Assembly: GCA_023957215.1 (NCBI GenBank)
Contig: JAMLHH010000011.1
Location: 1 to 64,000 of the forward strand
Direction: 5' to 3'
DNA from: Chitinophagales bacterium
GTDB lineage: Bacteria > Bacteroidota > Bacteroidia > Chitinophagales > JADIYW01
Length of the DNA: 64,000 nucleotides
The notes below the pieces were generated by a model that did no database searches, was not told the DNA's origin, and saw nothing but the letters and a program-made list of their open reading frames with translations. Of the stretch, positions 1 through 64,000 are shown in pieces. Every line of letters starts with the position of its first letter. Position 1 is the stretch's first letter. The position numbers and the translations under genes were made by a program.

Positions 1-102
1 TGGCATCTTGAAACTCAAAATATATCTGATCTGCCTTGGTTAGAAAAAGCTCAAAGAGGTTTTGTTGCGACGATGAAAGCTATAGACAACGGAAAGGAGT
101 AA
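1..102 (+). CDS. C-terminal end of a protein cut by the window edge
   Basis: Frame 1 is open from the first base and stops at TAA 100-102, leaving 33 residues that end in KAIDNGKE. The piece is rich in charged and aromatic residues (PWLEKAQRG) and looks like the end of a cytosolic protein. It is too short to name. It runs in the same direction as the kinase that follows about 150 bases later. That gap is A+T-rich and I see no clear terminator in it. Confidence 0.5.
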   Translation, partial: WHLETQNISDLPWLEKAQRGFVATMKAIDNGKE

Positions 103-249
103 CTTCTTTCTCCATTGACTTTTTAATAGAATTGATTTTATTCCAATCTCTAATTAGCCTAATTTAGGATTTAATATTAATTTCTTATTTGTAATCATTC
201 TAAAGTACATAATTCACAGCTCAAATACTTATTTTAGCATCATAAAGTG

Positions 250-1245
250 ATGTCAAAAAACTTTTCGATACACAACAGAAGAATTGTATTCTATTTTTTA
301 ATAGGGTATTTGGTGATACTTTTTATGTGGTGGTGGCTGATGATGTTTAGAAAGGATAACGAATTACATCGGGAGAAAATACAACAACTTTATTATACGT
401 ATGAAGAAAATGAAAGTGCCGAATACCTGAAAGCTTATGATGCTGTATTGAATGATAGAGAAAGACAGCGATGGATGTTGGTCGGTGAAGGTGCAACTTT
501 TTTGATTCTAATGATATTGGGCGTATTTAAGTTGAGTAGCAATATCAAAGAAGAAGTAGGGACGGCAGGAAGACAACGCAACTATTTTTTATCTATAACA
601 CATGAACTAAAATCACCTTTGGCAAGTGCTAAATTAAGCCTTCAAACGCTAAGAAAGAGAAAATTAAATGAAGAGCAACAAGCACATTTATTGCAAAATG
701 CAGAGGATGATATCAACCGTCTAAGTGATCTGGTGGACAAAATCTTATTGGCCTCAAAAATGGAAGATGAATCTACTATCATTCAAATCGAGGAGGTCAA
801 TTTCTCAGAAATAGTGGAAGATTGTAAGTCAAATATTTTGATTAGAAATATTGATACCGAAATCAAAGAGAAGATAGAAGAGGGTGTTTGGGTCAATGGT
901 GATGAACTAATGCTCAAATCTTTGGTTTTAAATTTATTGGAAAATGCTATTAAATACGCACCACGCAATACTCCTATTGTATTGAATCTAAGAAAAAGCC
1001 AAGAAATGGCAGTTTTAGAAGTGGCGGATGATGGTATGATAATTCCTGAAGATGAAAAGGAAAAGATTTTTGAAAGATTTTATAGAGTGGGCAATGATGA
1101 GACACGGACTACAACCGGTGTCGGTTTGGGCTTGTTTATAGTGGGACAAGTCACAAGATTACATCATGGAAATGTGAAAATTATTGATAATAATACAAAA
1201 GGGAAAACCTTTAGAATTGAAATACCTTATATAGGAGCGATATGA
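250..1245 (+). CDS. Sensor histidine kinase, two membrane segments
   Basis: Membrane-bound sensor kinase of a two-component pair, 331 residues from ATG 250; a GTG at 247 is the alternative start. Hydrophobic segments lie at about 11-34 and 76-95, enclosing a short periplasmic stretch of roughly 40 residues. The HisKA H-box has its phospho-acceptor at H118 (SITHELKSPL). The ATPase part shows the N-box (N232 in LLENAIKYAP) and a clear G2 box (GVGLGLFIVGQ). The G1 box reads DDGMIIP, so the usual second glycine of DxGxG is isoleucine 264. The stop overlaps the start of the response regulator by four bases, which implies a co-transcribed pair. With so little periplasmic sequence the stimulus may be sensed in or near the membrane; this is an inference. 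Confidence 0.93.
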   Translation: MSKNFSIHNRRIVFYFLIGYLVILFMWWWLMMFRKDNELHREKIQQLYYTYEENESAEYLKAYDAVLNDRERQRWMLVGEGATFLILMILGVFKLSSNIKEEVGTAGRQRNYFLSITHELKSPLASAKLSLQTLRKRKLNEEQQAHLLQNAEDDINRLSDLVDKILLASKMEDESTIIQIEEVNFSEIVEDCKSNILIRNIDTEIKEKIEEGVWVNGDELMLKSLVLNLLENAIKYAPRNTPIVLNLRKSQEMAVLEVADDGMIIPEDEKEKIFERFYRVGNDETRTTTGVGLGLFIVGQVTRLHHGNVKIIDNNTKGKTFRIEIPYIGAI

Positions 1246-1943
1246 GTAGAAAACCAAGAATACTTTTTGTCGAAGACGAAAAGAATATCCGAGAAGTAGT
1301 CAAGCTAAACTTGGAGTTAGAAGATTATGAAGTGGTAGCTTTGGACAACGGACCTGATGCTATCAAGAGAGTACAAGAAGAAGTCTTTCATCTTATCATT
1401 TTGGATGTGATGTTGCCTGAGATGGATGGTTTCGAGATTTGTGAAACGATAAGAGTGAGAGGATATGATATTCCCATCTTATTTTTGACGGCAAAAGACA
1501 GTTCGGAAGATAGAGTAAAAGGTCTAAAAAAAGGTGCAGACGACTATTTGACAAAACCTTTTAACTTGGAAGAGTTGTTGCTGAGAGTCAAAAATCTGCT
1601 GAAAAGAAGTTTTACCGAAGGAAGTGAATTAGCTGATAATATCCAAAACTTCAGATTTGGTAATAATGAGATAGATTTTGTCACTTTCAAGGCCAAAGGT
1701 GCTTCCGGAGAATTTGATTTGACAAAGAAAGAAGTGGCGTTGCTCAAACTTTTGATTGAAAGGGAAGGAGAAGCTGTTTCGAGAAATGATATTTTGAGAA
1801 TCGTTTGGGGCTATGATGTCTTTCCTTCTACAAGGACAATTGATAATTTTATTCTTAATTTCAGAAAACATTTTGAAGAAGATCCCAAAAATCCTACACA
1901 CTTCTTGTCTATCCGCAGTGTAGGGTACAAATTTATAGCATAG
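1242..1943 (+). CDS. OmpR/PhoB-family response regulator
   Basis: DNA-binding partner of the preceding kinase, 233 residues. The receiver domain (about 5-120) has the acidic pair E11-D12, the phospho-acceptor D55 in LIILDVMLPEMDG, the switch threonine T83 and K105 in the TKPF motif. The C-terminal winged helix (about 150-232) has the usual TRTIDNFILNFRKHFEEDP and SIRSVGYKF features. ATG overlaps the kinase stop (ATGA), so the two are probably translationally coupled. Length and domain order are normal. The regulon cannot be read from the sequence. The gene is convergent with the OstA-like gene, with 12 bases between the stops. Confidence 0.95.
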   Translation: MSRKPRILFVEDEKNIREVVKLNLELEDYEVVALDNGPDAIKRVQEEVFHLIILDVMLPEMDGFEICETIRVRGYDIPILFLTAKDSSEDRVKGLKKGADDYLTKPFNLEELLLRVKNLLKRSFTEGSELADNIQNFRFGNNEIDFVTFKAKGASGEFDLTKKEVALLKLLIEREGEAVSRNDILRIVWGYDVFPSTRTIDNFILNFRKHFEEDPKNPTHFLSIRSVGYKFIA

Positions 1944-1955
1944 AAAGCTTCGACT

Positions 1956-4082
1956 TTATTTTGTCAAGGTTGTTCGGGATTTGAATCGTTTGCTTTTCCT
2001 GTTTTCTTCAAGAATATTAGTGGTCGGCGTTTTTACCTTATCTCCATCAGATTGAGCCTGTTTGTCATCTATTGTTATAATCTCGGGGGTATTTTCTAAG
2101 CTGTTTTTTTCTATGGATGTAAGACTGTCTTGTGGTGTAATCATAGTTTTTTCAAGAGTGTCTTTTTCTGTTTTATTTGTATCGGCTGGATATTCTGTAA
2201 GAAATTTTTCATACTGTTTTTTATCACGTATCACATCCCATTTATTTTTGGGTTTATATGAATAATACCAATCAAAATTATCAAGTCTGAAAATAGGAAA
2301 GTTGATTTGTCGGATAGGAGTAAAGGTGGCTTTAGGAGTACCTTCTAATCTCAATCTCTCAATCTTATTGCTGTCATCCATATAAATACGTATCAAGGCA
2401 CTTTCTGACTGATTGCCACCTATATATTCACTGCTGTCATTTTTGAGAAAATAGATACTTTCGGCATTCCCATCTACCAAAACCTCTTTCAGCCGGTTGC
2501 TATCTAACCATCCCGTAATTTTACGACCTGATATTTGGTTAAAAACGGCAGGGTCTTCTTGGCTGATAATCATGGCATTTTGATAGAGTTCGATTCTTTC
2601 GGCATCTCCATTTTTCATAAAAATATAAATGGAATCAGACTTTAGTTGGGTGCTATCCATCCATAAAATCGGATCTTTGAAAAGCTTGTATATGGAATCG
2701 CGACTATCAAAATAAATAGAATCACAAATCCCCGACATATTGGAGCGGATCAGTTTTACATTTTTATATCCATAAAATACTTTGACACTGTCAGGCTCAT
2801 TTTGGGGAGAATAGACAGAGTCAATGACAAGGTTTTCCTTCTGATTTAAAGTGTCTGTAATGATATTTGTGCTATTTATGTTGACCGATATATTTTTATT
2901 GGATAAAGTATCCTCTTGTAGAATCTGAATAGCTGTTAGTGTATCTGAGCCGGTAGATAGACTATCTTTATTTTCTTTAATAACCCTTTTTAAATCTACA
3001 TCTATTTTCTCAATTGTATCCAAAATAGGCAAAGTATCTAATTTTTCATCAAGATGATTGGGTGGATATTTCTTCAAATAAGTGGAAGACGGAATCGTAA
3101 AATTGATAAGTGTATCAGCACTCAAAAAAAGTGTGTCTTTTTCATCTCTTTTTATCATCAAAGGATCACGGGTGGCGAAATTGTATTTTGTGCTGTCATT
3201 GTATTTCAAATAGTTGGTCAAGATATAAGCCTTGTCTTTCGTACTCGCAGAAATAGCATTGCCTTGAGCTATTCCGGATTTCTTGCTTTTATCATAATCT
3301 ATTTTGTCAGAGGTCAGTTTAAAATCATTCCCTCTTTTTACGGATGAGCGACTTTCTAATACAGCTTTATTATTTTGTGTGTCGAAATAACCTTTATCGG
3401 TGATAATGGTATCGTGATCGGAAATGATAATGGTACGTGTAATAAATCTAGCGATTTTGGTATCAGTATGATAAATCATCGAATCTGCATACATTACATA
3501 ATCCGGATTTGTCAATACGACATTGCCTTTCAATATAGCGTACTCTTCTTTTTGATAATTGACTCCGGTTTTACTTGTTAAGACAGTAGAATCTGTTACT
3601 ATTTTTCCGTTTTCATAGAAATAACCTATTTCATTTTCTATATCATAAGATACAAGTGGAGCGGTCAAAATACTGCCTTTATTATCTATTTTGACATCTT
3701 TCTCCAGATAGGCCATTTTAGTATTTCCGTCGTATTTTAGGTCTTGGGAATAAATCTTAATGCTGTCACCTTTTGTAATCTTAATATTGCTATGTGCTTC
3801 CAAATAATTACTTTGTGGAAAAAGAGTGGCTACCCGACAATTCATATATGCTCCTTCATGAAATAGTCTGACAGCACCTTCTAAACTTCTGGTGACAATA
3901 TTGCTTGCAGTGTCAGTCTCTTGAACCAAAGAATCGGCATAAATGATTTGTATCCTTTTGGTATTTTGAACTTCTTCTTTTTCCCGGTGTGTAGAAGGTA
4001 AAATCTTTAACGGGTCAAAAGGTAAGATGGTTTGTGCTAAAGATATTGTGGATGAAAATAAAATGACAAGTGCTATTAACAA
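1956..4082 (-). CDS. OstA-like protein (LptA-type periplasmic LPS transport)
   Basis: Secreted protein of 708 residues. An N-terminal signal peptide ends near SLAQ, followed by repeated beta-strand units typical of the OstA/LptA beta-jellyroll family (for example SNIKITKGDSIKIYSQDL and ALLKGNVV-like repeats) that bridge lipopolysaccharide across the periplasm. Family members in Bacteroidota are large and distinct from LptD, as here. The C-terminal third is low-complexity, rich in Ser, Thr and Asp, and ends in a lysine/arginine tail. No in-frame ATG precedes the signal peptide, so the start is taken as TTG at 4080-4082. It is last in a minus-strand run amidase > MCE protein > OstA and lies near lptD, which fits LPS export. 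Family assignment comes from sequence pattern only. Confidence 0.8.
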   Translation of the reverse strand: MLIALVILFSSTISLAQTILPFDPLKILPSTHREKEEVQNTKRIQIIYADSLVQETDTASNIVTRSLEGAVRLFHEGAYMNCRVATLFPQSNYLEAHSNIKITKGDSIKIYSQDLKYDGNTKMAYLEKDVKIDNKGSILTAPLVSYDIENEIGYFYENGKIVTDSTVLTSKTGVNYQKEEYAILKGNVVLTNPDYVMYADSMIYHTDTKIARFITRTIIISDHDTIITDKGYFDTQNNKAVLESRSSVKRGNDFKLTSDKIDYDKSKKSGIAQGNAISASTKDKAYILTNYLKYNDSTKYNFATRDPLMIKRDEKDTLFLSADTLINFTIPSSTYLKKYPPNHLDEKLDTLPILDTIEKIDVDLKRVIKENKDSLSTGSDTLTAIQILQEDTLSNKNISVNINSTNIITDTLNQKENLVIDSVYSPQNEPDSVKVFYGYKNVKLIRSNMSGICDSIYFDSRDSIYKLFKDPILWMDSTQLKSDSIYIFMKNGDAERIELYQNAMIISQEDPAVFNQISGRKITGWLDSNRLKEVLVDGNAESIYFLKNDSSEYIGGNQSESALIRIYMDDSNKIERLRLEGTPKATFTPIRQINFPIFRLDNFDWYYSYKPKNKWDVIRDKKQYEKFLTEYPADTNKTEKDTLEKTMITPQDSLTSIEKNSLENTPEIITIDDKQAQSDGDKVKTPTTNILEENRKSKRFKSRTTLTK

Positions 4083-4131
4083 TAGCCTTTTAATACTCCC
4101 GATATCATTTTCCTTTTTGATGACACAGATT

Positions 4132-5139
4132 TTATTCTTTGTTTTTTCTTTCTATGAGAGAAAAGCTAACATATCTTTTTGGATTGGCTTTTAAGTCTTC
4201 TAAGAGTGTATTCAAAGATTTGATGGTCTTATCAATGGATTTATACATCTCTTCATCTTTGACTATTCTACCTAAAGTACCTTCCCCCTGATTGATGGAA
4301 GCTAAAAGTTGGTTGACTTCTTCCATCACTTTTGTAGTGGAAGCAATTGTCTTTTCAATATCGGCTTGTGCCAGTTTATAAGATAGAGTATCAAAATTTT
4401 TGATAATATGATCTATGCTTTGACTATTGTCAGCTATCTTCTTGGTAATGACACTCGCATTATAAACCGTACTGTCTGCCCCTTGAATAAGATGTTTGAT
4501 ATGATTGCTTTGTGAGCTAAATACTTCGGATACTTCAGCCAAAACTTTATTTGCATTTTCTAAGGTGGCTGTTGCACTTTCGACAGCTATTTTTAACTTA
4601 CTGTTTTCACCATAGCCGAGTGCAGAATGTACATCGTTAATCATGGTATCAACAGATACTAATAATTTATTGAGCTTTTCTGTCAAAGGTGACAACTCGC
4701 CGGAGATGGATTCAAACATATCAGGTGAATTGATACCTTGATAGATTGTCTTTTCGTTAGCAAGAATTGAGCTGGTTCCTTTTACAATAGAAATGACCTT
4801 TTTACCCAACAAATCTACACTTTCAATAGCAAATTTGCTGTCTTCGGGAATTTGCATATCACTTGGCAGACTGATTCTGACAATTACTTGGTTTTTACCG
4901 TCATTGGCAAGATGGATATCTTTGATTCGCCCCACCTCTAATCCATTGATGGTGACAGAGTTGGTAGGAAAAAGTCCGGTAGTGTTTTCAAAGTTAATTT
5001 GAATATAATTACTCTTACTAAAGACATTGTTTCCCTGCAAAAAACTATATCCAAGAATCATAAGTGTGATGGCTATTAATGTGAATGCGCCTACTGCAAC
5101 CTCGCTTCTATATTTCAAAACTTCTCCTTTTACCGCCAA
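4132..5139 (-). CDS. MCE/MlaD-family lipid-binding protein
   Basis: Inner-membrane-anchored protein of 335 residues in the MCE family, which carries phospholipids between the membranes together with an ABC transporter. One membrane anchor lies at about 15-35 (VGAFTLIAITLMILGYSF), followed by a single MCE domain (about 38-120) with the hallmark NSVTINGLEVGRI. The remaining 200 residues are helical and coiled-coil-like, as in other single-MCE proteins that extend into the periplasm. The Mla ATPase and permease genes are not in the window, so the complex is incomplete here. It is 16 bases downstream of the amidase gene and 49 upstream of the OstA-like gene, and is presumably co-transcribed with both. 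Confidence 0.9.
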   Translation of the reverse strand: MAVKGEVLKYRSEVAVGAFTLIAITLMILGYSFLQGNNVFSKSNYIQINFENTTGLFPTNSVTINGLEVGRIKDIHLANDGKNQVIVRISLPSDMQIPEDSKFAIESVDLLGKKVISIVKGTSSILANEKTIYQGINSPDMFESISGELSPLTEKLNKLLVSVDTMINDVHSALGYGENSKLKIAVESATATLENANKVLAEVSEVFSSQSNHIKHLIQGADSTVYNASVITKKIADNSQSIDHIIKNFDTLSYKLAQADIEKTIASTTKVMEEVNQLLASINQGEGTLGRIVKDEEMYKSIDKTIKSLNTLLEDLKANPKRYVSFSLIERKNKE

Positions 5140-5155
5140 AGATAAATAATTCTAT

Positions 5156-6379
5156 TTATTGTAAATACTCTTTTGCCTCGGAAGTGCCTAATCTTTTGCC
5201 ATTTTTATAGACAACAATAAATGCATCGTGAAATCCGAGACCCTTTATCTTTTGTAATTCAGACTGCGCTGAACTAAAAGTTTTAAAGCCCCCGGCAAGA
5301 TATTTGTACATATTGCTGACAGTTTCATATTCAAGAGATTTAATTTTACTGTACGGATGTTGGTTGATATTTAATCTTTTACTGGTGACGGCTATCTGAA
5401 TCTTGTAGTTGACATCATTTGTTGCTATCGGAGTAGTGGAAGTTGTGGACTGTGTCGTCGTGACTGTTTCTGTGTCGCTTCCAGTATTTGTCGAAGTTAT
5501 GGGGGAAGTCGTAGGACTTGTATTTTCTGTTTCAATACGGGTTGGCTGGACTATTCCGGACGGTCCGTTTTCTACTGCTTTTTTATAATTGGTAAAAGCA
5601 TCCAAGATGGCATTAGAGATTTCTTCTTGTCCACTATCAGAACTGATATATTTTTCTTCGCTTGGATTTGAAATAAAACCGATTTCTGTCAAGACTCCGG
5701 GCATTGTCGCACCAGCCAAGACCGCTAACCCGATTTGTTTGACACCTCTGTTTTGTCTTTTATTCCGATAAGTATATTCATCCTGAACCTTACTTGCAAA
5801 CAACATGCTTTGTTCCAAATAGGCATTTAGATTGAGCGACAACATGATCATGGTCTCAGGTGCATTGGGATCAAAACCGCCATACATATCTTCCGTATTA
5901 TTTTCCAAACTTATGACGGAGTTTTCTCTTTTGGCAACTTCAAACTGTTCATTTGTTCTATGAAGTCCCAATACAAAAGTTTCTGTTCCCATTGCAGTTC
6001 TATTTGTTGCGGAATTACAGTGAACACTGATAAATAAATCTGCGTGATTTTTATTGGCAATATCCGATCTTTCGTATAATTTTATAAAGACATCGGTTTT
6101 TCGGGTATAAATGACTTTGATATCCGGATATGCCCTTTTGATTTTTTCACCTAATTTTAAAGCGACTTGTAGCGCCACCATCTTTTCTTGTATGCCGGTC
6201 GGTCCGATAGCTCCTGAGTCGTGTCCTCCGTGTCCGGCATCAATAACGACGGTTTTAATATTATAGTTTTCAGCTTTAAGTATATTTGAGCTTAAAAACA
6301 CAATAATTATCACACTGAATGTGTGGATAAAAATATTATTTTTTAAAAGATTTATGGTTTTAACCATAATTTTGTTCAT
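5156..6379 (-). CDS. N-acetylmuramoyl-L-alanine amidase (Amidase_3)
   Basis: Periplasmic peptidoglycan hydrolase, 407 residues, that cuts the bond between N-acetylmuramic acid and the stem peptide. A hydrophobic signal or anchor spans about 17-36. The catalytic domain (about 42-270) shows the zinc ligands H50 (VIDAGHGG), E65 (IQEK) and H120 (LFISVHCNS), and the catalytic E232 in TEIGFISNP. A Thr/Ser-rich linker (about 280-325) leads to a C-terminal module of about 80 residues that resembles a SPOR-type septal-binding domain (QIAVTSKRL and FKTFSSAQSELQKIK); that reading is tentative. It is the first gene of the minus-strand envelope run and is divergent from lptD, with 45 bases between the starts. 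Confidence 0.93.
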   Translation of the reverse strand: MNKIMVKTINLLKNNIFIHTFSVIIIVFLSSNILKAENYNIKTVVIDAGHGGHDSGAIGPTGIQEKMVALQVALKLGEKIKRAYPDIKVIYTRKTDVFIKLYERSDIANKNHADLFISVHCNSATNRTAMGTETFVLGLHRTNEQFEVAKRENSVISLENNTEDMYGGFDPNAPETMIMLSLNLNAYLEQSMLFASKVQDEYTYRNKRQNRGVKQIGLAVLAGATMPGVLTEIGFISNPSEEKYISSDSGQEEISNAILDAFTNYKKAVENGPSGIVQPTRIETENTSPTTSPITSTNTGSDTETVTTTQSTTSTTPIATNDVNYKIQIAVTSKRLNINQHPYSKIKSLEYETVSNMYKYLAGGFKTFSSAQSELQKIKGLGFHDAFIVVYKNGKRLGTSEAKEYLQ

Positions 6380-6424
6380 TTACTTTTGTTTAATCATCAA
6401 ATCAAATAAATAATTTTCATTTAC

Positions 6425-9145
6425 TTGAAATATTTAGCGAGTTTATTTTTAGTAGCTGCACTTTTGTTACAGTCGAATACCTCTTTTGCCCAAAAATCAG
6501 AAAAAGTCACTCGACTCAAAAATAAGAATTTCAAATTTAATGCCGAAATGGATTCTACACTTAGAAATGAAAAAAATCTTTCAAAGAAAATTCTTTCTGA
6601 TACAATTAACGCCGTTGTAGCGGAAAAAGTATCCTTTAATAAAAGAACCCCTGACGAAGTACAAGCGCCTATTATAAAATATGCGAAAGACTCCATAGAA
6701 TCTTCTTTGGAATACAATGCGGAAGATTCGATAGTATATGATATCAAAAACAAAGAAATCTATCTCTATGGGAATGCTTCTGTCGTCTATCAAGATATCA
6801 CGGTCAGAGGCGGAAAAATTATTTTTAATTATGATACACAAGAGGTAAAGGCTCTTTGGGGAATAGATTCTGTAGGAAATAAGAAAAACAAACCGGAATT
6901 TAGCCAAGCGGAAGAAGTCTTTCAGGCAGACGAATTGAGATTCAATTTTAAAACCAAAAAGGGTAAAAGTATGGGTGCCGTCACCAAGCAAAATGATAGC
7001 TATTTACATTCAGAAGAAATTAAAAATGTCAGTGATAAGGTATATTTCGGGAAAAGTATCAAATACACTTCTTGTGAATACGACCATCCCCACTTTTATA
7101 TAGAAATCAGCAAGGCGAAAATTATCAAAGACAAAGTCATCGTGGGCAAACCTGCCAATTTGGTGGTGGAAGATGTACGAACGCCACTTTTTATTCCTTA
7201 TGGAGTCTTTCCGATACTAAAAGAAAGAAATACAGGTCTCTTAATGCCTGAATATGGGGAAACAGATAAACTTGGATTTTATTTGAAAGGATTGGGTTAT
7301 TATTGGAGTATCAATGATTATTTGAGTACGACGATTACTGCCGATATATATAGTTTGGGAAGTTGGGGTATCAATAACAATTTTGATTTTAACAGAAAAT
7401 ACCGTTATTCCGGTAATATCAATACTTCGTTTACCAGTTTACAACAATCGGAGAGAAGATCCTCTACATTTACCAAGCCGAGCAAAGAGTTTTTTATCAA
7501 TTCAAGTTTCAGATTAGATCCCAAAAGAATGTACAACGGAAACTTTAGTGCGAGTATTTATGCCGGAACACAAGCTTATCATCAGTACAATGTTTCAGAT
7601 GCCGAAACTTTCTTAAACAATACATACCGTTCATCAATTGCTTACCAAAAATGGTGGCCGGGCAAACCTTTCAGGTTAAGTGTGAGTGCCAATCACAGTC
7701 AGAACACTCAGACAAAAGATATTACATTTCAACTGCCACAATTTAATTTTTCTGTTTCCAGAATCAACCCATTCCAGAGAAAAGTGGCTACCGGCGGTAA
7801 AAAATGGTATGAGAATATCGGTTTTTCCTACACAATGGACATGCAAAACCAAATCAACACCAAAGACAGCCTTCTATTTAAAAAAGAGACACTTGACAAT
7901 ATGCGCAACGGTATCAGACACTCAATTCCTGTCAGTGGAAATTTCTCTTTGGGAAAATTTCTCAATCTGTCCACCGGTATGAATTACACGGAAAGATGGT
8001 ATCTCTCATATAATGAAAGTATTTATCATCAGACGCCGGATACTTTTTATGTAGAAAATGCCCAAAAGACAGGTTTTAAAACAGTCAGAGATTTTGGTCT
8101 GAATGCTACACTTTCTACCAAACTTTATGGAATGTTACAGTTTAAGAAAGGCAAATTGATGGCTATCAGACATGTGGTGACACCCCGGTTAAACTTTAAT
8201 TATAGACCGGATTTTGGAAAAGGCCATTGGGGATATTATAAAGACGTGCAAATCAATCCACAAGGAGATATCCGACAATACAGCTTATACAGCAACGGGA
8301 TTTATGGGACTGCTCCACAAGGCAAGGTGGGAAGTGTGGGATTTAGCGTGGATAATAATATAGAAATCAAAGTCAAATCGAAAAAAGACACCATCAAAGG
8401 TGAAAAGAAAATTCCGATTATTGAAAATTTGACTTTTGCAGGTAACTATAATTTTGCGGTGGACTCTTTTCAGATGTCGGATATTAGTTTTAGTGCAAAT
8501 AACAGAATCTCGCAATATCTTGCACTCAACGTCAGTGGTATATTCGATCCTTATGTCTATGACAAGGACAAAAACAGGCGAACTCCTAAATTAGGTATTG
8601 CAAATGGTGGGAAATGGTTGCGTTTGAGGACATTGAGTTTGAATCTAAGTGGCTCTTGGCAGTCAAAAAGCAGAGACGGACGACAAACGGTCGGAGATCA
8701 ATTTGACCCGAGAAATGGCTTGCCCAATGAAGACCCGATGACCGTTGATGGTTATTATATTCAAGACCAAGTATTTGGCGGACCTTTGGCGTATGTAGAT
8801 TTTAATATACCTTTTTCTGTAAATTACAATTACTCTTTAAGTCTAAACAGGTTTTATTCGAGAGGAAAGGACACGGCATCCGTTACTCAGACATTAGGAG
8901 CAGGTTTTAATTTTAGTTTGACACCTAAATGGAAAGTAAGTATCAATAGTGGTTTTGATTTTGTATCTAAAAAAATTAATAGAACGGATATTTCTGTCTA
9001 TCGGGATTTACACTGTTGGCAATTGGTTTTCAATTGGGTACCTTTGGGATTTCAAAAAAGTTTTTCTTTAGAATTAAATGTTAAGTCGCAGATGTTGAAA
9101 GACTTAAAATTAGCTAAGCGAAAAATGTGGGTAGATTATGATTAA
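6425..9145 (+). CDS. lptD: LPS-assembly outer-membrane protein LptD-like
   Basis: Outer-membrane translocon component, 906 residues, that inserts lipopolysaccharide into the outer leaflet. A signal peptide (MKYLASLFLVAALLLQ ... SFAQ) is followed by an N-terminal OstA-type domain (about 95-230: NKEIYLYGNASVVYQDI and similar strands), then a long beta-barrel region with many alternating aromatic strands. The LptD-type segment VVEDVRTPLFIPYGVFP (about 250) links the two. The start is TTG at 6425, immediately before the signal peptide; no nearby ATG fits. The gene is divergent from the amidase-MCE-OstA run, so two OstA-type components of the LPS bridge are encoded side by side. Bacteroidota LptD is diverged from the E. 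coli protein, but length and layout fit. Confidence 0.87.
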   Translation: MKYLASLFLVAALLLQSNTSFAQKSEKVTRLKNKNFKFNAEMDSTLRNEKNLSKKILSDTINAVVAEKVSFNKRTPDEVQAPIIKYAKDSIESSLEYNAEDSIVYDIKNKEIYLYGNASVVYQDITVRGGKIIFNYDTQEVKALWGIDSVGNKKNKPEFSQAEEVFQADELRFNFKTKKGKSMGAVTKQNDSYLHSEEIKNVSDKVYFGKSIKYTSCEYDHPHFYIEISKAKIIKDKVIVGKPANLVVEDVRTPLFIPYGVFPILKERNTGLLMPEYGETDKLGFYLKGLGYYWSINDYLSTTITADIYSLGSWGINNNFDFNRKYRYSGNINTSFTSLQQSERRSSTFTKPSKEFFINSSFRLDPKRMYNGNFSASIYAGTQAYHQYNVSDAETFLNNTYRSSIAYQKWWPGKPFRLSVSANHSQNTQTKDITFQLPQFNFSVSRINPFQRKVATGGKKWYENIGFSYTMDMQNQINTKDSLLFKKETLDNMRNGIRHSIPVSGNFSLGKFLNLSTGMNYTERWYLSYNESIYHQTPDTFYVENAQKTGFKTVRDFGLNATLSTKLYGMLQFKKGKLMAIRHVVTPRLNFNYRPDFGKGHWGYYKDVQINPQGDIRQYSLYSNGIYGTAPQGKVGSVGFSVDNNIEIKVKSKKDTIKGEKKIPIIENLTFAGNYNFAVDSFQMSDISFSANNRISQYLALNVSGIFDPYVYDKDKNRRTPKLGIANGGKWLRLRTLSLNLSGSWQSKSRDGRQTVGDQFDPRNGLPNEDPMTVDGYYIQDQVFGGPLAYVDFNIPFSVNYNYSLSLNRFYSRGKDTASVTQTLGAGFNFSLTPKWKVSINSGFDFVSKKINRTDISVYRDLHCWQLVFNWVPLGFQKSFSLELNVKSQMLKDLKLAKRKMWVDYD

Positions 9146-9148
9146 AAA

Positions 9149-9181
9149 TTGAGTGCTTAATATCCAAATATTGTATATTTG
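9149..9181 (+). promoter_or_regulatory. Bacteroidota-type promoter for the DUF6580 gene
   Basis: A TTG at 9149-9151 and the box TATATTTG at 9174-9181 match the -33 and -7 elements (TTG and TAnnTTTG) used by Bacteroidota sigma factor. The spacer of 22 is slightly long. Transcription would start about 15-20 bases before the ATG at 9204. Confidence 0.5.
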
Positions 9182-9203
9182 TAGAAAATCTTAATTTGTT
9201 ATT

Positions 9204-9746
9204 ATGAATTCAAAAAATGTAAAATTAGACACAGGTTGGATTGCGATAGTGTTTATAGTCACCTTGGCAGTAGCCATTAGAATATTGATGAATGGAAAAA
9301 TTCCTAATTTTGCACCGATTGGAGCTTTGGCTTTGTTTGCCGGTGCGTATATCCAAAATCTGAAAACTGCAATTATTTTACCTATCACAGCATTACTTTT
9401 AAGCGACTTAGTATTGGGTATGCATTCCACCATGATATTTGTATATGCTTCATTTTTTATGATAATCCTATTCAGTAGAGCCATTAACGGTCGTAATAAA
9501 TCTATTGCAAAAACTTTTGGTTCTACTTTGTTGGCATCTGTATTATTTTTCTTGGTGACAAACTTTGGCGTATGGTTGTTGACCGGTATGTACAGCATGG
9601 ACATTTCAGGTTTGTTAAGCTCATATATGGCAGGTGTCCCATTTTTTAGATATACTTTGATGGGAGATTTATTTTATGTCACACTCTTCTTTGGTGCTTA
9701 TGAAGGAATCACTCATTTTGTTTTACCTTCTATTAAGACAGTTTAA
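9204..9746 (+). CDS. DUF6580-like integral membrane protein
   Basis: Polytopic membrane protein of 180 residues with about five hydrophobic helices. The pattern near the N-terminus (RILMNGKIPNFAPIGALALF) with SDLVLGMH and WLLTGMY further on matches the Bacteroidota DUF6580 family, whose small multi-helix layout recalls the substrate-binding S components of ECF transporters. That likeness is known only at family level and no substrate can be read here. It appears monocistronic, with its own promoter, between lptD and glmM. Confidence 0.7.
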   Translation: MNSKNVKLDTGWIAIVFIVTLAVAIRILMNGKIPNFAPIGALALFAGAYIQNLKTAIILPITALLLSDLVLGMHSTMIFVYASFFMIILFSRAINGRNKSIAKTFGSTLLASVLFFLVTNFGVWLLTGMYSMDISGLLSSYMAGVPFFRYTLMGDLFYVTLFFGAYEGITHFVLPSIKTV

Positions 9747-9795
9747 TTTTAATTTTATTGACAGGTCTTTTCTAAGACTATAAAAACTTTATTCG

Positions 9796-11181
9796 TTGAC
9801 GTTAATTAAGTCGATATCCGGTATTAGGGGTATCATAGGTGGCGAAGTGGGGGAAGCATTGACTCCTATTGACATAGCCTCTTTCTCACTTGCTTTTGGT
9901 GAAATAATAAAGAAAAAAGGTGGTAAAAAAGTAGTCGTAGGACGTGATGCACGTATTTCCGGCGAAATGGTGAGGAATATTGTTATTGGAAACCTTTTGA
10001 GCATAGGCATAGATGTTGTCGATTTAGGTCTCTCTACCACTCCGACAGTCGAACTTGCTGTCGTGGGTGAGCAAGCTGATGGTGGAATCATTATTACTGC
10101 CAGTCACAACCCCAAACAGTGGAATGCGTTAAAACTTTTGGATGCCCAAGGTGAATTTTTCTCAAAGGAAGCAGGTGAAGAGTTATTGGAAATTGCTGCA
10201 AACGGTAAGTTTAAGTTTGTAGATGTAGATAAAATTGGGACTCTAACAAATGATGATACGTGGATTCAAAAGCATATAGATCAAATTTTAGCATTGCCTT
10301 ACGTCAATGTGGAAGCCATTAAAAGCAAAAACTTTAAGATTGTGTTTGATTCCATCAATTCGGTAGGCGGAATTGCAGTTCCTATGCTTTTAAAGGCGTT
10401 AGGCGTTAAAAATATTATCGGATTGTTTGATGAACCGACCGGACGTTTTGCGCATAATCCGGAGCCACTCCCCGAAAATCTGTCTATCCTTTGCAGTGAG
10501 GTCAAAATGAATAACTGTGATTTGGGTATCTCAGTAGATCCGGATGTGGATAGGGTCGCTTTTGTAGATGAAAAAGGAAATTGTTTTGGTGAAGAATATA
10601 GCTTGGTGTCAGTTGCCGATTATTTTTTACAGTTTAAAAAAGGTGCTACGGTTTCAAATTTATCTTCTTCCAAAGCTTTGAAAGATATCACAGAAAAACA
10701 CGGTGGTAAATATTACGCATCGGCAGTTGGTGAAGTCAATGTCGTAAAATTGATGAAAGAAAAATCTGCTGTCATAGGCGGTGAAGGAAATGGCGGTGTC
10801 ATCTTACCGGAATTGCATTATGGTAGAGATGCTTTAGTCGGTATTGCACTTTTTCTGTCTCATGTTGCGACTGCCAATAAAACTGTTTCAAGTTTACGAT
10901 CTTCATATCCTCAATATTATATGTCAAAAGACAAGGTAAATTTGGATAAAAGTGTAAACTTAAAGATGATTACTAATAAAATTAGCAAACAATATGCTCA
11001 GTATGAACAAATTACCATAGATGGGCTCAAAATTATTTTAGATGAAGATTGGGTACATTTAAGAGGTTCTAATACTGAACCTATTATAAGAATCTATGCG
11101 GAAAGCTCTACTGAGGCTGCTGCCCAAAATATCACAAATAAGATTAAAAGTGATATCATTGCTATCTTAAAAGAACAATGA
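9796..11181 (+). CDS. glmM: Phosphoglucosamine mutase
   Basis: Cytosolic enzyme (461 residues) converting glucosamine-6-phosphate to glucosamine-1-phosphate for UDP-GlcNAc, the precursor of peptidoglycan and lipid A. The catalytic phospho-serine is S103 in TASHNPKQWNALK. The metal loop is DPDVDRVAF (D248, D250, D252), the sugar-binding loop is GEGNGGV, and the C-terminal phosphate-binding loop reads RGSNTEPIIRIYAE. Length is normal for GlmM. The start is TTG 9796; the first residues (TLIKSISGIRGIIGG) match the family N-terminus, so a later start is unlikely. A phosphomannomutase/phosphoglucomutase role cannot be excluded by sequence alone, but the ASHNPKQWNALK form is typical of Bacteroidota GlmM. 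Confidence 0.9.
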   Translation: MTLIKSISGIRGIIGGEVGEALTPIDIASFSLAFGEIIKKKGGKKVVVGRDARISGEMVRNIVIGNLLSIGIDVVDLGLSTTPTVELAVVGEQADGGIIITASHNPKQWNALKLLDAQGEFFSKEAGEELLEIAANGKFKFVDVDKIGTLTNDDTWIQKHIDQILALPYVNVEAIKSKNFKIVFDSINSVGGIAVPMLLKALGVKNIIGLFDEPTGRFAHNPEPLPENLSILCSEVKMNNCDLGISVDPDVDRVAFVDEKGNCFGEEYSLVSVADYFLQFKKGATVSNLSSSKALKDITEKHGGKYYASAVGEVNVVKLMKEKSAVIGGEGNGGVILPELHYGRDALVGIALFLSHVATANKTVSSLRSSYPQYYMSKDKVNLDKSVNLKMITNKISKQYAQYEQITIDGLKIILDEDWVHLRGSNTEPIIRIYAESSTEAAAQNITNKIKSDIIAILKEQ

Positions 11182-11198
11182 TTCTACTCATAATTCAG

Positions 11199-11206
11199 TA
11201 ATTTTG
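11199..11206 (+). promoter_or_regulatory. -7 promoter box for the cysteine desulfurase gene
   Basis: TAATTTTG matches TAnnTTTG exactly and ends only four bases before the ATG at 11211. If used, the transcript would be leaderless or nearly so. No clear -33 TTG is seen at the expected distance. Confidence 0.4.
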
Positions 11207-11210
11207 CACT

Positions 11211-12350
11211 ATGAGTGTATATCTTGATAATGCAGCCACAACAGCGTTAGATGCTGATGTACTGAATGCAATGCTTCCCTTTTATCACGAAGTGTATGGC
11301 AACCCTTCCTCTCAGCACGAAATGGGAAGAAAGGCGAAATCGGCTATAGAAGAGGCGAGAAAAACTATTGCCGGACTCATCAATGCAAATCAAGGCGAAA
11401 TTGTTTTCACTTCTTGCGGTACAGAGTCGAACAATACCATTCTCAAATGTGCTGTCAGAGATTTGGGAGTAAAACATATTATATCTACACCTATTGAACA
11501 TCATTGCGTATTGCATACACTTGAGTATTTAAGTGAAACCCACCGTATTAAAATTACAATTTTACCCGTGGACAATGAAGGGAGAGTGGATATGGAGCAG
11601 TTAGAAAGACAACTTTCTTTAATCAATGAAAAAACTTTGGTGTCTATTATCCATGCTAATAATGAAGTAGGAACGATGTCAGATATGGATGCCATTGCCA
11701 ATGTGTGTGATAAATATGATGTTTTATATCATGCCGATACTGTCCAAAGCTTTGCGCATTACAAATTTGATGTCAAGAAAACACCTGTTCATTTTTTATC
11801 CGCATCTGCCCATAAGTTTCATGGACCTAAAGGAGTAGGTTTCTTTTATATGAAAGGAGCTGCGAAGGTTCATTCTTTTATTCATGGTGGAGGTCAAGAA
11901 AGAGGTTATAGAGCAGGAACTGAAAATGTAGCCGGCATTGTGGGGATGGCGTATGCGGCAAAAATGGCTTACGAACATTTGGAAAATGACAGAGAACATA
12001 TTTTGGGTTTAAAAAATTATCTCAGAGAAGAAGTCAAAAAAGCCTTGCCCGATGTGGAATTGAATGGCGTTTTGGATGACAACCAATCTTTGTTTACTGT
12101 ATTGTCACTATCGTTACCTACACATCCTTCCGGTAGTCTTTTGCTTTTCAAATTGGATATGCAAGGAATCTATGTGTCAGGAAGTAGTGCATGCAGTAGC
12201 GGCGCAAGTGTGGGTTCGCATGTATTGGCTTCTATGGGTAAAGGTGCTGATAGAATACCTTTGAGATGTTCTTTTTCCAAATACAATACAAAAGAAGATG
12301 TAGATATTTTGGTCAAAGCTTTAAAAAATTTGTACGAGAAGACTGTCTAA
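11211..12350 (+). CDS. Cysteine desulfurase (NifS/IscS-like, class V aminotransferase fold)
   Basis: PLP enzyme of 379 residues that takes sulfur from cysteine for Fe-S clusters or tRNA thiolation. The PLP lysine is K202 in SASAHKFHGPKG, with the cofactor-contacting HADTVQS before it. The catalytic cysteine is C328 in SGSSACSSGA, on the extended loop typical of group I (IscS/NifS) enzymes. The N-terminus VYLDNAATT is canonical. No iscU, iscR or other Fe-S genes are nearby, so it acts as a stand-alone gene here. The final four bases overlap the 3' end of the convergent AI-2E transporter gene. Confidence 0.93.
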   Translation: MSVYLDNAATTALDADVLNAMLPFYHEVYGNPSSQHEMGRKAKSAIEEARKTIAGLINANQGEIVFTSCGTESNNTILKCAVRDLGVKHIISTPIEHHCVLHTLEYLSETHRIKITILPVDNEGRVDMEQLERQLSLINEKTLVSIIHANNEVGTMSDMDAIANVCDKYDVLYHADTVQSFAHYKFDVKKTPVHFLSASAHKFHGPKGVGFFYMKGAAKVHSFIHGGGQERGYRAGTENVAGIVGMAYAAKMAYEHLENDREHILGLKNYLREEVKKALPDVELNGVLDDNQSLFTVLSLSLPTHPSGSLLLFKLDMQGIYVSGSSACSSGASVGSHVLASMGKGADRIPLRCSFSKYNTKEDVDILVKALKNLYEKTV

Positions 12351-13369
12351 GTTTCATTAGAGACTTCAGTAAATTCTTTGGTGTATAATTCTATCAAAAT
12401 CATCAAGATAGAAATAATAGTAGGGCCAAAAATCAAACCCACAAAACCAAATATTTTTATACCGATGAGGACACCGATGGCAGTTACCAAGGGATGAATA
12501 TTGGCTATCTTCTTTTGTAAAATGAGTCTGACCACATAGTCAATATTGGTGATGACAAAAGTTCCGTATAAAAATAGACCTATTCCCGATCCGTACTTTT
12601 GTTGGATGACCAATACTAAAGCCAAGGGAATCCAAATGATGGTCGTGCCGATAATAGGGATGACCGATGCAACAGCAGTGATGGTCGCCATGATGACAGC
12701 TTCTTTTACTCCGAAAATCATATAACCTATCAGTGCGCTGATACCTTGAACGACTGCTAAAAGCGGAATGACGACCGTATTGGAAATTATCATCTTTTTA
12801 GCTTTTTCACCTAAAATATAAGTGTTCTCTTCATGCAGTGGAAAAAGTTTGGTAAACCACTTTTTCATTTCATCACCGTTGATAAACATAAAAAACAATA
12901 CAAAATAAAGAATGGTCAAGTTAACGGTGGCTGACAAAGTACTTTGGAGCATATTGGGTAGAAGATGAGATAAAGGACCTTGGATTTGTTTGATTGTTTC
13001 GGGTGACAAGATATCTATATGTGTAATTTCCATGATTTTAGTATTGAGAATGTCCCATTGCTGGAGAATCGGGTCGGGATTGTTAACGATATCCGTGATT
13101 CTATCCACTAAAATATAACCCACAAAAATAAAAGGTATCAAAATAACGATGGTAGCAAACAGTATTATCAGTGACGCACTTATCCAATCTTTCCATTTCC
13201 AATCGTTGACCATTCTATTATAAAGCTTTACAAAGAGAACGTATAAAGTTAATGCGCCGAGAAAGCCAGTTGTATATTGTATCAAATTGATAACAAGCAG
13301 TAAGGTCATTCCCAAAATCAGGCTGATGAGAAAAATCTGTTTTAATTTTTTATTGTCAATAGCTGCCAT
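12347..13369 (-). CDS. AI-2E family transporter
   Basis: Integral membrane protein of 340 residues with about eight hydrophobic helices. Members of this family (PerM/TqsA/YdiK type) export small molecules or ions; the name comes from autoinducer-2 export by TqsA, and the true substrate here is unknown. Seen are the early double helix, a soluble loop (VDRITDIVNNPDPILQQW), and the C-terminal run with HPLVTAIGVLIGIKIFGFVGLIFGP, which is the most conserved part of the family. It is divergent from dnaX, with 82 bases between the starts, and convergent with the cysteine desulfurase gene. Confidence 0.9.
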   Translation of the reverse strand: MAAIDNKKLKQIFLISLILGMTLLLVINLIQYTTGFLGALTLYVLFVKLYNRMVNDWKWKDWISASLIILFATIVILIPFIFVGYILVDRITDIVNNPDPILQQWDILNTKIMEITHIDILSPETIKQIQGPLSHLLPNMLQSTLSATVNLTILYFVLFFMFINGDEMKKWFTKLFPLHEENTYILGEKAKKMIISNTVVIPLLAVVQGISALIGYMIFGVKEAVIMATITAVASVIPIIGTTIIWIPLALVLVIQQKYGSGIGLFLYGTFVITNIDYVVRLILQKKIANIHPLVTAIGVLIGIKIFGFVGLIFGPTIISILMILIELYTKEFTEVSNET

Positions 13370-13451
13370 TCCATCAAGTTTATTACAAAGTAATTTAAAA
13401 TTTACGATTATTGGTCAAAATCTTTTAGGTATATATTATCTTTATAAGCTC

Positions 13452-15278
13452 ATGAACCAATATATCGTTTCAGCAAGAAAATACAGACCGGTAAGGTTTG
13501 AGGATGTAATCGGACAGGAACAAGTGACAGATACTTTGAGAAAAGCATTGAAGTCCGGTCAGTTAGCCCAATCTTTTTTGTTTTGCGGTCCGAGAGGTGT
13601 CGGGAAGACGACTTGTGCGAGAATTTTGGCAAAGGCGATCAACTGTGAGCATCCTGATGAAAACTTTGAACCGTGTAATACCTGTAATTCATGTGCGGCT
13701 TTTAATGAAAATGCCTCTTTTAATATCCACGAATTAGATGCTGCTTCCAATAATAGTGTGGATGATATCCGTTATTTGGTGGATCAAGTCAGATTTGCAC
13801 CTCAATCCGGTAAATACAAAGTTTATATCATTGATGAAGTTCACATGCTGAGTGCCGCGGCATTTAATGCTTTCCTCAAAACTTTGGAAGAACCGCCTTC
13901 TTATGCCGTCTTTATTTTGGCAACAACAGAAAAACATAAAATCATTCCTACTATCTTATCACGATGTCAAATCTATGATTTTAAGAGAATCTCAAATTCC
14001 GATATAGTAAAAAATCTGAAAGACATTGCTGATAAAGAAGGTGTACAAGCGGAAGAACAAGCCCTGCACACGATAGCGCAAAAATCGGATGGCGGTATGC
14101 GGGATGCCCTTTCCTTGTTTGATAAAATAGCGAGTTATTCGGGTAAAACGCTGGCCTATAATGATGTCATCAATAATCTCAATATTTTGGATTATGACTA
14201 CTATTTCAAATTTTCCGACTATTTATTGCTTGAAGATAGTACGGCAGTATTGCAAACTTTTAATGAGATATTAGACAGAGGTTTTGATGGTGAAATATTT
14301 TTGATAGGCATTTCCGAACATTTCAGACAACTTTTAGTATCCAAAGATCCTCAAAGTTTAAACCTATTGGAGGCTTCGGAAGATTTAAGGACAAGATATC
14401 AAGAGCAAGCTTCTAAGTTTAATGAAAACTTTCTACTCAATGCTTTAAACATTGCTAACCAGTGTGATATACAATATAAGACAGCGAGAAATAAACGACT
14501 GCATGTAGAATTAGCACTTTTAAAAATTTGTTTTTTGAATACACAGCTTGAAAATGTATCAGGTGTGTTTACTGTTCAAAAAAAAAACTTTGAGCCGTCC
14601 GTAAATTCTGAACCCAATACCGCATCTCAGACAGAAACGACGATATCCATACTGCCCAAAGTGGAAGAAAAACCGATTGTGCTTGATGATGAAGAGCAAT
14701 TGACGGTTAATGAACCGCCTTCAAAACCAATACAAACCGAAGAGAAACAAGTTTCTACTCATCACGAAAAAAAAGAAACAGTCAAAACTGAAAATTCTAC
14801 CAAACCATCAGTCAGCAAAACTTTAACCGGAGGTTCATTTTTACAGAGTATATTAAGTAGTAATCAAAACAAAGAAGAGGTTGTTGCTCAAAAGGAAACA
14901 CCGTCTCAGACCTTGGTAGAGAAGACTTGGAGGGCGTTTTTAAATGGATATCACGAGCAGAAAGAGTCTTTGTTTATGAGTTATGCTACTACTGCACAAC
15001 CGATTTGGAGAACACCTAATATTGTTTTTGAAGTGAAAAGTAATATCGCAGAAGGCATTTTTAGAAACAATAAAAGATTTATTCTGACTTTTTTCAAAGA
15101 GAGATTAGAGGGTAAAGATATGGATTTATTGATTGAAAACATCGCAGTGGAAGATAAACGATTTCAACAAAATCAGGCTGCAACTGTTGTAGAAAGACTG
15201 ATAGAAATCAAAGAGAGCAATCCTTATGTGAAAGTGTTGATAGATAAATTAAACTTAGAAGATTTTAGCGATGAGTAA
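13452..15278 (+). CDS. dnaX: DNA polymerase III subunits gamma/tau
   Basis: Clamp-loader ATPase, 608 residues. The start chosen is ATG 13452 because the product then begins MNQYIVSARKYRPVRFEDVIG, the usual DnaX opening; the longer reading frame to 13287 overlaps the divergent transporter gene. Walker A is GPRGVGKT (46-53). Zinc-binding cysteines are at 65, 75, 78 and 81. The DExx box is in IIDEVHMLS and sensor 1 in FILATTE. A Pro/Glu/Thr-rich linker (about 385-500) separates a C-terminal tau-like domain. A partial -7 box (TATCTTTA at 13437-13444, one mismatch) lies just upstream with a TTG at 13411. The stop overlaps the CoA-binding gene by eight bases, so the two are probably coupled. Confidence 0.95.
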   Translation: MNQYIVSARKYRPVRFEDVIGQEQVTDTLRKALKSGQLAQSFLFCGPRGVGKTTCARILAKAINCEHPDENFEPCNTCNSCAAFNENASFNIHELDAASNNSVDDIRYLVDQVRFAPQSGKYKVYIIDEVHMLSAAAFNAFLKTLEEPPSYAVFILATTEKHKIIPTILSRCQIYDFKRISNSDIVKNLKDIADKEGVQAEEQALHTIAQKSDGGMRDALSLFDKIASYSGKTLAYNDVINNLNILDYDYYFKFSDYLLLEDSTAVLQTFNEILDRGFDGEIFLIGISEHFRQLLVSKDPQSLNLLEASEDLRTRYQEQASKFNENFLLNALNIANQCDIQYKTARNKRLHVELALLKICFLNTQLENVSGVFTVQKKNFEPSVNSEPNTASQTETTISILPKVEEKPIVLDDEEQLTVNEPPSKPIQTEEKQVSTHHEKKETVKTENSTKPSVSKTLTGGSFLQSILSSNQNKEEVVAQKETPSQTLVEKTWRAFLNGYHEQKESLFMSYATTAQPIWRTPNIVFEVKSNIAEGIFRNNKRFILTFFKERLEGKDMDLLIENIAVEDKRFQQNQAATVVERLIEIKESNPYVKVLIDKLNLEDFSDE

Positions 15279-15633
15279 AAAAACCTTAGTAATCGGAGCG
15301 AGCGAAAATGCTGACAGATATAGCAACAAAGCCGTCAGAATGCTCAATGAATATGGACATGAAATTATTGCACTCGGAGCAAAAGATGGTCAAATAGGAA
15401 ATATTCATATCACCGCCGAACAGCCGAGTGACAAGGATATTGATACTGTAACCATGTATTTGAGTCCACACCGACAAGATGAAGTGGAAGCGTATGTAAT
15501 AGGTCTCCAGCCCAAACGTATTATTTTTAATCCCGGTGCAGAAAACCCCTTATTTGAAGAAAAAGCGAAGAAAAAAGGTATAGAGGTGGTGGAAGCTTGC
15601 ACATTGGTTATGCTCCGAACTAATCAATACTAA
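15271..15633 (+). CDS. CoA-binding domain protein (Rossmann fold)
   Basis: Small cytosolic protein of 120 residues. The whole length is one CoA-binding/Rossmann domain: TLVIGASENADRYSNKAV at the N-terminus, VTMYLSPHRQ in the middle, then KRIIFNPGAENP and VVEACTLVML, all typical of the YccU-like family. The physiological role of the family is poorly known. It overlaps dnaX by eight bases, and the next gene starts directly after its stop, so dnaX, this gene and the lipoprotein form one unit. Confidence 0.85.
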   Translation: MSKKTLVIGASENADRYSNKAVRMLNEYGHEIIALGAKDGQIGNIHITAEQPSDKDIDTVTMYLSPHRQDEVEAYVIGLQPKRIIFNPGAENPLFEEKAKKKGIEVVEACTLVMLRTNQY

Positions 15634-16494
15634 TTGGTGCGAAGGTTACTTTTTGTACTATTTTCACTCCTTTTATTTGCTTCTTGTAAAGGACGCGACA
15701 AGACAGATAAGGGATTATTTTTAGAATTGAATCTTCATTCCGGACAAAAATTTGAAACACAAATATCTATCAATCAAGGCATGGAATCCTCTGATGATGA
15801 AAGCATGTATGTGACAGAACAAAATTTGGAGTTTCATCTTCTATCTGAAATTGTCCAAGATTCATCCAATGTCTATTCTATTAAAAATCAATACAAAAGA
15901 TTCCAACTTTTTCAATCTGTACTCAAAGATGAAAATGAAGATATCGTCAGTATAGACACAAAAAATTTTCAGTCCATTGGTGACTGTCAAAATGATTTTG
16001 AAAGATTTTATTATCAAATGACAAAAGACAGTTTTATCAGTAAAGTAAGAAAGAATTATGATGAGATTGAAAATGGATTGGACGTTTTGATTAAAAATGC
16101 CAAAGGCGATAAGTTCACATCACCTTATCAATTGCTGTTTAGTTATTTTATTTATTATCCGGATTATTATGTGGATGACAAAGAAGAATGGCTGAAAGAA
16201 ATCAATATCACACAAAATAAGGTTCATATTACCGGAAATATAAAGTACCAACTTCAAACTTGGAATGATGAGAATGTGTATATAAAAATGTCGGCAAATC
16301 TCAATGCAAAAGAAAACACCTTGGATTTTAGTAAGAAAACAGATGTGCAACAGATGGGACTTATCACAGTCTCTCGAAAAACGTTTTGGCTAAAAGAGAT
16401 GGATATAGAGCAAAATGTCACTTGGTACAATGAGGACGGTGACAGTTATCAGCTCAGTGGTAATGTAAAGATAAAATCCAAGGAGTTGAAATAG
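15634..16494 (+). CDS. Putative lipoprotein of unknown function
   Basis: Protein of 286 residues with a lipoprotein signal: a basic start, a hydrophobic stretch and the lipobox LFASC (cysteine near residue 18). The mature part is mostly predicted beta-strand with long hydrophilic repeats (NLHSGQKFETQISINQGM). This resembles a class of Bacteroidota lipoproteins of unknown function such as DUF6263, but I cannot confirm the family. The start is TTG 15634 or GTG 15637, directly against the stop of the CoA-binding gene. The gene is convergent with the UbiA-type gene. Confidence 0.75.
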   Translation: MVRRLLFVLFSLLLFASCKGRDKTDKGLFLELNLHSGQKFETQISINQGMESSDDESMYVTEQNLEFHLLSEIVQDSSNVYSIKNQYKRFQLFQSVLKDENEDIVSIDTKNFQSIGDCQNDFERFYYQMTKDSFISKVRKNYDEIENGLDVLIKNAKGDKFTSPYQLLFSYFIYYPDYYVDDKEEWLKEINITQNKVHITGNIKYQLQTWNDENVYIKMSANLNAKENTLDFSKKTDVQQMGLITVSRKTFWLKEMDIEQNVTWYNEDGDSYQLSGNVKIKSKELK

Positions 16495-16511
16495 GTGTTG
16501 TTAGTTGCTCA

Positions 16512-17519
16512 CTAAAACCAATGTAAAACTTGCGCAAAGAAGTTAAACATCTTATTAAATTCATGCGGTGCCGTACCATTTGAGAAATAGAGCAAGGTCA
16601 GTACGCCTAAAAGCATGTGGATTTTTCCCACCAAACTCGGCCATTTGAATTGTGGAGAAGTTTTCGCCCATATCACCAAACCTATTTGTACTAATAGAGG
16701 TAAGATCAGCATAAATATTACGGCATAAAACTGTCTTGGCAGACTAAAAACCAAAAAGTAATAAGCAATCAATAAGAGAGGCGCTAATGTGATAAGCTGT
16801 ATCAAAAACACCAAAACTTTGGCTGGCAAAATACCGGCTAAAACGGGAAATGTCTTAATATCCGCCACATCATCACCTTCGATATCTTGGATATCTTTGA
16901 TGATTTCACGTATCAAAGTAGTCAAAAATGCAAATATGCTGTACAGTAAGGCCGATAATCCGATACCTTGGGTGAATAGAATCACCGTGGCAGTATCTAA
17001 AGGATTGATTCTTAATTCGTAAAATGATAAAATCACGATGGGTAGGGCGGTACACATTGCGATAACGACATTTCCCAAAAGGAAAATCTTTTTAATGGTG
17101 GAAGCGTATAAATACAAAACCACTAAGACAAAGATAGGCAACATTGATACCTTGATTTCTTTGGTAGTTACCATCAAAGCAATACTACCTATAACTCCCA
17201 TTGCCGATAAGATTTTATAAAAAGTAAAAGCACTACTACTCTCTATCTGAGTGTCTATCAGCATTTTCTCCGGACGATTCACCTGATCAGTGTCCACATC
17301 AAAAATATCATTAATGACATAACCACCTGCCGCAATCACCAAAGTTGTAAAAAGAAGTATATAAAATGACCAGTCACTCATATAGGGTTTAAAGTCAAAG
17401 AATTTATAGATTTCTACATCAATGATACAATATCTAAACAATATCATTGTGAGTGCAAGCACTACGAGATTGACGGGGCGTACAAGTTTGAGGTAATGAA
17501 TCATTCTATTACTGGCCAT
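16512..17519 (-). CDS. UbiA-family prenyltransferase (geranylgeranylglycerol-phosphate geranylgeranyltransferase-like)
   Basis: Membrane enzyme of 335 residues with about nine helices. The two aspartate-rich motifs of UbiA enzymes are visible: INDIFDVDTDQVNRPEK (about 70-86) and KDIQDIEGDDVADIKT in the second half. Bacteroidota homologues are usually annotated as geranylgeranylglycerol-phosphate geranylgeranyltransferase, but the acceptor (quinone, haem or glycerol phosphate) cannot be decided from sequence. The start overlaps the end of the upstream KdsC-type gene by 19 bases, so they are co-transcribed in the order kdsC-like > ubiA-like. Confidence 0.85.
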   Translation of the reverse strand: MASNRMIHYLKLVRPVNLVVLALTMILFRYCIIDVEIYKFFDFKPYMSDWSFYILLFTTLVIAAGGYVINDIFDVDTDQVNRPEKMLIDTQIESSSAFTFYKILSAMGVIGSIALMVTTKEIKVSMLPIFVLVVLYLYASTIKKIFLLGNVVIAMCTALPIVILSFYELRINPLDTATVILFTQGIGLSALLYSIFAFLTTLIREIIKDIQDIEGDDVADIKTFPVLAGILPAKVLVFLIQLITLAPLLLIAYYFLVFSLPRQFYAVIFMLILPLLVQIGLVIWAKTSPQFKWPSLVGKIHMLLGVLTLLYFSNGTAPHEFNKMFNFFAQVLHWF

Positions 17520-18013
17520 TTATTTTGTTGGCGTAAAATTAATTCTAAGACTTCTCTTACACAACCTTTTCCTCCCGGCTTTTCACAAATATATTGTGCA
17601 GTCTCTTTTGCCTCTTTGGTTGCATCAGACGGACATGCAGATGCACCGGCCCATTTCATCGGCATTACATCCGGAATATCATCACCCATATAAAAGGTAT
17701 TTTCTTGTAAAATTTGATGTTCTTCACAGTATCTTTTTAGTACAGGCAACTTATCGTCATAAGGATAAAAAACCTCTGTTTTGCCCAATATGGATAATCG
17801 TTTTATCACGCCTTGTGAATTTCCACCTGTGATAAAAATGATTTTCATTCCTTTCTGAATGGCCATTCTCAATGCAAAACCATCTTTGGTATCCATCGTT
17901 CTCAACAACTCTCCGTCTTCTGTAATCAATAAATCACCATTGGTCATCACACCGTCTATATCCAATGCGATGAGCTGTATATTCTCCAAGCGTTTTAAAA
18001 AATCCTTTCCCAT
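17501..18013 (-). CDS. HAD-superfamily phosphatase, KdsC type
   Basis: Cytosolic HAD phosphatase of 170 residues, the size of KdsC (3-deoxy-D-manno-octulosonate-8-phosphate phosphatase), which makes Kdo for the LPS core. The nucleophile motif is ALDIDGVMTNG (DxDGV(M/L)T form). Motif II threonine is in FITGG, and motifs III/IV are in YMGDDIPDVMPM. There is no cap domain, as in KdsC tetramers. Related enzymes act on N-acylneuraminate-9-phosphate, so the substrate is inferred from size and motif. LPS genes elsewhere in the window (OstA-like, lptD) are consistent with a Kdo role. Confidence 0.85.
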   Translation of the reverse strand: MGKDFLKRLENIQLIALDIDGVMTNGDLLITEDGELLRTMDTKDGFALRMAIQKGMKIIFITGGNSQGVIKRLSILGKTEVFYPYDDKLPVLKRYCEEHQILQENTFYMGDDIPDVMPMKWAGASACPSDATKEAKETAQYICEKPGGKGCVREVLELILRQQNKWPVIE

Positions 18014-18080
18014 TTTTGCCCAAAATACTGAATTATATTAAATGAATGGTAGGAGGAATATTGAGATAACTATTTTATGT

Positions 18081-19658
18081 TTAATTTTCTGCTCTTACTT
18101 GTATCAATTCTCCGCGACAGGGTTCGGAAGAAGTACTTTCTATGGCAAAGGTCGTCAATCTGTTGCGTTGGGTTTCTGTAGTAGAAAAGATAGGGAAAAG
18201 TACTAAGTTTTTCTTCAACTGATTTTCCAAATTGTAAAAGGTGACTTCTCCATCATCAGAAACTTTTTTACCGACTGTGACAAGATTCGTAATTACAATA
18301 TAATTACTGTCTAAACCTTTGGTGAAGTTCTTTTTCCTTTCCTCTTTATTATATAAAAGATAGAGGTCGTTTTTGTCTGTAAACGCATCAAAAGAGCCGT
18401 ATTGGTAGGAGAGCCCTTTTTGGTATTTGGGTACTCTCTGTACCCAAAGAATACGGCCGTTTTTATACGTATTGGTGACGATAAATTAATAACAATGAAG
18501 TGGTACGTTGGGTAAGTTATCTACGTTGAAAAAGCTTTTGAGCTCGTCCGGTTTTTCACGTTGTTCCTTATCATTTTTAATCAAAAAACTCTCTTGACTA
18601 AAATGTTCTTGCACATAATAAAAACCGCCATCTTGTTTGGTAAGCACTTTTTTGGTTACATATTGCCCATTTAATGAATGGTCTTTGTAAAGAATATTGC
18701 CATTTGAGTATGCAGGATTTTTCTTGAAATCTTCTACAAACAAGCTGTCAAAAATATAAATGGAGGATTGTATTTGCTGCCGGCTATCCAAGTCAAAATT
18801 TGCAACAAAAACACCGTTTTGACCGATGATGCTGTCTGCGCTTTTGATACGGGCGAAATAGTTGTAATTGTGTGTTGTAGGATTGTAATCTATTCTGTAT
18901 TGCTTGATAAAAATTGAATCCGGGCGGTCAAATGAAATGCTGTACACCTCTTTTTCTTTGTTGAGGATATTTTTCCTTTCGACTGAAATTTTATCTTTTG
19001 CTTGCTGACTCGAAATTTTTAATACATCACTACTGTCTGTCAAAAAATAAAACTTTTCAAAATCTTTTGCTTGTTGAAACTGTGTCTTTTGTTTGTCCAA
19101 TAGTTTTCCGTTTTGATCAAAAACTGCTATAAGTTCATCATATACTGCATTTTTACCATAAAAACTTTTGGAAACGATACCTTTTATAATGAATGCAAAA
19201 TAAATGTTGTCGGGACTGCTCAAAGTTTTTACCTGATACTCTCTCAGATACGGACCGAAATCATCTTTCAGCACATCCAATTTTACTTTTGTGGTAATTC
19301 GTCCATTTTTTAAAATCGTTTGATAGTAAAACTCTCTATCTTTTCCTTTTTTATTTTCCCATAAAACGATGACATTTTCACCCGTCCAAATAAAGTTGTC
19401 CGCTCTTTCATTTTGATTCGTTTTGAGATTGCTCGTCTTGATATTTCTTAATCTTCGGTTAGCATAAACCAAAGTTTTGGTGTTATAATTTTTATCACCC
19501 ATTGTATATAAAGTCGTACTGTCGCTTGCAAGAATCAGCTTGAGTGGATATTTGTCTTTTAGTTTGACTTGCTCAAGATTGCCTTCTTCTATTTTTAAAT
19601 CTGCACTGTATGATTGTAGTGAAAATAGTAAAAACAAAATGGTGAATACTTGATACAT
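18081..19658 (-). pseudogene. Secreted protein gene interrupted by an in-frame TAA
   Basis: The first part (19658 to 18486, 390 codons) begins with a signal peptide (VFTILFLLFSLQSYS) and ends LPNVPLHCY at a TAA. The same frame then stays open for 134 more codons (18485 to 18081). The continuation, for example TYKNGRILWVQRVPKYQKG, is ordinary protein with the same repeat-like style as the first part, so a single sense codon has apparently become a stop. The complete product would be about 525 residues. Its short strands and NGKL/NGRI turns suggest a beta-propeller-like secreted protein. I do not recognise the family. Either a nonsense mutation or a sequencing error would explain it; stop-codon readthrough is less likely. 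Confidence 0.75.
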
Positions 19659-19750
19659 AAGGTTGATTTTAGCCGAAAATAATAAATACTTGCTTTCTAA
19701 TTAGCAAACAAGGTTAATAAAATTTTTATAGTAAGCTTCTTATAAATGTA

Positions 19751-19758
19751 TAAATTTG
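19751..19758 (+). promoter_or_regulatory. -7 promoter box for the peptide ABC ATPase gene
   Basis: TAAATTTG matches TAnnTTTG exactly, 40 bases before the ATG at 19798, leaving a leader of roughly 30-35 bases. A clear -33 TTG is not evident. Confidence 0.4.
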
Positions 19759-19797
19759 AATACTTTTCTTACTTTTAACCAAAATCCACTTTTGTAA

Positions 19798-21585
19798 ATG
19801 AGTGAAAATATATTGGAAGTTAATCGCTTGGTGACAGAGTTCAATACCGAAAACGGTCATGTGAAAGCTGTCAATGATGTAAGTTTTCAGATAAAACGTA
19901 AAGAGATTGTCGGTATAGTGGGAGAATCCGGCTCGGGGAAATCGGTGACTTCCCTTTCCATTATGAGATTAATACCCAAGCCTCCGGGGAAAATCAGCAG
20001 TGGAGAAATCTTGTATTATTCTGACCATGAAAATAAATTTGTTGACTTAACCAAGGTTTCTGAAAATGAAATGCGTCAATACCGTGGAAATGAAATTTCT
20101 ATGATTTTTCAAGAACCGATGACTTCTCTCAATCCTGTCTTTACTTGTGGAGACCAAGTGGTGGAAGCGATATTGCTACACCGCAAAGTGAGTAAATCTG
20201 AGGCAAAAAGTTTGACTTTGGAGTTATTTGAAAAGGTAAAACTGCCTAATCCCGAAAGGATTTTTTCATCTTATCCACATCAGTTGTCGGGTGGTCAAAA
20301 ACAAAGGGTGATGATAGCGATGGCGATGTCTTGCAAACCTAAGATATTGATTGCAGACGAGCCTACTACCGCTTTGGATGTGACCGTGCAAAAGACAATT
20401 TTAGAGCTGATTGCCGAACTCAGTGAGGAAACGGGTATGTCCACTATTTTTATCACACACGATTTGGGTGTTATTGCAGAAATTGCAGATAGGGTCATCG
20501 TGATGTACAAAGGTAAAATCGTAGAGCAAGGCAAGGTTTTAGATATCTTTGAAAATCCGCAACATCCTTATACCAAAGGACTTTTAGCATGTCGTCCTCC
20601 TTTGGATATTCGATTAAAACAGCTTCCTGTTATCAATGATTTTATGGAAGTCGGTGACGAAGGTAAACTGATAGAAAAAGAAGCTTCGGTCGCAAAAGCT
20701 ATTCGAGAAAGAATCGTCAATGAAGCTGAAACGAAAGAAAGATATAACAGACTTATACAACAAACGCCTATTCTTGAAGTCAAAAATATTCAGACTTGGT
20801 TTCCATCCAAAACGAATATTTTTGGTAAGACTACCGAGTATGTCAAAGCGGTGGACAATGTTTCATTTGATGTCTATCCGGGAGAAACTTTGGGCTTGGT
20901 AGGAGAGTCCGGTTGTGGTAAGACGACATTGGGACGTTCGATTTTGCGCCTGATAGAGCCGACAGGTGGTGAAGTATTTTTTGAAGGGAAAAATATCAGA
21001 GATTATAATTCTGATGAGTTGAAAAAGCTGAGAAAAGATATGCAAATCATCTTTCAAGACCCTTATTCCTCTTTAAATCCGCGAATGACGGTCGGAAATG
21101 CCATTTTAGAACCGATGCGTGTGCATCAACTTTATGATAATGATCAACAACGCAAGGAAAAAGTGATAGAACTCTTGGAAAAAGTGAGTATGTTACCGGA
21201 ACATTTCAATAGATATCCGCATGAGTTTTCGGGAGGGCAAAGACAGAGAATCTGTATCGCCAGAGCTTTGGGACTCAATCCGAGATTTATCATCTGTGAT
21301 GAATCTGTTTCTGCATTGGATGTGTCCGTACAAGCACAAGTTTTGAACCTTTTGATACAGTTGCGGGAGGAGTTTAAGTTTACCTATATCTTTATCTCTC
21401 ACGATTTATCGGTGGTGAAATTTATGAGTGACCGCATGATTGTGATGAACAAAGGACAGATAGAAGAAGCCGGTGTAGCAGACGATATTTATCACCATCC
21501 ACAAAGAGAATATACTCAAAAACTAATATCAGCCATTCCTAAAGGCCGGTTGGAAGATATCCGCAGCCGCTTACAAAATAATTAG
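19798..21585 (+). CDS. Fused dipeptide/oligopeptide ABC transporter ATPase (DppD-DppF type)
   Basis: Cytosolic ATPase of 595 residues with two complete nucleotide-binding domains in tandem. The first has Walker A GESGSGKS (about 40-47), Q-loop IFQEPM, signature LSGGQKQR and Walker [13 protein letters not shown]. The second has [29 protein letters not shown] and [12 protein letters not shown]. The C-terminal oligopeptide-ABC tail of the first domain ([13 protein letters not shown]) joins the two. This is the layout of YejF/GsiA-type proteins that power peptide or glutathione import or export. No permease or substrate-binding gene is next to it, so the partners are encoded elsewhere. Confidence 0.93.
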
Positions 21586-21592
21586 AAAAAAG

Positions 21593-21614
21593 GAGTAAAA
21601 AGAGTTTTTTACTC
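21593..21614 (+). terminator. Weak hairpin between the ABC ATPase gene and rnr
   Basis: GAGTAAAA (21593-21600) and TTTTACTC (21607-21614) form an 8-bp stem with a short loop. No T-tract follows the stem on the plus strand, so termination would be inefficient. It may be an attenuator or chance. Confidence 0.3.
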
Positions 21615-21627
21615 AATAAGAGAATTT

Positions 21628-23793
21628 ATGTCAAAGAAAAAAAAAGAGAAAAGTAAAGAGCCGTCTTCAATCAATCAAGATTTAAAGGATGCTATACTTA
21701 TATATCTGAAAAAATTAAAGAACAACAAACCTATCTCTGAGAGACAAATATCCAAACATCTTGAACCCCGATATACAAAAAAGGAGATTTTACAAGCCCT
21801 GTATAAACTCACTGCAAACGGTATTTTGTCTTTACACGATTCCAATAAGTTTCAACTAAAATCCGATAAAAGACCGGGTTCTTCAAAGGTCTATCACGGT
21901 GGTGAAGAAGTGATAGGTATAGTGGATATGACTAAATCGGGTAGCGCATATATCGTTACCGAAGAAGAGGGAGAAGATATTTTTGTCTCACCAAGAGATA
22001 CGAATAAAGCCATGCACGGTGATAAGGTAAAAGTGCTTATTCATCAAAGAAAACGAAGACCGGAAGGAATTATCACTGAAATTATCCAAAGAAACAGAAC
22101 GATTTTTATCGGTCGAGTGGATAAGGAAAAATATTGCTTTGTCATTCCAAACGATAGTGACTTACATGTTGATTTTTTTATACCTGACTCAAAATCAGTA
22201 AGTTTAAAACATGGTGATAAAGTGATAGTCGAAATGATATCTTGGCCTGAAAAAGGTAAAAATCCGATAGGCAGGGTAATCGAAAAATTAGCCGATAATA
22301 CCGATGATGATATTGAGATGAAATCTATTCTAATCCAACACGGTTTTTATCTCGATTTTGAAAAGCCCGTACTTAAAGAAGTCCATGCTATCAGTACTGA
22401 GATTGCTGATGAAGAAATCAAGAAAAGAAAAGATTTTAGAAATACGACTACTTTCACCATAGATCCATTGGATGCCAAAGATTTTGATGATGCGCTATCT
22501 GTTTGTGAAATTGAAACAGATATCTGGGAAATAGGTATTCATATTGCAGATGTCTCTCACTATGTGAGAGAAGATAGTGCGTTGGATAAGGCTGCTTATA
22601 AACGGGCGACTTCTGTTTATTTGGCAGATCGTGTCGCTCCGATGTTGCCCGAAGCCTTATCTAATATCATTTGTTCACTTCGTCCCGATGAAGATAAGCT
22701 TTGCTACTCGGCAGTTTTTACGATGAATCAAAAGGCAGAAGTACTATCAGAATGGTTTGGCAGGACAGTGATTCGTTCAGATAGACGTTTTGTTTATGAA
22801 GAAGCCCAAGAAATTATCAACGATAAAAAAGGTGATTTTTACCGGGAGTTGCAACTTTTGGATACTCTTGCACATATTTTGAGAGAAAAAAGGTTGAAAG
22901 AAGGTTCGTTGAATTTTGATTCTCAAGAATTGAGATTTCAGTTGGACGAAAAAGGTTTTCCGGTTGGAGTCGTAGAAGTGTTGAGACAAGATACTAATAA
23001 GTTGATAGAAGATTTTATGCTTTTAGCCAATAGGAGAGTGGCGCATTTTATCTCTGAAAAAGAAAAGGAACTCAAGAAAAATATACCTTTTGTGTATCGT
23101 GTGCATGACTTTCCCGATGAAGACAAGCTGAAAGACTTCGCCACCTTTGCCAAACTCTTTGGTCATACTTTTAACTATGACAACATGAAAAATATCAGTG
23201 CTGAAATGAATGCGTTGATGGATAAAGTGGAAGGTCGTCCGGAGGAAAGGATGTTGCAACAATTGGCAATCAGAAGCATGGCAAAGGCTATCTATTCGAC
23301 TAAAAATATAGGACATTATGGTCTCGGCTTTGATTTTTACACCCATTTTACTTCACCGATACGCCGATACCCCGATGTCATGGTGCATAGACTACTACAA
23401 AAAGTACTCAATGGAACTTATCCCAATCAGAAGGCGGAAATAGAGGACAAATGTAAGCACTGTTCTGAGCGTGAGCGTGCTGCGATGGAATCCGAACGTG
23501 AATCTGTCAAATACAAGATGACCCAGTACATGGAATCTCATATTGGCGAGACGTTTAGCGGTATTATTTCAGGTGTGAAAACTTGGGGTGTATATGTAGA
23601 ATTACCCGAATACAACACGGAAGGTCTGATACGCTTAGATTGTTTTTCGGATGACAGATATATTGTAGATGAGAAAAAGATGCAACTGCGCGGTACTTTG
23701 ACCGACAAAATATATCGTTTGGGTGATGAAATCACTGTGAAATTGATAGGAATAGACAAGCAAAAAAAGACGATAGATTTTGACTTGGGATAA
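21628..23793 (+). CDS. rnr: Ribonuclease R
   Basis: 3'-5' exoribonuclease of 721 residues that degrades structured RNA. Order of domains: basic N-terminus and winged-helix-like segment (about 15-75), two cold-shock-type OB folds (about 80-235), the RNB catalytic domain (about 260-590) and a C-terminal S1 domain (about 635-720). The magnesium-binding motif is IDPLDAKDFDDALS, with the RNB signature further on (GFDFYTHFTSPIRRYPDVMVHR). Length and order are those of RNase R rather than RNase II. The gene follows the ABC ATPase by 42 bases. Confidence 0.95.
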   Translation: MSKKKKEKSKEPSSINQDLKDAILIYLKKLKNNKPISERQISKHLEPRYTKKEILQALYKLTANGILSLHDSNKFQLKSDKRPGSSKVYHGGEEVIGIVDMTKSGSAYIVTEEEGEDIFVSPRDTNKAMHGDKVKVLIHQRKRRPEGIITEIIQRNRTIFIGRVDKEKYCFVIPNDSDLHVDFFIPDSKSVSLKHGDKVIVEMISWPEKGKNPIGRVIEKLADNTDDDIEMKSILIQHGFYLDFEKPVLKEVHAISTEIADEEIKKRKDFRNTTTFTIDPLDAKDFDDALSVCEIETDIWEIGIHIADVSHYVREDSALDKAAYKRATSVYLADRVAPMLPEALSNIICSLRPDEDKLCYSAVFTMNQKAEVLSEWFGRTVIRSDRRFVYEEAQEIINDKKGDFYRELQLLDTLAHILREKRLKEGSLNFDSQELRFQLDEKGFPVGVVEVLRQDTNKLIEDFMLLANRRVAHFISEKEKELKKNIPFVYRVHDFPDEDKLKDFATFAKLFGHTFNYDNMKNISAEMNALMDKVEGRPEERMLQQLAIRSMAKAIYSTKNIGHYGLGFDFYTHFTSPIRRYPDVMVHRLLQKVLNGTYPNQKAEIEDKCKHCSERERAAMESERESVKYKMTQYMESHIGETFSGIISGVKTWGVYVELPEYNTEGLIRLDCFSDDRYIVDEKKMQLRGTLTDKIYRLGDEITVKLIGIDKQKKTIDFDLG

Positions 23794-23828
23794 TCCCGGA
23801 TGCACGAATGTTTTTTGAAATTTTTGTT

Positions 23829-23945
23829 TTAAAGCCTCAACATGCTGAATTTTTTATAAAGATGAAAGTAGAACATATTGAATGAGACAAGACAAACAAG
23901 GATAGCCAAGACTAAAAAGTGCAGAAGAACCACCAATCGGATCAT
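23829..23945 (-). CDS. Possible 38-residue membrane peptide
   Basis: Short frame starting ATG at 23945, consisting almost entirely of one hydrophobic helix (IRLVVLLHFLVLAILVCLV) followed by a short basic tail. It lies after the terminator at 23981-24014, so it would need its own promoter, and none is obvious. No homologue is recognised. It could be a small membrane protein or simply an open frame in A+T-rich DNA. Confidence 0.2.
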   Translation of the reverse strand: MIRLVVLLHFLVLAILVCLVSFNMFYFHLYKKFSMLRL

Positions 23946-23980
23946 AATATAAATCTTTACCGAACAACGCTTATATAAAT

Positions 23981-24014
23981 AAAAAAAGGTTGTTAGAAAT
24001 AACAACCTTTTTTT
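23981..24014 (-). terminator. Strong bidirectional intrinsic terminator
   Basis: A run of seven A, the stem GGTTGTTA / TAACAACC around a GAAA loop, and a run of seven T form a near-perfect inverted repeat. Read on the minus strand it ends the lipoprotein gene 16 bases upstream. The A-tract and T-tract make it work in either direction, so it could also stop readthrough from rnr. Confidence 0.85.
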
Positions 24015-24030
24015 CTGAATTGATAAAAGT

Positions 24031-24672
24031 CTAAAACTTTTCCGGAAACTGTTTGTAGATACCTTCTGATAGGTCATCTGCCATCATCATCATGTGGTCA
24101 AAGGCTATTTGAAAATCGTCTATTGACTTTTCATAATCACCATGTAAGAGATCTAATGAATAATCTATGGTAGATGAGATGTGTTTTCTCATCATTTCCA
24201 CCATCATCTCTTCATCCCAATATGGATTAACAGAGGCTAAAAGTTTACCGATATTTTCAGCATTTTGAAACCAGTCATTCACCGCTTTTTCTAAAGCTGC
24301 TTCATCACCATTTTGAGCGGCCGTTAATACCGGAACTGCATCCATGATGTGTGCTTTCAAAGAATCTTCTACCGTTTTTCCGACTTCAGTACCGTAATAG
24401 ACTGCTATTGCATTTCCAATATCCTCTTGATTAGCAAGAAGCCTGTTTAATCTTGCGTTTAATTGATCCGGAGCGTGGAAGAAAGCTTCTACGGTAGAGT
24501 AAGTCCAGTTCATGTGTTCTGCCCAAAGTTTGGTCATATCACTTCTTAACTGAAGATAATTTGCGCTGGTATTGTTGTTCGTAATCGTTTTTACGTCATC
24601 TTTTTTACAGCTTTGAAATACTGTTACTGATAGTAACATTAGAATCATTGATAGTTTAGCTAATTTTCTCAT
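24031..24672 (-). CDS. Putative lipoprotein, helical, unknown function
   Basis: Protein of 213 residues starting MRKLAKLSMILMLLSV with a lipobox ending in FQSC (cysteine about residue 22), followed by a polar linker KKDDVKTITNNN. An upstream in-frame ATG at 24702 would add ten residues before the signal, which is less natural. The mature part is helical and rich in Met, Asp and His (HIMDAVPVL, HMMMMADDL, MVEMMRKHI); the pattern of regularly spaced His, Asp and Met suggests a helical bundle, possibly metal-binding (inference). It is followed by a strong terminator and preceded by about 180 bases of A+T-rich DNA before the repeat region. Confidence 0.75.
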   Translation of the reverse strand: MRKLAKLSMILMLLSVTVFQSCKKDDVKTITNNNTSANYLQLRSDMTKLWAEHMNWTYSTVEAFFHAPDQLNARLNRLLANQEDIGNAIAVYYGTEVGKTVEDSLKAHIMDAVPVLTAAQNGDEAALEKAVNDWFQNAENIGKLLASVNPYWDEEMMVEMMRKHISSTIDYSLDLLHGDYEKSIDDFQIAFDHMMMMADDLSEGIYKQFPEKF

Positions 24673-24857
24673 AAAATTATTTTTAAGTGTTTCAATTTTC
24701 ATCCGTTAATTTTTAAGTTTGGATGTATGAAAAGATAGAGTGAGCAACCATCCGTTTAGTTACAAGGAAATGGGCAGGAAGAATTACATTTATTTGTGTA
24801 TATGTATAAATAATAGATTTGCAACAGCTTGTAATGTAAAATGAATTACAGAAAAAT

Positions 24858-25371
24858 ATCAATGTACCGATGCAGCACCGGACATTGAGCATCGTCGAAA
24901 TGTCAAGGTGCGAATCATTCCCCCCGTGGTCGGTGTTTCGCCACCGACCACTTTCATACACCGACTACTTTCAGTAGATTATCTAGAAGAACTATATTGG
25001 TTGGTGACGGAACACCAACCAAAGGAGCGACACTGATCTAATTTGCTAATTAGCTAATTCGAGAATGTATCAATGTACCGATGCAGCACCGGACATTGAG
25101 CATCGTCGAAATGTCAAGGTGCGAATCATTCCCCCCGTGGTCGGTGGCGGAACACCGACCACGGGAAAAGAACTATATTGGTTGGTGACGGAACACCAAC
25201 CAAAGGCAAAAAGATGAAGGTGGTTTAGTTAATTTGCTAATTAGCTAATTCGAGAATGTAGCAATGTACCGATGCAGCACCGGACATTGAGCATCGTCGA
25301 AATGTCAAGGTGCGAATCATTCCCCCCCGTGGTCGGTGGCGCAACCCCGACCACGGGGGGGATCTCTTTAA
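24858..25371. repeat. Three direct repeats (~190-210 bp) carrying perfect palindromes
   Basis: Three copies of a unit begin at about 24858, 25069 and 25260. Each has a conserved head (CAATGTACCGATGCAGCACC, then GACATTGAGCATCGTCGAAA and TGTCAAGGTGCGAATCATT) followed by a C-run and a hairpin built on GTGGTCGGTG/CACCGACCAC. Stem lengths are 10, 12 and 14 bp in copies 1, 2 and 3. Copies 1 and 2 are followed by a second hairpin, GGTTGGTG ... CACCAACC (25000-25021 and 25180-25201), inside a shared stretch starting AAGAACTATATTGG. The stretch TTTGCTAATTAGCTAATTCG precedes copies 2 and 3. Units are too long and too few for a CRISPR. They look like REP/MITE-like mobile repeats that reach into the IS110 remnant. 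Confidence 0.85.
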
Positions 25372-25630
25372 GTCTATAGGATTGAGCATTGTAAAACAAA
25401 GTTCTGCTTTACTTAATTCAAAAGCTAATGCATATCCATAATATCCGGTGTGTTCCATACATAGCCAAACATCATAATCAAGTTTCTGAACTTGTTTGAT
25501 AAATTTCTCAATTTCGTGCTTTGTGTTTTCACAAATACCATCAGATTGCAGTAGTTCATTGTCTTCTGTCAGAAAACAATAATTAAAAGTGTCTTTGGAA
25601 ATGTCTATTCCAATAAAGAGTTTTTTTCAT
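25371..25630 (-). pseudogene. IS110-family transposase remnant (N-terminal DEDD domain)
   Basis: Reading from the ATG at 25630, the sequence has seven A after the ATG; with six, the frame continues as MKKLFIGIDISKDTFNY and on to WLCMEHTGYYGYALAFEL and LNPIDLKRS. This matches the N-terminal RuvC-like DEDD domain of IS110 transposases (first Asp in GIDISK, Glu in MEHTG). The frame is therefore broken by a one-base homopolymer change near its start. It is cut off after about 86 codons where the palindromic repeat begins at 25371. The C-terminal serine-containing Tnp_20 domain is absent, so the element cannot move by itself. Confidence 0.8.
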
Positions 25631-25670
25631 AACTTTACATTTAGTTATTAAAAAAATTCTGATTACCAAA

Positions 25671-25806
25671 TGGGTTTAGGCTAAAGCTATTAATAAGCCT
25701 TAAAGCTTAACATTCTAAACAGCTCTATAAACCCAAGAGAAGAAGAGGACTAATGCTCAGCATAAGGCTAAAAACTTAATCGCCGAAATAGTTCACCTCT
25801 TCTTCT
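25671..25806 (-). ncRNA. Candidate IS110 bridge-RNA region: two adjacent large stem-loops
   Basis: Between the transposase start (25630) and the repeat copy at 25864 lie two hairpins. Stem A pairs TGGGTTTA (25671-25678) with TAAACCCA (25728-25735) and has a further AGGCT/AGCCT pairing inside. Stem B pairs AGAAGAAGAGG (25738-25748) with CCTCTTCTTCT (25796-25806), 11 bp without mismatch, enclosing a 47-base loop with a GGC/GCC inner stem. IS110 elements are known to encode, in the non-coding end before the transposase, a bridge RNA with two internal-loop hairpins that pair with target and donor DNA. Position, direction and the two-loop layout fit that here. Function is inferred from layout only. 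Confidence 0.5.
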
Positions 25807-25863
25807 TTGGTATCAGTTTATATCATTATAAAGATAATTATTTATCCTTTGGCAAATCTAATA

Positions 25864-25923
25864 GCATCGTCGAAATGTCAAGGTGCGAATCATTAGACCA
25901 TGACTTTAGTCGTGGGATAATGA
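25864..25923. repeat. Fourth copy of the repeat head, joined to a different palindrome
   Basis: Bases 25864-25894 are identical to the end of the head in the three upstream repeats (GCATCGTCGAAA ... GCGAATCATT). Here the head runs into another hairpin: TCATTA/TAATGA as outer stem (25890-25895, 25918-25923) and CCATGAC/GTCGTGG as inner stem (25898-25904, 25909-25915) with one G-T pair. The copy abuts the presumed outer end of the IS110 remnant. After it, to 26119, is non-coding DNA that includes a purine-rich stretch around 25930-25975. Confidence 0.7.
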
Positions 25924-26119
25924 TATTTAACCACAAAGAACGCTAAGAAAGCGCAAAGGACACAAAGGAGAGATTCGTACTTTGTCCTTTAGAAAATCCT
26001 GAAGGGATGATAGGATTCTTTCCTATTCAATGTATGGTTTTTCACAAATATGTGAATATATACGTTTTCAGATTAACTATTAGTCCTTTATCCTAAAAAG
26101 CATAGAAATAAATAGAATA

Positions 26120-27187
26120 TCACTTCGTACCAAACTTAGCTAAGAATGCCGCTGCCCCTTCAGGATTGTTTTGTACAAAATCTGTTAGGACTTGTGCTCT
26201 TTCACTTTCTTCTAACTGTGCAAGTGTATTCATAATGACGCTTTCTTTGTTGATTGCGACAGAAGCTTTGATAATATCTATTTGTTTAGATTTACTGAGA
26301 CTGATAAAAATATTTTTTAAGATTTTCGAGTTTTGGATATGCTCAGCCGCTAAAATCAAATCAGCAGGATTTTCTATCATTTCTACTACTTCGTGTAATC
26401 TATTATCTTCTATCACTTCAATAAAGGATGATACAATGGCATATTCTTTTTTATCCATCAGTTGCTCTACGACGGCTTCTACCGTTTCAATGGGTGTGTT
26501 ATTGACAATTTGTGCTCGTTCACTTTCATCTATAAGTGAAAGTGTCGTTATAATCACACTCTCTTTGCCTATCTCTACTGAAGCTTTAATCACATCAATT
26601 TGTTTGGATTTGCTGAAACCCAAAAAGATATTTTTCAAGATATTGGGATTTTGAATATACTGTGCAGAAAGTACAAGATCTGATGGTTTTCTGATAGAGT
26701 CTATAATCTTTTTCAGGCGATTGCTATCTACTACTTCAATAAATGATGAAACGACAAAATGTTTTTTTTCTCTCATCAATTGAGCGACCACTCCTTCCAC
26801 GATTTCTATCGGTGTGTCATTAACGATTCGTGAAGCTTTAGACGGAATGATATGTTCTGTCACTTCTGCCATAAAAGGTGTAGATAATCTTTTGGCAATT
26901 CCCACCAAATCCGGTGTAGAAACGTGATAGGAAATCTGTGCCGTGATTTGGGCACCCAAGACTTGTTCGGACATCTTGGCATTGACATAATTTGGAAAGA
27001 ATTTGACCAATTTTGCAACCTTTTGCCATTTATCGACTTGGTCTTCATACATCATATTTTGTATTTGGTCATTCAACAATTCTAACTCATCCGTCTCTAA
27101 TTTTTCCAAATAGGTTGACGCTTCATCATTGACCATTAATATAAACCTCAGTCTTTTTAAGACCGCATTTCTGTCCACAACATTCAT
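26120..27187 (-). CDS. Helical protein with a ~106-residue internal tandem duplication, unknown function
   Basis: Protein of 355 residues with no signal peptide or membrane segment. After an N-terminal region (1-135) come two consecutive copies of a unit of about 106 residues. Copy 1 starts RIVNDTPIEIVEGVVAQLM and copy 2 starts QIVNNTPIETVEAVVEQLM; both go on through SSFIEV, NRLxxxx, PxDLxLxAxxIQN, ILKNIF and SKSKQID(V/I)IKAS to ESERAQ. The units are all-helical and look like a scaffold or repeat-type protein. The end (NPEGAAAFLAKFGTK) is short. I do not recognise the family. It stands alone between the repeat region and dus. Confidence 0.8.
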   Translation of the reverse strand: MNVVDRNAVLKRLRFILMVNDEASTYLEKLETDELELLNDQIQNMMYEDQVDKWQKVAKLVKFFPNYVNAKMSEQVLGAQITAQISYHVSTPDLVGIAKRLSTPFMAEVTEHIIPSKASRIVNDTPIEIVEGVVAQLMREKKHFVVSSFIEVVDSNRLKKIIDSIRKPSDLVLSAQYIQNPNILKNIFLGFSKSKQIDVIKASVEIGKESVIITTLSLIDESERAQIVNNTPIETVEAVVEQLMDKKEYAIVSSFIEVIEDNRLHEVVEMIENPADLILAAEHIQNSKILKNIFISLSKSKQIDIIKASVAINKESVIMNTLAQLEESERAQVLTDFVQNNPEGAAAFLAKFGTK

Positions 27188-27283
27188 AGCTTTTATCTTT
27201 TGATTAGTGAAATTAACAAAACTTTATAATATACATAAGAAGTTTTAAAATATATGAGCTTATTCCTAAGTCATTTAGTGGAC

Positions 27284-28282
27284 TTAACTGAGTACCAATT
27301 CTTTCTCTTCAGCTTCTTGTATCAATTCGGTCAAGACTTGGTCAATCTCATCAGGACTCAACGAACTCACTAATTTGGTACGGTAGGGTTTTATGTTGGG
27401 GATTCCTTTCAGATAATTGGCATAATGCCTTCTCATCTCTAAAAGACCGAGTCTTTCCCCCTTCCATTCTATTGATGCCTGAAGATGCTGTCTGATAGCC
27501 TCTATTCTTTCAAGTAGATTGGGCTCGGGCAGAATTGTTGTATCTTTAATATAGGCTTTGATTTGGTTAAAAATCCAAGGGAAACCAATAGTGGCTCTCC
27601 CTATCATAATACCATCTACGCCATATCTGTTTTTATATTCCAAAGCTTTTTGTGGTGAATCGATATCTCCGTTTCCAAAAACGGGGATATGCATTCTCGG
27701 ATTGTTTTTTACCTCTGCTATCAAAGACCAATCGGCTACACCTTTGTACATCTGCTTTCTCGTCCTTCCGTGAATAGAAATGGCTTTGATCCCTACGTCT
27801 TGTAGTCTTTCTGCCACTTCGACAATGTACTTGCTGTCATCATCCCAACCGAGACGGGTTTTGACGGTAACAGGTTTATTAGTGGATTTGACCACTTTAT
27901 CCGTCAATCTCACCATTTTATCCACGTCTTGAAGAATGCCGGCACCTGCCATTTTACAGACAACTTTCTTTACAGGGCAACCATAATTAATATCTATAAC
28001 TTCCGGATTTGCCTCCTCAATAATTCTTGCGGATTGCATCATGGCATCTTCATCACCTCCGAAAACCTGAATGCCTATCGGTCTTTCATAATCAAAAATA
28101 TCCAATTTTTGGATACTCTTTTGTGCATCACGAATCAGTCCTTCGGATGAAATAAATTCCGTGTACATCATATCGGCACCATGTTTTTTACACAACATTC
28201 TAAATGGAGGATCACTAACATCTTCCATTGGTGCTAATAAAATGGGAAAATCACCCAGCTCTATATCATCGATTTTTACCAA
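27284..28282 (-). CDS. dusB: tRNA-dihydrouridine synthase (DusB-like)
   Basis: FMN enzyme of 332 residues that reduces uridine in tRNA D-loops. The TIM-barrel start is LLAPMEDVSDPPFR, the catalytic cysteine is in INYGCPVKKV, and FMN/tRNA-binding segments are TVKTRLGWD, SIHGRTRKQMYKG, GNGDI and GIMIGRATIG. The start chosen is TTG 28282: it gives VKIDDIELGDFPILLAPM, the usual family N-terminus, and it lies 16 bases after a perfect -7 box on this strand. The longer frame to 28387 would place that promoter inside the gene and overlap the divergent CPBP gene. Confidence 0.9.
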   Translation of the reverse strand: MVKIDDIELGDFPILLAPMEDVSDPPFRMLCKKHGADMMYTEFISSEGLIRDAQKSIQKLDIFDYERPIGIQVFGGDEDAMMQSARIIEEANPEVIDINYGCPVKKVVCKMAGAGILQDVDKMVRLTDKVVKSTNKPVTVKTRLGWDDDSKYIVEVAERLQDVGIKAISIHGRTRKQMYKGVADWSLIAEVKNNPRMHIPVFGNGDIDSPQKALEYKNRYGVDGIMIGRATIGFPWIFNQIKAYIKDTTILPEPNLLERIEAIRQHLQASIEWKGERLGLLEMRRHYANYLKGIPNIKPYRTKLVSSLSPDEIDQVLTELIQEAEEKELVLS

Positions 28283-28298
28283 AGAGTAAAAGTTTACA

Positions 28299-28306
28299 CA
28301 AAGATA
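28299..28306 (-). promoter_or_regulatory. -7 promoter box for dus
   Basis: On the minus strand this reads TATCTTTG, an exact TAnnTTTG. The start codon at 28282 follows 16 bases later, which helps decide the TTG start. Confidence 0.5.
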
Positions 28307-28356
28307 CGTTTTCTTATAAGATTTAAACTTTTGTCGTTTACGATGTAGCAATTTTA

Positions 28357-28364
28357 TAATTTTG
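28357..28364 (+). promoter_or_regulatory. -7 promoter box for the CPBP gene
   Basis: TAATTTTG, an exact TAnnTTTG, ends nine bases before ATG 28374, so the leader would be very short. It is back to back with the dus promoter, about 50 bases away. Confidence 0.45.
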
Positions 28365-28373
28365 TCTCTCATC

Positions 28374-29291
28374 ATGTCATCAGGCACTTTAGACTCAGAT
28401 AGAAAAAAGGTATTCTACTATATTAGCAGGCTATTGCTTTTGTTTGTGGCAGGTAATCTTTTGGCTCAAATATTAGCCCGCATACTCCTTTTTATATTTT
28501 ATCCCGATTTTAAAGGAAACACCTTGATGGCGCTCACTCATTCATTTCCATCCGCATGGTATTTGATTCGATGGATACAATTGATACATACCGTTTTTTC
28601 CTTTGGATTTCCTTCTTTATGGATTTGGAAAATATATAGTGGAAGTTTCAAGATAGGATTATTGCAAAGAGGAAGTAAATGTCCCGTTTATTCAATATGG
28701 GTGATACTAATGATAATCTGTTCTCTTCCATTGGTGCAGTTTCTTTATACTTATAATCAAAACATCCATTTTATAGAACCATTACAAAGCATCTTCACAA
28801 ATATGGAACATCAGGCAGGTGTCATTTCAAAAGGGATGTTGGCAGATACATCCGTTATAGCGGTTTTATTCAACTTTTTTATCATCGTATTTTTAGCATC
28901 AGTTTGTGAAGAGCTATTTTTTAGGGGAGTAATGCAAAAAATTTTGATGAAAGACTTTTCGCCTGCAACTGCCATCTTCATTGCCGCTTTTTTATTTAGC
29001 TTCATTCACTTTCAATTTTTCGGCTTTATCCCGAGAATGTTTTTAGGCATTTTATTGGGTCTTATCTTTTATCATACCGGACACTTACTTTTCTCCATTA
29101 TCGGACATTTTACTTTTAATTTTATCCAGTTATTCATTTATTATTTGACAGGCAGTGATTATTATTCAAGTATATTTGAAAAAAAATCATCATTTGAATA
29201 CTTGGGAGTCATTTCTACAATAATATTTATTACCTTGTATATAAGTTTTAGTAAGTCCTTTTTGAAAAACAGTATCAAGAATGGAAAATGA
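28374..29291 (+). CDS. CPBP-family intramembrane glutamic protease
   Basis: Integral membrane protein of 305 residues from ATG 28374 with about eight helices. The CPBP (Rce1/CaaX-like) catalytic motifs are present: CEELFFRGVMQ (EExxxR), FLFSFIHFQFFGF (FxxxH) and the histidine/asparagine motif HFTFNFIQLF. Members cleave in the membrane and some process bacteriocins or other peptides; the substrate here is unknown. A TTG at 28362 in frame would add four residues. Its end overlaps the DUF2007 gene by 11 bases, leading a tight run CPBP, DUF2007, cdsA, cmk. Confidence 0.88.
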   Translation: MSSGTLDSDRKKVFYYISRLLLLFVAGNLLAQILARILLFIFYPDFKGNTLMALTHSFPSAWYLIRWIQLIHTVFSFGFPSLWIWKIYSGSFKIGLLQRGSKCPVYSIWVILMIICSLPLVQFLYTYNQNIHFIEPLQSIFTNMEHQAGVISKGMLADTSVIAVLFNFFIIVFLASVCEELFFRGVMQKILMKDFSPATAIFIAAFLFSFIHFQFFGFIPRMFLGILLGLIFYHTGHLLFSIIGHFTFNFIQLFIYYLTGSDYYSSIFEKKSSFEYLGVISTIIFITLYISFSKSFLKNSIKNGK

Positions 29292-29496
29292 ATCAAATAA
29301 TTGGCTACTTTTATCGACTTATCAATTTGAGTACAAAGCTTCCATCTTGGTCGGAAGTTTAGAAAACGAAGGAATTGAGTATAAAATAGAGAACAAGGTA
29401 GATAACGCATTTAATTTTATGGGAAAAGTAGAAATATATGTCAGACAGTCGGATTTCGTTAAAGCTCTACATTTAAAAGAGAATATTGATTTATGA
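29281..29496 (+). CDS. DUF2007 family protein
   Basis: Small soluble protein of 71 residues. The sequence STYQFEYKASILVGSLENEG followed by IEYKIENK and VEIYVRQSDFVKAL is the pattern of the DUF2007 family (described as putative signal-transducing proteins), a ferredoxin-like fold of unknown role. It overlaps the CPBP gene by 11 bases and cdsA by four, so it is translated as part of that run. Confidence 0.75.
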   Translation: MENESNNWLLLSTYQFEYKASILVGSLENEGIEYKIENKVDNAFNFMGKVEIYVRQSDFVKALHLKENIDL

Positions 29497-30344
29497 GTGA
29501 GTTATCAAAAAGAATATCCACCGGCATCATATTTGTCATTGTCTTAATAGGATGTATAGTATGGAATGAATATTCATTTATGCTTTTATTCAGCCTCCTT
29601 ACCATCCTATCCATCAATGAGTATTACAATATCGTTCGTGATAAATTAGTCGCCAATTATGAGTGGCAAACACTTTACAAGTTTTTGAGTACCATCTTTG
29701 GTGTCATCGTATTTGCCATTATCTTTTTGGTGTCAAGTGGTAAAATTCCGTTGATATACCTTTCATTGGTAGCGGCTTTCCCATTGTGCTGGTTTGTAAT
29801 AGAGATGTATCACATTTCGGAAGCACCCTTTGTCAACGTCTGTATCAATTCTATGGCACTTTTTTATATTGCCATGCCTTTTGGTTCTGCCAGTTTTGTC
29901 GTATTTCAACACGGCGGAGATAATTATGAGTTCAAATATCTGTTAGCAGTCCTGATTTTTGCTTGGGCTAACGACTCTTGGGCATATTTGATCGGTAAAA
30001 ATTTTGGGAAACATAAGCTTTTTGAAAGAATTTCACCTAAGAAAACTTGGGAAGGTTTGTTTGGAGGTGCTATCGCATCAATGGTGTTTTCGGGTATTAT
30101 GTATTTTTCATACAATTATTACAGTGTCAATGATGCGGGTTATATCCATTATTTCACACTTTCATTTATCACCATTATCACCAGCACTTACGGCGATCTT
30201 GCCGAATCTATGATAAAAAGAAACTTTAACATCAAAGATACCGGTCACACTTTACCGGGGCATGGAGGTCTATTAGATAGATTTGATGGATTGATTTTCA
30301 CGATTCCAAGTTGTGCCTTATATATCATTGCTACCGGAATATAA
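29493..30344 (+). CDS. cdsA: Phosphatidate cytidylyltransferase
   Basis: Membrane enzyme of 283 residues making CDP-diacylglycerol from CTP and phosphatidate, the branch point of phospholipid synthesis. About seven helices are followed by the conserved ISPKKTWEGLFGG and the CDP-diglyceride synthase signature SMIKRNFNIKDTG with LPGHGGLLDRFD (about 235-265). The ATG overlaps the DUF2007 stop by four bases. cmk begins at the next base after its stop, so CTP supply and CTP use are encoded together. Confidence 0.95.
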   Translation: MSELSKRISTGIIFVIVLIGCIVWNEYSFMLLFSLLTILSINEYYNIVRDKLVANYEWQTLYKFLSTIFGVIVFAIIFLVSSGKIPLIYLSLVAAFPLCWFVIEMYHISEAPFVNVCINSMALFYIAMPFGSASFVVFQHGGDNYEFKYLLAVLIFAWANDSWAYLIGKNFGKHKLFERISPKKTWEGLFGGAIASMVFSGIMYFSYNYYSVNDAGYIHYFTLSFITIITSTYGDLAESMIKRNFNIKDTGHTLPGHGGLLDRFDGLIFTIPSCALYIIATGI

Positions 30345-31049
30345 ATGACACCTATACCGCACAAAATCAATATCGCCATTGATGGTCATAGTGGCTGTGG
30401 AAAATCTACCACTGCAAAAGCAGTCGCTCAAAAGCTCCATTATATCTATATAGATACCGGAGCCATGTACAGGGCCATTACTTTATTTTTTATTAGAAAC
30501 CACATTGACTTAAAGGATAAAAAGGCAGTCCAAGAAGCTCTTTCAAATATTTCTATTGGTTTTAAAAGGGAGTCTCAGAGTGGTCAACCCAATACTTATC
30601 TCAATGAAGAGAATGTAGAATACGATATCCGTACTCCAGTGGTAGCCTCAAAAGTTTCTGATGTTGCGGCTATTGAAGAAGTCAGAAAATTTCTTGTTGA
30701 CCAACAAAGAGAAATCGGCAAAAATAAAGGAGTGGTCATGGATGGAAGAGATATCGGAACAGTCGTATTTCCGGATGCTGAATGCAAATTTTTTATTACT
30801 GCTAACGCTGATGTCAGAGCTGAAAGGAGGTTAAAAGAATTAAAAGAAAACGGCATACAAGATACTCTTGAATCCGTCAGGGAGAATCTTTTAAAACGAG
30901 ATGAAATTGATAGTAATCGTACTATTTCTCCTTTGAAGAAAGCAGAAGATGCACATCTGATTGATACTTCTTACATCACCATTGATGAGCAAGTACAAGA
31001 AGTTTTAGATGTCGTAAGAAGTTATCTAAATCAGCACAACTCCCATTAG
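30345..31049 (+). CDS. cmk: Cytidylate kinase
   Basis: Cytosolic (d)CMP kinase of 234 residues. The P-loop is GHSGCGKSTTAK (about 13-24). The substrate-binding segments are YIDTGAMYRAIT and VMDGRDIGTVVFPDA, and the lid arginines lie in ADVRAERRLKEL and KRDEIDSNR. All are typical of the Cmk family. It follows cdsA with no gap, and its last four bases overlap the convergent AlkB-like gene. Confidence 0.95.
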   Translation: MTPIPHKINIAIDGHSGCGKSTTAKAVAQKLHYIYIDTGAMYRAITLFFIRNHIDLKDKKAVQEALSNISIGFKRESQSGQPNTYLNEENVEYDIRTPVVASKVSDVAAIEEVRKFLVDQQREIGKNKGVVMDGRDIGTVVFPDAECKFFITANADVRAERRLKELKENGIQDTLESVRENLLKRDEIDSNRTISPLKKAEDAHLIDTSYITIDEQVQEVLDVVRSYLNQHNSH

Positions 31050-31648
31050 ACAAGAATATTTCGAAAAGTAATATTGATTCTCGGATTGTCAATTTTTGGC
31101 TCTTTGGGTACACAATGATACCATTTATGTTGGGTGAGTCCTTTCATCAGTAATAAACTTCCCTGTTCTAAAGTCAGTTTGACAATATATTTTTTATCCT
31201 CTTGATGTCTCAGTTTAAATTGTCTTGTCATTCCAAAGCTTAAAGATGCAATCATAGGATTTTTACCTAATTCCTTTTCATTATCCTTGTGCCAACCGAC
31301 ACTGTCTGTTCCATCCCGATACAAATTGAGCAATGCACTATTGAAAGGATGTTGAAAAAAGGTTTCTATCTTGATTTTCAACTGTAACAATTCTTCTGTC
31401 CATACATTGGGTTGCATCGTAGTACCACTGTAACTGTACAAGGCATTATTATCACCATACCATGCAGTCAGTCGGGGTTGAAGGACATTTTTACCAAAAA
31501 GAGTAATAGATTCATGTTTCCATTTTATCTTTTGAGTGAAAAGGTTCAAATAGTTTTCCGATAATGAGGGGGCAATAAAATGAGGGAAATAATAGACTTC
31601 TCCATCAAAAGGCAATAGATTTTGAGTCGTCAGAAAAATTTCATTCAC
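31046..31648 (-). CDS. AlkB-like 2-oxoglutarate/Fe(II) dioxygenase
   Basis: Cytosolic protein of 200 residues with the metal and co-substrate motifs of AlkB DNA/RNA demethylases: HxD in VGWHKDNEKELG, the distal histidine in THKWYHCVPK, and the 2-oxoglutarate arginines in NPRINITFR. The N-terminal lid includes LTAWYGDNNALYSYSG, as in ALKBH2-like bacterial proteins that repair alkylated bases. Whether it acts on DNA, tRNA or another substrate cannot be told. It overlaps the upstream membrane-protein gene by four bases (ATGA), forming the run rnhB > membrane protein > alkB-like. Confidence 0.88.
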   Translation of the reverse strand: MNEIFLTTQNLLPFDGEVYYFPHFIAPSLSENYLNLFTQKIKWKHESITLFGKNVLQPRLTAWYGDNNALYSYSGTTMQPNVWTEELLQLKIKIETFFQHPFNSALLNLYRDGTDSVGWHKDNEKELGKNPMIASLSFGMTRQFKLRHQEDKKYIVKLTLEQGSLLLMKGLTQHKWYHCVPKEPKIDNPRINITFRNILV

Positions 31649-32007
31649 AATCTCATCAATTTTATCGAATGAGCAACAATAACAGATAACATCAAAAGTA
31701 CCAATGAGAAACTAATAAAGGTAAAAAGATAATTCATATCCCCTTTGACAATAACCAACAATAACTTGAAATATTGAGGAAAAAGGTAAACTGCCACCAA
31801 CGTCAAACCTACAATTTGGACATAAGGAGATGAAGGCTTTTTTAAAATCACCATAAAATGGGCTATTAAAAAAAGCAATACTCCCAAGCTCATACAAAGA
31901 TTGCTCTTCGTGATACCTTCAAATTGGTATGCAGAAAAGTTGATAAATGACAATATCACTATTGACAAAACCGTAAAAACACCGATGAGTGCAGATTGTT
32001 TTTTCAT
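31645..32007 (-). CDS. Small four-helix membrane protein, unknown function
   Basis: Protein of 120 residues with four hydrophobic segments (around 8-27, 37-56, 63-84 and 91-115) and very short loops. No family is recognised. It is tightly packed, with its start overlapping the rnhB stop by one base and its stop overlapping the alkB-like start by four, so it is very likely a real translated gene. Confidence 0.7.
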   Translation of the reverse strand: MKKQSALIGVFTVLSIVILSFINFSAYQFEGITKSNLCMSLGVLLFLIAHFMVILKKPSSPYVQIVGLTLVAVYLFPQYFKLLLVIVKGDMNYLFTFISFSLVLLMLSVIVAHSIKLMRL

Positions 32008-32618
32008 TACTTTTCAAATAAAATCAAATCCGAATCATTTTCTTTGAATAGTCTGAAACTTCTTCGGTGATAAGGAGTGATGCCATATTTCTGAATGGCC
32101 GCACGATGAGATTTTGTCGGATAACCTTTATTGATATCCCATTGATATTCAGCGTATTCTTTTGAAAGCTTCACCATCATATCATCCCGGTAAGTTTTTG
32201 CCAATATAGAAGCTGCTGAAATTTGGGTGTATTTACTATCACCTTTTATAATACATTGATGAGGAATCCGTCGGTAAGGATAAAATTTATTGCCGTCTAT
32301 AATCAAAATTTCAGGACGCATTTTTAAACCGTCAATGGCTCTATGCATTGCCAAAATAGAAGCTTTTAAAATATTGATTTCATCTATCTCTTGATGGCTT
32401 ACGATACCCACTCCAAAATCCAATGCATTGTTGACAATAAAATCCCTCAAAATTTCTCTATCGGTCTTCTTGACCTGTTTTGAATCATTCAGTAAAGGGT
32501 GATATAAGTTATCAGGCAGTATCACCGCAGCGGCAACTACCGGCCCGGCGAGACAACCTCTGCCAGCTTCATCACAGCCACAGATAATGTTATTTTCAAA
32601 GGCAAAAAAATCAGGCAT
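32007..32618 (-). CDS. rnhB: Ribonuclease HII
   Basis: Cytosolic enzyme of 203 residues removing ribonucleotides from RNA-DNA hybrids. The active-site cluster starts with [20 protein letters not shown] (DExxR type). The remaining acidic residues are in LIIDGNKF and [12 protein letters not shown], in the order typical of RNase HII. Length is normal. It leads the minus-strand run that continues with the small membrane protein and the AlkB-like dioxygenase, and sits after the HU gene and its terminator. Confidence 0.94.
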
Positions 32619-32642
32619 TTATCCGGCTTATAAAGCTAAAAA

Positions 32643-32672
32643 GATATACCCAGTATAATACTTGAGTATATC
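32643..32672 (-). terminator. Intrinsic terminator after the HU gene
   Basis: On the minus strand a hairpin of outer stem GATATAC/GTATATC and inner stem AGTAT/ATACT is followed at once by TTTTT. A second small hairpin (GACTG/CAGTC around an A-tract, 32687-32705) lies between it and the HU stop. Together they separate HU from rnhB. Confidence 0.6.
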
Positions 32673-32718
32673 CTTTAACTTATAAAGACTGCAAAAAAAA
32701 CAGTCGAAATCTTATTTC

Positions 32719-32994
32719 CTATTTATTAGCAGAGTCATCTAAAGCTTTGCCGGCTTTAAATTTGACTTGTCTTTTAGCAGCAATTTTAATGACTTTTCCG
32801 GTAGCAGGATTTCTACCTGTTCTTGCAGCTCTTTCATTTACAGAGAAAGTACCAAAACCAATCAATGTAACTTTATCGCCAGCCGCCAAAGCATCTGAGA
32901 TACCATCTAAAACCGCAGCCAAAGCATCAGTGGCTTGTGCCTTTGTAATTCCTGAATTGTCAGCAATTGCCTTAATTAAATCTCCTTTGTTCAT
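32719..32994 (-). CDS. HU-family DNA-binding protein
   Basis: Histone-like protein of 91 residues that bends DNA as a dimer. The N-terminal helices (MNKGDLIKAIADNSGITKAQ), the beta-arm signature GFGTFSVNERAARTGRNPATG and the closing VKFKAGKALDDSAN are classical for HU rather than IHF. It has its own promoter and terminator, consistent with an abundant protein. The coding sequence is richer in G+C than its surroundings, as expected for a highly expressed gene. Confidence 0.96.
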   Translation of the reverse strand: MNKGDLIKAIADNSGITKAQATDALAAVLDGISDALAAGDKVTLIGFGTFSVNERAARTGRNPATGKVIKIAAKRQVKFKAGKALDDSANK

Positions 32995-33034
32995 AATTTA
33001 GTTAATTTTTGTTTGTTAAAAGTTCTTATTAAAA

Positions 33035-33042
33035 CAAATTTA
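33035..33042 (-). promoter_or_regulatory. -7 promoter box for the HU gene
   Basis: On the minus strand this reads TAAATTTG, an exact TAnnTTTG, about 40 bases before the HU start at 32994. Upstream TTTG motifs occur within 20-30 bases, so a -33 element is plausible. The rest of the 293-base gap to 33287 is A+T-rich with no gene that I can support. Confidence 0.45.
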
Positions 33043-33262
33043 AAAGCAAATTGCAAAAAAGCAAACATTGTCTTTATTTTTATTTCAAAATATATGAAAT
33101 ACTGACATATTTAACAGAAAAAAGCGATTTTTCAGTCAATTCTCCTTATAAAGTCAAAAGTTTTTATTCGCAAAATTGCACTGATCAATTTTCACCTTCC
33201 TATATATTCAAAAGTATTACAAGAAAAAGTATTATACTTTTTTATAAAAGGGAGTAGCTGCT

Positions 33263-33270
33263 TAACTTTG
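33263..33270 (+). promoter_or_regulatory. -7 promoter box for the gene at 33288
   Basis: TAACTTTG, an exact TAnnTTTG, lies 17 bases before the ATG at 33288, giving a leader of about ten bases. Confidence 0.5.
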
Positions 33271-33287
33271 AGTTTTTAACTATTAAT

Positions 33288-33815
33288 ATGGAGATAATAT
33301 ATTATACGATTCCGAGTCTTGTAGTTCTCATAGGAGTTTACTTTTTAGTCAGTAAATTATCTGACGAAGGATATGAAAAACTTCATCTGATTCTCAGACA
33401 CTCTATTTTAAAGGAAAATCAAAAATTATCTTTACCTATCAGGTTTCAAGCTTATGAGAGATTGACACTTTTATTAGATCGTATGTCACCACTCAAAATC
33501 ATCGGTCGAAATAAAACCGGTCACTCTTCGGCACAAGAATATTCCCGTCTTTTAATCGCAGATATCAATTCGGAAGTACAATACAATGTATCCCAACAAA
33601 TTTATGTATCGGCTGAGATTTGGAAACTCATTTTAAGTATCAAGACCCAAATCTCAACACTTATTTTAGAAGTTACTCATGCACTTCCTGCAAACGCAAG
33701 TGCAGAAGATTTAAGCAATGCTTTAATTAAATATATGAACGAATTAGAAGAGGATAAGAATCCTGTCAATGTAGGTCTTAAATACTTGAGAAATGAAGTG
33801 GCTCAATTATATTAG
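33288..33815 (+). CDS. Conserved Bacteroidota protein of unknown function
   Basis: Protein of 175 residues with one N-terminal membrane segment (about 5-22) and a helical cytosolic body. The stretch SLPIRFQAYERLTLLLDRMSP and the later IYVSAEIWKLILSIKTQI resemble a widespread Bacteroidota family that I know only as hypothetical. No catalytic motif is seen. It is transcribed from its own promoter, and its end overlaps the following 5'-nucleotidase-domain gene by 23 bases, so the three genes 33288-35461 probably form one unit. Confidence 0.7.
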   Translation: MEIIYYTIPSLVVLIGVYFLVSKLSDEGYEKLHLILRHSILKENQKLSLPIRFQAYERLTLLLDRMSPLKIIGRNKTGHSSAQEYSRLLIADINSEVQYNVSQQIYVSAEIWKLILSIKTQISTLILEVTHALPANASAEDLSNALIKYMNELEEDKNPVNVGLKYLRNEVAQLY

Positions 33816-34524
33816 TATCCTATTAATAGGTGTGCTGACCTATTCTTGCGACACCGTAAAGGTTTCCAAAACCAAGGTATCACTTTACGATATACAATCA
33901 GACAAAGGTATTGACTCTAATCTATATCATACCATACAAACCTATAAGGCTCAAATGGATAAAAAGATGAATCAGGTCATCTCATATCTTCCCGAAGATT
34001 TGACCAAAGAGCAACCCTCTTGCAATATCGGAAATATGATGGCGGATATCATTTATAATTATTATTTAGAGAAAAACGATACATTAGATTTGGCGGTGAT
34101 GAACCAAGGTGGGATTAGGACACACTTTATTCCCAAAGGTTCTCTGACGATAGGTAATGCATTTGAAATTATGCCGTTTGAGAATAAGATAGTTCAATTA
34201 GATATCCCCGGCACCGTCCTTTTGGAATTTATGGAACACATAGTAAGTTTGGGGGGCTGGCCTATTTCTCATGGCGAAATCCTCCTTAGTCACGATAACA
34301 AAATAAAAGAGATATTGATAAACGGTCAAGCTTTGGACACACATAAAATGTATCGAATCGCAACTAATGATTATATAGCAAGCGGCGGTGATCAATGTAG
34401 TTTTCTGATGACACTTCCGAGGCATGAAACTAACATTTTACTGAGGGATGTAGTCATTCAATCTTGGGAAAAAGAGCAAGGAGGAATTCATATTGACAAT
34501 ACGAAAAGAATACGATATGAATAA
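33793..34524 (+). CDS. 5'-nucleotidase C-terminal domain lipoprotein
   Basis: Protein of 243 residues with a lipoprotein signal (ISILLIGVLTYSC, cysteine about 19). The body is the substrate-binding C-terminal domain of UshA-type 5'-nucleotidases: NIGNMMADIIYNYY, LAVMNQGGIRTHFIPKGSLT, FEIMPFENKIVQLDI and YRIATNDYIASGGDQCSF. The metal-binding catalytic domain is missing from this protein and is encoded by the next gene. The two overlap by eight bases. The products presumably assemble on the periplasmic side, or at the cell surface, into one nucleotidase; this is an inference. Confidence 0.85.
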   Translation: MKWLNYISILLIGVLTYSCDTVKVSKTKVSLYDIQSDKGIDSNLYHTIQTYKAQMDKKMNQVISYLPEDLTKEQPSCNIGNMMADIIYNYYLEKNDTLDLAVMNQGGIRTHFIPKGSLTIGNAFEIMPFENKIVQLDIPGTVLLEFMEHIVSLGGWPISHGEILLSHDNKIKEILINGQALDTHKMYRIATNDYIASGGDQCSFLMTLPRHETNILLRDVVIQSWEKEQGGIHIDNTKRIRYE

Positions 34525-35461
34525 GGGTAGAAGGAAGTTTATCAAGACTGTAGGATTCGGCACTGCAATGGTAAGTGTGGGAATGACTCCTTTTCATTTG
34601 AATGCTAAAATGAAAGACAGGCATCTTGTCATATTGCATACCAATGATGTACACAGCCACTTAGACCCGTTTCCGGCTTCACACAAAGCTTATCCCGGAA
34701 TGGGCGGAGTCTATGCACGCAAAAAATTAATAGCATCCATTAGAAATGAAGGGCACCCGACCCTCCTTTTTGACTGTGGAGACATTTTCCAAGGAACGCC
34801 TTATTTCAATTTATTTAATGGAGAACCTGAAATCAAAGCGATGAATGACATGGGTTATGATGCAGGTACGATAGGAAACCACGAATTTGACGATGGCTTG
34901 GAGAACATGAAAATACAATTTGCCAAAGCCGAATTTCCGATTATCTGTTCCAATTATGACTTCTCAAATACCGTCTTAAAAGGAATGATAGAGCCCTATA
35001 AAATTTTCACTTTAGACAATTGTTTGAAAGTAGGTGTTTTTGGTTTGGGTGTCGAAATGGATGGTTTGGTATTGCCCGAACTTTGTAAAGGTGTCATCTT
35101 TCAAGACCCTATCGAAACAGCCAATAAAATGGCAGATTTTTTAAAAAATGAAAAGAAGTGCAATTTGGTCGTTGTCCTTTCACATATTGGTTATAAATAT
35201 TCCGATTCCAATATTGTTTGTGATATTACTTTGGCTGAAAAGACTAATCATATTGATGTCATTTTGGGTGGACACACCCATACTTTTATGGATCAACCGG
35301 ATATCAGGAAGAATCTTTCCAATCAAAATGTCATCATTAACCAAGTGGGATGGGCCGGGGTAAAATTAGGAAGGGTAAATGTTAAATTTTCCGGAAAAAT
35401 AAAGAACATCAGTGCTAAATGCCATACTGTAATTACGAATAAAATTCAAAATGAAATTTGA
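34517..35461 (+). CDS. 5'-nucleotidase metallophosphatase domain protein
   Basis: Protein of 314 residues from ATG 34517, with a twin-arginine-like signal (GRRKFIKTVGFGTAMVSVG). It is the calcineurin-like catalytic domain of UshA-type enzymes: metal ligands in LHTNDVHSHLDPF, FDCGDIFQGTPY, TIGNHEFDDGL, VVLSHIGYKYSD and LGGHTHTF. It lacks the C-terminal substrate domain, which the upstream gene supplies. An in-frame upstream start at 34493 would put eight residues before MNKGRRKF and is less likely. Twin-arginine export would mean it folds with its metals before leaving the cytoplasm. Confidence 0.88.
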   Translation: MNKGRRKFIKTVGFGTAMVSVGMTPFHLNAKMKDRHLVILHTNDVHSHLDPFPASHKAYPGMGGVYARKKLIASIRNEGHPTLLFDCGDIFQGTPYFNLFNGEPEIKAMNDMGYDAGTIGNHEFDDGLENMKIQFAKAEFPIICSNYDFSNTVLKGMIEPYKIFTLDNCLKVGVFGLGVEMDGLVLPELCKGVIFQDPIETANKMADFLKNEKKCNLVVVLSHIGYKYSDSNIVCDITLAEKTNHIDVILGGHTHTFMDQPDIRKNLSNQNVIINQVGWAGVKLGRVNVKFSGKIKNISAKCHTVITNKIQNEI

Positions 35462-35534
35462 TTTTTATTTATGATTTATTTTGGTCAACTTTACTTTGTA
35501 ACATTTTATAAACAATCATAAATTGTCTTGAATT

Positions 35535-36959
35535 ATGAAACACAAGTACGAGCTTGTTTGGGATAACTGTCTGAAGATTATTAAAGATAATATTAGCATT
35601 AATAGTTATAAGACATGGTTTGAGCCTATTAAAGCCGTAAAGCTTGAAGACAATGTATTGACCATCCAAGTACCTAGTCAGTTTTTCTATGAATGGCTGG
35701 AAGAATACTATGTCAACCTTCTCAGGAAGACTATCAAAAGAGAACTTGGTAAGGATGCAAAATTAGAATATAGAATCGTTGTTGACAATAATTCTATAAA
35801 AGGTAGTCAAGGAACTATCAATCTGCTCAATGATAGATCCAACACTTATAATGTTAACAACATGAATTTAAACAATCCCGGAAGTGTAATCAAAAACCCT
35901 TTTATCATTCCGGGTTTAAAAAAGCTCAAAATAGATCCACAGCTCAATCCTACTTATACATTTGAATCTTTTGTGGAAGGCGAATGTAATAAATTAGCAA
36001 GAGCGGCCGGTATTGCTGTCGCAAAATCTCCGGGTATTACTTCTTTCAACCCGCTTGTTATTTGGGGAGATGTAGGTATTGGAAAGACCCACTTGGCACA
36101 TGCAATTGGTAATCAGGCAAAGTCTTTGTATCCCAATAAGTCAGTATTGTATGTAAGTTCTGAAAAATTTGCCAATCAGTTTGTCAATGCATTAAAAGAA
36201 AACAATATTAACGATTTTATCCACTTTTATCAGATGATAGATATTTTGATAGTGGATGATATTGAATTTTTTGAAAATAAAGCAAAAACCCAAGATGTAT
36301 TTTTTCATATTTTCAATCATTTACACCAAACCGGCAAACAACTGATTTTGACGATGGATAAACCTCCGAAAGATTTGGAAGGTGTAGAAGAGAGATTGCT
36401 TTCAAGATTCAAATGGGGACTTAGTACTGATGTCAAAGAACCGAGTTTTGAAACCAGAATGGCTATTTTACAAAGCAGACTTCATAGAGATGGTGTAGAA
36501 ATGCCTTATGAAATCATTGAATTTATTGCTTATAATATCAAGACAGTAAGAGATTTGGTGGGTGCTACTACTACTATTTTAGCGGAATCGACTCTGACGA
36601 AAAGAGAAATTACGATAGAAATGGCAAAAAGAGTTGCTACTCTTTACATTAAAAATGCATCTAAAGAAATTCAAATCGAAACGATTCAGAATGTCGTTTG
36701 TGAATACTTTGAAGTCACAGTAGATAAGCTCAAAGGAAAAACACGAAAACGCCCTATCGTACAAGCAAGGCAATTATCTATGTTTTTTGCAAAACAATAT
36801 ACAAAACACTCTTTAAAATCTATCGGTTCTTATTTTGGGGATAGAGATCACAGTACTGTCATTCATTCCTGTCAGGCTGTAAGAGATCAGATAGATACAG
36901 ACAGTGATTTTAAAGAGTCTGTGGAAGAGTTGAAAAAAAGAATTGAACTTAGTCTTTAA
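35535..36959 (+). CDS. dnaA: Chromosomal replication initiator DnaA
   Basis: Protein of 474 residues. Domain I (about 1-90: WDNCLKIIKDNISINSYKTWFEPI) is followed by a short variable linker, the AAA+ domain (about 130-350) with Walker A GDVGIGKTHLAHAIG and Walker B DILIVDDIEFF, and the DNA-binding domain IV with the DnaA signature GDRDHSTVIHSCQAV. Between Walker B and sensor I the protein reads ENKAKTQDVFFHIFNHLH, as in other Bacteroidota DnaA. No dnaN, and no cluster of 9-bp DnaA boxes, is evident in the flanks, so the origin may be elsewhere. The gene follows the split nucleotidase by about 70 bases. Confidence 0.95.
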   Translation: MKHKYELVWDNCLKIIKDNISINSYKTWFEPIKAVKLEDNVLTIQVPSQFFYEWLEEYYVNLLRKTIKRELGKDAKLEYRIVVDNNSIKGSQGTINLLNDRSNTYNVNNMNLNNPGSVIKNPFIIPGLKKLKIDPQLNPTYTFESFVEGECNKLARAAGIAVAKSPGITSFNPLVIWGDVGIGKTHLAHAIGNQAKSLYPNKSVLYVSSEKFANQFVNALKENNINDFIHFYQMIDILIVDDIEFFENKAKTQDVFFHIFNHLHQTGKQLILTMDKPPKDLEGVEERLLSRFKWGLSTDVKEPSFETRMAILQSRLHRDGVEMPYEIIEFIAYNIKTVRDLVGATTTILAESTLTKREITIEMAKRVATLYIKNASKEIQIETIQNVVCEYFEVTVDKLKGKTRKRPIVQARQLSMFFAKQYTKHSLKSIGSYFGDRDHSTVIHSCQAVRDQIDTDSDFKESVEELKKRIELSL

Positions 36960-37051
36960 ATAATTCATCTTTTTATTGTTTTTAAAGATATACTTCCTAT
37001 TTTTGTGCGCCTTTGAGAAGCTAAGGCAAAAGTTCTTAAAAATAAGATAGA

Positions 37052-37136
37052 GGTGAGATGGGTGAGTGGCTTAAACCAGCAGTTTGCTAAACTGTCGTAC
37101 CGTAAGGTACCGAGGGTTCGAATCCCTCTCTCACCG
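37052..37136 (+). tRNA. tRNA-Ser (GCT anticodon)
   Basis: A full cloverleaf can be drawn: acceptor GGTGAGA/TCTCACC, anticodon stem GCAGT/ACTGT with loop TTGCTAA (anticodon GCT), a long variable arm (GTACCGTAAGGTAC) typical of class II tRNAs, and a T-arm GAGGGTTCGAATCCCTC. The discriminator is G. No CCA is encoded. Confidence 0.95.
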
Positions 37137-37150
37137 CTGTATAAACTTCA

Positions 37151-37225
<75 letters not shown>

Positions 37226-37234
37226 CTCTTTTTT

Positions 37235-37288
37235 AGAACCAAGAACCAAGAGCTAAGAACCAAGAACCAAGAGCCAAGAGCCAAGACC
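37235..37288 (+). repeat. Period-7 tandem repeat (AAGAACC type)
   Basis: About eight units of seven bases: AAGAACC with variants AAGAGCT and AAGAGCC, starting directly after the tRNA-Pro gene. The same repeat occurs at 47611-47657. It has no stem-loop potential and no coding sense. It is non-coding DNA before the convergent end of the helicase gene. Confidence 0.9.
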
Positions 37289-37362
37289 TTGCATGAGAAA
37301 TAAGATAATCAATCAATAGATAGTCAATTTCTTTTCAACTCTCTAATTTCAAATCTTCATTA

Positions 37363-39327
37363 TCAGCCTTGGATTTTTAATTTCAATGCTTCTTCTTTCA
37401 GTTCCTTTTCGATTGTAGCAAATTTATTTTTCCGATAGTTTTCTATCATTTCCGATTGTAGAGATTTTTTATCTATCGGATGGTGTGTTTGTATGAGTTC
37501 TATCATTTTTTGTTGTTTGTTGAGATTCAAAATGAGCTGTAAATGTGCATCTTCTAATTCTTCCACCTCTGCAATAAAAGCTTTTACATTTTTTACCTTT
37601 TTTACTTCTAAATATACACGGACAATTTGTCCATATATTTTATCTAAGAGTGGAAAGAAATACGAGTATGCTTTGTCAAATCTCTCACGAATAAAATCCA
37701 AATCGGGATGAGTATTGGAAAACAATCTATTGAGTTGCCCAACAAATTGCTCCGCTAAAAGATGAAGTTCTTCAAACTGCTTTGCGGATGTATCTGCCCA
37801 GTCTATATATTTCGTCTTAAAGCTTCTTCGTGCATTGGGTGAATAGGTACGTATGTGTTTTTGCCAAAGGAAATGTACTTCTTGCCAAACAAAAGCTTCT
37901 ACTATCAACTGGGACAAATATTCACCTGTTGCATTTTCCAATTTTCGGGTGAGCCGGTCTCCACTGATTTGATTTTCCGCAAATTCGATGATAGAATGAT
38001 TACTTCTCAATCCATTTAGCCGGATAGGATTTAGCAAAACCAAGCCCTCCAAACCTGTCAATCTGGATAAAGCTACGTAAGCTTGCCCCTGTGCAAAAAC
38101 TCCCGAAATATCTAAGACCGCTTTTTCAAAGGTCAGCCCTTGGCTTTTATGCACGGTAATTGCCCAAGCTAATTTTAACGGAAATTGTGTGAAGGTCCCT
38201 AAAACCTCCTCTTTAATCTTTTTGGTATTGGGTTCTATATCATATCGGATATTTTGCCAGTCGTACTTTTCTACTTTGATTTCAGTTCCTTCATCAGAAA
38301 ACCGGACATAAATTTCATCGTAGGTCAACTTGCTCACCTGTCCTATTTTGCCGTTGTAATATCTTTTATGTGGTGATAAATCATTTTTGACAAACATCAC
38401 TTGCGCTCCAACTTTTAGCTCAAGCGTTTCTTCTATCGGATACAGTTTAAAAGGAAAATCCTTGTCAATAGTAGCGTGATAACTGTACGTTTTTTCTTCA
38501 ATCGCGTCTAAAGATTCCTGATTGATTTCATCAGCCTTATTGTTATGAGTTGTAATAACAATGTAGTTTTCATGAGCTTGAATATCAAAATCAGCTTGTA
38601 CATACTCATTGAGTGTTTCTACGTCATCATAGGTGATAAAATTATCTCTCAGGTGATCTAAGATTTCTATAAAATGAGGATTGTTTTGACGATATATCGT
38701 TTTCAACTCGATATAAACAGGTGGGTTATTTTGTAAAACCTTGGCATTAAAGAAAAAGATATTCGGGTAATATTTGCTCAAGATCTGCCATTCATCATTT
38801 TTAACGACCGGTGGTAATTGCCACAAATCACCAATAAATAAAACTTGTACATTTCCAAAAGGTCTTTGATCGTTTCTAATAAATCTGAGAAAAAAATCCA
38901 TTGCATCCAATACATCCGCTCTCAGCATGCTCACTTCATCAATCACCAAAAGTTCCAAATTCCTGATGATAGAGCGTTTATTTCCACGCATTGTGAAATG
39001 TTTTCTCAGCGAACTATGATTTTCCACACGGATAGAAGTCTGCATCCACTCAAAATCATCCGAGGGAATAAAACTTGCAAAAGGCAATTGAAAAAAGGAA
39101 TGTATCGTCACACCTCCGGCATTCAAAGCCGCTATTCCTGTCGGTGCGACTACAACACAATTTTTATGTGTCGTCCGAATAATCTTTCTCAACAAGGTGG
39201 TTTTCCCAGTCCCTGCTTTCCCCGTTAAATACACGTTTTCATGAGTTTGATTCACAAACCTCAACACACGCCTTTGTATATCATCCATTTCTTCCGACAT
39301 CCAGTCAAGATATAAATTTTTGGTCAT
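37363..39327 (-). CDS. PIF1-like superfamily 1 DNA helicase
   Basis: Cytosolic helicase of 654 residues. Motifs in order: Walker A YLTGKAGTGKTTLL (about 33), motif Ia VAPTGIAALNAGG with IHSFF, Walker B LLVIDEVSML, motif III FIGDLWQLPPV, then in the second half AWAITVHKSQGLTFEKAVLD and VALSRLTGLEGL (motifs V/VI). These are the PIF1/Dda features rather than RecD2 or UvrD. The last 200 residues are helical with a lysine-rich end, a common C-terminal extension in Bacteroidota homologues. It may unwind G-quadruplexes or R-loops, as PIF1 enzymes do; there is no direct evidence here. It is monocistronic and convergent with the tRNA block. Confidence 0.9.
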   Translation of the reverse strand: MTKNLYLDWMSEEMDDIQRRVLRFVNQTHENVYLTGKAGTGKTTLLRKIIRTTHKNCVVVAPTGIAALNAGGVTIHSFFQLPFASFIPSDDFEWMQTSIRVENHSSLRKHFTMRGNKRSIIRNLELLVIDEVSMLRADVLDAMDFFLRFIRNDQRPFGNVQVLFIGDLWQLPPVVKNDEWQILSKYYPNIFFFNAKVLQNNPPVYIELKTIYRQNNPHFIEILDHLRDNFITYDDVETLNEYVQADFDIQAHENYIVITTHNNKADEINQESLDAIEEKTYSYHATIDKDFPFKLYPIEETLELKVGAQVMFVKNDLSPHKRYYNGKIGQVSKLTYDEIYVRFSDEGTEIKVEKYDWQNIRYDIEPNTKKIKEEVLGTFTQFPLKLAWAITVHKSQGLTFEKAVLDISGVFAQGQAYVALSRLTGLEGLVLLNPIRLNGLRSNHSIIEFAENQISGDRLTRKLENATGEYLSQLIVEAFVWQEVHFLWQKHIRTYSPNARRSFKTKYIDWADTSAKQFEELHLLAEQFVGQLNRLFSNTHPDLDFIRERFDKAYSYFFPLLDKIYGQIVRVYLEVKKVKNVKAFIAEVEELEDAHLQLILNLNKQQKMIELIQTHHPIDKKSLQSEMIENYRKNKFATIEKELKEEALKLKIQG

Positions 39328-40090
39328 CTAATATAATTTTTTACAAGACAGTTTTTTGTCATGGTGACAACTTATCTATATCACGCATTTTCTATCAAGC
39401 TAATTTCCTAATTGATTCTCCGCACTGTTCCTCGCGCAGATATTGTTGTGTTATAATGTAAATGATTTATCAAGTAGTGGGGCTGAAAAGGAAGAGTCGG
39501 ATGGAAGCTACCGGCTCAATTAATTTCTCTTTATGCTTGAAAAAGTAAAATCCTTCAGAAAATCAACGATTCCGACTTTAGTACCTTTCTTGCTAAAAAC
39601 TGTGAGTGAGTATATATTATGCATGAAGAAGTTTTGAAAATGTGTTACTTCTACAATTGTGGAGACTAATGATTTTGAAACTAATAAGGTGAATTATATT
39701 CTAATATGATATCTGCTATGATAGTGTATAATTCTTTATAAGGTTAATTCTAATAAGCACTATGCAAAATAGAGATTTGGATGTTGCTTTTTTGAAACGA
39801 TTATTAATAGATTTTATGCTCAAGAAACGTCAATTACAGTTTGATTGGAATCAACTTGCATTGACTAAACAGGATAGACATTATTTCAAAAATATTAATT
39901 TTCATTTTGCTTTATTACCCTGTCTATTATAGTTATTGGTATTAGTAATCCTAATATTTTTAAAAAATAATTCTGATATTTTTTAATTTTAAATAGATTT
40001 ATTGATTTTTTTACAAAAAAAGTTGATTTATTTTTGATTCTAATGCATAAATTGGGCTAAAGTTATTTAAAAACATTAAAAATTTTAATT
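39328..40090. other. 763-base intergenic stretch, mostly featureless
   Basis: Long A+T-rich gap between the divergent helicase and ammonium-transporter genes. It holds two short frames on the plus strand: 39533-39637 (34 residues beginning MLEKVKSFRK) and 39762-39932 (listed separately). Neither has a recognised homologue, and either could be a remnant of a lost gene. No exact TAnnTTTG box is seen close before the transporter start at 40091. No RNA gene or strong terminator is evident. Confidence 0.5.
39762..39932 (+). CDS. Possible 56-residue protein or gene remnant
   Basis: ATG 39762 to TAG 39930-39932, beginning MQNRDLDVAFLKRLL and continuing with KKRQLQFDWNQLAL. The composition (Lys, Gln, Trp, hydrophobics in helical spacing) is more protein-like than the surrounding DNA, and the first part could be an amphipathic helix. 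No family is recognised. It stands alone, 158 bases before the ammonium transporter gene on the same strand. Confidence 0.25.
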   Translation: MQNRDLDVAFLKRLLIDFMLKKRQLQFDWNQLALTKQDRHYFKNINFHFALLPCLL

Positions 40091-41419
40091 ATGAGTATTA
40101 GAAAGTCGTATTTAATTCCATTTTTGTTGTTAATGGGAATTGTAGTAGCCGGAGCCTTTGATCCGGGTCAATCTATGGTAGGAACAACATCAGGTAAGAT
40201 CAACACAGGCGATGTTGCCTGGATGATAATTGCCACAGCATTAGTTATGATTATGACACCCGGATTAGGTTTATTCTATGGTGGTCTTGCCAATCGAAAG
40301 AATATTATCTCAACGGTTTTGCAAGTTTTATCTTTAGGTATCATTAGCATCGTATTTGGATTTAGCTTATGCTTTGGAGAAGATTTAGGTGGCTGGGGAA
40401 TTATCGGGAATCCATTTTCATACTTTATGTTTAGAAATGTCACATTGACACCTCAAGAAGGTGCCTCAATTCCTTTTATATTATATGCCATGTTTCAGCT
40501 AAAGTTTGCTATCATCACACCGGCATTAATAACGGGTTCTTTTGCACAACGTGTAAAATTTTCTTCCTATTTATTATTTATCGTACTTTTCTTTATTTTT
40601 ATTTATGCTCCATTGTGCCACATGACTTGGCATACGAAAGGATTATTGTATAGTTTTGGAGTGCTTGACTTTGCCGGCGGAACAGTAGTACATTTAAGTG
40701 CTGGATTCGCCGCTTTGGCGGGAGCAATATTTTTGGGCCCGAGAAGAACTCAAGAACGCTCACATGAATATTCAAATATTCCACTGATTATCATTGGTAC
40801 GGGGTTATTATGGTTCGGATGGTTTGGGTTTAATGCGGGTTCTGCACTTGCTTGTAATACAGTCGCTGTTAATGCAATAGCTACTACAAATACGGCTGCT
40901 GCTTCTGCCATGGTAGCATGGGTATTTTTGGATGCTTTATTGGGTAAAAAGATTTCTGCAATAGGAGCTTGTGTCGGAGCAGTAGTGGGTTTAGTAGCCA
41001 TCACACCTGCCTGTGGATTTGTAAATACCGGAGAAAGTATTGCTATTGGTGCTATTTCTGCTATTGTTAGTAATTTTGCAGTACACTATAAAAATAAATC
41101 TACATTAGATGATACATTAGATGTTTTTCCATGTCATGGTGTTGGTGGAATTATGGGTATAATATTTACAGGTATTTTTGCTGCTGACTATGGTACAGGT
41201 ATTACTGATTTTGGGTTAGCTTACGGACAGACTAAGACATTTTTTGCAGAAATGATTGCATTAGTTTGTGTTGCTACATTTGTATTTATAGGTTCTTATG
41301 CATTATATTTTATTACAAATAAGATAAAGCCTATGAGAGTAAACGAAAGAGAAGAAGAATTAGGTTTGGATATTTCTCAACATGGCGAAAGCTATAATCC
41401 ATTCAAAATAAACTCATAG
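40091..41419 (+). CDS. amt: Ammonium transporter (Amt family)
   Basis: Inner-membrane channel of 442 residues with about eleven helices after an N-terminal hydrophobic leader (about 9-23). Family motifs are DVAWMIIATALVMIMTPGLG near the start, FAGGTVVHLSAGFAAL, LLWFGWFGFNAGSA and VFPCHGVGGIMG; the pore histidines lie in the VHLSAG and CHGVGG segments. The C-terminal cytosolic tail (about 30 residues) is where PII proteins bind in other Amt systems. No glnK/glnB gene is adjacent. An outer-membrane porin gene follows 350 bases later on the same strand, a pairing often seen in Bacteroidota nitrogen uptake. Confidence 0.94.
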   Translation: MSIRKSYLIPFLLLMGIVVAGAFDPGQSMVGTTSGKINTGDVAWMIIATALVMIMTPGLGLFYGGLANRKNIISTVLQVLSLGIISIVFGFSLCFGEDLGGWGIIGNPFSYFMFRNVTLTPQEGASIPFILYAMFQLKFAIITPALITGSFAQRVKFSSYLLFIVLFFIFIYAPLCHMTWHTKGLLYSFGVLDFAGGTVVHLSAGFAALAGAIFLGPRRTQERSHEYSNIPLIIIGTGLLWFGWFGFNAGSALACNTVAVNAIATTNTAAASAMVAWVFLDALLGKKISAIGACVGAVVGLVAITPACGFVNTGESIAIGAISAIVSNFAVHYKNKSTLDDTLDVFPCHGVGGIMGIIFTGIFAADYGTGITDFGLAYGQTKTFFAEMIALVCVATFVFIGSYALYFITNKIKPMRVNEREEELGLDISQHGESYNPFKINS

Positions 41420-41430
41420 CAGTCGTTTAT

Positions 41431-41587
41431 CCCGGATTCGGCAATGGAGTTTTTTATAACTCAAATGGCTGATTATCAGATAGACAATGTCAAAATCTTC
41501 TAACGCTAAACATTAGGAGGAAAGTGATACAAAACTCTGATAACCATATAATTGAAATCAAATCATTTTTTTATTACTGAATCCGGG
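41431..41587. repeat. Nested inverted repeats between amt and the porin gene
   Basis: CCCGGATTC (41431-41439) pairs with GAATCCGGG (41579-41587); inside it TTATCAGA (41473-41480) pairs with TCTGATAA (41536-41543). Sequence between the matching blocks is only weakly complementary, so the whole resembles a decayed mobile element of about 157 bp with terminal inverted repeats, or a long RNA hairpin in the amt 3' region. A further 6-bp hairpin (CTTCAT/ATGAAG, 41661-41680) follows. The rest of the 349-base gap is plain A+T-rich DNA. Confidence 0.55.
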
Positions 41588-41768
41588 TTTATTTCAGGTA
41601 CAGTTAGTTTGTGTGCCTAGACCATGATATTATATATAGATGAAGATAACAGAAAGGATGCTTCATTCTACTGTATGAAGGTATAATGTGAAAAATATTA
41701 AGACCAATAAAATTCTATATATCAGATTGAACAACAAATTATTCATCAACAAATAAAAATTAAAGACT

Positions 41769-42899
41769 ATGAAAAGAATGATGCTATTATTGATGCTTGG
41801 ACTATTGGTAGAGTTGGGTGTAACTGCAAAAAGTAATATTGATTTAATAGATTCTTCATTAGTGGGGAAAATTGATAAGTGGCAGTCAGCGTTACCCTTG
41901 AATTTTGCAGGCTCCGTAGATGCTTATGTTCAAACTAATTTTGTTCCAAAACAAACCAACGATGTTTTAAATGAGGTTTTTTCTCATAAAGCAAACTCTT
42001 TCCAATTAGGAATGATAAATTTTATGCTGTCTAAAGAAATTAAAAAAGTTGGATTTATGGCAGATGTTGGCTTTGGTCCAAGAGCAGATGTTGCGAACAA
42101 TACACTATATTCAAGTTCCATTATTGCTATTAAGCAACTCTATGTGACTTATACTCCGGCAGACTGGATACAGTTTACCTTGGGAAATTTCAGTACCTTC
42201 TTTGGATATGAGGTGATTGAGCCTGAAAAAAACTTTCATTATTCCACTTCTTTAGGTTTCCAAAATGGTCCGTTCTATCATACCGGGTTCAAAGCGAATT
42301 TTACTAAAGAAAAATTCAACTTTTTAGTAGGTATTTTTGATGATACAGACCACAAAAGTGATAATGACAGAAATAAATTTGTAGGTACACAATTAGGCTA
42401 TTCCGGCGATAAAATAAGCGGATATCTAAACTGGATAGGAGGTAATCAATCTGATTTAAGTGATACTACAAATGCCTATAAAGATTATAAATCTTCTTTA
42501 GGATTTACAGGAACAGCAAATTTGGGTAAGAAAGAAAAGGGTTTAATGGTTTTGGATTTTGCATGGCATCGTTTCAGATATAAACAAGACAAGGGCGATG
42601 ATGCTACACATACCCAAAATTTTATTACCTATTTGTATGGAAGATATAATATAAAAGATAACTTTGGAATAGGCGCAAGACTTGGCTATTCCAATGCCGG
42701 AGTTGCTTATGCTCTGCCACTTGCTGCTAAACATTTTGTTGATATTACAATTACCGGAAATATTACAATCAGCGATTTTTTAAGAGTGGTGCCTGAGTTC
42801 AGAATGGATTATGCTGATAGAAAAGTATATACAAATAGAATGGGTAATAATAACAATTTTCAGCACAGACTATTATTAGCTACAATTTTCTCGTTCTAA
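41769..42899 (+). CDS. Outer-membrane beta-barrel porin
   Basis: Protein of 376 residues with a signal peptide (MKRMMLLLMLGLLVELGVTA) and a body of alternating beta-strands with aromatic girdles (GSVDAYVQTNF, VTYTPADWIQFTLGNFSTFF, FQHRLLLATIFSF at the end). The final phenylalanine is the typical Bam signal. The family is the Bacteroidota porin group often found next to amt genes, presumably letting nitrogen compounds across the outer membrane; that role is inferred from position. It has no terminator hairpin that I can see before the convergent priA. Confidence 0.85.
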   Translation: MKRMMLLLMLGLLVELGVTAKSNIDLIDSSLVGKIDKWQSALPLNFAGSVDAYVQTNFVPKQTNDVLNEVFSHKANSFQLGMINFMLSKEIKKVGFMADVGFGPRADVANNTLYSSSIIAIKQLYVTYTPADWIQFTLGNFSTFFGYEVIEPEKNFHYSTSLGFQNGPFYHTGFKANFTKEKFNFLVGIFDDTDHKSDNDRNKFVGTQLGYSGDKISGYLNWIGGNQSDLSDTTNAYKDYKSSLGFTGTANLGKKEKGLMVLDFAWHRFRYKQDKGDDATHTQNFITYLYGRYNIKDNFGIGARLGYSNAGVAYALPLAAKHFVDITITGNITISDFLRVVPEFRMDYADRKVYTNRMGNNNNFQHRLLLATIFSF

Positions 42900-43004
42900 A
42901 ATAAATGTGTAAGTTTTCATTCTCATACTTTTGATATTTTCCATTGCCCTTAATAGACAAAATTTGAGTACTAAAAGTTTGGATGTATAAGGTAGAAGAT
43001 TTTA

Positions 43005-45455
43005 TTATGGATCGACATCTAAAACAATTCTGACATTTTTATAAGTGTCATATTGATACATCAGCAAACTTACTTCCTCAATTGCTTTTTTTGCTAAAAG
43101 TATTTGTTTGTTATTGCGTTCTAACTTTAAGAGAATATCTCTGATATATTTCCCTTTGATTTTAGAAACAGAAGGAATAGATGGATGTAAACAGTCTCCG
43201 ATTTTTCTCAATTGCAACTGTTTATGTATAAAATGTGTAGCTTCATCTACCACTCTATAATCGCTATGTCTCATAGAGATATGTATTAGCTTTACATAAG
43301 GCGGATAATTGTATTTTGCACGTTCTTGTAGTTCTTGTTCATAAAAATTAGCTATATTTCTCTCTTGTAAAAAGTGGACAATTGGATGCTGTATATTAGA
43401 AATTTGTATGGCTACAGTACCCTGTTTTTCCATCCGTCCGGCACGGCCACTCACTTGTGACAATAGTTGATAAGCTCTTTCGATTGCCCGAAACTCAGGG
43501 TAATATAAAAGAGCATCTGCACTCAAAACACCTACTAAGTCCACATTTTTAAAGTCCAAACCCTTTGTGACCATCTGTGTACCTACTAAAATATCGGCTT
43601 CTCCATCTTCAAATTTTTGAATGATACTTTCATACGCATTTTTACTTTTGGCAGTATCGTAATCTAATCTCAATACTTTGGCATCAGGAAAAACTGCTTT
43701 CAAATCGTCTTCGACACGTTCTGTGCCTATACCGCGCATCGCCAATAGGGTAGAACCACACTCTGCACACTTTTTAGGAATATGAGTAGAATAGCCACAA
43801 TAGTGACATCGGAGCTGTTCGGTGTTTTTGTGAAAGGTCAGACTGACATCACAATGCCTGCATTCCGGTATCCAGCCACAATTGAGACAAGTGATATATG
43901 GTGCATAGCCACGTCTGTTTTGAAAGATGATGACCTGTTTTTTTTGCGCAATTATTTCAGCTATTTTATCTTGAAGAGTCTGTGTCAAAAGGCCTGTCAA
44001 TTGTTTCTTTTTACGGGCTTCCTGTAAGTCTATAAATTCCAATTGAGGTAAAGGAACTTCACTGTAACGAGTCAGCATGCTGACTTTTGCATACTTATGA
44101 CTTTGTACATTGACCCACGTCTCAATGGAGGGTGTCGCACTTCCTAAAAGTACTTTTGCCCGACTGATATTAGCTAAAAGGATAGCGCAATCTCTCCCCT
44201 GATATCTCGGTGCAGGATCTTTTTGCTTGTAAGAAGTGTCGTGTTCCTCATCTACTATGATAAGTCCCAAATTTTTAAAAGGTAAAAAAATGGCTGAGCG
44301 GGCACCGACAATGACATTATACTCCCGACTGATGACTTTTAACCATGTCTCCACTCTTTCTGCCGGATTGTATTTGGAGTGATAGACACCGATTTTTCCT
44401 AAGAGCTTTTCTACTCTTTTGACCAATTGCGATGTCAAAGCAATTTCAGGTACTAAAAACAAAACTTGTTTTCCTTGTTGTAAAACATCTTGTATCAGCT
44501 TGACATAGACATGGGTTTTACCCGAAGCTGTAACTCCGTGTAGCAAGACAACCTCTTTCGTTTTAAGATGGGTTTTGATTTCTTGATAAGCAGTTTCCTG
44601 CATAGAACTGAGTGTAATAGGTTCGATGACTATTTTTTCATCCTGCACTCTTGAAATGACTTTTTCCTCATTGATAAAGATATTTTCTTTTACCAATGCA
44701 GCATGTACCGCACCATTGATATTGGATTCCCGTAAAAGTTGACTTCTTGAAACCCAAGTATTTTGAGGATATTTATAGAGAAAATACAAAAGTAAATCTG
44801 TCTGTTTGGGACTTCTTTTCTTCTGTTCAAATAAATCTTTCTGCTCGTCGGAATTTTCGATATATTTTGGAAGTAGTCTTGTGAAAGTTTCGGTTTTAGG
44901 TTGGTATTTTTCTTCCACAAACTCTTGTAAAGCAATCACTTCTTTCTCTATCAGACTTTTGATAACCTTTGCAACCGTCTTTTTCTGTAAGATAGCCTGA
45001 ATGTCTTTCAAGGTCAATATCTCTTGATGCTCAAAAGCTTCTGCAATCAAATATTCATCATCCGATAAGTTCAAAATATCCAGTTGAGAATCAGGGTATT
45101 TGATATAAATGGTCTCACTGTCAGGTCTGAAAAATGATGGTAGAGCAGCCGTCATTACTTCTCCGATGCTACAACAATAATATTCTGCCATCCATTCCCA
45201 AAAACGCAATTGATTTTCGGTAACGATAGGCTCTAAATCTACTACGTCCAAAATGTCTTTGACCTGATAATGAGCCGGTTTTTGTTGGTGTAAGCTTTTT
45301 ACTATGGCGGTATAAAGCTTTCTTTTCCCAAATTGCACTTCGACACGCATCCCGATTTGTATCAAATTTTGCCATTTAACAGGAATGCTATATGTAAAAG
45401 CCCCTTTCACTGAAAGGGGAAGAATGACATCACAAAAATGAATACCTGCCGTCAA
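43005..45455 (-). CDS. priA: Primosomal protein N' (replication restart helicase)
   Basis: SF2 helicase of 816 residues. The N-terminal DNA-binding domain (about 1-110) begins CDVILPLSVKGAFTYSIP. The helicase core has Walker A HGVTASGKTHVY, DEEH box VDEEHDTSYKQKDPAPRY, then QVSGRAGR. Between them lie the zinc-binding cysteine pairs CLNCGWIPECRHCD and CHYCG/CAECG that hold the primosome-interaction domain. Length is normal for Bacteroidota PriA. It is apparently monocistronic, convergent with the porin gene and 82 bases downstream of a DedA gene on the same strand. Confidence 0.95.
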   Translation of the reverse strand: MTAGIHFCDVILPLSVKGAFTYSIPVKWQNLIQIGMRVEVQFGKRKLYTAIVKSLHQQKPAHYQVKDILDVVDLEPIVTENQLRFWEWMAEYYCCSIGEVMTAALPSFFRPDSETIYIKYPDSQLDILNLSDDEYLIAEAFEHQEILTLKDIQAILQKKTVAKVIKSLIEKEVIALQEFVEEKYQPKTETFTRLLPKYIENSDEQKDLFEQKKRSPKQTDLLLYFLYKYPQNTWVSRSQLLRESNINGAVHAALVKENIFINEEKVISRVQDEKIVIEPITLSSMQETAYQEIKTHLKTKEVVLLHGVTASGKTHVYVKLIQDVLQQGKQVLFLVPEIALTSQLVKRVEKLLGKIGVYHSKYNPAERVETWLKVISREYNVIVGARSAIFLPFKNLGLIIVDEEHDTSYKQKDPAPRYQGRDCAILLANISRAKVLLGSATPSIETWVNVQSHKYAKVSMLTRYSEVPLPQLEFIDLQEARKKKQLTGLLTQTLQDKIAEIIAQKKQVIIFQNRRGYAPYITCLNCGWIPECRHCDVSLTFHKNTEQLRCHYCGYSTHIPKKCAECGSTLLAMRGIGTERVEDDLKAVFPDAKVLRLDYDTAKSKNAYESIIQKFEDGEADILVGTQMVTKGLDFKNVDLVGVLSADALLYYPEFRAIERAYQLLSQVSGRAGRMEKQGTVAIQISNIQHPIVHFLQERNIANFYEQELQERAKYNYPPYVKLIHISMRHSDYRVVDEATHFIHKQLQLRKIGDCLHPSIPSVSKIKGKYIRDILLKLERNNKQILLAKKAIEEVSLLMYQYDTYKNVRIVLDVDP

Positions 45456-45537
45456 ATTTTTAGATTTTCTGGAAGACTAAAATAAACATAAAACTTTGTT
45501 GATTTGTAAAAAGTGAAAGATACCTGTATCGACAGAT

Positions 45538-46167
45538 TTATTTTCTTTTCAATTTTGAAAAAAGAATGGGAATAAATGGAAAGAGTGCGATGAATAAAAT
45601 GATATAACCGATATTATTTTTCACAAAAGGCAGATCGCCAAAGAAATACCCCAATAAAGTTAAAGAGGATATCCACAGGATAGCACCAATGACACTGAAA
45701 TAAAAATATTTTGCCCTATCCATTTTCCCGATACCTGCGATAAAAGGAACAAAACTTCTTACGATGGGGAAGAAACGACATAAAATCACTGCCATTCCCC
45801 CATGTTTTTGATAAAATTGTTCTGCCGCCGAAATATTTTCAGGCTTGACAAAAGGCATTTTACCGGATCTGATGATACGTCGTCCATAGCGATTTCCAAT
45901 GTAGTAGCTCAACATATTCCCCAAGATAGCACCCGATACAAGAAATACATTGACCCAAAAAATATTGAGACTGACACTACTTTTTGCAGATAAAGCACCA
46001 ATGGCTAAAAGCAAAGTATCTCCGGGAAGAAAAGTCATAAAAATGATACCTGTTTCAGAAAAAACTATCAAAAAAAGAAGCAGATAAGCCCAAAAACCCA
46101 TTTGAGCAACGATGAGTGACAAAGAAGTGTCTAAATGAAGTAAGATATCTTTTAAGGTGTCTAACAT
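45538..46167 (-). CDS. DedA-family membrane protein
   Basis: Integral membrane protein of 209 residues with the DedA/SNARE-associated pattern: an early helix with FLPGDTLLLAIGALS, the amphipathic segment YIGNRYGRRI, and the motif RFFPIVRSFVPFIAGIGKM, whose arginines and prolines are conserved. Recent work links this family to lipid carrier (undecaprenyl phosphate) or phospholipid flipping; the specific role here is unknown. A close paralogue lies at 50332-50976. The 358 bases upstream contain no gene and hold the aldolase promoter. Confidence 0.92.
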   Translation of the reverse strand: MLDTLKDILLHLDTSLSLIVAQMGFWAYLLLFLIVFSETGIIFMTFLPGDTLLLAIGALSAKSSVSLNIFWVNVFLVSGAILGNMLSYYIGNRYGRRIIRSGKMPFVKPENISAAEQFYQKHGGMAVILCRFFPIVRSFVPFIAGIGKMDRAKYFYFSVIGAILWISSLTLLGYFFGDLPFVKNNIGYIILFIALFPFIPILFSKLKRK

Positions 46168-46494
46168 CTTTATAATAATAGAAAGTGCTGTATTTTAAAA
46201 CGATAAACTTCCCTCTATGAATTATGTATTAAGATACAATCGTTGGGGAATAAGAAAAACGTAGTCTCTAAGTGCCTGAAAAATATATTTGTCTGAAATA
46301 GGGTATTGGTACTTTTTTTATCCATTATTGTCTGTGTAAACTAAATTAATTTTAAATGCTCAAACTTAAATAAAATAACCATAAACGGTGAGATTTTTTG
46401 TTGATATTATACCTAATGAAAGTTAATTTTAAATCAGAGACTGGTTTTACAGATATTGTTAATAATTCATTTATAAAGCTAATCAGTAATTATA

Positions 46495-46502
46495 TATCTT
46501 TG
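46495..46502 (+). promoter_or_regulatory. -7 promoter box for the aldolase gene
   Basis: TATCTTTG, an exact TAnnTTTG, lies 23 bases before the ATG at 46526. A TTG occurs at 46457-46459, farther than the usual -33 position. The rest of the gap 46168-46494 shows nothing else that I can name. Confidence 0.5.
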
Positions 46503-46525
46503 GGGCATTAAATAAAGAAATATCA

Positions 46526-47587
46526 ATGAATCGCAATCAAATTATCAAGTTAATTGGAGAAAAAGAAGCTTCTTATTTGTTGGATCATCAATCTAAAACT
46601 ATTTTAAAAGAGAGTCTATACTTGCCGGGTGAAGATTTTGTAGATAGAGTTTGGACACAATCTAATCGAAGTTTACAAGTTTTGAGAAGTCTGCAAAGTT
46701 TATACGGTCATGGCCGTCTGGCTAATACCGGCTATCTCTCTATTTTGCCTGTTGATCAAGGTATAGAACATTCGGCAGGTGCAAGCTTTGCACCCAATCC
46801 TATGTTTTTCGATTCTGAAAATATTGTCAAATTAGCGATAGAAGGCGGTTGTAATGCCGTAGCCTCAACTTATGGCGTGTTGGGTTCAGTAGCAAGAAAA
46901 TACGCCCACAAAATACCTTTTATCGTAAAACTCAATCACAATGAACTTCTTACTTATCCCAATACCTTTAATCAGGTCTTTTTTGGCACTGTAAAAAGCG
47001 CATGGAATATGGGAGCAGTGGCAGTCGGCGCTACAATTTATTTCGGTAGTGAAGATTCAAGAAGGCAAATTGTAGAAATAGCTGAAGCTTTTGAATATGC
47101 GCACGAATTAGGAATGGCTACCATTCTTTGGTGTTATTTGAGAAATAATGATTTCAAAAAGGACGGTGTAGATTATCATACGGCGTCAGATATTTCTTCA
47201 CAAGCAAATCATATTGGTGTTACAATACAAGCGGATATCATCAAACAAAAACTTTCTACCAATAACGGTGGTTTTAAAGCTATCAAGTTTGGTAAAACAC
47301 ACGATAAAGTTTATTCAGAATTGACAAGCGAACATCCTATTGATATCAACAGGTATCAAGTAGCAAATTGTTATATGGGACGTGTAGGGCTTATCAATTC
47401 CGGCGGAGCATCAGAGGGTGATTCAGATTTGGCAGAAGCTGTAAAAACCGCTATCATCAATAAGAGAGCTGGTGGTCAAGGCTTGATTTCCGGTAGAAAA
47501 GCTTTCCAAAAACCATTTGTAGAAGGTGTGAATCTACTAAATACTATTCAAGATATCTATCTCAGCGAGGATGTCAATATTGCGTAA
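46526..47587 (+). CDS. Class I fructose-bisphosphate aldolase (FbaB/DhnA type)
   Basis: Cytosolic glycolytic enzyme of 353 residues. It is the archaeal/FbaB type of class I aldolase: [19 protein letters not shown] near the substrate site, then [11 protein letters not shown] and [11 protein letters not shown]. The expected Schiff-base lysine is in AIKFGKTH, and the phosphate-binding glycines are in [13 protein letters not shown] and [15 protein letters not shown]. Length and motif order agree with the family. It follows a clear -7 promoter box and is apparently monocistronic. Downstream are period-7 repeats and an IS3 fragment. Confidence 0.92.
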
Positions 47588-47610
47588 GTTTGTGTAGAGA
47601 TAAGGTTTTA

Positions 47611-47657
47611 GATCCAAGAACCAAGAACCAAGAACCAAGATCCAAGAACCAAGAACC
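47611..47657 (+). repeat. Period-7 tandem repeat (AAGAACC type), second locus
   Basis: About seven units of AAGAACC (one AAGATCC) following the aldolase stop by 24 bases. Same unit, strand and phase style as 37235-37288, ten kilobases away. It ends at the right side of the IS3 fragment. Confidence 0.9.
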
Positions 47658-47667
47658 ATGTCCTTCC

Positions 47668-48123
47668 CTAAATAGGGTTGACCGTTTTGGTTAATAATTC
47701 ATTTTTAATAATTAATGGACAGCTATAATTCTGAGACTGCTCTATTGGCTTCAAATCAATGTGGCTAGCCACATTGATTTGAAAATTACCTTCAGAATAA
47801 ATAAACTGTCTTTTTCTTGGTCTATTCTTCAAATCTATTAAACTTTTTTTAAATTCTAAGGGTGAATACTGATTTTTAAAAGCTCGGTGTAATCTTTGTT
47901 CGTTATAGTGATTGACCGCTTTCTTTGTTCTTTGTTTTAAACTTTTAAAATCGGCAATATACCAGCGTTTAAGATATTCATTTTTGATGATACCATTCAC
48001 TCTTTCAGCATACGCATTGTCTTGTGCTATTTTTCCCATACTGACTTTAATACCATTGCTCTTTAATAATTGGATATATTCCTTACTACCATACTGAGCA
48101 CCTCTGTCAGAGTGATGAATCAT
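47668..48123 (-). pseudogene. IS3-family transposase fragment (C-terminal integrase core)
   Basis: The reading frame begins abruptly at IHHSDRGAQYGSKEYIQLL, the middle of an IS3-type OrfB integrase core. It contains the second Asp (HHSD) and the catalytic Glu region (DNAYAERVNGIIKNEYL), followed by the usual C-terminal HRAFKNQYSPLEF. The first catalytic Asp, the HTH and OrfA are missing. The ATG at 48121-48123 is therefore the truncation point, not a true start. At the other end CCTAAATAGGGTTGACCGT (47675-47693) may be the element's terminal repeat. The upstream flank at 48124 is period-7 repeat DNA. Confidence 0.85.
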
Positions 48124-48332
48124 ATTTTTTAAATACGAAGTTTAAAGTACAAAGTACAAGTTTTCTTTGTGAACTTCGTGTGTCCTCTGTGAACTTTGTG
48201 GTTAAGGAATGGTTTTAAAGTACGAAGTTAGAAGTACAAAATATGAGTTTTCTTTGTCGTCAATGACCTATCGTCTATCGTCCCAAAATATATGGGACTT
48301 AAAGATTGTTTCCCCTCAATTCTCAACTTTCA
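48124..48332. repeat. Intergenic repeats with period 7 and short purine-rich blocks
   Basis: Two short arrays with seven-base period: 48131-48158 (AAATACG, AAGTTTA, AAGTACA, AAGTACA) and 48218-48245 (AAGTACG, AAGTTAG, AAGTACA, AAATATG). Between them is CTTTGTGAACTTCG and TTTGTGGTTAA (about 48165-48206), whose reverse complement resembles 25929-25970. No gene is present before gmk ends at 48333. Confidence 0.7.
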
Positions 48333-48914
48333 TTAATACAAAAAGGCCCGGATAAATTCTGAAATATCGTATTTGGCATCATCTAAATTGTCATTGATGA
48401 TGACCACATCAGCATATTGCTCATATTCCAACTCTATGCGGGCTTTATCCAAACGTCTGTAAATATTTTCCAAAGTCTCAGTGCCACGGGCGAGTAATCG
48501 ACTTTCTAAAATTTGTAGAGATGGTGCTTTGACAAAAACCATCAAGGCGTTGTCTCCAAAATACTTTTTCAGGTTGACGGCACCGACTACATCGACGACA
48601 AACAATACGATCTTATTTTCTCTCCACAATCGGTCTAACTCGGATTTTAAAGTACCGTAATAAAGGTCTTCATATACCTGTTGCCACTCAATAAAATCAT
48701 CTTTTTCGATAAAATCCTTGAACTTTTCCACAGGAAAGAAATAATAGTCTATACCTTCTATTTCGTTTTTTCTTGCCAAGCGGGAAGTCGCCGAAACAGC
48801 TCTTTCTATCTGTTCGAAATGCTGCAAAGTATATTTCATCAAAGTGGTTTTGCCTCCACCTGACGGACCGGTAAAAATGATTACCTGATGTTTACTGCTT
48901 GAGTTTTCCGACAT
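48333..48914 (-). CDS. gmk: Guanylate kinase
   Basis: Cytosolic GMP kinase of 193 residues. The P-loop is FTGPSGGGKTTLMK (about 15-28). The GMP-binding region has SATSRLARKNEIEGIDYYFF and the later RLLARGTETLENIYRRLDKA. Note SATSRLARKNE where many Gmk have SxTTRxPRxGE; the change is conservative and seen in Bacteroidota. It is immediately downstream of yicC with a three-base gap, the common yicC-gmk pair. Confidence 0.94.
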   Translation of the reverse strand: MSENSSSKHQVIIFTGPSGGGKTTLMKYTLQHFEQIERAVSATSRLARKNEIEGIDYYFFPVEKFKDFIEKDDFIEWQQVYEDLYYGTLKSELDRLWRENKIVLFVVDVVGAVNLKKYFGDNALMVFVKAPSLQILESRLLARGTETLENIYRRLDKARIELEYEQYADVVIINDNLDDAKYDISEFIRAFLY

Positions 48915-48917
48915 TAA

Positions 48918-49799
48918 TTATAAAATATTATTGGTTTGCTCTTTAATTTTCTCAATGTCATCTTTCATCAAGACAACGAGCTTTTGTATTTCCACATGAT
49001 TGGCTTTGGAGCCGATGGTATTGACCTCTCTTAGCATTTCCTGAGCAACAAAGTTTAACTTTTTACCTTTTTCGTTCGTAGTTTTATCTTTTAAAATATC
49101 TTCAAAATAATCTAAATGCGTAGCCAATCTTACTTTTTCTTCGTTGATGTCTAATCTTTCTATGTAAAAAATTAATTCTATCTCCAATCTGCCGGAATCA
49201 ACAGGATATTCCTCTGTTATATTTTTCAATTGTTCGTCAAATCGTTCTCTGATTTTATCAATCCGCTCTTTTTCATAAGGAGAAATTTTGGATAAGCTTT
49301 CACGAATGGATAAGAGTTTCTCTTGTACATCTGTAAACTGACTTTCTCCTTCTAATTTTCTATGTGTAACTAAGTTCTCAATTGCAATATTCAAGGTGTT
49401 ATTTAAAAAGTTTAAAACTTCTTCCTCATCTATACTTGTAATGCTATCATCCAAAATGCCCGGCATGCGAAGTAAATTACCTATCATTTTATGGATGTCC
49501 ACTCCGTTTTCTTGCGAAAAAACCAAAAGTTGTTTGTAGTATTTATTCATCAAAGAGAGGTTCAGATTACCGACCGTCTTTTGAACTCCAATTGTGTGAG
49601 TGGAAATTTGAAGATCAATTTTGCCTCGTTTTAGAGATTTTAGAGTGTTGCGTACGAAACTTTCATACGATTTGAGCTGTTCCGGTAACTTGATATTCAA
49701 ATCCAAACCTTTGCTATTCAAAGATCTGATATCTATGTTATACATGACCTCGTCCATCTTTGCTTCTGCTGTACCGTAGCCTGTCATTGAATATACCAT
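48918..49799 (-). CDS. YicC/YloC-family endoribonuclease
   Basis: Cytosolic protein of 293 residues with the two family domains: the N-terminal MTGYGTAEAKMDEVMYNIDI ... NSKGLDLNIKLP, and the C-terminal block DINEEKVRLATHLDYFEDIL ending EMLREVNTIGSKANH and VVLMKDDIEKIKEQTNNIL. E. coli YicC is an endoribonuclease acting on small RNAs. It is first in the pair with gmk. The A+T-rich 530 bases upstream hold no gene I can firmly support. Confidence 0.93.
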   Translation of the reverse strand: MVYSMTGYGTAEAKMDEVMYNIDIRSLNSKGLDLNIKLPEQLKSYESFVRNTLKSLKRGKIDLQISTHTIGVQKTVGNLNLSLMNKYYKQLLVFSQENGVDIHKMIGNLLRMPGILDDSITSIDEEEVLNFLNNTLNIAIENLVTHRKLEGESQFTDVQEKLLSIRESLSKISPYEKERIDKIRERFDEQLKNITEEYPVDSGRLEIELIFYIERLDINEEKVRLATHLDYFEDILKDKTTNEKGKKLNFVAQEMLREVNTIGSKANHVEIQKLVVLMKDDIEKIKEQTNNIL

Positions 49800-50331
49800 G
49801 AATCTCTTTATTCTTTGAATTTCAAAGTTGTAAATAAAAGCTCACATTATGGACGAATGTATATTAAATTAACTCTATTATTTGAATCTCATGGGTAGTT
49901 ATGATAGATTTTAATCCTAAATTATACTTAGAAAAAGGGATTGAAAATTTTGAGATTGATTCCAAAGTGAAGGAAATCATTTTTGCCGTTTTTTTAAACA
50001 TATTCTACATCGTTATCATAACAGATCCGTATAGAGGAATCAATATTAAGTGTGTAATGGTCGAAATGAAAATTATCATGTATGGGTTCTGTGTGGATAA
50101 ACTGATTGGCATCGACAATAAAGCTTTCCAAAATCACTTCCTGACTATACCTCAATTAGACTCAGATGTCGGAAGTCGGGAGCGGTTACTAATAAGGTCG
50201 GAAAATTATATTTATCTCCAAAATGCTTCAAATGGGCATTCCGGGACTAATAAATAAATTAGTAAGGACTTGAATCTTGATTTTTGGTATCCAGATTGCT
50301 TAAAAAATATCTTGAATCTTGACTCTATGAC
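49800..50331. other. Intergenic region with ambiguous coding remnants on both strands
   Basis: On the plus strand a frame from 49901 to 50257 could encode 118 residues (begins MIDFNPKLYLEKGIENFEID). On the minus strand a frame between stops over about 49998-50155 reads VILESFIVDANQFIHTEPIH and continues NIDSSIRICYDNDVEYV, which looks at least as protein-like and could be the tail of a lost gene (a distant likeness to WYL-domain ends is possible but weak). A period-7 block (GATGTCG GAAGTCG GGAGCGG, 50165-50185) lies inside. I regard this as decayed DNA rather than a gene. Confidence 0.35.
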
Positions 50332-50976
50332 CTACTTCTCGTATCTCATTTTCTCTTTGAAATAAGCAAATATCATAGGCAATATAGATACAAAAACAAT
50401 GGCAATAATGACTTTTTCAAAATTGTCTTTTATCAAAGGAATATTACCCAAGAAATAACCGGCGAGCGTTACACCAAATGTCCAGATAAAAGCACCCACG
50501 ACATTGTAAGAGATGAAAGTTTTGTAATGCATGTGACCAATTCCCGCAACAAAAGGGGCTAAAGTCCTGACAATAGGTACAAATCTAGCTATGACTATCG
50601 TCTTGCTACCATGTTTTGTATAAAACTCATGTGTCTTTTGAATATGTTCATCTTTTACAAAGTTTCTACCGAAAATCTTCGCTTTCAATATCCGGTCTCC
50701 AAACTCCCGACCTATGGTATAATTACAGGTGTCTCCTAAAACGGCTGCCACAAAAACAACAGGTAATAAAATACCTATATGAAAAGTTTCGGGAAACTGT
50801 GCTGCCAGCATTCCGGCTGCAAAAAGTAAAGAATCTCCGGGAAGAAATGGCCAAACCACAATGCCGGTTTCAATAAAAATAATGAGAAACATAATACCAT
50901 AAACCCACGATCCATACATCAATAAAAACTCGGCGAGATGACTATCGACGTGTAAAATAAAATCTATTACATCCAT
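50332..50976 (-). CDS. DedA-family membrane protein (second copy)
   Basis: Integral membrane protein of 214 residues with the same landmarks as the DedA protein at 45538-46167: PFLPGDSLLFAAGML, YTIGREFGDRI and RFVPIVRTLAPFVAGIGHM, with the arginine/proline motif intact. The two are clearly paralogues but diverged well beyond a recent duplication. Bacteria often need at least one DedA protein for envelope integrity. It is divergent from the gamma-carbonic anhydrase gene. Confidence 0.92.
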   Translation of the reverse strand: MDVIDFILHVDSHLAEFLLMYGSWVYGIMFLIIFIETGIVVWPFLPGDSLLFAAGMLAAQFPETFHIGILLPVVFVAAVLGDTCNYTIGREFGDRILKAKIFGRNFVKDEHIQKTHEFYTKHGSKTIVIARFVPIVRTLAPFVAGIGHMHYKTFISYNVVGAFIWTFGVTLAGYFLGNIPLIKDNFEKVIIAIVFVSILPMIFAYFKEKMRYEK

Positions 50977-51101
50977 GTCTTATTTATTCAAAAACTACTT
51001 TTAATTTTAAAATAGATAAAAGTATTGATTTTATATGAAATAACGATATTTATTGGCATCCTTTGTCGTTTTAATTATAGTTTTACAAAAATGAGTAACA
51101 G

Positions 51102-51623
51102 ATGGCATATATAATAGGTGTTCAAGGGAAACAGCCACAGTTTGGGAAAAATATATTTATAGCACCGAATGCAACAGTCGTAGGCGATGTAATCATGGGA
51201 GATGATTGTAGTATTTGGTTCAATGCAGTGATACGCGGCGATGTCAATTCTATTGTAATGGGTAATAAAGTAAATATTCAGGACAATGCCATTGTTCACT
51301 GTACTTACCAAAAGACAAAAACCATCATAGCGGATAATGTTTCCATCGGTCACAATGCCATTGTGCATGGTTGTATAATAGAGAAAAATGTCTTAATCGG
51401 TATGGGAGCTATCGTTATGGATAATTGTTATATCGAAGAAAATTCAATAATTGCTGCAGGTGCAGTTGTCTTGGAAGGAACTCGTGTAAAGTCAGGAACT
51501 ATTTATGCCGGTATTCCGGCAAAAGAGGTCAAAAAATTGAGCGGGGAAGTATTTAAAGACCAAGTAGAGCGTATTGCAAACAACTATGTCAAATATGCTT
51601 CTTGGTATAAAAGTGAGGAGTAA
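51102..51623 (+). CDS. Gamma-carbonic anhydrase-like hexapeptide protein
   Basis: Cytosolic trimeric left-handed beta-helix protein of 173 residues. Hexapeptide repeats run from about 15 to 125 (IAPNATVVGDVIMGDDCSIW onward). The expected zinc histidines are present in NAIVHCTYQ and in SIGHNAIVHGC. A C-terminal helix follows (LSGEVFKDQVERIANNYVKY). Such YrdA/PaaY-like proteins may be carbonic anhydrases, but many are not active, so the reaction is unproven. It stands alone between divergent dedA and the convergent DUF3820 gene, 13 bases away. Confidence 0.9.
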   Translation: MAYIIGVQGKQPQFGKNIFIAPNATVVGDVIMGDDCSIWFNAVIRGDVNSIVMGNKVNIQDNAIVHCTYQKTKTIIADNVSIGHNAIVHGCIIEKNVLIGMGAIVMDNCYIEENSIIAAGAVVLEGTRVKSGTIYAGIPAKEVKKLSGEVFKDQVERIANNYVKYASWYKSEE

Positions 51624-51636
51624 CTTTTTACCGAAT

Positions 51637-51861
51637 CTATCTTTCCTTTGGTATCAGCGGACGTAATAAGTGTTCTAATCCGTTAGTCTTTATGACATAG
51701 AGGGTTTCTAATAGCATTCCTAATTTGCCTTTGGGCATGGCATCATTGTTTCTCATCCATTCCAAGTAGCTGACAGGAATTTGGTCTAACCATCTGTCTT
51801 TGTACTTGCCGTAAGGCATTTTTGTTTCAATGATTTTTAATAAGATGACCTTGTCCGGCAT
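51637..51861 (-). CDS. DUF3820 family protein
   Basis: Small protein of 74 residues. The core MPYGKYKDRWLDQIPVSYL then WMRNNDAMPKGKLGMLL is the pattern of the DUF3820 family, putative nucleic-acid-associated proteins of unknown function related in fold to exonuclease-linked modules. From ATG 51861 it overlaps the end of rnc by 35 bases; an internal ATG at 51819 would avoid most of that overlap but would cut the conserved start. It is the last gene of the acpP-fabF-rnc run. Confidence 0.75.
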   Translation of the reverse strand: MPDKVILLKIIETKMPYGKYKDRWLDQIPVSYLEWMRNNDAMPKGKLGMLLETLYVIKTNGLEHLLRPLIPKER

Positions 51862-52552
51862 GGGTAAGTATTATGTTTAAAGTATTTTTTGCTGCGACCC
51901 TTTCGGCTTGTTTGATTGTTTTCCCTTTGCCGATACCATATTTTTTCCCGTCTATAAATACGTGAACTTCAAATTCTTTTGGACTTTGAATATTGGCATT
52001 GACAGACCTAAACTCAATATTTTTCTTTCTCTTTTGCACCCATTCAAAGAGCTTACTTTTAGGATTTTCATAATTCTCTAAAAGGTTTTCGACCCTTGTT
52101 TCATTGAGGATGTGTAAAGAGACAAAACTTTCTGCATGTTTCAAACCTCCATCCAGATAAAATGCACCGATGAGAGCTTCAATGACATTTCCGCTCAAAT
52201 CTTTGGAGAGTGATAATTGATTTTCGTCAATTTGGTGAATGATATAATTTCTTAGTTGTAAATTTTCTGCTACCTCATTGAGTTGGCGACGACTGACTAT
52301 ATAAGAACGTAGTTTTGTCAAATCACCTTCTTTTTTCTTGGGATATTTTTTAAATAAATACTCTGCTACTATCAGACTTAAAACCGCATCACCCAAAAAT
52401 TCCAATTGTTCAAAGTTTTCTCCCGGTTTAGAATTAGCGGAAGTGTGCGTAAGTGCGACTTTAAAAAGATGTTCGGAATGTCGAGGATAAAGATTTCCTA
52501 TTTGCCTGAAAAAATCTTTGAGTTCCCAGTTATCGTTTTCGTCCGATGTCAC
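51827..52552 (-). CDS. rnc: Ribonuclease III
   Basis: Double-strand-specific endoribonuclease of 241 residues. The catalytic domain has the signature FEQLEFLGDAVL (about 47-58) and the second acidic motif VIEALIGAFYLDGG. The dsRNA-binding domain (about 165-230) has SKLFEWVQKRKK and the closing KGKTIKQAERVAAKNTL. It acts in rRNA maturation and mRNA turnover. It overlaps the fabF stop by four bases (ATGA), the acpP-fabF-rnc order common in many bacteria. Confidence 0.95.
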   Translation of the reverse strand: MTSDENDNWELKDFFRQIGNLYPRHSEHLFKVALTHTSANSKPGENFEQLEFLGDAVLSLIVAEYLFKKYPKKKEGDLTKLRSYIVSRRQLNEVAENLQLRNYIIHQIDENQLSLSKDLSGNVIEALIGAFYLDGGLKHAESFVSLHILNETRVENLLENYENPKSKLFEWVQKRKKNIEFRSVNANIQSPKEFEVHVFIDGKKYGIGKGKTIKQAERVAAKNTLNIILTHAGQGHLIKNH

Positions 52553-53802
52553 TCTTCAAACTTTTTAAAGATGACAGATGCATTGTGTCCGCCAAAACCG
52601 AAAGTATTGGACAAGGCATAATTGATTTTTCTCTTTTCGGCTTTGTTAAAAGTGAAATTGAGCAGAGGGTCAATATTTTCATCCAATTCATTAAAATTAA
52701 TCGTTGGAGGTACAATGTCATTTTTCACGGAGAGTATAGATATAATAGCTTCTACGATACCGGCAGCACCTAATAAATGACCTGTCATTGACTTTGTAGA
52801 ACTGATGTTTAAATGGTAAGCATGCTCTTGAAAAACGCTTTGGATGGCTTTGATTTCTGCAATATCACCCAAAGAAGTAGATGTGCCGTGTGTATTGATA
52901 TAATCTATGTCAGTCGTCTTGATGTGTGCGTCATTGAGTGCATCTAACATGACCAATTGTGCTCCTTTCCCCTCGGGATGTGGAGCCGTGATATGATATG
53001 CATCGGCAGACATGCCACCCCCGACTAATTCGGCATAAATTGTTGCACCACGCTGTCGGGCATGCTCTAAAGTTTCCAAGATGATACAACCACTACCTTC
53101 ACCCATGACAAAACCATTTCTGTCCTTATCATACGGTCGGGATGCTTTTTCAGGTTCATCATTCCTTGTCGAAAGTGCTCTAATGGAGTTAAACCCACCG
53201 ATGCTGACTTCATTGATGGGAGCTTCTGAGCCTCCACAAACGATGGCATTGGCTTTTCCTAGTCTGAGATAGTTAAATGCATCAATGATGCCATGTGTGG
53301 AGGAAGCACAAGCCGAAACGACACAAAAATTTAAACCCATAAAACCGTGACGAATGGAGATATGACCTGCTGCAATATCCACTATCATTTTAGGTATAAA
53401 ATAAGGGCTGAATCTTGGATTCCTGTCGTTTTCAGCGTATTTGATGACTTCTTCCTGAAAAGTTTCCACACCTCCGATTCCCGACGACCAAATTACCCCG
53501 ATTTTGGTTTTATCTAAGCGCTCATCATTTATTCCGGAATGTAAGACAGCTTCTTCTGAGGCCGCAATGGCATATTGGGAAAAGAGGTCTAAAGCCCGTA
53601 TTTCCTTATTTTCCAAAATACTGGAAATGTCAAAATTTTTGACTTCACAGGCAAATTTTGTTTTAAACTTAGTCGTGTCAAATTTGGTGATAGCCCCTGC
53701 ACCACTTTCCCCTTCTTGAATAGAAGTCCAAAAGGTTTTCACATCATTGCCGAGAGGTGTGACGGCCCCTAAACCGGTGACAACAACTCTTTTTAATTCC
53801 AC
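52549..53802 (-). CDS. fabF: 3-oxoacyl-[acyl-carrier-protein] synthase II
   Basis: Cytosolic condensing enzyme of fatty-acid elongation, 417 residues. The catalytic cysteine is C165 in VVSACASSTHGI; the two histidines are in YINTHGTSTSLGD and SMTGHLLGAAG, with the lysine in SSTKSMTG. The C-terminal NTFGFGGHNASVIF glycine loop is intact. It is ten bases downstream of acpP and overlaps rnc. Length is normal. Nothing suggests a polyketide-type variant. Confidence 0.96.
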   Translation of the reverse strand: MELKRVVVTGLGAVTPLGNDVKTFWTSIQEGESGAGAITKFDTTKFKTKFACEVKNFDISSILENKEIRALDLFSQYAIAASEEAVLHSGINDERLDKTKIGVIWSSGIGGVETFQEEVIKYAENDRNPRFSPYFIPKMIVDIAAGHISIRHGFMGLNFCVVSACASSTHGIIDAFNYLRLGKANAIVCGGSEAPINEVSIGGFNSIRALSTRNDEPEKASRPYDKDRNGFVMGEGSGCIILETLEHARQRGATIYAELVGGGMSADAYHITAPHPEGKGAQLVMLDALNDAHIKTTDIDYINTHGTSTSLGDIAEIKAIQSVFQEHAYHLNISSTKSMTGHLLGAAGIVEAIISILSVKNDIVPPTINFNELDENIDPLLNFTFNKAEKRKINYALSNTFGFGGHNASVIFKKFEE

Positions 53803-53811
53803 ATTTAAAAA

Positions 53812-54045
53812 TTAGGATTTCTTCTCAAAATAGGAAATAGCATCTCCAACCGTCTTGATGTTTTCTATTTCTTCATCTTCGATAGCTATTTCAAAAGCAT
53901 CTTCCAATTGCATGATCAATTCGGTGATTTGAATGGAATCAGCACCTAAATCCTTTGAAAAAAAAGCATCGTTGGTCAGTTGTTCATCTGATAACTCAAG
54001 TTGCTCTTTGATAATTTCTTTTACTTTTTCTGATACGTTACTCAT
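53812..54045 (-). CDS. acpP: Acyl carrier protein
   Basis: Carrier protein of 77 residues from ATG 54045 (MSNVSEKVKEIIKEQLELSD). The phosphopantetheine serine is S37 in DLGADSIQITEL; Ile replaces the more common Leu after it, which is often seen in Bacteroidota. The acidic helix EDAFEIAIEDEEIE follows. An in-frame upstream start would add 26 residues that look unlike an ACP and is rejected. It is the first gene of the run acpP-fabF-rnc-DUF3820. Confidence 0.95.
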   Translation of the reverse strand: MSNVSEKVKEIIKEQLELSDEQLTNDAFFSKDLGADSIQITELIMQLEDAFEIAIEDEEIENIKTVGDAISYFEKKS

Positions 54046-54195
54046 ATTCAGTTTGTTTTCCACTTTAAGGTAATCAATTTGTCGAAAATAATTCATTTTG
54101 AGATATAATTGATAGCAATTCACAATTATTTTACAGTCATTCGGTTTACTCTTGTATTTGTTGTCCTTACTTTTGAGGCAAGTATCTTATTAAAG

Positions 54196-54678
54196 ATGTC
54201 AAAAAAGTCTAAAAAGAATAAGCTGAAAGTAGACAAATCGTTTAAGTTGGACAAACTCAAACTGATAGGTATTGTCTCAGACTTGGAAGATTATCGTTTG
54301 GCATGGTTGATAAATCAGGAGTTTCATTGGGATTTGGAATTGAGGGGAAAAGTTTATGATAAAGAGGGCGAGCTTTGTTATTCGAGAGTGGAAGAAGGTG
54401 TTGCGGAAGAAAGTGCTGATATTTTAAAATTTCCTATTTTCAGATTTATTGAAGAAGAGGTGAAATATGAAGTAAGTTTGATTAAAAACAAGATAAAAAA
54501 CCGGTTACATATCAAAAGTCTAAAACAATTTGACTATCTTTTAGGTTTGGAAGGGGAGTTTGTTTATCTCCCCACACAAATGTTGGATAGGATAAAGAAG
54601 TTTTCACAAGTTCAAATGGTGGTAGATATCTCATCTGAGATGACATCCGAAAATTACATACTATTAAGTTATAAATAA
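54196..54678 (+). CDS. IPExxxVDY-type protein, unknown function
   Basis: Protein of 160 residues from ATG 54196, beginning with a lysine-rich tail then KLDKLKLIGIVSDLEDYRLAW. It follows the pattern of the Bacteroidota IPExxxVDY family: an FKLLGI-like opening, a central INQEFHWDLE, and a C-terminal VQMVVDIS where typical members have IPEVQMVVDY. Here the IPE is replaced by FSQ and the DY by DI, so the naming motif is degenerate. Function is unknown for the family. The pyruvate kinase gene starts at the base after its stop, and family members commonly precede pyk. Confidence 0.75.
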   Translation: MSKKSKKNKLKVDKSFKLDKLKLIGIVSDLEDYRLAWLINQEFHWDLELRGKVYDKEGELCYSRVEEGVAEESADILKFPIFRFIEEEVKYEVSLIKNKIKNRLHIKSLKQFDYLLGLEGEFVYLPTQMLDRIKKFSQVQMVVDISSEMTSENYILLSYK

Positions 54679-56103
54679 ATGCATAGAAGAAAAACAAAGA
54701 TATTGGCAACTATCGGACCGGCAAGTAATAGTTTTGAGCAGTTAGAAAAACTCTATCTTGCGGGTGTCAACGCTTTTCGTATGAACCTTTCTCATGGGAC
54801 ACACAAAGATCATGAATTGGTGATAGGCCATACCCAAAAGTTGAATGAAAAATATAAATCTCATATTAGCTTATTGGCTGATCTTCAAGGACCTAAATTG
54901 AGGGTGGGAGAGATTCAAGATGGGATGATACATCTGAAAGTAGATCATCTTATCAACGTTGTGACCTATCCTGTCATAGGTGATGAAGATACCATCAGTG
55001 TGACTTATGACTCTTTGGCACATGATGTCAAAGTAGGTGAAATGATTTTGATAGACGATGGCAAGGTTTCTTTGGAAGTCGTGGAAACAAATCAAAAAGA
55101 TAAAGTAGTTTGCAGAGTGGTAGAAGGTGGTGATTTGAGTTCTAAAAAAGGATTCAATCTTCCACAGACTCAAGTGAGCATGCCGAGTTTGACACCCAAA
55201 GACAGAGAAGATTTAGAGTTTATTCTTCAATTTCCTATCAACTGGATTGCTTTATCGTTTGTCAGACATGCTGATGAGTTGATAGAGTTGAGAAATATCT
55301 TAAAAGAAAAGGATGTACAGACTCAAATCATGGCAAAGATAGAAAAACCGGAAGCTGTAAAAAACATTGACTCTATCATTGATAATTCGGATGCCGTGAT
55401 GGTTGCAAGAGGTGATTTGGCAGTGGAAGTCCCGATGGAGGAAATGACACTTGTGCAGAAAAAAATCATTCAAAAATGTATTCAAAAGAGCAAACCGGTT
55501 GTCCTTGCTACCCAAGTGATGGAAACCATGATGACCAAATCCAGACCTACAAGAGCTGAGATTACGGATGTCTCAAATGCTGTTTTGGATGGTGCGGATG
55601 TTATCATGTTGTCCGGTGAAACCTCAGTCGGAGATTTTCCGATAAAAGTAGTGGAGACAATAGATAAAATCATCAACCGTGTAGAAAAGGAGTCTATTAT
55701 TTATAACAAAATCCATCAGGCACATCATACTTCCAATAATTTTTATTCGGATGCGATTTGTTTTAAAGCAAGCGAAATAGCTTCTGATATACATGCAAAA
55801 TGTATCAACGTTATGACCTATTCAGGTTACTCTGCCCTAAAAATCTCTTCTTGCCGTCCCAAAGCAGAAATCAATATTTTTACCAGTAATAAGTTCCTTT
55901 TAAATACACTGAGTATCGTTTGGGGAACGACTTGTTACTATTATAATAGTTTTGAGAGTACGGATGAAACGATTGAAGATGTCATCATCAAACTGAGAGG
56001 TGAAAAGAAGGTGGAAAAAGGAGATGTCATCGTCAATACCGGGAGTATGCCGATTATGGGGCGTGGAAGAACCAATATGATTAAAATAACTGTTGTAGAA
56101 TAA
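54679..56103 (+). CDS. pyk: Pyruvate kinase
   Basis: Glycolytic enzyme of 474 residues. Motifs in order: KILATIGPASNS at the N-terminus, FRMNLSHGTHKDH, LLADLQGPKLRVG, the B-domain (about 70-165), the active-site signature IMAKIEKPEAV with MVARGDLAVEVP, ATQVMETMM, then the allosteric C-terminal domain ending in GRTNMIKI. The ATG directly follows the previous stop, so translation is probably coupled to the IPExxxVDY gene. queE follows two bases after its stop. Confidence 0.96.
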   Translation: MHRRKTKILATIGPASNSFEQLEKLYLAGVNAFRMNLSHGTHKDHELVIGHTQKLNEKYKSHISLLADLQGPKLRVGEIQDGMIHLKVDHLINVVTYPVIGDEDTISVTYDSLAHDVKVGEMILIDDGKVSLEVVETNQKDKVVCRVVEGGDLSSKKGFNLPQTQVSMPSLTPKDREDLEFILQFPINWIALSFVRHADELIELRNILKEKDVQTQIMAKIEKPEAVKNIDSIIDNSDAVMVARGDLAVEVPMEEMTLVQKKIIQKCIQKSKPVVLATQVMETMMTKSRPTRAEITDVSNAVLDGADVIMLSGETSVGDFPIKVVETIDKIINRVEKESIIYNKIHQAHHTSNNFYSDAICFKASEIASDIHAKCINVMTYSGYSALKISSCRPKAEINIFTSNKFLLNTLSIVWGTTCYYYNSFESTDETIEDVIIKLRGEKKVEKGDVIVNTGSMPIMGRGRTNMIKITVVE

Positions 56104-56105
56104 GC

Positions 56106-56735
56106 GTGACTGAGAATCAATCCCGATATAGAGAACCTGATTATTTACCTGTCATGGAACAGTTTTATACCTTACAAGGCGAAGGGAGATATGCGGGTCA
56201 TGCTGCTTACTTCATCAGATTAACCGGCTGCGATGTAGGCTGCGTGTGGTGTGATGTCAAAGAAAGCTGGACAGTACGGGAAAATCAATGGAAAAAGGTA
56301 GATGAAATTGTAAATGAAGCTTGTGGATTTCCCGCAAGAATGGTCGTGATTACCGGTGGCGAACCTGCCATGTATGATTTGTCTGAATTGACCCGGCGAC
56401 TCAAAGAAAAAGGCTTTAGAATACATATCGAAACCTCGGGGGCATATCCTTTATCGGGTAGTTTGGATTGGGTGACGGTTTCCCCTAAAAAATTTAAAGC
56501 ACCCTTGCAAGAGGTAGTGGTACAAGCTCATGAACTGAAAGTAGTCATTTTTCATCCTTCTGATATAGATTGGGCTGAGAAACATGCTCAAATGACAAAT
56601 AAAGATTGTCTTTTATTGCTACAACCGGAATGGGATAGAAGAGACAGACATGGTGATTTGTTGATAGAATATATCAAATCACATCCGCAATGGTCTTTAT
56701 CTTTACAGACACATAAGTACATTGATATTCCTTAA
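56106..56735 (+). CDS. queE: 7-carboxy-7-deazaguanine synthase
   Basis: Radical SAM enzyme of 209 residues in queuosine (7-deazaguanine) synthesis. The 4Fe-4S cysteines are C42, C46 and C49 in RLTGCDVGCVWCD, in the CX3CX2C form typical of QueE. The N-terminal EQFYTLQGEG substrate/SAM segment and VITGGEPAMYD (GGE motif) are present. The start is GTG 56106; ATG 56154 would remove the conserved residues before YTLQGEG and is less likely. Length is that of the short QueE forms. The gene is tightly behind pyk. queC, queD and queF are not in the window. Confidence 0.92.
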   Translation: MTENQSRYREPDYLPVMEQFYTLQGEGRYAGHAAYFIRLTGCDVGCVWCDVKESWTVRENQWKKVDEIVNEACGFPARMVVITGGEPAMYDLSELTRRLKEKGFRIHIETSGAYPLSGSLDWVTVSPKKFKAPLQEVVVQAHELKVVIFHPSDIDWAEKHAQMTNKDCLLLLQPEWDRRDRHGDLLIEYIKSHPQWSLSLQTHKYIDIP

Positions 56736-56743
56736 ACGACAGT

Positions 56744-58624
56744 ATGAAGCTAAAATTTATATGGATAACCTTTTTTGCTTTTCTATGTATTTCAGTAAAT
56801 GCTCAAGTAAGCAGTTTGTCTAAAAAGGCACAAACACAATGGTTTTCCATTAAAAACCTATACTCTTTAAACAGATTTGAGATTGTACAACCCCAACTTG
56901 AAAAGTTTGTAAAAAGCAATCCTAAGTTTCTTCCGGCGAAAAAGAATTTGGCAGAGTTGTATTTAAAAACCAATCAAGACGAAAAAGCGGCGGAGTTTGT
57001 AAATGAAGTTCTTCAAAAAGGTGAAATAGATAATAAAAATTGGTATTTGCTTTCTGCCGAAACCAATGAGCGACTCAAAAAATATCCTGAAGCCATACAG
57101 GCACTGAAGAAATTTCAGGAGTACCCTAAATTGACACTTATTTTATCCCAAAAAGCAGATGCGGAAATTGCACGTTTGGAGTTTATCTACGATATGAGGC
57201 AACACCCTGTTGATTTTGAACCTATCAGTTTGCCGGGTGAAGTCAACACCGCTTTTGATGAATTATATCCGGTCATCAATCCGGAAGGCAACAAGCTCTT
57301 TTTTACCCGAAAAGAACTCAATGAAGATATGTATGTCGCCGAACTCAATGATAGTGCTTGGACAAATGCCGTGACTTTACCTTTTAACACCAGTGGAAAT
57401 GAAGGAGCGCAGACAATATCGGCAGATGGGAAATTGATACTTTTTACGGCTTGCAACAGAAGAGACGGATTGGGCAGTTGTGATATTTATTATACGGTAA
57501 AAGCCAATGGCACGTGGACCAAGGTTTCCGGCTTGGGCACTCCTATCAATACCGGAGATTGGGAAAGTCAGCCCTGTATCGCTTTTAATGGAAAAGTTTT
57601 GATATTTAGCGCCATTAGAGAAGGTGGTTATGGTGCAAAAGATTTATACGCCAGCTATCTCAACAGGGAAAACAAGTGGATGGAACCCCAGAATTTGGGT
57701 GCGATCATCAATACGAAAGGAAACGAAGAGACCCCATTTTTTCATCCGGATGGCAGAACACTCTATTTTACCTCGGACGGTCATCCTTCCATAGGTGGAA
57801 AAGATATCTTTATGTCAAAACTCTCTGATGATGGAATTTGGTCAACACCGATTAACTTGGGATATCCTATCAATACGGAAAGTGATGAATCGGGATTGTT
57901 TGTAGCGATGGATGGTCAACATGCTTATTTTTCGAGTAATCGGGAAGGAGGAGCAGGGAAATTGGATATTTATTATTTCAAATTACCCGAAAAAGTCAAA
58001 GCCGGTAGAGCTAATTATGTGAAAGCCATCGTCAAAGATGCGGTGACTAAAAAACCTATCCAAGTAGAATATAATATTTACAAATTGAGTAATGACAGTA
58101 TTTTTACTTACGGTCAAACGGATAATGATGGGTCTCTTTTGGTGACAATTCCTTCTGATGAAACTTTTAGAATGGAAGTAGATAAAGAAAACTATGTCTT
58201 TTATTCCGAACAATTTGCCGCCCAAAATGGAACAATACAAAAACCGTATCTTTTAGAAGTATTTTTATCACCTATTGAAATTGGTGCAAGTACGATCTTG
58301 AAAAATGTATTGTTTAAAACAGATAGTTATGAATTAGAATCTGAATCTTATCCCGAATTGCAAAAAGTGGTAGAGTTTCTGCAAAAGCATCCCAACCTGA
58401 AAGCTTCTATCATCGGTCATACTGACAATGTAGGCTCAACCGTCCACAATCTTGAACTTTCTAAAAACCGTGCGCAAGCAGTAGTTGACTATCTCATCAA
58501 TAAGGGGATTGCCTCAAATAGACTTACAGTAAAGGGAGTGGGAGAGACCCGACCTATTGCCGATAATGACAGTGTTGAAGGACGAAGTCAAAATAGACGG
58601 ACTGAATTTGTGATAGTCGAATAG
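56744..58624 (+). CDS. OmpA-family protein with TPR and PD40 propeller repeats
   Basis: Envelope protein of 626 residues. A signal peptide (FFAFLCISVNAQ) is followed by TPR-like helices (about 25-135), then a PD40/WD40-like beta-propeller (about 165-410) with repeats such as LYPVINPEGNKLFFTRKE and FFHPDGRTLYFTSDG. A short carboxypeptidase-regulatory-like fold (about 420-505) and the OmpA peptidoglycan-binding domain (about 515-626) with IIGHTDNVGS, NLELSKNRAQAVVDYL and GRSQNRRTEFVI complete it. This architecture is common in Bacteroidota, including type IX secretion and gliding accessory proteins (PorE-like); a direct role is not proven here. Confidence 0.92.
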   Translation: MKLKFIWITFFAFLCISVNAQVSSLSKKAQTQWFSIKNLYSLNRFEIVQPQLEKFVKSNPKFLPAKKNLAELYLKTNQDEKAAEFVNEVLQKGEIDNKNWYLLSAETNERLKKYPEAIQALKKFQEYPKLTLILSQKADAEIARLEFIYDMRQHPVDFEPISLPGEVNTAFDELYPVINPEGNKLFFTRKELNEDMYVAELNDSAWTNAVTLPFNTSGNEGAQTISADGKLILFTACNRRDGLGSCDIYYTVKANGTWTKVSGLGTPINTGDWESQPCIAFNGKVLIFSAIREGGYGAKDLYASYLNRENKWMEPQNLGAIINTKGNEETPFFHPDGRTLYFTSDGHPSIGGKDIFMSKLSDDGIWSTPINLGYPINTESDESGLFVAMDGQHAYFSSNREGGAGKLDIYYFKLPEKVKAGRANYVKAIVKDAVTKKPIQVEYNIYKLSNDSIFTYGQTDNDGSLLVTIPSDETFRMEVDKENYVFYSEQFAAQNGTIQKPYLLEVFLSPIEIGASTILKNVLFKTDSYELESESYPELQKVVEFLQKHPNLKASIIGHTDNVGSTVHNLELSKNRAQAVVDYLINKGIASNRLTVKGVGETRPIADNDSVEGRSQNRRTEFVIVE

Positions 58625-58630
58625 ACACAT

Positions 58631-59361
58631 CTAATCAAAAGCTCTTTTGTGTAACCGCGGTATCAACATACCTGTTGATGCGCCAATGAGATAACCGACG
58701 AGAATATCCGACCAAAAATGTTTGCCACCTCCGTATCTGAGTGCTCCGATTGTCAAAGGTAAAACAGCAGCGCCTGTCCAGACCAATGGTTTCATCTTGC
58801 TGTTAGGATGGAAATCAGAATATACTTGTGCCATGAAAAATAAACTGGCTGCCGTCATGGATGTATGCCCGGAGAAAAAAGAAGCTCTGGCATCTTTTTT
58901 TGTTTTCAATTCCATCGGCACATCATCATAAAAAACGTAAGGCCTTGTCCTCCTGACTAATTCTTTGGTCATTCCCACCAAGGCAAAATTGAAGGTAAAT
59001 ACCTCCGCCCACATTGGAATGATGTATTTGGATTGTTTTCGGATATTTTTATCGGCTAATAATAATAATGGTGCTGCGGCAAATGTGACCATTCCGATAT
59101 CACTTGCTAATTGTATTTTCTTATTATAAGTCCTATTGATAGAAGAATAGTCAAGCTTGTTCATTTTATATGCCAATTCACCTACTTCAAATTCTGTAAA
59201 CGGTTGATTCTTTTTATGTTTGATAGCTCCTAATGTTCCCATTCCAATTGTCAAAGTTCCAATAAATACAAGGACGTTTAAGACTGATAAGGGGCAGGTG
59301 TTTGGGAGAAAACTTGTACAAACGTGATCAGTAGAAAAATAAAGGTGAAAAATCGTTTCAT
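58631..59361 (-). pseudogene. PAP2-family phosphatase gene with a frameshift behind the signal peptide
   Basis: The body (59254 to 58631) is a PAP2 phosphatase: KELVRRTRPY (first motif), SFFSGHTSMTAAS (second) and SDILVGYLIGASTG with the last His in KHFWSD. The signal peptide lies upstream at 59361 in another frame (MKRFFTFIFLLITFVQVFSQTPAPYQS, then a stop). The body's own frame is open back through PLSVLNVLVFIGTLTIG. One inserted base near 59275-59290 would join the two. Without that, only a TTG-started, leaderless protein of 207 residues could be made and would not be exported. The intact enzyme would be a periplasmic lipid or undecaprenyl-phosphate phosphatase. Confidence 0.75.
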
Positions 59362-59429
59362 AGATATACTTTCAGAAATTTTTTTATAAATATATGCTAT
59401 ATTACTTTCTAAAGTTGAATTTGTAAATT

Positions 59430-60375
59430 GTGAAACGACTTTTTTTAATTTTTTGTCTTTTTATCTTCGATCAGACTCAGGCAATAGAAGTCAAAGGTCA
59501 CTTGTTTGATTTGGGATGACCATCAAGGTGTATCTGATGCGTTAACACTGACATATTCTTGCAGATAAAGTGCATAAAATCTTTGGCATTACGGACTCGT
59601 TAGGTAATTTTTTAATTTGCAATTTTTCTTGTAGTTTGGGAGGAAGGTGAATATCCGATTACTGTCAATCGTCCCGATTATTTATACCCTCAATGGTTTT
59701 ATTTGGTCAAAGATAGCCACATTAAAGATACATATATCAAACGGAAAATTGACAATACTACAAAAAGAGGTAGAATCAAATATTGAGAACAAATCAAATT
59801 AAACATACCTGGTCAATCTTACTTTTTTGATAGATATTTCTGCCTCTATGAATCAAGAAGGTAAAATTGATACCTTGAAATATGCATTAAAACATTTGAT
59901 TCAGCTATTGAAGCCGACGGATAGAATCAGCATCGTCACTTATTCTAATTTTGCAAAATTGTATATGGATACAAAAGACGGAACTCGCAAGGACGATATT
60001 ACGCAAGCTATTGATCGTATTACTTGTTACGGATTTACCAATGGCGGTCAAGGTTTGGATTTGGCTTTTAAAACGGCAGTGAAAAATTATATTAAAGACG
60101 GGAATAACAAAGTGATACTTGTGACGGACGGAATTTTTACTACTACCAAAAACAAGGAGAATAAATCGATGGAAAAAATGGTCAAGCAGATGTATAATAA
60201 AAAAATTGCTTTGAGTGCATTTTCTTTTGGAGATATAGAGCAGGAAGCCAAAGATTACTTGTCGCGACTTTCCAAGTTAGGAGGTGGCAGTTATGCACAT
60301 ATACAGGATACTCCCACCGCCAAGACAGTGATGAAAAAGGAAGCACTTCGCATAGGTGCTTTTAATTCCAAATGA
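59430..60375 (+). pseudogene. Degraded von Willebrand factor A domain protein
   Basis: A signal peptide starts at GTG 59430 (KRLFLIFCLFIFDQTQA, then IEVKGHLFDLG and a stop). Pieces of the same protein follow in changing frames: HILADKVHKIFGITDSLG, then EYPITVNRPDYLYPQWFYLV, each cut by stops. The last and longest piece (59827-60375, 182 codons) is a vWA domain with the metal-site motif LIDISASMNQEG (DxSxS), TCYGFTNGGQGLD and ILVTDGIF. At least three frameshifts separate the signal from the domain. The domain ends at residue 182, without the longer tail usual in YfbK-like proteins. It is inactive as it stands. Confidence 0.8.
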
Positions 60376-60397
60376 CTTTATGCAAGTTAGAATTGGA

Positions 60398-61087
60398 TTA
60401 TTTTTGCTTATTTGACCATGAAATGTATTTCATCTGATTCATAATCCAATTTTGCCTTTTACGGGTATAAGCACTTGGATTTGTGACAGATAATTTTTTG
60501 GGAGAGGGAAGAATTGCGACAACCAAAGCCGCTTCGTTTTTATTGACATTTTTTGCCTCTTTTTTAAAATACACCTTGGAGGCTGCACCTACGCCATAGA
60601 TTCCATTGCCCATTTCGGCAATGTTTAGATAGACTTCCATGATGCGTTCTTTACCCCAAATCATTTCAATTAAAAAGGTAAAATAGGCTTCTAAACCTTT
60701 TCTGACCATAGAACGATCTTGCCATAGGAAAGCATTTTTTGCGGTTTGCTGTGAAATGGTGCTTCCGCCTTTTATTTTATTTTTTGTATTCTTTTTATTG
60801 TACTCATAAGCCTTTTTGATGGCTTCAAAATCAAATCCGTTGTGGTCTAAAAACTTTTGATCTTCGGAGGCAATGACTGCTTTGATATATTGAGAAGAAA
60901 TTTCATCTAAAGATTTCCAATCTTGTTGCCAAATAACAGGTCCGTCGCCTTTTATATTATCAAAGCTATTCCCTATCATGGTAAAAGTCAATGGCGGATT
61001 GATAAACTTATAGGCAAGAACCCATACAATACTAAACAAAAAGATACCAAATATAAATCTAAACAGCAGTTTAAACAGCCACTTCAT
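60398..61087 (-). CDS. mtgA: Monofunctional biosynthetic peptidoglycan transglycosylase
   Basis: Inner-membrane glycosyltransferase (GT51) of 229 residues that polymerises lipid II. One membrane anchor lies at about 9-29, followed by the catalytic motif VIASEDQKFLDHNGFDF (catalytic E75), the second motif KGGSTISQQTAKNAFL, and the WGKERIMEVYLNIAEMG segment. There is no transpeptidase domain, so this is MtgA and not a class A PBP. It is intact although its neighbours on the left are broken. The esterase gene ends 41 bases upstream on the same strand. Confidence 0.94.
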   Translation of the reverse strand: MKWLFKLLFRFIFGIFLFSIVWVLAYKFINPPLTFTMIGNSFDNIKGDGPVIWQQDWKSLDEISSQYIKAVIASEDQKFLDHNGFDFEAIKKAYEYNKKNTKNKIKGGSTISQQTAKNAFLWQDRSMVRKGLEAYFTFLIEMIWGKERIMEVYLNIAEMGNGIYGVGAASKVYFKKEAKNVNKNEAALVVAILPSPKKLSVTNPSAYTRKRQNWIMNQMKYISWSNKQK

Positions 61088-61128
61088 CTTCTACTTGGTA
61101 TTTTTAGTAAAGTCTCTCTTTTGTGAAA

Positions 61129-62283
61129 CTATTTTTTCAACCACTTTTCACATTCGGGAAAAGTCTTTTCAGGACAAGGTGACATATCCGGTATAAAAAT
61201 ATAATCACCGGTTTGAAATTGATTGTTCATTACCAAATAGCAGAAATTGGCTAAACGTCTATTGAGTTCTACAAAACCCCAACTTGAAAAAGCACCATGA
61301 TTCCCACCACACACTATATCAAACCATACTTTCTCACCCACTTCTTTTAGACGACTGTACATTGCATTACAGCCTGTCACTTTTGGTATTTTGGAGTTGT
61401 TTTTACAATAGGGAAAAACTTGACTATAATTCCAAGGAATCAATTCATCGCACTGACCTTGAAGCAAATAAACCGGTACATCTTGTTTTTCCATCATGTC
61501 GGGTGAGCCGATGAAAGGACCGGCAAAAGAGATGATTCCATTGGGTTTTGAACTCACATTTTTGTAATTCCCTACTGATTCTAATCCGCCTAATCTTTTG
61601 AGGACATCTGCCGGAATTTCATTGTCTTGAAGATAGACCGCACCTACCGCATTGGCTCCTCCGGCACTTTCACCTGCGACAAATATTTTATTGGGATCAA
61701 TGCCATATTTCTTAGCATTGGCTCTTACATGACGAATCAAAGCTTTTGTATCTTGAAAACCTCTTATTGCTGCATCTGTCATATTCTTTTCGATATCTCC
61801 AATACACATCAATGCTTTATCTGCCTGTGGAAATCCTACTCTGTAATCTCCGGTGATAGCTACATATCCTCGCATAGCAAGTTCGCTATTAAACTCTTTA
61901 AAACCCTCTTTGCCCAAGGCAATCCAAGCACCACCAGGATAAACGATGACACAAGGTCTTCCATTAGGGTTTGGGTCATTTTTGGGTGAAAAGATATCAA
62001 TTTTCAAATTGGTTTTTCCTCCATTCCAAGTAGGAAGATTGGTCAAAAATATTTCTTGTGTCTGATCGAAATCACTGAAAATTTTATCTCTGTAACGTAC
62101 ACCATCCGGTTTATAAATATCTTTTTCTTGTGTAAGCTTAGCCGGTCTTCCTTCCGCCACTCTTTTTGCTTCGGCTTTCTTTTGATCGTTTTGAACTTTC
62201 GTAGCCATTTGTATCGTTTGTAAAGGACCACAAGCGCTTAAAAACAAAGAAACAAGTAATAAATAAGTGATTTTTTTCATCAT
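61129..62283 (-). CDS. Lipoprotein alpha/beta hydrolase (BD-FAE/esterase type)
   Basis: Protein of 384 residues with a lipoprotein signal, the lipobox LSAC (C18). The fold is alpha/beta hydrolase: oxyanion segment VIVYPGGAWI (in place of HGGG), nucleophile S206 in VAGESAGGAN, and a late histidine in CGGNHGAFSSW; the aspartate is probably near LLQGQCDELIPW. This resembles the carboxylesterase/polyesterase (Pfam abhydrolase_3 or BD-FAE) group. Substrate is unknown; the periplasmic or surface location suggests an ester-linked polymer or lipid. Two ATG codons stand side by side at the start. It is followed by mtgA. Confidence 0.85.
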   Translation of the reverse strand: MMKKITYLLLVSLFLSACGPLQTIQMATKVQNDQKKAEAKRVAEGRPAKLTQEKDIYKPDGVRYRDKIFSDFDQTQEIFLTNLPTWNGGKTNLKIDIFSPKNDPNPNGRPCVIVYPGGAWIALGKEGFKEFNSELAMRGYVAITGDYRVGFPQADKALMCIGDIEKNMTDAAIRGFQDTKALIRHVRANAKKYGIDPNKIFVAGESAGGANAVGAVYLQDNEIPADVLKRLGGLESVGNYKNVSSKPNGIISFAGPFIGSPDMMEKQDVPVYLLQGQCDELIPWNYSQVFPYCKNNSKIPKVTGCNAMYSRLKEVGEKVWFDIVCGGNHGAFSSWGFVELNRRLANFCYLVMNNQFQTGDYIFIPDMSPCPEKTFPECEKWLKK

Positions 62284-62377
62284 TTTCCTTTAAAGATTAG
62301 TTTTCAGTTGAGCAAATTTAATAAAGTATCTACATTTTAAGTATTGATTTTGATAATATCAGTATTTTGAGCAAAAT

Positions 62378-63291
62378 ATGTCAAAAGTAAAAGATTGGGG
62401 TAAATCTTCATCACTGCTATCTGTCTATCTTTTGATAGCGGTGATTTTGTTTGGTATTTTGTGTATTTGGCAAATACCCACAAATATGTAGATGTGTTGG
62501 GCTGGGATGAGGGACTGTATATGCAAAACGGACTTCTATTTGATACCAAATTACAGAAAGCTTGGGGACCGGTTTATGCTGCATGGTATTATCTTTTGCA
62601 TCTTTTTCAATCGCATCCTTTAAAACTCTACTTGCTCAATTTTCAGGTATTGACGATAGTTCCGGGTATTTTATTTTATATTTATTGGACAAGGCTCAAA
62701 ATCAGACCTTTAGCCGCTGCAATTGTAGCTATGTTTTATATTGCTTCGCATGTCAACTTTTATTCATGGCCTAAAATTTCACTTTTTACTCTTGTTGTTT
62801 TAGCACTTGCGTTTATCGTTTCTACCTTTTTTGAAAATGCAATCAATAGACTCATCACCGTTGCCGGTGGTGTGATAGTGGCTTCTTATATGCGGCCGGA
62901 ACTCTATCTGGCTTATCTGTTGCTGATACTAATTATTTTTTTCTTGATAGGAAAAGGTTTGGTAAAAAGACAGGGCATACAGAAAACGACTTGGGGGCTT
63001 TTGGTTTTGCTTCTGGTCGGTACAGCAGTTTTTCAGAAATGGTTGGGTAATCCACTTTTTAATTTTGAGGGCGAGGGCGGAAGAGCTATTGCTGCATTTG
63101 GTCAACACTTTGCATATAATTATACAATTTGGAACCATCTGCGACCGGATAGATGGCAGCTACATGCAGCGATAATTATTCAGGAGGTCTTTGGTAATGT
63201 GGAAAATTTGGGTGAAGCCATCAAGACCAATCCACAACCTATTTATCATCATTTTTACTCTAATCTCATCCACTTTTTAAGTAATACCTAA
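62378..63291 (+). pseudogene. GT-C (PMT/ArnT-like) glycosyltransferase gene, frameshifted and truncated
   Basis: From ATG 62378 a first membrane segment is encoded (LLSVYLLIAVILFGILC) before a stop. One missing T in the TTTT run at 62457-62460 would join it to the frame that continues from 62461 as VYLANTHKYVDVLGWDEGLYM. The WDEG sits where GT-C enzymes have their acidic catalytic loop after the first helix. Seven or more hydrophobic helices follow up to HFYSNLIHFLSNT and a stop at 63291. GT39/ArnT-type proteins are usually longer, so the C-terminal half appears lost, plausibly through insertion of the adjoining transposon. The sugar donor is unknown. Confidence 0.65.
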
Positions 63292-63467
63292 ATTCCGCAC
63301 GACTAATTTTTGGTTAGCTGATTTATTTTACAAGTAGGTTTTTACCCTGCGAGTAGGTTTGGTATGGGCTTGGTATCCTAAAATCTAATTTTTGAACACA
63401 ACTTCCCCTACCCAGTTCTGTCGATAAGCTAATCAGGGAGAGCTTTTGTTTAGATTAAATCATTTGT
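63292..63467. other. Junction between broken glycosyltransferase and IS1380-like element
   Basis: Non-coding DNA after the truncated membrane protein. It has two short direct repeats (AGTAGGTTT at about 63333 and 63351), and CCCCTACCCAGTTCTGTCG (about 63407-63425), which may be near the element's terminal inverted repeat. The other end of the element lies outside the window, so the boundary cannot be fixed. Confidence 0.4.
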
Positions 63468-64000
63468 TTAAGCCGAGTTAATCATTTCAATCAGTTTCTC
63501 GTTTTTAGTGGCAAACTTGTAGTAAGTGCTTCTGCCCGTTCTGACTATTTTAAGAGGAATACAAATGACTCTAAAAATAAACTTCTTTAACCTTGAAGAA
63601 GTATCTATCCCCTCTACCAGACCAACAAATGAGTTTATAATGAACCGATAAAGAATATAGGCAAAAGCCATAATGATTAGGTAAACGGTATTATACTCTA
63701 AGTCACTATGAGGCATGTATTTCCAGTTGAAGTCATTGTTTTGAATGTCAAACACACGTTCACTGCCTCCTCTTTTATTGTAGAAAATGATGGCGTCTCG
63801 TTCAGAAATCGCCCAGTCATTGGTGATGATGAATAGATAACTGTAGGCATCACCAGTAAAAGCATTGGTTTGCCCTGTAGAATTGGGTTGCCTATAAGCA
63901 ATTATACGATGGGCATGCTTTCCGAAGTTATATCCCATACTATTGGTTTGATAGTTTTCAATTCCAATCCTACAGCTATTCCAATTTTCTAATTTAGAAA
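63468..64000 (-). CDS. IS1380-like transposase, C-terminal part cut by the window edge
   Basis: The frame is open from the window end (64000) to the stop at 63468, so an ATG at 63938 is internal and the gene's start lies beyond the window. Seen are FGKHAHRIIAYRQP, then IFYNKRGGSERVFDIQNNDF, which holds the final catalytic Glu in the YxxRGxxE pattern of IS1380/IS4-group DDE transposases, and a hydrophobic YLIIMAFAYILYRFI. The end KLIEMINSA is a normal C-terminus. No damage is visible in this part, so the element may be active. Confidence 0.8.
   Translation of the reverse strand, partial: SKLENWNSCRIGIENYQTNSMGYNFGKHAHRIIAYRQPNSTGQTNAFTGDAYSYLFIITNDWAISERDAIIFYNKRGGSERVFDIQNNDFNWKYMPHSDLEYNTVYLIIMAFAYILYRFIINSFVGLVEGIDTSSRLKKFIFRVICIPLKIVRTGRSTYYKFATKNEKLIEMINSA

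Follow-up and report, generated by a model that had tools for sequence, protein, structure and literature searches.

The question raised by this locus is whether two large hairpins 5′ of a broken IS110 transposase gene are the remains of a bridge RNA, and whether their loops still record where the element inserted. The locus lies in a 64,000-nucleotide stretch of the genome of a Chitinophagales bacterium (the window; Table 1), for which a first-pass annotation had proposed a candidate bridge RNA upstream of an IS110 remnant. We place at roughly 95% the probability that the double hairpin belongs to a bridge RNA gene in the left non-coding end of an IS110-group insertion sequence that is now dead; the proposal is supported by covariation and by guide/target and donor matches.

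Table 1. Features of the IS110-group remnant and its surroundings (window coordinates; guide and RNA assignments are predictions).
Feature	Position	Strand	Basis or remark
Palindromic repeat array with three intact target copies	24868..25360	.	Ends at the transposase truncation point
TTTCGACGATGCTCA copies beside the element	24886-24900, 25097-25111, 25288-25302
IS110 transposase remnant, first ~90 residues (part of DEDD/RuvC-like domain)	25360..25626	-	PF01548
Probable bridge RNA body: two big hairpins in outer stem ACCAA/TTGGT	25659..25817	-	Fold; match to model R1, not independent because the window sequence is a training member
Hairpin B, donor-binding loop, 8-bp stem	25671..25735	-	Fold; arm-swap test, 15 relatives
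Hairpin B arms TAAACCCA/TGGGTTTA	25671-25678 / 25728-25735	plus-strand numbering	8 bp, 49 bases between
Right donor guide TTAATAGC	25686..25693	-	Reverse complement GCTATTAA vs. core + left end GCTATTAG, 7/8
Left donor guide TTTAGAATG	25711..25719	-	Equals right end of L011 (CTTAGAATGC, CTTAGAATG), 8/9
Hairpin A, target-binding loop, 11-bp stem	25738..25806	-	Fold; compensatory changes in 16 relatives
Hairpin A arms	25738-25748 / 25796-25806	plus-strand numbering	11 bp, perfect; 47 bases between
Right target guide region GCTGAGCAT	25753..25761	-	Reverse complement ATGCTCAGC fits ATGCTCA of intact repeat (core GC + TCA)
Left target guide TTTCGGCGAT	25779..25788	-	10/10 with flank if G:T wobble counts
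Small 5′ stem-loop AAGGATAAATAATTATCTTT	25830..25849	-	Fold
Left terminus of element, TATTAGATTTGCC	25851..25863	-	Common to L011, L012, L018, L056; flanks different
Left target TTTCGACGAT + core GC (25864-25865)	25864..25875	-	Abuts left end of element

The transposase remnant is a minus-strand frame (25626-25360) that begins KKLFIGIDISKDTFNYCF and matches the DEDD_Tnp_IS110 profile (PF01548) at 42.3 bits against a cut-off of 29, with residues 6-89 aligned to profile positions 1-83. The frame is out of register with its ATG start codon and ends after ~90 residues at the junction with the repeat array. In a genome-wide profile search the remnant is the sole PF01548 match, and there is no match anywhere in the genome to PF02371, the C-terminal domain with the catalytic serine, which was lost by truncation. 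Thus, the element is dead, as had been claimed of its transposase, and has no help from another IS110 transposase in the assembly. The left boundary is fixed at 25863 because the terminus TATTAGATT is common to related copies while their flanks differ; the window copy no longer has a right end.

Left terminus and transposase gene are separated by ~235 bases. As in its relatives, a long non-coding left end thus precedes the gene, which is the arrangement of the IS110 group, with the RNA in the left rather than the right end. This placement bears on whether the region could instead be a seekRNA of the IS1111 type. Transposase domain and guide principle are common to both families (PMC11187229; PMC11208160), and IS1111-group elements such as ISEc11 are alike in these respects, but they hold their RNA in the right end, 3′ of the transposase, whereas in the window and its relatives it lies 5′ of the gene, as in the IS110 group. 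We consider an IS1111-type seekRNA highly improbable, and the IS110-type bridge RNA remains the preferred reading.

Two adjacent large hairpins, one with an 8-bp stem and one with a perfect 11-bp stem, had been described here, and the arm coordinates agree with ours. We letter them in coding-strand order, opposite to the earlier lettering: on the minus strand, which is the reading direction of both guides and transposase, the 11-bp hairpin (A, target loop) comes first and the 8-bp hairpin (B, donor loop) second. Folding of the minus strand had been suggested as a check, and the 244 nt of 25620-25863 fold at -68.7 kcal/mol, compared with -44.7 ± 4.2 kcal/mol for dinucleotide shuffles (z = -5.77; 0/200 as low). 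The predicted fold comprises, from 5′ to 3′, a small stem-loop, hairpin A and hairpin B, with A and B inside an outer stem ACCAA/TTGGT that is present in three close copies only. The plus strand of the hairpin region folds too (z = -4.8), as expected because the stems are long and symmetric. Rfam at its gathering threshold gives no match to a bridge RNA family in the window; its only matches there are two adjacent tRNA genes (37052-37136 and 37151-37225, plus strand).

To assess conservation, a covariance model (R1) was built from three copies (the window, L011, and L021) and searched against 398 genomes of the order. It matches 27 places, one of them a training member, in 22 other genomes besides the window. 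An IS110 transposase frame, whole or broken, lies directly downstream at 19 of the 27, and two further places run into a contig end. Two additional matches within the window were set aside: one on the plus strand at 25727-25816 (31 bits), which is not a second RNA but the antisense of hairpin A, matched because its stem is symmetric, and a weak one at 1750-1864 (E = 0.04), judged to be chance.

Pairs in hairpin A were counted in an alignment of 16 sequences made by sequence alone (A4); the model-fitted alignment (A3) was left out because it leans towards structure and holds two antisense rows. In A4, 87.5% of cells are paired, compared with 71.6% after shuffling, and 11 of 17 pairs show compensatory change. 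The covariation value is 0.518, against 0.198 ± 0.024 shuffled and 0.06-0.21 slid, and pairing falls to 31-52% when the partner is slid by 1-3 columns. Since the arms of hairpin B vary in length, it was tested by swapping arms among 15 elements: own arms pair at a mean of -12.8 kcal/mol, compared with -6.7 ± 0.7 kcal/mol for permuted arms (0/5000 as low). Therefore, both hairpins have been maintained as RNA structure, and the related IS110 copies keep the stems with compensatory changes, the outcome on which the earlier proposal had been made to depend. This agrees with a bridge RNA, in which a pair of conserved, covarying hairpins with large internal loops is expected; conservation is much stronger in the inner part of loop B than in loop A.

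These results also dispose of the idea that the two hairpins are palindromes or extragenic repeats lying near a transposase remnant by chance. The neighborhood is indeed rich in palindromic repeats; yet no shuffle folds as well, and conservation with compensation beside IS110 genes extends to many genera. A search of the organism's own genome for intact copies or full hairpins finds none, only a 79-base piece of a left end on contig 67 (L004, G000:C67:56940-57018), so the hairpins are not a dispersed repeat. We regard chance origin as refuted, its probability being negligible, and retain the bridge RNA reading.

The first loop of the IS621 RNA is identical to the left target's top strand on its 5′ side and complementary to the right target on its 3′ side (PMC11208160). 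For 22 elements, the putative left guide, taken as the bases after the conserved loop A motif GGTGAACT, was compared with the flanking bases that adjoin the left end. With left boundaries set by eye from the common terminus, and permutations given equal register freedom, guides match their own flanks at a mean of 7.89/9, compared with 5.06 ± 0.23 for permuted pairs (0/1000 reach this value). For 20 of 22 flanks no other left guide scores above the element's own, and the own guide is perfect (9/9) in eight elements, for example GACACGAAC (L065) and GGACATTGC (L059); L047 (the L021 element) and L061 show no preference for their own left flank. Right guides likewise prefer their own right flanks among the 12 elements in which that flank is readable (0/5000 permutations). 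The L004 piece has another flank and a different guide, and its agreement of 7/9, reached by 512/20,000 shuffles, was not counted as a guide/target match because it is not significant and the core is not GC.

A cis-acting leader that regulates transcription or translation of the transposase, rather than a guide, would also place hairpins directly 5′ of the gene, where they would be co-transcribed with it. However, the bases of loop A track each copy's insertion site, which is unexpected of a regulator; this explanation is largely refuted and we hold it to be very unlikely, if slightly less so than an IS1111-type seekRNA. The hairpins may nonetheless have a regulatory side effect beside the guide role that we favor.

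The guide in the window can itself be read against its surroundings. The left guide and the flank share nine identical bases plus one G:T wobble, a score of 8.5/9 on the measure used for relatives, reached by 142/200,000 flank shuffles. The right target was checked on intact repeats, the copy's own right end being absent, and the right guide matches over only 5-7 bases; of ATGCTCA, only GCTCA (the core and three bases) is informative because AT is constant in relatives. As expected of a bridge RNA, the first loop therefore matches both its own left target (10/10, with one wobble) and its right target (5 bases including the core). Together, the two guides predict the 15-mer TTTCGACGATGCTCA, which occurs intact four times in the 2.88-Mb genome, three times beside the element and once on contig 37; neither a version with one mismatch nor a reversed control was found across the 2.88 Mb. 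These 15-mers lie in copies of a repeat in which palindromic sequence borders the target on either side (CACCGGACATT...AAATGTCAAGGTG), and the element's flank is the other half of such a repeat, with 32 bases identical. The guide/flank match and the intact repeats thus indicate that the window copy sits where its own guide points, which answers a further suggested check, that loop bases be compared with a genomic target.

The array beside the element contains a 98-base unit three times (spacing 211 and 191), interleaved with inverted GTGGTCGGTG...CACCGACCAC and TTGGTTGGTG...CACCAACCAA units. On the other side, 25888-25985 is a dispersed repeat (tcattagaccatgactttagtcgtggg onward) with many 35-100-base copies on other contigs.

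By direct comparison of bases, the second loop matches the element ends, at 7/8 for the window's own left end and 8/9 for the right end of the relative L011, which stands in for the lost right end of the window copy. The suggestion of a surviving record of donor and target in the loops is thus borne out, with loop A corresponding to the target and loop B to the element ends. In the window, both right guides (target and donor) include the core, and the left target guide stops before it. The window and L012, a truncated Mesonia copy, have left guides that end before the core, whereas most other elements include the last two flank bases.

Among related copies, L011, on a contig of a Lishizhenia MAG, has an open 329-aa transposase frame, full-length as judged from the reading frame; this copy spans GC|TATTAG to CTTAGAAT|GC. 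A same-genus copy at a different place in its genome has lost most of its transposase and, in hairpin B, the 3′ half; its left guide is off by one base. It is 90% identical to the window over the RNA and 93% over the gene start. The earlier view of an RNA better preserved than its protein therefore holds for completeness (a complete RNA gene beside a truncated transposase) but not for base identity, which is alike in both. Because these identities are similar and the donor hairpin is half deleted in the same-genus copy, the contrast is no evidence of selection; a whole RNA beside a broken protein reflects chance placement of deletions. Elsewhere, L067 (G179:C28) is a short derivative of ~407 bases with both ends present, which keeps hairpin A with a 9/9 left guide and a matching right guide, lacks hairpin B, and retains only the last ~50 residues of the transposase; it was either deleted in place or mobilized in trans. 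One genome (G302:C1) contains four near-identical copies (L058, L069, L073, and L074), three of which adjoin GCAAAATC...GATTTTGC palindromes and one of which has a broken transposase; this element was probably recently active.

Bacteroidota promoters have the form TTTG ... TAnnTTTG. A piece of the left terminus, TAGATTTG, fits the -7 half of such a promoter, which would be completed only in the circular form; the window keeps this left half alone. Among the 10 relatives that have both ends, six show a TTTG-N20/21-TAnnTTTG-like pair once these are joined (0.07 on average after shuffling, maximum 2), a pattern that was chosen after looking, so that a promoter across the joined ends is suggestive only. 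If the living element worked as IS621 and ISEc21 do, its ends would have been joined in an excised circle to form a promoter; the RNA would have been transcribed from there, starting at the left end and running into the gene, and the transposase would have bound it (PMC11208160; PMC11187229). One loop would then pair with the chromosomal target and the other with the element's own ends, and recombination would take place at the core GC, with catalysis presumed to resemble that of the same two elements. Here, the element inserted into a palindromic repeat, within its loop (TTTCGACGAT-GC-TCA); later, at the junction with the repeat array, it lost its right end together with the right-hand two thirds of the transposase.

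The closest described counterparts are the bridge RNAs of IS621 and the IS110 group (Durrant et al., 2024; PMC11208160), with which the locus shares a structured RNA in a long left end; a small 5′ stem-loop followed by target loop and donor loop; a left guide equal to the left target top strand and a right guide complementary to the right target including the core; a donor loop more conserved than the target loop; a promoter across the circle junction (here a suggestive sequence pattern); and insertion in a palindromic extragenic repeat. The locus departs from IS621 in its core (GC rather than CT), in the short outer stem drawn around both hairpins in its nearest copies, in a left guide that does not reach the core in the window and L012, in promoter halves of Bacteroidota appearance (TTTG/TAnnTTTG), and in that the window element is dead. 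The seekRNA of ISEc21, also of IS110 type, is alike in that its guide matches flanks on both sides, a likeness by description rather than by direct comparison of sequences; in ISEc21 the upstream non-coding region is needed for circle formation and transposition (PMC11187229). It is conceivable, though we think it rather unlikely, that these elements constitute a Bacteroidota IS110 branch with its own layout, in which an outer stem closes both loops, the left guide falls short of the core, and the core is read by the right guide. With few copies available, the short left guide of the TATTAG branch is either a real difference in layout or a result of decay.

The kind of system, an RNA-guided recombinase, is already known, as the guide principle has been since 2024, and the fossil is another IS110 bridge RNA. 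Its interest is that the bridge RNA of a dead element can be found by reading raw sequence, and that the loops of the fossil still tell where the element jumped. The R1 relatives provide a Bacteroidota set in which guides and both flanks can be read, an aid to comparing how guides are laid out and to selecting bridge recombinases suited to Bacteroidota promoters.
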